From Bacteroidales bacterium (GTDB taxonomy: Bacteria; Bacteroidota; Bacteroidia; Bacteroidales; 4572-128): a stretch of 32,909 nt of DNA. The notes under the pieces were generated by a model. That model saw nothing but the letters and a program-made list of their open reading frames with translations. It did not search any database and had not been told where the DNA came from. The position numbers and the translations under genes were made by a program. The DNA lies in assembly GCA_029938235.1 (NCBI GenBank), contig JAOZVH010000007.1:1-32909 (forward strand), given 5' to 3'. Shown here in pieces: positions 1-32,909 of the stretch. Numbering within the stretch: the stretch's first letter is position 1; every line of letters starts with the position of its first letter.

Positions 1-40
1 ATTAAAACGTTAATAATCAATACTTTATAGTGCGATACAA

Positions 41-133
41 CGAAATCATCGTGGACGATGAATCATTTTATTTTTTTTTTTGATAAAAAAAATATTACAT
101 TTCACAAAAAGGTTCGAAGAACCAAAATTTTTT
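41..133 (+). repeat. Right part of a MITE-like element (left part cut by window edge)
   Basis: cgaaatcatcgtggacgatgaatcat ... tttcacaaaaaggttcgaagaaccaaaatttttt matches both arms of the element at 12664-12912. Confidence 0.6.
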
Positions 134-374
134 TATAAATTCGTAAAATTTCGGCGTTTTTTGGAAAAAATTTTTTGAAAAAAAATTTTTTCAATCTTAC
201 AAACCCAAAAAATTGTCATTTTTTTGAAAAATTTTAGGTTTGTACAGGTTGAAAATTTTTTCAAAAAAGCGAAAAATTTTAATGATTTTTTATAATTAAA
301 AAAATTTGTTTTTTGGAAAAAAACAAAAATTTTAATTATTTTTTCAAAAATTGAAATTTATAAAATATTATTAT

Positions 375-2759
375 TTAAAATAAATTACAAGTACCACAAA
401 ATTCTTTTTTTACTTTTGGATTTTCAAAAATTCTTATTGAAAAAAGTCCTTTTTTTAACAAATTACAATACCTTTCTTTATTTAAAACTTTTGCTATGTG
501 CATGGCTTTTGTGAAGTTATCTGTATATTGTCTTTCTGTATCTTGACTACAAAGCGAAAGATATGTAAAAATAAAATTCTCTGAAATTTCTTCTTTTTCT
601 AAAAATGGCTCTAAAAGTTGTGCAGAAAAAACATAATCTTTTTTATCTATAAATTTATAAGCAAGAAATAATCTTTCTTTCCAAGTCATATTTTTCATCT
701 CTAAAATTAATTTTTTACTTTTTTCTGAACTTGACATTTTTAATTTTTTAGAAGAATTTTCATCGTTAAAAATTTTTAATTGAAATTCTAAATTCAAATT
801 ATTAATTAGTTCTTTATCTAAATCTGTTTCATATAAAATATCCATAGCATCTTGTAACTCTTTGATTTTAAGATTTTCTTTTGGCATTTCTCGAAAAAAT
901 ATTTCGCTATACAAATAATTATACGCAATAAATTTATTTTCAAAATATTTTTCATATAGTTTTTTTATTTTCTTATAGCTTTTATCATCAACTTTACCGT
1001 CATTTAATTTGACCTTACAAGCCCAATTATTAATGTGATAATTACTGTATTTTTTTTGTTTTGGAACTTTTTGTTTTGTAATTGCTTCTTCTGTAAAATT
1101 TTCAGCAAGAACTTCTTTAAGAATATATTTTTGTATCATCAAAGTAGCGGCTTTATATTTTTTAGATTTTTTAAATCTATCCATTACAAATTTTTGTTTA
1201 CTCTCATTAGAAATGAGATCAAAAGTTGTATTCATATCTATTTTTACATAACGATATTTTTTTAAACTATCTTGTAAAATAGCAAAAAGTTCTTCGGAAA
1301 AATTTTCTTTTATGTATTTTTGTGCTGCTTTCAATTTCATAGAAGCAAGTGGTTCAAACATGGTTTCATAAGCATCTTCTTTAAAACGTTCCCATTGCGA
1401 ATGTATTTCTACACTTGAAATTATACTATCTTTTTGATTTGACTGAAATGCCGAAACAATAGATTGTGCTCGCTCATTTTGAAATTTTTCGTTATTTTTA
1501 ATTTCTTCGTCAAAAGCATAATAAGAATTTATATTTAAATTATCTATTGTAAAATCTGGTTCATCTAACTCTTCTATATATGGTTTTAAATCAGAATAAA
1601 AAAAAGATTTTTTAGATTTTTTTAGAGGAATAACAAAAGAAAATTTTTTAGATTCTGTTTTTAATTCAAAGTCTTGTGCTTCTTTTCTTGGGATGGTATC
1701 CATTAAAATTTGAAATTTTTTTTTAAAATCTAATAAACCATCATCACTGTTAATAAAATTATTTTGAGAAATTTTACAAACTTTCCCATCAACAATAATT
1801 AACAAATTAAATTCATAATCACCTGTAATTTTTATAGGAAAATCAGCAATTCTTACGTCTAATTTTTTTCTTTTATTAACTGCTTGATTATTTGCAATAA
1901 TTTCCTCACCATAAATTGGTGTTAATAAATAACCCTTATTAACAAGATTGAAGTCAATAATATTTTCTGTATTTTGACAAGAATATTGCTCTTTCTGAAT
2001 AATATCTACAGCAATTGCATTTTCGTTGCGAATAATTTTTTTAAAAACTTTTAAATCATTATGCTTAAAAAATATTTCACTTCCTCTTATTTCTAAGTTT
2101 GAATTCCATTCTGATATTTCTGGAAATTTCTCCAATTTTCGACAAACTTTTTCGTCAAAATTGTCCAGTCCAATTCCATTTTCAGAGGCTGGAACAGCCA
2201 TTTTTTCTATTAAAACAGCACCATTATTTATTAAACTATAATTTGCAAAAACACAAGAAACATAAACTTTTTTTCCATCTTCATCCAAAGTTGCACCTAT
2301 TCCAATAAAATTCCAGTAAGAATATTCAATAACTTGTTTATATTTTTTTTTAGAAGTCAATTTTTCTGTAATTTCATTAGCAACATCTCTATATTTTAAT
2401 TTTGTTTTTCCTTTGTAAATAGCAGTGGAAAAAACAATTTCCTTTGAATTTATTGACCCACCGTTAAACATAGTTCGTTCTCCGGTAGTTTTATTTTTAA
2501 AACCTCCTTCTACACTAACTATTTGTTTATCTGCCATAAATTCTGAATGCTCCTGAGCAGATTTAATCAAAATATTATTAACAGAAAGTTTGCCCAAGTT
2601 TTGTTCTTGACGAAATTTGTTAATATTTTCAACTATAGAATTCCTTAGGATTTTTTCTTTAAAAATCGCTGGATTTATCTCTTGATTACTATTATTTTGT
2701 GCTTTAATAAAATTGAAATTCATCAAAAAAACAAAAATAAATATACAAAATCTTTTCAT
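375..2759 (-). CDS. Secreted CAP/SCP-like domain protein with a long uncharacterised C-terminal region
   Basis: ORF 375..2810. An internal Met at codon 18 (2759) gives a signal peptide (MKRFCIFIFVFLMNFNFIKAQ) and is the likelier start. The CAP-like segment is NINKFRQEQNLGKLSVNNILIKSAQEHSEFMAD. Confidence 0.7.
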   Translation of the reverse strand: MKRFCIFIFVFLMNFNFIKAQNNSNQEINPAIFKEKILRNSIVENINKFRQEQNLGKLSVNNILIKSAQEHSEFMADKQIVSVEGGFKNKTTGERTMFNGGSINSKEIVFSTAIYKGKTKLKYRDVANEITEKLTSKKKYKQVIEYSYWNFIGIGATLDEDGKKVYVSCVFANYSLINNGAVLIEKMAVPASENGIGLDNFDEKVCRKLEKFPEISEWNSNLEIRGSEIFFKHNDLKVFKKIIRNENAIAVDIIQKEQYSCQNTENIIDFNLVNKGYLLTPIYGEEIIANNQAVNKRKKLDVRIADFPIKITGDYEFNLLIIVDGKVCKISQNNFINSDDGLLDFKKKFQILMDTIPRKEAQDFELKTESKKFSFVIPLKKSKKSFFYSDLKPYIEELDEPDFTIDNLNINSYYAFDEEIKNNEKFQNERAQSIVSAFQSNQKDSIISSVEIHSQWERFKEDAYETMFEPLASMKLKAAQKYIKENFSEELFAILQDSLKKYRYVKIDMNTTFDLISNESKQKFVMDRFKKSKKYKAATLMIQKYILKEVLAENFTEEAITKQKVPKQKKYSNYHINNWACKVKLNDGKVDDKSYKKIKKLYEKYFENKFIAYNYLYSEIFFREMPKENLKIKELQDAMDILYETDLDKELINNLNLEFQLKIFNDENSSKKLKMSSSEKSKKLILEMKNMTWKERLFLAYKFIDKKDYVFSAQLLEPFLEKEEISENFIFTYLSLCSQDTERQYTDNFTKAMHIAKVLNKERYCNLLKKGLFSIRIFENPKVKKEFCGTCNLF

Positions 2760-3087
2760 AAATATATTATTTTTTTTTAATTTAAAAATGAAAAATAAAA
2801 CATATTTCATTCCAAATATAAAATTAAAATTAAAATTAAATTTTTGAAAAATAAAAAAAAAAACAATTTATTTTAAATATATTTTTTTTAAAAAAAATAT
2901 AGGTTTTTTAAATTTAATTTTATACTTTGTAAAAAAGCAAATATATATAATATTTTTTAAATGAAAATTAATAAGAAATTAAGAATTTACAAAAACATAT
3001 CCAAATTTGCAAACGAAAAAAATATATGTGAAAAATATAAGAGTTAATAAAATATGAAACTAATGTATATTGTTGCAAAATTATGTT

Positions 3088-3158
3088 AAAAAACATTAAA
3101 ATTTTGGCGTTTTTTGAAAAAATTTTTTTCAAAAAATGCCAAAATTTTAATGTTTTTT
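3088..3158 (-). terminator. Terminator-like hairpin downstream of metG
   Basis: 35-nt arms (3088-3122 and 3124-3158) with a single mismatch, starting 6 nt past the metG stop; carries the family-1 core (ttttggcg). Confidence 0.7.
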
Positions 3159-3163
3159 TAAAT

Positions 3164-5197
3164 TTATTTTATTTCACTTCCATTTTTTGTATTATTTGTA
3201 GGAGCAATAAAATTTAGAATATTATCAATGTTCTCAGCCATTAAAATCATTCCTTGTGATTCTATGCCTTTAATTTTTCTCGGTAACAAATTTACTAAAA
3301 TTGCAACTTGTTTACCAATAATTTTCTCAGCTTTATGAAATTCTGCTATTCCAGAAACAACGGTTCTTTTATCTATTCCTGTATCTATTTTTAATTTTAA
3401 CAATTTTTTTGTTCTTGGAATTTTTTCTGCTTCAATAATAGTTCCGACACGAATATCCATTTTTTGAAATTCTTCAAAAGAAACATTTTCTTTGAAAGGC
3501 TTAATTTTTTTTTCTTTCAGAAGATTATCTTTTTTGATTTTCATCAATTTTGCAACTTCTCTTTCTACAATTTTATCGTCTATTTTAGAAAATAAAAGTT
3601 TTGGTTTATTTATTTGGTGATTTGCTTTTAAAATATCTTTTTCACCTATTTTTTCCCAACTTATTTTTTCAATATTTAGAAAATTACGAATTTTTTTTGC
3701 TGTAAAAGGCAAAAACGGTTCTACTAAAATTGATAAATTTGTTGTAATTTGCAAAGAAATATTTAAAATAGTTTTTACTCTATTTTCATTTGTTTTTATC
3801 AATTTCCAGGGTTCTGTATCAGCAAGATATTTATTTCCCAAACGAGCCAGATTCATAACTTCTTTCAAAGCATTACGAAAATGAAATTTTTCTAAATATT
3901 TTTCTACGTTATTTTTAAAATCAGAAATTTTAGAAATAACTTCTTTATCAAAATCTCTAAGCTCTTGAATTTCAGGAACTTTTCCATTAAAATATTTTTT
4001 TGTCAGAACTAATGCACGATTTATAAAATTCCCCATTATTGCAACTAATTCATTATTATTCCTACGTTGAAATTCTTTCCAAGTAAAATTATTATCTTTT
4101 GTTTCCGGAGCATTTATGGTCAAAACATAACGCAAAACGTCTTCTTGTCCTTCGAAATCTTTCAAATATTCGTGCAACCAAACTGCCCAGTTTTGTGAAG
4201 TGGAAATTTTATTGTTTTCAAGATTTAAAAAAGCATTTGCCGGAACATTATCAGGCAAAATAAAACTTCCCTCTGCTTTTAACATAATTGGAAAAATTAT
4301 GCAATGAAAAACTATATTATCTTTTCCAATAAAATGAACCAATTTTGTATCATCTTTTTTCCAGTATTTCTCCCAATCTTTCGTAAATTCTTTGGTGGCA
4401 GAAATATATCCTATTGGAGCATCAAACCAAACATATAAAACTTTTCCATCAGTATTTTCAATTGGAATAGGAACTCCCCAATTCAAATCTCTACTGACAG
4501 CACGAGGCTGTAAACCTAAATCTATCCAGGATTTGCATTGCCCATAAACATTCGGCTTCCAATTTTTATTATCTTCTAATATCCATTTTTTCAAAAAATT
4601 TTCATATTTGTCAAGCGGTAAAAACCAATGTTTTGTTTCTTTTAAAATGGGAACATTACCACTGATCGCCGATTTCGGCTTAATTAAATCTGTAGCATTT
4701 AATGAAGTTCCGCAATTTTCACACTGGTCGCCATAGGCTTTTTCATAAGAACAATGTGGACAAGTTCCTGTAATATAACGGTCTGCAAGAAATTGATTTT
4801 CTTTTTCGTCGAAAAATTGTTCTTGATATTTTTCTATAAATTCTTTTTTATCATATAATTTTTTAAAAAAATCAGAAGAGGTTTTATGATGAATTTTTGA
4901 ACTTGTGCGAGAATAAATGTCAAAATTTATCCCGAATTTTTCAAAAGAATTTTTTATCAAATTATGATATTTATCGACAATATTTTGCGGCGAAACTTTT
5001 TCTTGTTTAGCTTTTAAAGTAATTGGAACTCCATGCTCGTCAGAACCACAAACAAAAATTACGTCTCTTTTTTTCAAACGCAAATAACGACTGTAAATGT
5101 CCGAAGGAATATAAACTCCCGCAAGGTGTCCGATGTGAATTCCACCATTTGCATAAGGCAAAGCCGCTGTTATTAAATAACGATTAAATTTTTTCAT
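3164..5197 (-). CDS. metG: Methionine--tRNA ligase with C-terminal tRNA-binding (OB-fold) domain
   Basis: [30 protein letters not shown] (HIGH motif), [18 protein letters not shown] zinc knuckle, [15 protein letters not shown] (KMSKS-like), C-terminal [18 protein letters not shown]. Confidence 0.97.
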
Positions 5198-5288
5198 AAT
5201 TTTTTTTATTAAAATTTTTACAAATTAAAAAAAAAAAATCAAAAAAATGCCCAAAATTTCAATGTTTTTTTATTTAAAATAAAATTGT

Positions 5289-6068
5289 TTATTTACAATA
5301 TAGCTTTTTAACGGCATGTAAATAAATATAAATTTTTTTTAGTTCTATAAAATCTAAGCAATCGAAACCTTTCGAGACAAAATATTTATAATTTCCATTT
5401 TCTAATTTATCTAAAATAACAAAATTCCAATATCTACCAATTATATAACCACCTTTTATTGTATTTTTATTATTTAATTTAATGGCGGCAAGCATTGCAG
5501 AAAGAACTTGATATTTAGGATGCCCTGTAAATTTAACTTCTCTTTTGTACTCCTGTAAAAAAAAATAAGGTGTTTTAGGTTCATCTCTACCACTCGCTAG
5601 AAAAAAATCAGGTTCACCACTGAGAGTCCAATCATTCAATCTACAACTTATTTTATATTCATACCAATCTTTCACTAATTTATTTCTAAATTCTATTTTG
5701 TTTAGAATTTGTCCTATAAATTTTACTGTTAAAGTTTGTTCATTATAAGATGATAAATAAATAATGTTATCTTTTATTAATTTTTTTAAAAAGTCATTTT
5801 CTTCTTTTTTTATTTCATATTTATACGAAAACCATGCTTTAAATTTATTTTCGTCAACATCCTGTTCTATATTTACAATTTTAGATAATTTCTCTAAAGT
5901 TGACGAACGAAAATTTAAATTTTTTTCTTGCTCTTCTGCTAATTTAAACTCACTTGACAACCAAGATTCAAACACTGTTTTACTTATCAAATCACTATCT
6001 ATTCTACTCATTAATCTTTTTAATGAGGCTTCATTTAAAATTATAGGTTTTTTAATATTTTTTTTCAT
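5289..6068 (-). CDS. Hypothetical protein with PD-(D/E)XK nuclease-like motif
   Basis: GEPDFFLASGRDEPKTPYFFLQEYKRE gives D-X(n)-E-X-K spacing; intact 259-aa ORF. Confidence 0.5.
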   Translation of the reverse strand: MKKNIKKPIILNEASLKRLMSRIDSDLISKTVFESWLSSEFKLAEEQEKNLNFRSSTLEKLSKIVNIEQDVDENKFKAWFSYKYEIKKEENDFLKKLIKDNIIYLSSYNEQTLTVKFIGQILNKIEFRNKLVKDWYEYKISCRLNDWTLSGEPDFFLASGRDEPKTPYFFLQEYKREVKFTGHPKYQVLSAMLAAIKLNNKNTIKGGYIIGRYWNFVILDKLENGNYKYFVSKGFDCLDFIELKKIYIYLHAVKKLYCK

Positions 6069-6160
6069 AATATTTTTTTATCTTATAAAAATTTGAATAA
6101 AAAAATTTTTTTCAAAATTGCTTGTTTTTTTTAATTTTATTCAAATTTTTAAATGCTTTT

Positions 6161-8296
6161 TTAAAAAATTTTTTTTCCTTTTGATTCGCCATTTTCAGAA
6201 AAGAAATTCCAGTCTCCATTTTTAAATCCGTCTTTATAATTTCCTTTTTCTTTCAAAGTTCCATTTTTATAAAAAATTTGTGACTCACCATCTAACTTAT
6301 TATCTTTATAAAACAAAACAGATTTACGAGCTTTATTTTCAAAAAAGTCTTTATAAATTCCTTCAATTTTATCATCTTTGAAATTAACTTCTGCTTTTTT
6401 AGTATTATTTTTATTATCAAAATAAAAAATAGATTTTCCATATAATTTACCATCTTTATAAGATAAATCACTTTTGAAATTTCCATTTAAATAATATACT
6501 TTCCAAATTCCGTCTAATAATTTATTCTTTAATTTCCCTTCATACTGTAAAGTTGTATCGTGATTGAAAGTAATAATAGTTCCTTTTTCATTTAATAAAC
6601 TATCATTAATTTTAATTTTAAAATCTAAATTTTCATATTCATTAACAAAAGAATATTCCTTATTTCTATTATTTTTTATCATTAAAGGATTTTCATCATA
6701 TTTAACAACCATTTTTGTTTTTACAATTTCTTCGTCAGAAACAAATTGTAAGCCAATTCGAGAAAAGCTAAAAATTAATTTTTTATTTTTTTCTATACTA
6801 TCTTTTTTGTAATTCGGCGAATAAGTGATTAAGTCTTCGTATATTTCTGATGTTTTTATAAAAATATTTACATTAGATTTTACAAAAAAATTATCTTTAA
6901 AAGATAAAAAATCTTTATCATTTTCCATAGTATTTTTATTTAAAAAATCATCAATATTTCTTTTCAAAGCTTCTTCAGAATTGCTAAAAATGACAAAATT
7001 TTCTATAATTGTAAAATAAGGCTTTTCCAAATCTTTAAATAAATCGCCCAAAAACATAGAAAAAAAGTTTCTTATATTTAATAAATCTATAGTATAATTT
7101 TTGTACTCATATTTTGAGAAAGCAAATGGATTTTTATTATAAATTTTAGTAGAAACTTCCTCCAAATTTCTTTTTGCAATTTTTATATTTTTACTCGGAA
7201 TTACCACAAAAATATCATCATTATCACTATTATTTGGATTAACTTTTGAAATTGAAATTTCATTTTCAAACCAAGAAAAAAAATCTTTTTTCAGATCAAT
7301 GTCAAACAAAAGTTCTGTTTTTCTCATTTGTGATTTATCATTTTTATTTTTTCCGTAAAAATCCATAAAATTGTCAAAACAATAGCTAATATGTATTGCT
7401 GTTTCTTTCGGAAGCACTTTAAAAGATGTAGATTTTCCTTTTTTAATAAGATTTATATCTCTAAAAATAGAAGGCAAAGTATCTAAATTTGTGTATCCAG
7501 ACAAAGAAATTTGTTTGTTTTCTAGGTCCATATTATTTACAGAATAATTCAAAGATCTACTTAAAATTTCATTTATTTCGCTTTTTTCTGAGGAATAAAT
7601 TTTAAAAAATTTTTCTAATTGAGCAAAATTAAAATAAAAATTAAATAATTTTCTATCGCTAATTTCATTAGAAATTTTTAAAAAATTTTGGTTTATTTCC
7701 CACTCTTGAATATTTTGTGTTGCAATTGCATCTTCTATTAAAATTTGAGAAAAACTTCCAAGTAATAAATTTTCTACTAATGTTAAAAAAATTGTGCTTG
7801 AGCTTTTTTCATCAAAAAATTCTAAAATTTCTTTTCCTTTATAATTTCGTCTTTTTACTTTATATTCCAAAACTTCAAGTATTTCGGTCAAAAAACTCAT
7901 CTTAGATGCTTTTTGTAAATCAATAACAAAAATATAATCGTAATCTCGAGAAGATATTAAATGCGAAGAAATTAATAATTTCCTATCTTTTAAAATCTTA
8001 TCCATACCGAGATTGTCTTTTAAAATTATGTCAAAACTAGATAAACTTTCATCTATATCACCAAAAAAATTACTTTTTTTTAGGTTTTTCCATATGGTAT
8101 TATGTTTGATTTTCTTCCAAGCATTTTGCAAATTATTTGTTTCTAAAATAAAAATAGCATCACTTGGAACAACACTAATAGCTTTTCTTTGGGGGACAGA
8201 AGAATAATATAGATAAGTAAAAAAACTTGTAATTATCAAACTTATTCCAAATGAAATAAAGAAAAAATATTTTAAAAAAGATTTAAATTTTTTCAT
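6161..8296 (-). CDS. Membrane-anchored protein: DUF3352-like N-terminal region plus C-terminal MORN/YwqK-type repeats
   Basis: N-terminal TM segment, then VVPSDAIFILETNNLQNAWKKI. C-terminal repeats: LDGIWKVYYLNGNFKSDLSYKDGKLYGKSIFYF, DKIEGIYKDFF, NKLDGESQIFYKNGTLKEKGNYKDGFKNGDWNFFSENG. Confidence 0.6.
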   Translation of the reverse strand: MKKFKSFLKYFFFISFGISLIITSFFTYLYYSSVPQRKAISVVPSDAIFILETNNLQNAWKKIKHNTIWKNLKKSNFFGDIDESLSSFDIILKDNLGMDKILKDRKLLISSHLISSRDYDYIFVIDLQKASKMSFLTEILEVLEYKVKRRNYKGKEILEFFDEKSSSTIFLTLVENLLLGSFSQILIEDAIATQNIQEWEINQNFLKISNEISDRKLFNFYFNFAQLEKFFKIYSSEKSEINEILSRSLNYSVNNMDLENKQISLSGYTNLDTLPSIFRDINLIKKGKSTSFKVLPKETAIHISYCFDNFMDFYGKNKNDKSQMRKTELLFDIDLKKDFFSWFENEISISKVNPNNSDNDDIFVVIPSKNIKIAKRNLEEVSTKIYNKNPFAFSKYEYKNYTIDLLNIRNFFSMFLGDLFKDLEKPYFTIIENFVIFSNSEEALKRNIDDFLNKNTMENDKDFLSFKDNFFVKSNVNIFIKTSEIYEDLITYSPNYKKDSIEKNKKLIFSFSRIGLQFVSDEEIVKTKMVVKYDENPLMIKNNRNKEYSFVNEYENLDFKIKINDSLLNEKGTIITFNHDTTLQYEGKLKNKLLDGIWKVYYLNGNFKSDLSYKDGKLYGKSIFYFDNKNNTKKAEVNFKDDKIEGIYKDFFENKARKSVLFYKDNKLDGESQIFYKNGTLKEKGNYKDGFKNGDWNFFSENGESKGKKIF

Positions 8297-8323
8297 AAAA
8301 AATTAATTTTTTTTGTTTTTTTG

Positions 8324-8331
8324 CAAATTTA
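8324..8331 (-). promoter_or_regulatory. TAnnTTTG-like -7 box (TAAATTTG) before the 6161..8296 gene
   Basis: caaattta on the plus strand, 27 nt upstream of the start codon. Confidence 0.35.
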
Positions 8332-8403
8332 CAATTATGTTTTTATATAAAAAAATATTTAAAAAAATGTTAAATTAAAAAAAATCAAAATTTTAATATT
8401 TTT

Positions 8404-8535
8404 AATTAAAAAAAAATTTTTTTTCAAAAAAACGATATTTTTTAATTAAAAAAAAATTTTTTCCAAAAAAACGACATTTTTTTAATGATTTTTAATTAAA
8501 AAAAAATTTTTTCCAAAAAAACGGCATTTTTTATT
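8404..8535 (-). repeat. Family-1 AT-rich intergenic repeat, reverse-orientation units (3)
   Basis: Units beginning aattaaaaaaaaatttttt at 8404, 8444 and 8494, each carrying (c)caaaaaaacg[at/ac/gc]. Confidence 0.75.
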
Positions 8536-8560
8536 AATTTAATAAATTCTATTTTTTTAT

Positions 8561-8965
8561 AAAATTTCGGCAGTTTTGTGAGAAATTTTTTTTAATAAAT
8601 TATTAAAATTTTAGCGTTTTTTAGAAAAAATTTTTTTTAATAAAATATTAAAATTTTAGCGTTTTTTGGAAGAATTTTTTTTTTAATAAATTATTAAAAT
8701 TTTGCCGTTTTTTGGAAAAAGTTTTTTTTTAATAAATTATTAAAATTTTGCCGTTTTTTGGAAAAAATTTTTTAATAAAATATTAAAATTTCGACGGTTT
8801 TTGAAGAAATTTTTTTTTAATAAATTATTAAAATTTTAGCGTTTTTTGGAAAAAAATTTTTTTTAATAAATTATTAAAATTTTGCCGTTTTTTGGAAAAA
8901 GTTTTTTTAATAAAATATTAAAATTTTGGCAGTTTTTATTAAAAAAATTTTTTTTATTTTGAAAT
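8561..8965 (+). repeat. Family-1 tandem array, forward orientation, 9 units
   Basis: aaaattt(t/c)NNcg.. units start at 8561, 8605, 8650, 8696, 8742, 8785, 8830, 8876 and 8920 (43-46 bp spacing). Confidence 0.85.
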
Positions 8966-9044
8966 TAAAAAACATTTAAATTTTGGACGAATTTTGATTT
9001 TTTTTTCAAATTTAAAATCATAAAAAATTGAATTTTTTCAAAAT

Positions 9045-10154
9045 TTATTTTTTAAATTTTTCTTTTATCCATTTTGGTAATAAAAAAGCTCCGATTAATA
9101 AATAAGGGTAATAAGTTAATAATCTCCAAACTAAAGCCATGACAACAATAAAACCAATTGGAATAAATTCTGCCATATATTCAGAAAAAACTGCTTCTAC
9201 AAATCCGCTTCCACCCGGTGTTGGCATAACTAACATCATTATCCACATTACCAATTGACGAGCAAAAATTAAAATGTGTTCAGAAAATTTTAAAATATCA
9301 AAATGTAAATTTTCGTTATTTATTCCAAAAATTAAAGCTAATAATAAAAAATTTACAACCCAATATCTTGCAGACCATGATAAAAATGTTGCAAAAAATG
9401 CTTTTATCCAGAAAGAAAATTTTTTTGATTTTAATTCATTCGAAGCAAAAATTAAATCAGAACTAATATTATTTACACTTTGTCGCCATTTTCTTAGAAA
9501 AGAAAATCTGAAAATTTGTAATAAAAACCATTTTAATGCTCTGGGATTAAAAAATAATCCATAAGAAATAATTAAAGTGAAAATGGTTTTTATTGAATAA
9601 CCAATAACAGCAAAATAAAAATATTTGTTTTCAAAACCATTTTCTAAAAATTTTTCGTCTCCTATGCTAAAAAGTTCGGTCTGACCAACAATAAATAATA
9701 AAATTGGAAACATTAATATAAAATATAATTCATCTAAAAAAGATGTTGCCATAACTATGGCAGAACTTTTACCCGCTTTTAAACCTTCTTTCGTTAAAAA
9801 TAAAATAGCAACACCAGTTCCACCCACTGCAGATGGAGTTACAGCAGAAGCAAATTCCCAAAGTAAAATAATTCTTGTACTTTGTCGCCAAGAAAATTCA
9901 TCACCAGATAAAATTTTTATCCTAAAAATATAACCAGCATCACGAATAAACATCATAATTAATGCGAGAAAAATAAAAAATAAAGAATAAAAATGTAATT
10001 TAAAACTTCCTATATTTTCCAAAAACTTTGGGTTTTCAGAAAATTCATTATAAAGCATATAAAATACAACAAGAAAACCTATAATAATAGGAAAAATAAT
10101 TTTACTCGTTTTTACGCTTTTTAAAATTTCATTATCTTGATTTTTGTTTTTCAT
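9045..10154 (-). CDS. Flippase-like / LPG synthase TM-domain (UPF0104 family) integral membrane protein
   Basis: Multi-TM protein with WEFASAVTPSAVGGTGVAILFLTKEGLKAGKSSAIVMATSFLDELYF and MPTPGGSGFVEAVF. Confidence 0.8.
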   Translation of the reverse strand: MKNKNQDNEILKSVKTSKIIFPIIIGFLVVFYMLYNEFSENPKFLENIGSFKLHFYSLFFIFLALIMMFIRDAGYIFRIKILSGDEFSWRQSTRIILLWEFASAVTPSAVGGTGVAILFLTKEGLKAGKSSAIVMATSFLDELYFILMFPILLFIVGQTELFSIGDEKFLENGFENKYFYFAVIGYSIKTIFTLIISYGLFFNPRALKWFLLQIFRFSFLRKWRQSVNNISSDLIFASNELKSKKFSFWIKAFFATFLSWSARYWVVNFLLLALIFGINNENLHFDILKFSEHILIFARQLVMWIMMLVMPTPGGSGFVEAVFSEYMAEFIPIGFIVVMALVWRLLTYYPYLLIGAFLLPKWIKEKFKK

Positions 10155-10161
10155 AATTCTT

Positions 10162-11208
10162 TTATAAAATTATGCCTCCACCAATAACTTTATCTTCTTC
10201 GTAAAAAACTGCAGATTGACCTTTTGTAATTGCAAAATTATCCTCAAAAAAAACAACTTTTATTTTATCTCCAATTTTTTCTATTTCGCTCAAAATACCC
10301 TTATTCCTGTAGCGAATTTTTGTTGTAACTTCTATTTTTTCATTTAAATTTTTATATTTTAATATATTAAAATCTCCTACAAACATTGTTTTTTTCAATA
10401 ATTCTTCACGTTTTCCGAGAGTTATAACATTGGTTTTTGCATCAATTTTCAACACATACAAAGGATAACCAACAGCGATTTCAAGACCTTTTCTTTGCCC
10501 AATTGTATAAAAAGGAAAACCTTTATGTTCTCCAAGAATTTTACCATTTTTATCAATAAAATTTCCTTTTAAAATTTTTTTTTCAAAATTTTTGACATTT
10601 TTTTTCAAAAAAGTTCTGTAGTTTCCGTCCGGAATAAAACAAATATCTAAACTTTCTTTTTTATTTAAAATTCTTGTAAAACCCTCTTTTTCAGCAATTT
10701 TCAATATTTCTTTTTTTCTATATTTGCCCAACGGAAAAATTGCTTTACTCAAAACTTCCTGAGAAAGTCCCCATAAAAAATAAGATTGGTCTTTTTTTTC
10801 GTCCATTGCTTCGGCAATAAAAAATCTATCATTTTCCTTTTGAATTTGTGCATAATGACCTGTTGCAAAATATTTACAATTTAAATTTTTTGCTTCTTTT
10901 AAAAGAATATCCCATTTTATTTTTATGTTGCAAATAACACATGGATTTGGTGTTCTTGCATTCATATATTCATTTATAAAATTTCCGATAATTTCCTTTT
11001 CAAATTTGTCTATGACATCCAGGACATAATGATTAAAATTTAATTTCTTAGCGACTTCCTTTGCATCTTTTATAAAATCATCATTTTTGGAATTCCACAT
11101 TTTTAATGTTATTCCAACAACTTCAAAACCTTTTTTTTGCAATAAAAAAGCACTAAAAGAGCTGTCTATTCCGCCGCTCATGGCAAGTAAAACTTTTTCT
11201 TTTTTCAT
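10162..11208 (-). CDS. mnmA: tRNA-specific 2-thiouridylase MnmA
   Basis: LLAMSGGIDSSFSAFLLQKKGFEVVGITLKMW, NPCVICNIKIKW, ATGHYAQI, DQSYFLWGL, GQRKGL. Confidence 0.95.
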   Translation of the reverse strand: MKKEKVLLAMSGGIDSSFSAFLLQKKGFEVVGITLKMWNSKNDDFIKDAKEVAKKLNFNHYVLDVIDKFEKEIIGNFINEYMNARTPNPCVICNIKIKWDILLKEAKNLNCKYFATGHYAQIQKENDRFFIAEAMDEKKDQSYFLWGLSQEVLSKAIFPLGKYRKKEILKIAEKEGFTRILNKKESLDICFIPDGNYRTFLKKNVKNFEKKILKGNFIDKNGKILGEHKGFPFYTIGQRKGLEIAVGYPLYVLKIDAKTNVITLGKREELLKKTMFVGDFNILKYKNLNEKIEVTTKIRYRNKGILSEIEKIGDKIKVVFFEDNFAITKGQSAVFYEEDKVIGGGIIL

Positions 11209-11212
11209 AATT

Positions 11213-12235
11213 TTAAATTTTTAACCTCGCATTAGGAACTACAGATTGAGACACAAAATCTCTTTTATCTAAAAATTTATAGTAGCCGGAAATTGCTATC
11301 ATGGCAGCATTATCAGTAGAATATTTTCGCAATGGAAGAAAAACATTCCAATTTTCATTTCGTCCTTTTTTTAATAATTCCTGTCTTAATTGAGAATTTG
11401 CCGAAACTCCACCAGCGATGGTTACTTCTGTAATTCCAGTTTTTTTAACTGCTTTTTTTAATTTATCCATTAAAATTTCAACAATAGTATTTTGCAAAGA
11501 AGCACATAAATCATTTTTATTTTCTTTTATAAAATTAGAATTTTCTTTGACTTTGTCGCGTAAAGAATATAAAAAAGAAGTTTTTAAACCACTAAAACTA
11601 AAATTTAAATCTTTCACCTTAGGCTTAGAAAATTTAAAAGATTTTGGGTCTCCTTTTTTAGATAATTTATCAATAACAGGACCAGAAGGATAATTTAAAC
11701 CCATCATTTTTCCACATTTATCAAAAGCTTCACCTGCGGCATCGTCTATAGTTTCTCCGAGAATTTTCATTTCAAAAAAACTATTTACTTTTACTATTTG
11801 AGTATGACCTCCGGAAACAAGCATCGATAAAAACGGAAATTTTGGAAACTGATATTTAAAATCTCGTTCTTTTAAAAAAACTGATAAAATATGAGCCTCC
11901 AAATGATTTACCTTTATAAGTGGAACATTTAAAGATAATGATAAACCCTTAGCAAAAGAAGTTCCGACAAGAAGAGAACCCATTAAACCAGGTCCCATAG
12001 TAAATGCTATGGCATTAATATCTTCTTTTTTTACATTTGCTAATTTTATCGCTCTTTCCACAACAGGAATAATATTTTTTTGATGCTCTCTGGAAGCAAG
12101 TTCTGGCACAACTCCGCCATAAATTTCATGCACTTCTTGAACACCAATTACATCAGATAGTAAAATACCGTTTTTTATAATAGCAGCAGAAGTATCATCA
12201 CAGGAACTTTCTATTCCAAGAATTATATTATTCAT
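11213..12235 (-). CDS. tsaD: tRNA N6-threonylcarbamoyladenosine synthase TsaD
   Basis: ILGIESSCDDTSAAII, VVPELASREHQKNI, VNHLEAHI, LVSGGHTQIV, IAGGVSANSQLR. Confidence 0.96.
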   Translation of the reverse strand: MNNIILGIESSCDDTSAAIIKNGILLSDVIGVQEVHEIYGGVVPELASREHQKNIIPVVERAIKLANVKKEDINAIAFTMGPGLMGSLLVGTSFAKGLSLSLNVPLIKVNHLEAHILSVFLKERDFKYQFPKFPFLSMLVSGGHTQIVKVNSFFEMKILGETIDDAAGEAFDKCGKMMGLNYPSGPVIDKLSKKGDPKSFKFSKPKVKDLNFSFSGLKTSFLYSLRDKVKENSNFIKENKNDLCASLQNTIVEILMDKLKKAVKKTGITEVTIAGGVSANSQLRQELLKKGRNENWNVFLPLRKYSTDNAAMIAISGYYKFLDKRDFVSQSVVPNARLKI

Positions 12236-12343
12236 AATAAAATTTTTTCAAAAAAAATAAAAAAAATTTAATTATTTTATTATTTTTTTTAAAAATTTAA
12301 AAAATTTATTATTCTATTATCATTATTTATTAATTATTTTAAT

Positions 12344-12451
12344 TTAAAATTTTTTCTTTTGTCTCTTTTGAAATAAAATCATAACAACAACCGAAATTGC
12401 TTCTTCTTTTTCATCTTTTGTTGAATATGCTGTTTGTGCAATTATAGTTAA
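12344..12451 (-). pseudogene. Putative gene remnant: open 35-codon coding-like tail ending in TAA
   Basis: Reverse complement reads LTIIAQTAYSTKDEKEEAISVVVMILFQKRQKKKF*. It is richer in G/C than the flanks and is preceded in frame by TAA. No good start codon; it abuts a repeat array. Family not identified. Confidence 0.35.
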
Positions 12452-12479
12452 TTATGGACGTTTTTTTTTTTATAATTTA

Positions 12480-12668
12480 AAATCATTAAAATTTTGGTGT
12501 TTTTGGAAAAAATTTTTTTTTTAATAATTTAAAATCATTAAAATTTTGGCGTTTTTGGAAAAAATTTTTTTTTTAATAATTTAAAATCATTAAAATTTTG
12601 GCGTTTTTGGAAAAAATTTTTTTTTAATAATTAAAAATCATTAAAATTTTGACGTTTTTTGAAAAAAT
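12480..12668 (+). repeat. Family-1 tandem array, about 52-bp period, 4 units
   Basis: attttgg(t/c)gtttttggaaaaaattttttttttaataatttaaaatcattaaa; unit starts 12491, 12543, 12595 and 12646. Confidence 0.85.
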
Positions 12669-12912
12669 TTTGGCTATAGAACCTTTTTGTGAAATATAAA
12701 TTTTTTTTATTAAAAATAAGGTATTATGATTCATCGTCCACGATGATTTCGTAACTTCCATGATTCTGTTTTTTTAAAACATTAAAAATCAATACTTTAA
12801 ATGTTTTCATTTAATATACACAAAATCATCGTGGACGATGAATCATAATCTTTTCACATTTTTTATGTGCGAAAAATTTCCTATCACAAAATGTTCGATA
12901 ACCAAAATTTTT
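12664..12912. mobile_element. MITE-like element with imperfect terminal inverted repeats
   Basis: Left arm AAAATTTTGGCTATAGAACCTTTTTGTGAAATA; right arm reverse complement AAAATTTTGGTTATCGAACATTTTGTGATAGG. Inner inverted pair gattcatcgtccacgatgatttcg / caaaatcatcgtggacgatgaatcat. Confidence 0.5.
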
Positions 12913-13002
12913 TTTAATAATTTAAAAATATTAAAATTTTGGCGTTTTTTGAAAAAATTTTTTTTTATTTCAAAATAAAAGCATAAAAAATTGATTTTTT
13001 TT

Positions 13003-13010
13003 TAATTTTG
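13003..13010 (+). promoter_or_regulatory. TAnnTTTG-like -7 box (TAATTTTG) immediately before guaA
   Basis: TAATTTTG ends 4 nt before ATG; no clear -33 element seen. Confidence 0.3.
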
Positions 13011-13014
13011 TAAA

Positions 13015-14544
13015 ATGAAAAAAATTTTAATATTAGATTTTGGTTCTCAATATACACAATTAATTGCTCGAAAAATACGAGAATTGAATGTTTATTGTGA
13101 AATTCATCCATATAATAATTTTTCTTTTAAAAATTTTGATGAAATAAAAGGAGTGATACTTTCCGGAAGTCCTTTTTCTGTTAGAGATAATAAATTGAAA
13201 AATTTTGATCTAGCTAAAATAATGTATAAAAAACCTATTTTGGGAATTTGTTATGGTGCTCAATATATTGCTCACAATTTTGGCGGAGAGGTTTTAAATT
13301 CAAAAACAAGAGAGTATGGAAGAGCAAATTTGAAATTTATAAATTCTCAAAATATTCTTTTTAAAGGAGTTTCAAAAAATTCGCAAGTTTGGATGTCCCA
13401 CGGAGACACAATAACAAAAATTCCAAATAATTATGAAATTATTGCAAGTACAGAAGACGTAAAAATAGCATCTTTTCAAATAAAAAATGAAAAAATTTAT
13501 GGCATACAATTCCATCCGGAAGTTTATCATACTACAGATGGGAAAAAACTTTTAAAAAATTTTGTAATTGATATTTGTAAAATTTCTGATAACTGGACAC
13601 CAAAATCATTCGTTGACGAAAGTGTGAAAAATTTGAAGGAAGAAATTAAAAATGAAAAAGTTATACTTGGACTTTCTGGTGGTGTAGATTCAACCGTCGC
13701 AGGAATTTTATTAAAAAAAGCAATAGGAAAAAATTTGACGTGTTTGTTTATTGATAATGGAATGTTGCGAAAAAATGAGTTCCAAGAAGTTTTAAATTCT
13801 TATGAAAATATGGGTTTAAATGTAATTGGAATTAAGGCAGAAGAAGATTTTTTATATCCATTAAAAAATGTTACAGACCCAGAAAAAAAAAGGAAAATTA
13901 TAGGAAAAACTTTTATTGAAATATTTGATAAAGAAGCAAATAAATTAAAAGATATAAAATTTTTAGCACAAGGAACTATTTATCCAGATATTATAGAATC
14001 TATTTCTGTAAAAGGTCCATCAGCAACAATAAAATCTCATCATAATGTTGGAGGTTTACCCGATTTTATGAAATTAAAAATAGTCGAGCCATTAAAATTG
14101 TTGTTTAAAGACGAAGTGCGAAAAATTGGTAAAATTCTAAAAATAAAAGATGAATTACTGCAGAGACATCCTTTTCCTGGTCCTGGTTTAGCAATTAGAA
14201 TTCTCGGCGATATCACAAAAGAAAAAATAAAAATTCTTCAGGAAGCAGATGATATTTTTATAAATGGCTTAAAAGAAAATAATCTTTATGATAAAGTCTG
14301 GCAAGCGGCAACTATTTTATTACCAGTCCAGTCTGTTGGAGTTATGGGTGATGAAAGAACTTATGAAAAAGCAATTGTTTTACGTGCAGTTTCATCTACT
14401 GATGGAATGACAGCAGATTTTTCTCATCTACCTTATAAATTTCTTGCTAAAATTTCAAATAAAATTATTAATAAAGTAAGAGGCATAAATAGAGTTGTTT
14501 ATGATATAAGTTCAAAACCTCCGGCAACAATAGAATGGGAATAA
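13015..14544 (+). CDS. guaA: GMP synthase (glutamine-hydrolysing)
   Basis: [63 protein letters not shown]-terminus [13 protein letters not shown]. Confidence 0.98.
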
Positions 14545-14552
14545 TTTTTTGA

Positions 14553-14606
14553 AAAAATTTGCTTGTTTTTCAAAAAAAATTTTTTTTGAAAAACAAGCAA
14601 ATTTTT
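14553..14606 (+). terminator. Terminator-like perfect inverted repeat downstream of guaA
   Basis: aaaaatttgcttgtttttcaaaaaaaa / ttttttttgaaaaacaagcaaattttt, perfect 27-nt arms, 9 nt after the stop. Confidence 0.7.
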
Positions 14607-14840
14607 ATGATTTTAACTTATTAAAAAAAAATTTTTCAAAAAATGCCAAAATTTTAATGATTTATTAAAAAAATTTTTTCAAAAAAAATATAATTTAAAT
14701 CTTCATAATATATTTTTATTTACAATTTAGCTTTTATTTTCCCATTTATACCATATAAATCCTATTTATAACAAATTTGTCCCATTTATATTAAAACATA
14801 ACCGTTAATCATATAAATTTTAAATTTAATTTTTAATTTT

Positions 14841-14848
14841 TAATTTTG
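14841..14848 (+). promoter_or_regulatory. TAnnTTTG-like -7 box (TAATTTTG) before the DUF2141 gene
   Basis: taattttg 19 nt before ATG at 14868. Confidence 0.35.
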
Positions 14849-14867
14849 TCAAATTAATAACTAAAAA

Positions 14868-15293
14868 ATGAAAAATTTAATTTCTATCATTATATTTTTG
14901 TTGTATATTATACCAATTTTTGCACAAACTGGAACAATTTTTGTAAATATTTTAGGTGTTGAAAATAACAAAGGTATTGTAAGAATAGGACTTTATAATG
15001 AAAAAGCGAACTTTCCAATTTATGAAAAACATTTTAAAGGAGTATCTATAAATGCAAATACTACAGGAGTGCGTTATACTTTTACAAATATTCCAATGGG
15101 AACTTATGCAATTGCAGTTTGGCAGGATAAAGACGATAACAAAGTTATAAATAAAAATTTCTTTGGTGCGCCGAATGAGAATTACGGTTTTTCAAAAAAT
15201 ATTTACGGTTCTTTTGGTCCTCCTGATTTTGACGAAGTTTCTTTTAAAGTAAATTCTAAGAGGGAAATTACATTTACAATTAATTTAGAGTAA
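14868..15293 (+). CDS. DUF2141 domain-containing secreted protein
   Basis: Signal peptide, then TGTIFVNILGVENNKGIVRIGLYNEKANFP and FTNIPMGTYAIAVWQDKDDNKVINKNFFGAPNENYGFSKN. Confidence 0.85.
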   Translation: MKNLISIIIFLLYIIPIFAQTGTIFVNILGVENNKGIVRIGLYNEKANFPIYEKHFKGVSINANTTGVRYTFTNIPMGTYAIAVWQDKDDNKVINKNFFGAPNENYGFSKNIYGSFGPPDFDEVSFKVNSKREITFTINLE

Positions 15294-15331
15294 ATATTAA
15301 TAATTATATTATTTTAATAAAAAATAAATAA

Positions 15332-15955
15332 ATGAAAATAATAACAATAGTTTTAATTATCTTAATATCTATCTCAGGATATTCACAGGAAATAAATACT
15401 TTATTCAATTCGGATAATAAAGAAATAACATTCGGAGGATACGGCGGACCTATTATAAGAGCATCTCATGTTAATGGAGTTTTTGGAATAGCAATAGGAG
15501 GTAAGGGTGGATTTACAATAAATAGAAGTTTTACTTTTGGAGGAATAGGCATAGGTTATGTATCGGATTATTCTTTTAAAGGTGATAATTTTGCCGGAGA
15601 GGACAATGTTGATTTACATATAGGAATGGGTGCAGGAGGAATATTTTTTGAATATGTAATAGGAATGCAAAAAGCAGTTCATATTGCTATTCCTGTAAAC
15701 TTAATGGCAGGAGGAATTTCTATTTCAGAAAAAAAAAATGTAGACTATGATAAAAAATCCGATGAAAATGTAGAAGATTCAGGTGTGTTTTTTTTAGAAC
15801 CCGGCATTAATATAGAATTCAATATAAGTAAATTTTTCATGCCGACGCTTAACATAGCTTATCGTTTTGCTATGGGGAGTTCATTAGAAAATTTGTCAGA
15901 TAAAGATCTAAGTGGATTTCATGTCGGACTTGAATTTAAGTTCGGAAAATTTTAA
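15332..15955 (+). CDS. Putative outer-membrane beta-barrel-like protein
   Basis: Signal peptide (ILISISGYSQE), Gly-rich alternating beta pattern, C-terminal GLEFKFGKF. Confidence 0.55.
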   Translation: MKIITIVLIILISISGYSQEINTLFNSDNKEITFGGYGGPIIRASHVNGVFGIAIGGKGGFTINRSFTFGGIGIGYVSDYSFKGDNFAGEDNVDLHIGMGAGGIFFEYVIGMQKAVHIAIPVNLMAGGISISEKKNVDYDKKSDENVEDSGVFFLEPGINIEFNISKFFMPTLNIAYRFAMGSSLENLSDKDLSGFHVGLEFKFGKF

Positions 15956-16033
15956 ATGAAAAATATTATAAAATATTTTCTTCAAGAAAATTCTGTTTAA
16001 AGCTTATATTAACGATTTAATGCAACAATAAAA

Positions 16034-16091
16034 TGTGTTCTTTGTAATTTTGTACTGCACAATAATTGTGCGATGAAAATACAGAAGCACA
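16034..16091 (-). repeat. Family-2-related copy A, forming an imperfect hairpin
   Basis: tgcacaataattgtgcgatgaaaatac; arms tgtgttctttgtaattttgtactgcacaat / attgtgcgatgaaaatacagaagcaca. Confidence 0.45.
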
Positions 16092-16121
16092 AATTTTTAC
16101 GGTTTTTTATAATTAAAAAAA

Positions 16122-16190
16122 TTTTTTCAAAAAAACGGCAATTTTTTAATGATTTTTTAATTATAAAAAATTGCCGTTTTTTTGAAAAAA
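16122..16190 (-). terminator. Terminator-like hairpin downstream of rsmA
   Basis: Perfect 27-nt arms ttttttcaaaaaaacggcaatttttta (16122-16148) / taaaaaattgccgtttttttgaaaaaa (16164-16190); carries the family-1 core. Confidence 0.7.
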
Positions 16191-16192
16191 AA

Positions 16193-16957
16193 TTATTGAA
16201 TAAATTTCGTTAGAAAAACAAAATCTTTAACGCTTAAATGTTCTGGTCTTTTTACAAAAATTTCATTAGAAATATCTTTATCTTTTAAAAATATTTTTAA
16301 AGAATTTCTCAGCATTTTTCTTCTTTGATTAAAAGCAGTTTTTACAACTTTAAAAAATAATTTCTCATCACATTCCAAACTTTCAACATTATTTCTCGTA
16401 ATTCTGACAACAGCAGATTTTACTTTTGGCGGCGGAATAAAAACATTTTCATCAACAGTAAATAAATATTCTACATCATAAAAAGCTGTTAAAAAAACAC
16501 TTAAAATTCCATAAATTTTTTTTCCGGGTTTAGCGGAAATTCTTTCGGCAACTTCCTTTTGAAACATTCCCACAAGTTCTGTAACTTGATTTTTATTTTC
16601 AAGAACTTTAAATAAAATCTGTGACGAAATATTATATGGGAAATTTCCAATTATTGCAAATTTCTCAGAAAAAATTTTTTTTAAATCAATTCTCAAAAAA
16701 TTTCCTGATAAAATTCTATTATTTATTTGTGGAAAAGCTCTATAAAGATATGAAACTGCTTCTTCGTCTAATTCTATTACTGTTGTTTCATAATTCATAT
16801 TTTTTATTAAAAACGCTGTTAAAACTCCTGTTCCTGCTCCAATTTCCAAAACCTTAGAAATATTTTCTGCTTTTAAACTTTCAACTATTTTTTTAGCAAT
16901 TTCTTTATCATTTAAAAAATGTTGCCCTAATCTTTTTTTTGCTCTTATAAATTTCAT
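16193..16957 (-). CDS. rsmA: 16S rRNA (adenine1518-N6/adenine1519-N6)-dimethyltransferase
   Basis: AKKRLGQHFLNDKEIAKKIV, VLEIGAGTGVLT, GNFPYNISSQILFKVLE, FIPPPKVKSAVV, FNQRRKMLRNSL. Confidence 0.96.
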   Translation of the reverse strand: MKFIRAKKRLGQHFLNDKEIAKKIVESLKAENISKVLEIGAGTGVLTAFLIKNMNYETTVIELDEEAVSYLYRAFPQINNRILSGNFLRIDLKKIFSEKFAIIGNFPYNISSQILFKVLENKNQVTELVGMFQKEVAERISAKPGKKIYGILSVFLTAFYDVEYLFTVDENVFIPPPKVKSAVVRITRNNVESLECDEKLFFKVVKTAFNQRRKMLRNSLKIFLKDKDISNEIFVKRPEHLSVKDFVFLTKFIQ

Positions 16958-16958
16958 T

Positions 16959-17456
16959 TTATTTTTTATTATTCCTAATAATTTGATTTATAGATCTTTC
17001 TATTTTATCAATTTCTTTCGAAGATAAAATAGAAATATTTACTGCAGGATATTCAAAAATCCCATTTTCTGTTTTTTGAAAAAAAATGATTTCTTTTGAA
17101 AAAAATTTTTTTTTAATTTTATAATTAAAAAGTTTAAATTTATGAATTTCGTAAATTTTTTTTTTAGATTTAAAAAAATTTTTCAATTTTAAAAAACGAA
17201 GTATCATATTATTATCAAAAAAACTCCTTATTCTAAAAAAACGAAGAATAATTTTATTTTTATCATCGCTATAAAAAAAATAATTATAGTCTTTTAAGAA
17301 TAAAAAAATATATAAAAGTAAAAAAATAGCCGAAACAAAATACATCATTTCATTTTCTAAAAGCCAAACAAGAAACAAAAAAACAAATGATACACTTATT
17401 GAAAAATCTAAGGCAAATTTAATTTTCCTTGATTTTAAAGATTTATTTATTTTCAT
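16959..17456 (-). CDS. Small membrane protein, paralog of the adjacent upstream gene
   Basis: Two TM segments; C-terminal EIIFFQKTENGIFEYPAVNISILSSKEIDKIERSINQIIRNNKK shared with 17458..17913. Confidence 0.6.
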   Translation of the reverse strand: MKINKSLKSRKIKFALDFSISVSFVFLFLVWLLENEMMYFVSAIFLLLYIFLFLKDYNYFFYSDDKNKIILRFFRIRSFFDNNMILRFLKLKNFFKSKKKIYEIHKFKLFNYKIKKKFFSKEIIFFQKTENGIFEYPAVNISILSSKEIDKIERSINQIIRNNKK

Positions 17457-17457
17457 T

Positions 17458-17913
17458 TTATTTTTTTTTATTATTAATAATTTGATTTATAGATTTTTCC
17501 ATTTTATTAATTTCTTCTGAAGATAAAATAGAAATATTTACTGCAGGATATTCAAAAATTTCATTTTCTGTTTTTTGAAAAAAAATTATTTCCTTTTTAA
17601 GGGATTTTTTTTCAATTTTATAATTATTTATTTTAACTTTATGTATTTCGTAAGATTTTCTTTTTATTTTAAAAACATTCCTCAAACCAAAAAAACGAAT
17701 AACAATTTTTTTTTTATCATCATCACTATAAAAAAAATAATTATAATCTCTTAAAAATAAAAAAATATATAAAATGAAAAAAACAATGCTCATATAAATT
17801 AAAAACCAATAAGAAATAAATAAAGAAAATCCAAAAGAAGAAAGCGATAATATTATTGAATAATTTAAAGCAAATTGAATTTTTTTAGCTTTTAAAGCTT
17901 TTTCTATTTTCAT
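17458..17913 (-). CDS. Small membrane protein, paralog of the adjacent downstream gene
   Basis: Two TM segments; C-terminal EIIFFQKTENEIFEYPAVNISILSSEEINKMEKSINQIINNKKK. Confidence 0.6.
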   Translation of the reverse strand: MKIEKALKAKKIQFALNYSIILSLSSFGFSLFISYWFLIYMSIVFFILYIFLFLRDYNYFFYSDDDKKKIVIRFFGLRNVFKIKRKSYEIHKVKINNYKIEKKSLKKEIIFFQKTENEIFEYPAVNISILSSEEINKMEKSINQIINNKKK

Positions 17914-17919
17914 AATTTT

Positions 17920-19254
17920 TTATAAATTATTCCAAAGGATCTTTTTAAAATCTTCTCTGTTAAAAGGCTTACATTCGTTTATTTTACTAATATTTTTTGT
18001 TGTGTAAATCATTTCTTTCATAAATTTAGAAGCACGTTTCACACCTTCACCTATATTAATAATTATTTTATCGTTTTCAAAAATTAAATTTTCTTTCAGA
18101 GATTTAAAAAAACCTCCCACAGCAATTGCTGCTGCTGGTCCAATTGTAATTCCTGTTTCATAAGCAACTAATCTTCCAATATCAATAATTTTTTCTTCTT
18201 CAAAAGAAATAATATCTCCATTACTTTTTTTTACAAGTTTGCTCATTTCCGGATAAGTAGCAGGATTTCCTGTTGCAAGAGTTGGAATTTCCGTTTTTGG
18301 ATCTTTTAAAATTGGATAATCTTTTTCAAAATCTTTCGGAAAATTATTATTTTTTGCTTTCTGATATGCTTGTGCCATAGGATCACATTTGTCCGGCTGT
18401 ACAAGTATAAAACGAGGTAATTCTTTGAACAAATCAGTTTTTTCCAAATCTGTATGTGCTTTTTCTATTGCAAAAGGTCCCGTTCCTCCACTCAAAGCCT
18501 GTATATAAACATTAGGAACTTCTCCAAGAATTCTCAGCCATTCGAAAACCATAGTTTTTTTAGCTTCTATTCTCATAGGGTCGAAATTTCCACCGGACAA
18601 TAAAATATCATATTTTTTAGAAAATTCATTTGCGATTTCCTTTGCTTTTTGATAATCTCCTTTTACTTTGAAAATTCTTTGTCCGTAAATGGACATCTCT
18701 GCTTCATTATTTTTCAAAGCATCTTCCGGAAGAAAAGCATTTAAAGAAATATTTGCTTCAGCTAAATAAGACGAAAATGCTGTTCCAATATTTCCTGTAC
18801 TTGCAACAGAATAATTTTTTATTTTATTTTCCTTCAAAACACTGGCAACAACAGAAGCCGCAACATCTTTAAATGTTTCAGTTGCTGGATTTTTATCATT
18901 GCGATAAGCGTAAACTTTTATTTTAATATTAAATTTTTCTTTCGCATAATTTTCTAAAAAATTCCATCTCTCTAATGGAATAATTCCTTCTCCTTTGCTG
19001 ACAATATTTTTTTTATCAAGCAAAGGTAAAAAATCGAAATAATGAAAAACATTTTTTGGATTTTCTTCTTTTGAAATTAATTTTTTAATATTTTCTATAT
19101 TTTCATAATAAAAAACATTTACCTGTTTACTACCACATTTACAAACTTGTTTATTTGTAAACCATACAGAAAAATCATGAATTTTTGCAGAACACTTTTT
19201 ACATTTTAAGTAAAATTTAGAATTTTTTTCTTTCATAAAAAATTTTTTTTTCAA
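17920..19254 (-). CDS. thrC: Threonine synthase (PLP-dependent) with N-terminal Cys-rich zinc-ribbon-like segment
   Basis: CKKCSAKIHDFSVWFTNKQVCKCGS; NPATETFKDVAASVVAS (PLP lysine), VASTGNIGTAFSSYLAEA, LSGGTGPFAIEKA. Confidence 0.8.
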   Translation of the reverse strand: MKKKFFMKEKNSKFYLKCKKCSAKIHDFSVWFTNKQVCKCGSKQVNVFYYENIENIKKLISKEENPKNVFHYFDFLPLLDKKNIVSKGEGIIPLERWNFLENYAKEKFNIKIKVYAYRNDKNPATETFKDVAASVVASVLKENKIKNYSVASTGNIGTAFSSYLAEANISLNAFLPEDALKNNEAEMSIYGQRIFKVKGDYQKAKEIANEFSKKYDILLSGGNFDPMRIEAKKTMVFEWLRILGEVPNVYIQALSGGTGPFAIEKAHTDLEKTDLFKELPRFILVQPDKCDPMAQAYQKAKNNNFPKDFEKDYPILKDPKTEIPTLATGNPATYPEMSKLVKKSNGDIISFEEEKIIDIGRLVAYETGITIGPAAAIAVGGFFKSLKENLIFENDKIIINIGEGVKRASKFMKEMIYTTKNISKINECKPFNREDFKKILWNNL

Positions 19255-19278
19255 AAATATTATTTTTTTTGAAAAAAA

Positions 19279-19788
19279 TTAATATTTATTAGATGATAAA
19301 GTATCTACTCTTATTTCAAGAGAGTCAGAATTATTATTTTTATTTCTCTCTTCTACTAACGAAAAATAATCTGCTGTTGTTTTTATTTTATAATAACCTG
19401 CTTCATTAAAACTTGTATCTATATTTATTTCAAAAAATTTACTCGGAGCAATACTTGGAATGGCAATACTATCAATGCTATGTCTTTCTAATTTTTGCCA
19501 CCTATTAAAAGTATCTTTTTTGAAAATATTTATTTGTGCATGACAAGGAATAGTATAAACGGTAATAATATCGTGAGAAACGCTATCTATATTTTGAAAT
19601 AAATTTTTTATTGTAAAATTCGTATTAATATTTACAACATTTGTATTACTAATAACTTTCACGTTTACAGTATCAAATTCCATAAAAGTGTGAATATCTG
19701 CGTCTGCATTATATAATTCCTTAGCTTCGTCACAGGAATATATAAAAATAATTACTAAAATTATTATAAATAAAAATTTTTTTAACAT
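19279..19788 (-). CDS. Hypothetical lipoprotein
   Basis: N-terminal MLKKFLFIIILVIIFIYSCDEAKE lipobox; beta-rich remainder. Confidence 0.55.
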   Translation of the reverse strand: MLKKFLFIIILVIIFIYSCDEAKELYNADADIHTFMEFDTVNVKVISNTNVVNINTNFTIKNLFQNIDSVSHDIITVYTIPCHAQINIFKKDTFNRWQKLERHSIDSIAIPSIAPSKFFEINIDTSFNEAGYYKIKTTADYFSLVEERNKNNNSDSLEIRVDTLSSNKY

Positions 19789-19939
19789 TTTTTTAATTTT
19801 TTTAAATTATTAAATTCAAAACGAATTTAAGATTTAAAATCGTATTAAAAAAAATAAAAATTTTAATTAGTTTTTTTTATAAAAAATTTTTTTGAAATAA
19901 AATTTAAAAAATTTTACGTTTTTGGAAAAAAAATTAATT

Positions 19940-20340
19940 CAAAATAAAAATTTTTTTTCAAAAAAACGTCCAAAATTTTAATATTTTTTATTTTGAGATT
20001 AAAAAAATTTTTTCAAAAAATGCCCAAAATTTCAATGTTTTTTAATCTCAAAATTAAAAAATTTTTTCAAAAAATCGCCCAAAATTTTAATATTTTTTAA
20101 TTTCAAAATAAAAAAAATTTTTTTCAAAAAACGTCAAAATTTTAATATTTTTTAATTTCAAAATAAAAATTTTTTTTAAAAAATCGTAAAAATTTTAATA
20201 TTTTTAATTTCAAAATAAAAAAAATTTTTTTTAAAAAACGTCCAAAATTTCAATATTTTTAAAAAACAACATTTGGTAGAAACAATGTTAAAAAACTTTT
20301 TTTCAAAAATCGTCCAAAATTTTAATATTTATTAAAAAAT
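19940..20340 (-). repeat. Family-1 tandem array, 7 units, mostly 52-56 bp spacing
   Basis: aaaaaacgtccaaaattttaatattttttaatttcaaaataaaaa-type units; core positions 19971, 20025, 20080, 20135, about 20187, 20243 and 20315 (last spacing 72). Confidence 0.8.
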
Positions 20341-20377
20341 TTGTTTTTTAATTTTAAAAAATATTAAAAATCTTGAA

Positions 20378-20440
20378 CTTTGGCAATGTTTTAATACATT
20401 ATAAATTTATTATGGATAATTGTCCGGTGAAAATAACGCA
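20378..20440 (-). repeat. Family-2 dispersed repeat, copy B
   Basis: Reverse complement gcgttattttcaccggacaattatccataataaatttataatgtattaaaacattgccaaag aligns with the copy at 25671. Confidence 0.65.
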
Positions 20441-20476
20441 AGATGAGCGCAGGAATTTTTTTTATAAAATAATTTT

Positions 20477-20842
20477 TTATTTTTTTATCACAAACATATT
20501 ATCCCAAAACATAAATGCAACTGCAAAAACAATACATACAAATGCTGCTAAATGGTTCCATTTATATTCAAAAGTTTCTTTGAATATAAAACTTGCCATA
20601 ATCATAAAGATAGTCAGATGTATAACTTCTTGAATTATTTTTAAATTTACCAAAGGAATATCATGTGAAAAAACTCTTCTGTGTGCATATACGTGAAGCC
20701 AATATTCAAAAAAAGCTATGCCCCAACTTGCGAATAATGCAACCCAAAAATTTAGTTTGTCAAATTTTAAATGCCCATACCATGCCAATATCATAATCAT
20801 ATTTGATGGTATAAGTAATAATAAAGGTAAATATGCTTTCAT
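20477..20842 (-). CDS. DUF486 / DMT-family small membrane protein
   Basis: LLLLIPSNMIMILAWYGHLKF ... WGIAFFEYWLHVYAHR ... four TM segments. Confidence 0.8.
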   Translation of the reverse strand: MKAYLPLLLLIPSNMIMILAWYGHLKFDKLNFWVALFASWGIAFFEYWLHVYAHRRVFSHDIPLVNLKIIQEVIHLTIFMIMASFIFKETFEYKWNHLAAFVCIVFAVAFMFWDNMFVIKK

Positions 20843-20867
20843 AATTATTAATTTAGTAAATTATACG

Positions 20868-20911
20868 ATTGTGTGATCTTTCACAACACAATTATTCATA
20901 ATAAATAATCA
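20868..20911 (+). repeat. Family-2 dispersed repeat, copy C
   Basis: gattgtgtgatctttcacaacacaattattcataataaataatc. Confidence 0.55.
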
Positions 20912-20929
20912 AAAATTTCTATATAATTA

Positions 20930-21160
20930 AAAAAAAATTTTTTTCAAAAAAAACGGAATTTTTTTAACATCTTTTACAATTAAAAAAAAATTTTTCAAAA
21001 AATGACAATTATTTTATTTTTTTAAAAAAATAAAAATTATTAAAAATGAAATAATTTGAATATTTGAAATTAATAAATTTTTCAAAAAAATGGCAAAATT
21101 TTAATCTTTTTTAATTTCAAAAAAATTTTCCAAAAAAAACGCTAATTTTTTTATGAATTT
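20930..21160 (-). repeat. Degenerate family-1 units, reverse orientation
   Basis: aattaaaaaaaaatttttttcaaaaaaaacgg, aaaaaatgac, aaaaaaatggcaaaattttaat, ccaaaaaaaacgc. Confidence 0.6.
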
Positions 21161-21168
21161 TTATTAAA

Positions 21169-21200
21169 AAAAAATTACAATTAAGAAATTGTAATTTTTT
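21169..21200 (-). terminator. Intrinsic-terminator-like hairpin downstream of the LruC gene
   Basis: aaaaaattacaatt-aaga-aattgtaatttttt, 14-bp perfect stem just beyond the stop at 21220. Confidence 0.7.
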
Positions 21201-21219
21201 TATAAGAAATTATATTTTT

Positions 21220-23286
21220 TTAATGAGAATAAATATATTCATTATTTCTGTATCCATCTTGGTCTTCATACCAATTATCAAACATCAATCCATCACTTTC
21301 AACCCAAGCACCAAACTTTAAATAAGCTAATAAAATTTCGTCTTTTTCTGTTGGATAATCAAAACTAACAGGAATATTTATAGCCCAAGGCAAATTAGTG
21401 CTTTTTGATTTATAATAAATTCCTTCTAATGCATCACTAGCATCATCATAAGTACCAAAATGTTCTAAATTAGCAAGGTCTGTTGGTTCGAAATTTGGCA
21501 AATGAATTTCAAATTCTCTATCACCATCTTTAATCAAAAATGGATTATATGGCGGTAAAAATGTTTCTATACTTACTGGAGTTGTAAATTTAATATTTAA
21601 AAATATAGTATCATTTGGCTCTACATAAGTTACTCCTTCTGTAGTGTTTACACCTGTACCGTTTCCTGCTCCGGGGTGTTTTAAAATATCATAAGAATCA
21701 TCATAAGCAATAATAACAGCTTTCGATTGTCCGCTTTCCGTTCCGTTTGCTGATAAATTAATATAATTATCATTTAATCTATAACCATCAACAGATTCTA
21801 TTGTAGATGGATTTACAGGTAATTCGAAACCAAAACCATTATGAAATCCCGCTCCAACAGCACGAATAACAAGCTTCGCTTCTATCTCCACTAAATCATT
21901 GTCAGCATTTGTAATTTGATTAAAATTATAATCTAATACTAAATCATTAAAATCATAATCTCCCTTAGAAGGCCATAAATCCTCATAAGCAAGTGTAGAA
22001 AACATATCTTCCGAAGGCATATAATTATCAAAAGCTTTATCAGGATCATTTGGATAATCATCATCTTCATCGGACACACCGTCTCCATCTTGGTCTTCTA
22101 TTTCTGAATCTACATCAGATATACCTGTGGTGTCAACGGCTGATTCCGGAGATACAGTAGCATAAAAAACAGCATCATTAAAATCATGATCACACCTACC
22201 CAAATTTCTTTTAATATCCTCTATTCCGAGTATAAAAATACTTCTTATATCATCATAAAGTAAAACTGTATGTTGTTTTAAATCATCAGAACTTTCTGGG
22301 TTTAAGAAAGAATTAGAAAAAACCTTATATTTACTTGTGCTAACATAAGCACCACTTTGTTTCCAACCATTTGCAACTAAGAACCAAGAAACAACTGTAT
22401 TTTCTTGAAAATGTCCAAGATAAACTTTATCTCCGGTATGTAATCCTCCACCACTGCCAGCAAAAGATGAATTTGGAAAAATTAAAGTTAAATTTGTTAT
22501 GTCATCAACAATATCTGCAATTTCTTCTTCAGTACTTCCTATCGGATATGTATAATATCCAAGAGCGTTTTTCCAACCTGCACCCTCATGAACAAAAGTA
22601 ACCCAAACATCTGCACTGTCTATAAGAACTATATTTGTTTCTCTATCTCCGGCAAGATATTCAGGATGTGTTTCAGGTAATGGGTCTCTTTCTGGTAAAG
22701 ATGTGTTTATATCTAACATTAAAGATTCTTCAACTACATCTGGAGTGTCTAAATAATCAGGTACACCATTAGAATCCCAACTTCCCATAACATTAAAATC
22801 TTCAACAGTATTATTACTTCTCACGCTTTTTTTAGAAGAAACTTCTATTCTTTCAAAAGTGTAATTAGCACTATTACCGTTTATAGTTGTGCTGCCAACT
22901 TGAATTATTCCCGGATATTCAGGTACGAAAAATAATTCTTTCAAAGAGCTTGCTAAACTCAAAGTAGTTTTAAATTTCCCCTGAGTATTTGTCATACCAG
23001 AAGCAATAACTTTAGCTCCGGAACTTTCTTCTGATCCATAATTTCTTTCTGGGTCAGAAGAATATACTTTCACTAGAACATTTGACAGATGAATTCCACT
23101 ATTATTATTTACAGTAACATCAACATTTACTTCTTTAATAGTTGAGAAATCAAATCCATCAGGAACATTTAAGTTTTCTATTTTTTCACTTTCATCTAAA
23201 TTTGCTGGTTGATTTGTTGTTTCTTTTACACAAGAAAAAAACAAAAGTAAACTGAAAGCAATTATTAATAATTTCAAATTTTCCAT
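21220..23286 (-). CDS. LruC / DUF4114-like domain lipoprotein
   Basis: Lipobox LLLFFSCVKET; CDHDFNDAVFYATVSP (DUF4114-like); DQDGDGVSDEDDDYPNDPDKAFDNYMPSEDMFSTLAYEDLWPSKGDYDFNDLVLDYNF (Ca-binding-like plus LruC signature). Confidence 0.85.
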   Translation of the reverse strand: MENLKLLIIAFSLLLFFSCVKETTNQPANLDESEKIENLNVPDGFDFSTIKEVNVDVTVNNNSGIHLSNVLVKVYSSDPERNYGSEESSGAKVIASGMTNTQGKFKTTLSLASSLKELFFVPEYPGIIQVGSTTINGNSANYTFERIEVSSKKSVRSNNTVEDFNVMGSWDSNGVPDYLDTPDVVEESLMLDINTSLPERDPLPETHPEYLAGDRETNIVLIDSADVWVTFVHEGAGWKNALGYYTYPIGSTEEEIADIVDDITNLTLIFPNSSFAGSGGGLHTGDKVYLGHFQENTVVSWFLVANGWKQSGAYVSTSKYKVFSNSFLNPESSDDLKQHTVLLYDDIRSIFILGIEDIKRNLGRCDHDFNDAVFYATVSPESAVDTTGISDVDSEIEDQDGDGVSDEDDDYPNDPDKAFDNYMPSEDMFSTLAYEDLWPSKGDYDFNDLVLDYNFNQITNADNDLVEIEAKLVIRAVGAGFHNGFGFELPVNPSTIESVDGYRLNDNYINLSANGTESGQSKAVIIAYDDSYDILKHPGAGNGTGVNTTEGVTYVEPNDTIFLNIKFTTPVSIETFLPPYNPFLIKDGDREFEIHLPNFEPTDLANLEHFGTYDDASDALEGIYYKSKSTNLPWAINIPVSFDYPTEKDEILLAYLKFGAWVESDGLMFDNWYEDQDGYRNNEYIYSH

Positions 23287-23416
23287 TTTTTATTTATTTT
23301 TTTAATAAAAATTATTCATAATTTATATGAATTATATTATAAATTTGAAATTTTTGTTTATTTTTTTTGACGAATAAAAAAAAATAATTAATGAATTAAC
23401 ATTTTTATTAGATTTT

Positions 23417-25021
23417 TTATCTAGAATTCATAGAAATTAAAAATTCTTCATTAGATTTTGTCTTTCTCATTCTATCTATAAGAAAACTCATTGCTTCCAA
23501 AGAAGTCATATCTGTTAAATAATTTCTAAGTATCCAGACTTTGTTGAGGATATTTTTATTTATTAATAAATCTTCTCGTCTTGTGCTTGAAGCGGTAATA
23601 TCTATTGCTGGATAAATTCTTTTATTAGATAATTTCCTATCTAATTGCAATTCCATATTTCCTGTTCCTTTAAATTCTTCGAAAATAACTTCGTCCATTT
23701 TAGAACCTGTATCTATTAATGCTGTTGCTAGTATAGTTAAAGAACCTCCAAATTCTATTTTTCTTGCAGCACCAAAAAAACGTTTTGGCTTATGTAAAGC
23801 ATTTGCATCTACTCCACCAGATAAAACTTTTCCAGAAGTTGGAGCAACAGTATTATAAGCACGAGCTAGACGAGTTATAGAATCTAATAATATAACTACA
23901 TCATGTCCACATTCAACCATACGTTTTGCTTTTTCAAGCACAATATTTGCAATTTTTACGTGTTTATCAGCAGGTTCGTCAAATGTTGAGGCAATTACTT
24001 CACCGTTTACACTTCTTTCCATGTCAGTAACTTCCTCTGGACGCTCATCTATTAATAAAACTATTAAATAAGCTTCCGGATTATTATCCGATATAGCATT
24101 TGCAATTTCTTTTAATAGAACCGTTTTACCTGTTTTCGGCTGAGCAACAATCAAACCTCTTTGACCTTTTCCAATTGGAGTAAATAAATCTACACATCTT
24201 ACAGAAAGAGGCTGTTTTTTTTCATCGTTTGTCAGAGCAAATTTTTCATTTGGAAATAAAGGTTTTAAATAATCAAATGGAACTCTATCTCTGATAAAAT
24301 CTGGTCGTCTGCCGTTAATTTCTTTCACTTTAATAAGAGGAAAATATTTTTCACCATCTTTTGGTGGACGAATTGTTCCTTCTACTGTATCACCTGTTTT
24401 TAAACCAAATAATTTAATTTGTGATTGAGAAACATAAATGTCATCAGGAGAATTCAAATAATTATAGTCCGAAGAACGTAAAAAACCATAACCCTCGTTC
24501 ATAATTTCAAGAACACCTGAATTTGAAATTATACCTTCAAATTCATAACTTCTATTATTTTCGTAATTGTATGGCTTTTTTTCCTGAAACTTTTTTTCAT
24601 GAAATTTTTTTTCTGGAATTTTATCATCATAAGAAACTTTTTTTGGTTTTCTTTCGTAAACTTCCTTAAATTTTTCAGGCTGATGTACAATTTTTTCTTT
24701 CTTTGGTATATGAGAATTCATATTATCTTTTTGTTGTTCAGCATTATACATTTTTTCAACTTTACTAACTCTATCATAAACTGGAGGATAAGGAGAAACA
24801 AAAGTTTTTTCTACCTTCGTTTCAATTTTTTTTTTCTCAGTAGGATTAGATAATTCTTTTTTAGTTTTATCTGTTTCCACAGAAATATTAGAAGATTTTT
24901 TTAAAATTTCTTCTATTAGTTCTTTTTTCTTAAAAGATTCTACTTTTCTTATTTTAAAAGAACGCGCCATTTCTCTTAATTCTTTAACACGTTTTTTATT
25001 TAATTCTTGACTTTCTAGCAT
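23417..25021 (-). CDS. rho: Transcription termination factor Rho
   Basis: [22 protein letters not shown] (Walker A), [40 protein letters not shown]-terminal [16 protein letters not shown]; Lys/Glu-rich insert after the N-terminal domain. Confidence 0.97.
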
Positions 25022-25117
25022 TTTATAATTATAAAAATTTTTTAAATTTGATTTTTTATAAAAAAAACAAATGGATTTTTAATTTTTAATAAAAAATATA
25101 TTTTATTGATATATTTT

Positions 25118-25204
25118 CTAAAATTTAATTTAATTTTTTGCAATTATAAACATTTTTTTTTATAAAAAAAATAATTTTTTGCAAAAAATTAAATTAAATT
25201 TTAG
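25118..25204. repeat. Perfect 26-bp inverted repeat upstream of rho
   Basis: ctaaaatttaatttaattttttgcaa (25118-25143) / ttgcaaaaaattaaattaaattttag (25179-25204), 35-nt loop. Confidence 0.85.
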
Positions 25205-25663
25205 AAATAAATCTAAATTTAGATTTATATCCATTTTAAATTACCAGAGGTATATGTTCAATGAGAAAAAATTAGTTGAAATTATTTTAAAAAAATATTC
25301 TATATGTAAAAAAAATTGTAGTTTTTCAAGAGATAAGTTGAAACAATTTGAAATATTTCAAATATTTTCACATAAAAAACATAAAGCATATACGCCGAAA
25401 TTTTTATGAATTAAAAAAAAATTCAAAAATTATCCATAATTTTGAAAAATGAATAATTTGAATGTGAATTTAAAAATAAAAATTATGTTTCCATAATCTA
25501 ATTAAATCTCATTGAAATTTGTATATCAAAATCCAATTTCATCATATTATCCTTTAAAACCATACCTTTTATTTATGGATTTTATACTGTTGTTCAAAAC
25601 TATTACAGCAAGAACGTTTTTTTTTATATAATAACATCAGAGGATTTCCTCTGTCCTGCACCT

Positions 25664-25728
25664 GTGTGGTGTTTTCACCGCACAATTATTCATCATAAAT
25701 TTATAATGGCTTGAAAATACCGTCCAAG
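25664..25728 (+). repeat. Family-2 dispersed repeat, copy D, containing hairpin GTGTGGTG-TTTT-CACCGCAC
   Basis: gtgtggtgttttcaccgcacaattattcatcataaatttataatggcttgaaaataccgtccaag; hairpin arms 25664-25671 and 25676-25683. Confidence 0.65.
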
Positions 25729-25885
25729 CAAAGCAGCAAGATTTTTTTAATTTTAAAATTCGTTCAAAATTTTAATATTTTTTGATTTTAAAGAAAAATT
25801 TTTTTCAAAATTCGTCCAAAATTTAATGAATTTTAAGATTTTTACGAATTTTGAAAAAAAAATTTAAAATTTCAAAAAATAATTT

Positions 25886-28366
25886 TTAAAATAAAGAAGC
25901 AATTTGAAAAAAAGTAAATGACGTTATCCAAGCCAAAGAAGTTGTATAAAATATCATAAAAAATGCCCATTTCCAGCTGTTAGTTTCTTTTTTTACAGCA
26001 GCAATAACTGCAACACAAGGAAAATATATTAAAATAAATAATAAAAAAGAAAATGCAATTATTGGATTAAAAACTTTTTTACCTTTATTTTCACCTTTTT
26101 GATAAACTTCTTTTTGCAATTTATTTATTAAAGATTTTGTATTTTCTTCATCACTTTTTTCTTGATATAAAACTCCAAGCGTACTAATAACAATTTCTTT
26201 TCCTGCAACACCAACTAATAAACTTACACTTGCTTTCCAATCTAAACCTAAAGGTTTCATAACAGGTTCTATAAATTTCCCAATTTTTCCTATATAAGAT
26301 TTTTCTTGTTTTTCTGATGCTTTTTCCAATTTTAATTTTGTAATTTTTATAGAGTCTATTTTTGTAATTTTTGAATTATTTTTTTCATGAAAACTTTCAA
26401 TTTTTTTAATTTCTATATCATAATTTTTTGAATATTCTACATTTTTTGGATAATAATTTAAAAACCAAATAATTATAGAAGCCACAAGAATTACCCCACC
26501 CATTTTTTTCAAATATTCTTGTCCTTTTCCCCACATATTAGAAATTGTATTTTTCAAAGTTGGAATTCTATAAGGAGGTAATTCCATAACAAAAGGTGCT
26601 TCGTCTTTTTGAAAAAATATTTTTTTCAAAAAAATTGCCGAAATTACAGAAAAAAATATCCCAATCAAATAAATACCAAACAACATTATGGTTTGATTTT
26701 TTGGAAAAAATGCAGAAATAAATAAAATATAAACCGGAAGTCTGGCACTGCAAGAAATAAATGGATTAATTAAAATTGTTAAAAATCTATCATTTTTATT
26801 TTCTAATATTCTTGTGCCCATAATTGCCGGAACGTTGCATCCAAAACCCATAATTAATGGAATAAAAGATTTTCCATGCAAACCGATTTTGTGCATTAAT
26901 TTATCCATAATAAAAGCAGCACGAGACATATAACCTGTGTCTTCCATTAAAGAAATGAAGAAAAATAAAATTAAAATATTCGGTAAAAAAACTATTACTC
27001 CTCCAACTCCGCCAATAATTCCATCAATAATTAAATCTTTTAAAACTCCGTTTTCCATATAAGTTCCGAACAAACCAGCAACAAAATCAACTAAATTTTG
27101 TATGCTGTTCATGGCATATGAACCAAGTTCGAAAGTTGAATAAAACATTAACCACAAAAAGAAAATAAATATCGGAATACCAAATAATTTATGAGTCACA
27201 AAAGCATCAATAATTTTTGTTTTTTTATATTTTTTTTTCTGCCCTTCCACAAGATTTTCGCCCAAAGCTCCGGAAATAAAACCAAATTTTGCATCAGTAA
27301 TCAAAGTTTCTGTGTCTTCAGAAAATTCTTTTTCTAAATGATGAATCTCTTTATTTGTAATATTTTTTATGCTTTTATAATTTTTTAAATCTTGTAAAAT
27401 ATCTTTTACTTCTTCATCTTTTTCCAGAGATTTTATCGCAAGAAATCTCGAAGAAATTTTATCTGTTAAAAAATAATTATTTTTAATTTTTATTTTTTTC
27501 TGTATTTTTTTTATAGATTTTTCTAAAAAACGTCCGTAATTAATATGTATATGTCTGACATCTAAATCTTTATCTTCATAAACTTCTATGGCTTTATCAA
27601 AAAGATTTTCAATTCCTTTTCCTTTTGACGCAACAGTTGGAATTATTGGAATTCCTATCATTTTTCCAAGTTCCTTGTAATTTAATTTATCACCTTTTTT
27701 TTTTAACTCGTCAAACATATTTAAAGCAATAATTACTTTTACGTCCATATCAATTAATTGGGTGGTCAAATATAAATTTCTCTCAAAATTGGAAGCACTA
27801 ACAATATTTATTATAATATCCGGCACTTCATCAAAAATGTATTTTCTAACATATAATTCCTCCGGAGAATAAGCGGTCAAAGAATATGTACCTGGTAAAT
27901 CTGTAATATTAAAAATATAGTCGTTTTTTTTAAATTTAGATTTTTTTGACTGGACAGTTACACCACTATAATTTCCAACATGTTCTTTGGATTTAGAAGC
28001 GAAATTAAAAATAGTAGTTTTTCCACAATTTGGATTTCCAACAAGAGCAACATTTATAATTTTACTTTTCTTTTTTGCAGAAACTTTTAAAATATTATCT
28101 GTAATTGTTCCTTCGAAATTATTTTGTAATTTCTCAGCTTCTTTTTTTGTTATGACTTCTATCAAATTTGCTTCGCTTCTTCTAAGGGAAATTTCATAAG
28201 ACATAATTTCATAAACAGCTGGATCTTTTAAAGGTGCATCTTTTATAAAAGAAATTTCTTTTCCTTTTATAAAACCCATTTCAATTATTCTTTTTCTAAA
28301 AGCACCACGACCACGAACTTTTGTAATTATTGCTTTTTCATTTGTTTTTAAATCTGATAATCTCAT
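25886..28366 (-). CDS. feoB: Ferrous iron transporter: N-terminal FeoA domain fused to FeoB
   Basis: FeoA-like N-terminus MRLSDLKTNEKAIITKVRGRGAFRKRIIEMGF; G domain ALVGNPNCGKTTIFN, DLPGTYSL, NMFDE; PLIMGFGCNVPAIMGTR. Confidence 0.96.
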   Translation of the reverse strand: MRLSDLKTNEKAIITKVRGRGAFRKRIIEMGFIKGKEISFIKDAPLKDPAVYEIMSYEISLRRSEANLIEVITKKEAEKLQNNFEGTITDNILKVSAKKKSKIINVALVGNPNCGKTTIFNFASKSKEHVGNYSGVTVQSKKSKFKKNDYIFNITDLPGTYSLTAYSPEELYVRKYIFDEVPDIIINIVSASNFERNLYLTTQLIDMDVKVIIALNMFDELKKKGDKLNYKELGKMIGIPIIPTVASKGKGIENLFDKAIEVYEDKDLDVRHIHINYGRFLEKSIKKIQKKIKIKNNYFLTDKISSRFLAIKSLEKDEEVKDILQDLKNYKSIKNITNKEIHHLEKEFSEDTETLITDAKFGFISGALGENLVEGQKKKYKKTKIIDAFVTHKLFGIPIFIFFLWLMFYSTFELGSYAMNSIQNLVDFVAGLFGTYMENGVLKDLIIDGIIGGVGGVIVFLPNILILFFFISLMEDTGYMSRAAFIMDKLMHKIGLHGKSFIPLIMGFGCNVPAIMGTRILENKNDRFLTILINPFISCSARLPVYILFISAFFPKNQTIMLFGIYLIGIFFSVISAIFLKKIFFQKDEAPFVMELPPYRIPTLKNTISNMWGKGQEYLKKMGGVILVASIIIWFLNYYPKNVEYSKNYDIEIKKIESFHEKNNSKITKIDSIKITKLKLEKASEKQEKSYIGKIGKFIEPVMKPLGLDWKASVSLLVGVAGKEIVISTLGVLYQEKSDEENTKSLINKLQKEVYQKGENKGKKVFNPIIAFSFLLFILIYFPCVAVIAAVKKETNSWKWAFFMIFYTTSLAWITSFTFFQIASLF

Positions 28367-28391
28367 ATTTATATTTTTATTAATAATAAAA

Positions 28392-28660
28392 ATTGCAAAA
28401 AAAACGTCATTTTTGGAAAAATTTTTTTATTAAAAAATTGCAAAAAAAACGTCATTTTTGGAAAAAATTTTTTTTAATGAAAAATTGCAAAAAAAACGTC
28501 ATTTTTGGAAAAAATTTTTTTTAATGAAAAATTGCAAAAAAAACGTCATTTTTGGAAAAAATTTTTTATTAAAAAATTGCAAAAAAAACGTCATTTTTGG
28601 AAAAATTTTTTTATTAAAAAATTGCAAAAAAAACGTCATTTTTGGAAAAAATTTTTTTAT
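28392..28660 (+). repeat. Tandem array, 45-47 bp period, 6 units
   Basis: attgcaaaaaaaacgtcatttttggaaaaattttttt at 28392, 28437, 28484, 28531, 28576 and 28621. Confidence 0.92.
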
Positions 28661-30723
28661 AAAATTTTATATTCCACTCTTCTATTTAATTGACGACCTT
28701 CTTTAGTATTATTATCGGCAATTGCTTGCTTATAAGCATAACCTTTAAACTCTAAACGACCTTTTGAAATTCCATTTTTTATTAAATAATTAACAACTGA
28801 TTTTGCTCGGTCATTTGATAATTTTTCGTTATAAGAAAGTGAACCAACATTATCAGTATGTCCAGAAATTTCTATTCTAATTTTTGGATGATCATTTAAA
28901 ACTTTTAAAAGACGATTTAATTCAGTTTTCGAAGCATCGCGAAGCGAAGATTTCGCAGTGTCAAAAAATACATTTCTAAGAATAATTTTCACCCCTTTTT
29001 CTAACTTTTTTAAACCAATATTTTTTACAATTTCTTGATAATTAGAAGTTTCTGGAATATCAAAATTTTCTGAATGGAATAAATAATTTTCTGATTTTAT
29101 TGCAATTCCATAATTTTTTCCCGAAGGCAAAGAAATTAAATATTTTCCAGTTTTGCTGTTAGATATGAAATTTGCAATTACTTCATTTTTATCATTATCA
29201 ACTATTTCTATAGTTGCTCCGATAGGAATTTCTGTTTTTTCGTCAAAAACTATCCCTTTTAAAATTGTTAATCTTGCAGTTTGAATTTCTATTTTCTGCT
29301 CTATTATTGTTTCCGGAAGCGATTTTTCTAAACACGCAAGTAAATTATCTTCGCTGCTTTGCAAAAGTGGTTTTTCTGGTCCGAGAAAAGTTATAATATA
29401 AATATCCTGTCCACCAAAACCATCTTTTTTCTCCGAAGAATAATATGCTTTTTTTCCATTTGCCGCCATAACCATAAAAATATCATCGCCAGTTGTATTA
29501 ATGGGATAACCAAGATTTTCAGGTTTAGACCATTTTCCATCTTTACCTTTTACAGATTTAAAAATATCAAAACCTCCCATAGATGTATGTCCAGTTGAGC
29601 TAAAATAAATTGTTCTTCCATCTGGATGCAGAAAAACACTTCTCTCATCATATTTTGTATTTATCACATTACCAATGTTTTGAATGTTTTTCCATTTACC
29701 TTTTTCGTTTATCGTACTTTTAAAAATATCATGTTTGCCAAAATTATTTTCTTCATTATTACTAACAAAAAATAAATTTTTTCCGTCCGGAGAAAAAGAA
29801 ATATATTCTTCATGAGCCTTAGAATTTATGCCTTTTAAAGCTTTAGGTTTACTCCATTTTTCACCTTCCATTCGACAAAAATAAAGATCACCTCCTCTTT
29901 TCAAACCGTCAAAAATAAATAAACCCTGTCCGTCATTTTGAATTCCAACTGTTGCATTATTTTCATCATTATTTAATGGTTTTCCAGCATTTACAGATTT
30001 TTGCCAAACACCATTCAAATTATGAGAAATATAAATATCTTCATAAAAACGTCCGTCAGAAGCAATTTGACCACCCTTAGTGTCCGCTCGTCTGGAAGTG
30101 AAAAATAAAATACTTTCATCAGCAGAAATAAATGGACAATAATCATCAAACTTAGAATTTACATTTTCACCAATATTGTCAATAAAAACACGAACTGGAT
30201 TTTTTAAAAATTTTTTACCATTAGAACATTCAAAAATTTTTTTTTCTAAAATTTCCACATTTTTTTTCAAATTTTTTTCACTTAGAGAATTTTTATAAGA
30301 TTTGTATTTTTCTATTGCTCTATCAAACTCATAATTAAAATGATACGCCTGAGCCATCAAAAATAAAATATCCTCAGCAACTTCTGTATTTTTTTCATAA
30401 GACTTTTCCAAAAATTTTATACTTTTTATTTTTTCATTAGATTGCAAATAACAAGCACCTATTTTATAAGATAATTCTGCAGTATGAGAATTATAATTAT
30501 TTGCTTTCAAATAATGTTTCAAAGCTAAAACATAAGCCGCTTTATTTCCCAAAGAAAAATAATATTCTCCATCTTCTATATCTTGCCATGCTTTTTTAAA
30601 AGCTTTTTTATCTGACTTATCCTTAATTTCTTTTTTGAAAAATTTTTTTTTAATGATAATATGTTCTTGCGAAAGAATTACATTAGGAAATAATAAGAAT
30701 AAAATAAATATTTTTAATTTCAT
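28657..30723 (-). CDS. OmpA-family protein with TPR-like, PD40 (WD40-like) and peptidoglycan-binding domains
   Basis: Signal peptide; repeated FSPDGKNLFFVSNNE / LHPDGRTIYFSSTGHTSMGGFDIF / GKKAYYSSEKKDGFGGQDIY; C-terminal RIEISGHTDNVGSLSYNEKLSNDRAKSVVNYLIKNGI. Confidence 0.92.
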   Translation of the reverse strand: MKLKIFILFLLFPNVILSQEHIIIKKKFFKKEIKDKSDKKAFKKAWQDIEDGEYYFSLGNKAAYVLALKHYLKANNYNSHTAELSYKIGACYLQSNEKIKSIKFLEKSYEKNTEVAEDILFLMAQAYHFNYEFDRAIEKYKSYKNSLSEKNLKKNVEILEKKIFECSNGKKFLKNPVRVFIDNIGENVNSKFDDYCPFISADESILFFTSRRADTKGGQIASDGRFYEDIYISHNLNGVWQKSVNAGKPLNNDENNATVGIQNDGQGLFIFDGLKRGGDLYFCRMEGEKWSKPKALKGINSKAHEEYISFSPDGKNLFFVSNNEENNFGKHDIFKSTINEKGKWKNIQNIGNVINTKYDERSVFLHPDGRTIYFSSTGHTSMGGFDIFKSVKGKDGKWSKPENLGYPINTTGDDIFMVMAANGKKAYYSSEKKDGFGGQDIYIITFLGPEKPLLQSSEDNLLACLEKSLPETIIEQKIEIQTARLTILKGIVFDEKTEIPIGATIEIVDNDKNEVIANFISNSKTGKYLISLPSGKNYGIAIKSENYLFHSENFDIPETSNYQEIVKNIGLKKLEKGVKIILRNVFFDTAKSSLRDASKTELNRLLKVLNDHPKIRIEISGHTDNVGSLSYNEKLSNDRAKSVVNYLIKNGISKGRLEFKGYAYKQAIADNNTKEGRQLNRRVEYKIL

Positions 30724-30739
30724 ATTAAATTTTTATTTA

Positions 30740-30747
30740 CAAACATA
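30740..30747 (-). promoter_or_regulatory. TAnnTTTG-like -7 box (TATGTTTG) before the OmpA-family gene
   Basis: caaacata on the plus strand, 16 nt upstream of the start codon at 30723. Confidence 0.4.
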
Positions 30748-30854
30748 AAAAATTTTTTTCAAAAAAAAACGATAATTTTTCAAAAAAATTTTTTTCAAAA
30801 AAATGACGTTTTTTGAAAAAAAATTTTTTAATTTTTAAAAAATAAAAAAACAAA

Positions 30855-32648
30855 ATGAAAATTTCCCTTCTGTTAAAATCTTTGAAATTTAAAATGATAG
30901 CATATTTTTTAATTATTCCAATAATGGTATTTTTTCTTTATATTGCGAATACTTTTTGGATAGCTTCACAACAATTGGAAAAAGAAGCAAAATATTCTAT
31001 GGAAGGAAAAGAAATTTATTCAAGGAATTCTATTTTTTTATATAAAAAGAGATTTCAGGAAAAATCCATTGCTTATGTCAGAGATGCAAAATTATTTTAT
31101 CTGTTAAAATTTTTTATGAAATATCCACTGATAGAAGTTTTAAAAGAAGATAAAAAGAAAAATAATTTAAAAGATTTCATTATTTATAAAAATGATAAGG
31201 ATAGTTTTTTTATTTCTGCTGATAATGACACAACTCAAAATTACAAATTAGAATATATTAAAATTTTAAAAAATAAAGATGAATATACTTATTTACAAAA
31301 ACTTAATGGTAAAATCGTTATCGTAAGTATTGTACGAATAGAAGATAAAAATAATAAATATCTTTCTCACGCAATTATTACTAAGGAATTAGACATAACA
31401 GATTTTTTTGTAAATTCTGTACTTTTATCAAAAAATAAAATTCAGTCTGTTTCCCAAAAAGCAAGCGATTTGGAAAATTTTATTAAAGAAAAAAAGAATA
31501 CAATCAATTTTACAGAAAATTTACAAGCGATAGATCATTTTTATATAAATTCAATTTTTATAAAAGATAAAGATGATAAATTAATTGGGAAATTAGTTTT
31601 CGGTGAAAATTTTTATAAGCGTTATATTTATAATTTAAAACAAATTTTATATTTAATTCCTGTTTTTATTTTTTTACTCGGAGCATTAATATTTGTAGGT
31701 TATTATCTTGGAAGTGATATTGCAAATCCTATTATAGAAATGTCAAAAATTTCGCAAAATATTTCTCTGGGTAAAATAAAAATTTTTCCCTACAAAAAAA
31801 CCAAAAAAATAAGAAATGATGAAATTGGAATTTTATATAAGAATTTCAAAATTATGGTTGAGAGTTTTTTTAAAACTCAGAGAGATTTAAGAAAACTTCA
31901 TAATAATTTGGAAAATGAAATTAAAAAAGCAATAAAAGAAATTAGAGAAAAGGACCACATGTTGATTAAACAGTCAAAACAAGCGGCTATGGGCGAAATG
32001 ATAGGAAATATTGCTCACCAATGGCGACAACCTTTAAATGCAATAGGAATTATTATTCAAAATATAGAAGACGCTTATGAATTTGAAGAATTAGATGAAA
32101 AATATCTCGAGAAACAAGTGAAAAAAACTATGGAACTTATAGAATATATGTCTCAAACAATAGATGATTTTAGGAATTTTTTTAAAACAGACAAAGAAGA
32201 AAAAGAATTTTCTCTGGAAAAAATTATAAAAAATACTGTGCATCTTCTTGAAAGTAGTTTTGAAAGTTTACAAATAGAAATAATATTGGATATAAAAAAA
32301 GATGTAATTATAAAAGGTTTTCCAAATGAATATTCACAAGTTTTATTGAATATTTTAAGTAATGCAAAAGATGCAATCGCACCAGATAAAAACAAAAATA
32401 AATATGTAAAAATTAAATTACAAAAAGATAAAACAGGAAAATCAATATTAAAAATTTTTAATACTGGAAGACCAATCAGAAAAAATATTCTTGATAAAAT
32501 ATTTGACCCATATTTTACAACTAAACACGAAAGCGTTGGTACAGGGATAGGACTTTATATGTCAAAAACTATAATTGATAAAAATATGAAAGGAAATTTA
32601 TATGCAAATAATGTAAAAAATGGTGTAGAATTTACCATAGAAATTTAA
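30855..32648 (+). CDS. Membrane sensor histidine kinase (HAMP, HisKA-type, HATPase)
   Basis: Two TM segments flanking a sensor region; MGEMIGNIAHQWRQPLNAIG H-box; DPYFTTKHESVGTGIGLYMSKTIIDKN G-box. Confidence 0.92.
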   Translation: MKISLLLKSLKFKMIAYFLIIPIMVFFLYIANTFWIASQQLEKEAKYSMEGKEIYSRNSIFLYKKRFQEKSIAYVRDAKLFYLLKFFMKYPLIEVLKEDKKKNNLKDFIIYKNDKDSFFISADNDTTQNYKLEYIKILKNKDEYTYLQKLNGKIVIVSIVRIEDKNNKYLSHAIITKELDITDFFVNSVLLSKNKIQSVSQKASDLENFIKEKKNTINFTENLQAIDHFYINSIFIKDKDDKLIGKLVFGENFYKRYIYNLKQILYLIPVFIFLLGALIFVGYYLGSDIANPIIEMSKISQNISLGKIKIFPYKKTKKIRNDEIGILYKNFKIMVESFFKTQRDLRKLHNNLENEIKKAIKEIREKDHMLIKQSKQAAMGEMIGNIAHQWRQPLNAIGIIIQNIEDAYEFEELDEKYLEKQVKKTMELIEYMSQTIDDFRNFFKTDKEEKEFSLEKIIKNTVHLLESSFESLQIEIILDIKKDVIIKGFPNEYSQVLLNILSNAKDAIAPDKNKNKYVKIKLQKDKTGKSILKIFNTGRPIRKNILDKIFDPYFTTKHESVGTGIGLYMSKTIIDKNMKGNLYANNVKNGVEFTIEI

Positions 32649-32659
32649 ACTTTAATTGA

Positions 32660-32909
32660 AAATTAAAAAAAAATGTCATTTTGGGAGAAATTTTTTTGAA
32701 ATAAATTTGAAAAAAAATGCCATTTTTTGAGAAAAATTTTTTTTTTGAAATAAAAATTAAAAAAATTGCCGTTTTTGGAGAAAAATTTTTTTTGAAATAA
32801 AAATTAAAAAAATTGCCGTTTTTGGAGAAAAATTTATTATTTGAAATAAAAATTAAAAAAATTGCCGTTTTTGGAGAAAAATTTTTTTTTGAAATAAAAA
32901 TTAAAAAAA
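32660..32909 (+). repeat. Family-1 tandem array running off the right window edge
   Basis: attgccgtttttggagaaaaattttttttgaaataaaaattaaaaaa; clear unit starts 32765, 32812 and 32861, preceded by two diverged units. Confidence 0.88.

Follow-up and report, generated by a model that had tools for sequence, protein, structure and literature searches.

The divergent genes tsaD (11213-12235, minus strand) and guaA (13015-14544, plus strand) are separated by a gap that holds a stretch with inverted ends and internal palindromes, which raises the question of whether a mobile element lies there, what could have moved it and whether it matters to either gene. An earlier note on this DNA had placed a MITE-like element in this intergenic region, at 12664-12912, and that location stands. 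The window, the whole 32,909-nt stretch that was analysed, is contig 105 in the incomplete MAG G000 (3.36 Mb, 328 contigs, 91.7% complete).

The element itself spans 12672-12903 (232 bp) and is bracketed by AAAATTTT, an 8-bp target-site duplication without mismatches, at 12664-12671 and 12904-12911. On the plus strand it starts with GGCTATAGAACC and finishes with GTTCGATAACC, sitting directly between the two AAAATTTT copies. The inverted ends had been given as about 33 bp long; inverted ends are present, but since the outer AAAATTTT of each is target duplication, the terminal repeat proper is an imperfect one of about 20 bp (GGCTATAGAACCTTTTTGTG / GGTTATCGAACATTTTGTG), and the limits of the element are corrected to those above. 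The two inverted 16-nt palindromes described inside it are indeed there, within 30-nt arms that are 97% complementary and 67 nt apart. Open reading frames lying entirely within the element reach at most 28 aa, which bears out its description as non-autonomous, and as a non-coding element it is classed as a MITE. The single-stranded fold of this stretch has a predicted energy of -55.8 kcal/mol, against -20.2 kcal/mol for shuffled sequences (z -11.7). An Rfam search of the window matched no family. The features are as follows.

12664-12671, no strand: left target-site duplication AAAATTTT, matching 12904-12911 exactly
12672-12691, plus strand: left terminal inverted repeat GGCTATAGAACCTTTTTGTG, an end common to other family copies
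12674-12679, within the left terminal inverted repeat: variable tip segment CTATAG, one of the tabulated tip variants
12723-12752, plus strand: left arm of the inner inverted repeat, 30 nt, 97% complementary to 12820-12849
12731-12746, inside the left inner arm: REP-like palindrome TCATCGTCCACGATGA
12753-12819, no strand: A/T-rich, non-coding loop separating the inner arms
12820-12849, minus strand: right arm of the inner inverted repeat, containing TCATCGTGGACGATGA at 12826-12841
12885-12903, minus strand: right terminal inverted repeat, GGTTATCGAACATTTTGTG read inwards, an end seen in copies
12904-12911, no strand: right target-site duplication AAAATTTT, matching the left one
12461-12671, plus strand: left part of an A/T tandem array with a 52-bp unit (Tandem Repeats Finder), which resumes after 12911 and runs to about 12965
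1-123, minus strand: second, partial family copy of subfamily B, cut by the contig start (nhmmer E 4e-32)

Directly after the partial copy at 1-123 comes AAAATTTT (124-131).

The 52-bp A/T tandem array is interrupted by the element, and deleting exactly 240 bp (the element plus one 8-bp copy) restores it. The rejoined array comprises 5.2 units and scores 455 in Tandem Repeats Finder, compared with 380 when the element is present. As excision yields an unbroken array, the array came first and was split by insertion of the element. The interrupted array took the place of an orthologous empty site, as the guaA locus of the sole congener met in our searches (G001, a fragmented Bacteroidetes MAG, 73% complete) has a different upstream neighbour than in G000; the comparison of loci proposed earlier thus showed the element to be absent at the congener guaA, but did not provide a clean empty site. 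Intergenic A/T tandem arrays occur at five places in the window (8560-8956, 12461-12671, 19934-20262, 28384-28664 and 32659-32909), all long, with units of about 45-55 bp and related motifs such as AAAATTTTGGCGTTTTTTGGAAAAAATTTT. Intergenic DNA in the host genus is filled with such arrays and with palindromic repeats.

A search of G000 with the 249-bp sequence by BLAST gave 104 matches, so that the family is far from being limited to two occurrences. Loci were taken around search matches only. Subfamily A is represented by six complete copies in G000 with 97-100% identity and two palindromes each, while the larger subfamily B has one palindrome. Strict pairing of ends in loci from G000 and G001 recovered 40 complete copies, mostly 210-235 bp long. 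Most target sites are almost pure A followed by T; part of the matching between flanks is therefore compositional, and a permutation control was needed. Perfect 8-bp duplications flank 27 of the 40 copies, against 7.6 on average and never more than 16 across 5000 permutations; the other 13 are imperfect, and allowing up to one mismatch brings the count to 34. The perfect duplications are most often AAAATTTT (n=11) or AAATTTTT (n=8), and the rarer ones include the distinctive AAAACTTT, TTAATTTT and ATATTTGT. The copies are thus short and non-coding, have terminal inverted repeats in common and are flanked by target-site duplications. Multiple copies with consistent ends, a duplication of its own at most copies and insertion into the array confirm that the element belongs to a true miniature transposon family, new as a family and ordinary in kind.

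Near-identical copies are carried by the congener. In 57 further genomes searched with the element, only short A/T-rich matches were found and these were set aside. The end pattern, sought in 394 genomes of the order, had 89 matches in G000 and 15 in G001 (none for a control read backwards), with isolated one-mismatch matches in 3 of the other 392 genomes, and the family was not found in any other sampled genome of the order. Phage and plasmid records contained no matches, and IMG/VR contained none to an exact 23-mer from the palindrome region. The MITE family has multiplied within, and among the sampled genomes is restricted to, one uncultured genus. The analysis documents a MITE family that is abundant and appears to have been active recently.

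The element ends 111 bp from guaA and starts 436 bp from tsaD, and it had been proposed that it could affect the expression of both genes. We found no support for such an effect: the sole TAnnTTTG-like promoter box of the intergenic region (13003-13010) lies between the element and guaA, near the start of that gene, and the congener guaA retains this box with no element upstream. A divergent intergenic position and the potential for a strong hairpin would suit an element fixed in the tsaD/guaA region as a regulator or terminator, for which conservation at this locus across genera would have argued. The element is instead absent at the congener guaA, which nonetheless keeps its box, and from other sampled genera, and dozens of copies lie at unrelated loci. 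We consider the chance that it is a fixed element of this kind to be close to negligible.

With up to two mismatches allowed, the inner palindrome, TCATCGT(CC/GG)ACGATGA, is matched 73 times on each strand genome-wide, compared with 2 for the control read backwards, and none are expected by chance in the window, so the palindrome is not a product of chance. Loci around the matches contain 117 distinct CGTCCACG units, 52 with a CGTC context and 40 with that of the MITE (GATTCA). Units outside the MITE form CGTC-tagged, REP-like inverted pairs or hairpins (L050, L115, L117, L133 and L138), as in the pair CATATGCGTCATCGTCCACG...CGTGGACGATGACGCATATGG at L050. The inner palindrome is therefore not specific to the MITE. 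Read by eye, the REP-like pairs at L017 and L050 have equal arms and a loop that appears inverted between them. We also observed a multicopy element ending ...CTTAGACTGACGGCTATGGCG (or ...TTGCG) that joins exactly at CGTCCACG palindromes (L201-L230), including palindromes within MITE copies at L208, L225, L226 and L227. In G000 this element is mostly close to contig ends, with its body missing from the assembly, and no gene of it was found in the loci around matches; it is possibly IS200/IS605- or REP-associated. A further short hairpin repeat, AACATTGGAGGTTTTTTTTAACCTCCAATGTT, recurs with variants near L019, L116, L133, L203, L220 and other loci.

The occurrence of palindrome units outside the MITE, and of a multicopy element that ends exactly at them even within MITE copies, would fit a REP/BIME-like or IS200/IS605-like element in which the palindromes are active and the flanking ends incidental. 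Complete copies are delimited by GG...CC ends and 8-bp duplications and not by the palindromes, and IS200/IS605 elements are not known to make target duplications. Because the duplications lie just outside the terminal repeats, this explanation is largely refuted and we regard it as very improbable. As part of a miniature transposon, the palindromes would more plausibly be passengers.

We propose that the family is a genus-specific, non-autonomous, cut-down DNA transposon moved in trans, probably by an ISL3-type transposase. A DDE transposase, most likely of the ISL3 family, would recognise the ends of about 20 bp (GGYT...AACCTTTTTGTG) and insert the element at 8-bp targets rich in A/T, such as AAAATTTT, which are duplicated in the process. 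In this case the element inserted into the A/T tandem array occupying the tsaD-guaA gap, with the inner REP-like palindromes, which exist also outside the MITE, probably carried along. The ends, GGYTCTTNGAACCTTTTTGTG, together with the 8-bp A/T duplications, point to a transposase of this type. The GGNTCTT... start of ISL3-type ends is found in the family, with CTT in 66 of 113 canonical tips and mostly AT in the others; the window copy has AT rather than CTT at both ends. The A/T-rich 8-bp target duplication of ISL3 type is also present.

Support for this assignment comes from ISL3 elements of the same order. G036, a genome from another family of the order, contains many ISL3 transposase fragments, mostly followed by the end GGTTCTTTATAAGAGTGTGTGG or close variants. 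At about a dozen of these loci, comparison of coordinates places the end form GGTTCTTTANAAGAGTGTGTGG 34-117 bp past the end of the transposase match, the exceptions to the pattern being two loci, L184 and L191. An ungapped alignment of the G036 end with the MITE end, GGTTCTTGGAACCTTTTTGTG, shows GGTTCTT at positions 1-7 and GTG at 19-21 in common. In G023, the ends of an ISL3 locus are GGTTCTTCGTCA. For the ISL3-family transposon Tn7546, the published ends are GGGTCTTCGGA and the duplication is the 8-bp AAAATAAG (PMC9782665). In G036, which has ISL3 fragments and belongs to that other family, we also noted a 79-bp candidate mini-element (L162, contig C157, 1443-1521) with ends GGCTCTTCAACCCTTTTTGAGGAAA and GGTTCTTGGAGCATTTTTGTGAAAC and mismatched flanking 8-mers.

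Three transposase families were searched for, ISL3, IS1595 and IS6/IS240. Searches for ISL3 transposases with PF01610 and NF033550 were negative in G000 (92% complete) and G001 (73%), and no autonomous copy with the family ends was found in either of these incomplete, fragmented MAGs. Multicopy IS elements are often missing from fragmented MAGs, so the absence of an ISL3 gene is weak evidence. It does leave room for the same MITE to have been moved by a different DDE family that makes 8-bp duplications (IS6, IS1595, IS256, ISKra4 or an undescribed one), as such duplications are not unique to ISL3. Searches for IS1595 (PF12762) and IS6/IS240 (PF13610) transposases were likewise negative in the two incomplete MAGs, and both the GGYTCTT tip and the GTG at 19-21 agree with the ISL3 ends that we determined within the order. 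We regard a family other than ISL3 as unlikely.

The ends of the copies show an odd pattern. Between GG and AACC, the 113 canonical tips vary at four small sites, (C/T)T(AT/CTT)(A/C/G)(G/T), in many combinations. Five copies with an identical 199-bp core bear four different tip pairs, and three copies with an identical 189-bp core bear two. When copy pairs were chosen by identity in one half of the core, which avoids selection on the compared quantity, tips differed by 0.078 events per nt and the other core half by 0.0095 (10 pairs from 11 copies, which are not independent); selecting on the opposite half gave 5 tip events and 0 core events in 5 pairs. The outermost few bases thus appear reshuffled between otherwise identical copies, a mosaic that needs read-level or long-read confirmation. 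The AT/CTT alternation of the tips recurs in the palindrome arms as AT versus AAG/CTT.

This mosaic could possibly arise by change of the tip during transposition, by exchange between copies or as an artefact of assembly. The last is a serious possibility, as bubble merging by an assembler can make repeat interiors uniform and yet leave differences beside unique flanks in place. Template switching between inverted repeats is a described mechanism (PMC8604942). Homogenisation of left and right arms by this route was not supported, as a test for equal left and right tips gave no excess at three of the four sites and a marginal one at the fourth (P 0.04, uncorrected). Circle junctions through the palindromic tips would give reverse-complemented tips, which are absent among the canonical tips. 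It is conceivable, though quite unlikely, that transposition, or its repair, can write a new outermost tip of 6-7 nt between GG and AACC, drawn from the module set C/T, AT/CTT, A/C/G and G/T, while the core stays identical; such a tip-diversifying pathway is not known for bacterial MITEs. If the mosaicism is biological, the family would preserve in its copies a natural record of the changes that transposon ends undergo at successive jumps.

Among known systems, the family has in common with ISL3 elements (Tn7546, PMC9782665; the G036 fragments) the terminal GG(Y/G)TCTT and A/T-rich 8-bp duplications, and with the G036 ends also the GTG at positions 19-21. Unlike ISL3 elements, it has no transposase gene, and neither MAG yielded one of the ISL3, IS1595 or IS6/IS240 families. 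MITECca01 of Cardinium (PMC9769881) is likewise a high-copy MITE of about 240 bp, mostly intergenic, in a repeat-rich Bacteroidota genome; it derives from an IS982-family element, and that genome also contains the parent, whereas no parent was found in G000 or G001. CGTC-tagged REPs (PMC3733652), known from Bacteroidetes among other phyla, are the nearest relatives of the inner palindrome. They too are short palindromic units, mostly in inverted pairs, longer palindromes that enclose REP pairs have been reported as well, and the CGTC tag is present in many of our copies outside the MITE. Stem and loop lengths differ, at 8-9 bp and 4-5 nt in the published REPs and at most 7 bp and 2 nt in TCATCGT CC ACGATGA, which falls short of the published definition, and the tag position reads GATTC in the palindrome within the MITE. 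In Porphyromonas gingivalis (PMC4596501), a Bacteroidota MITE is also linked to tandem repeats; there a minisatellite lies inside the MITE, whereas here the MITE lies inside a tandem array.
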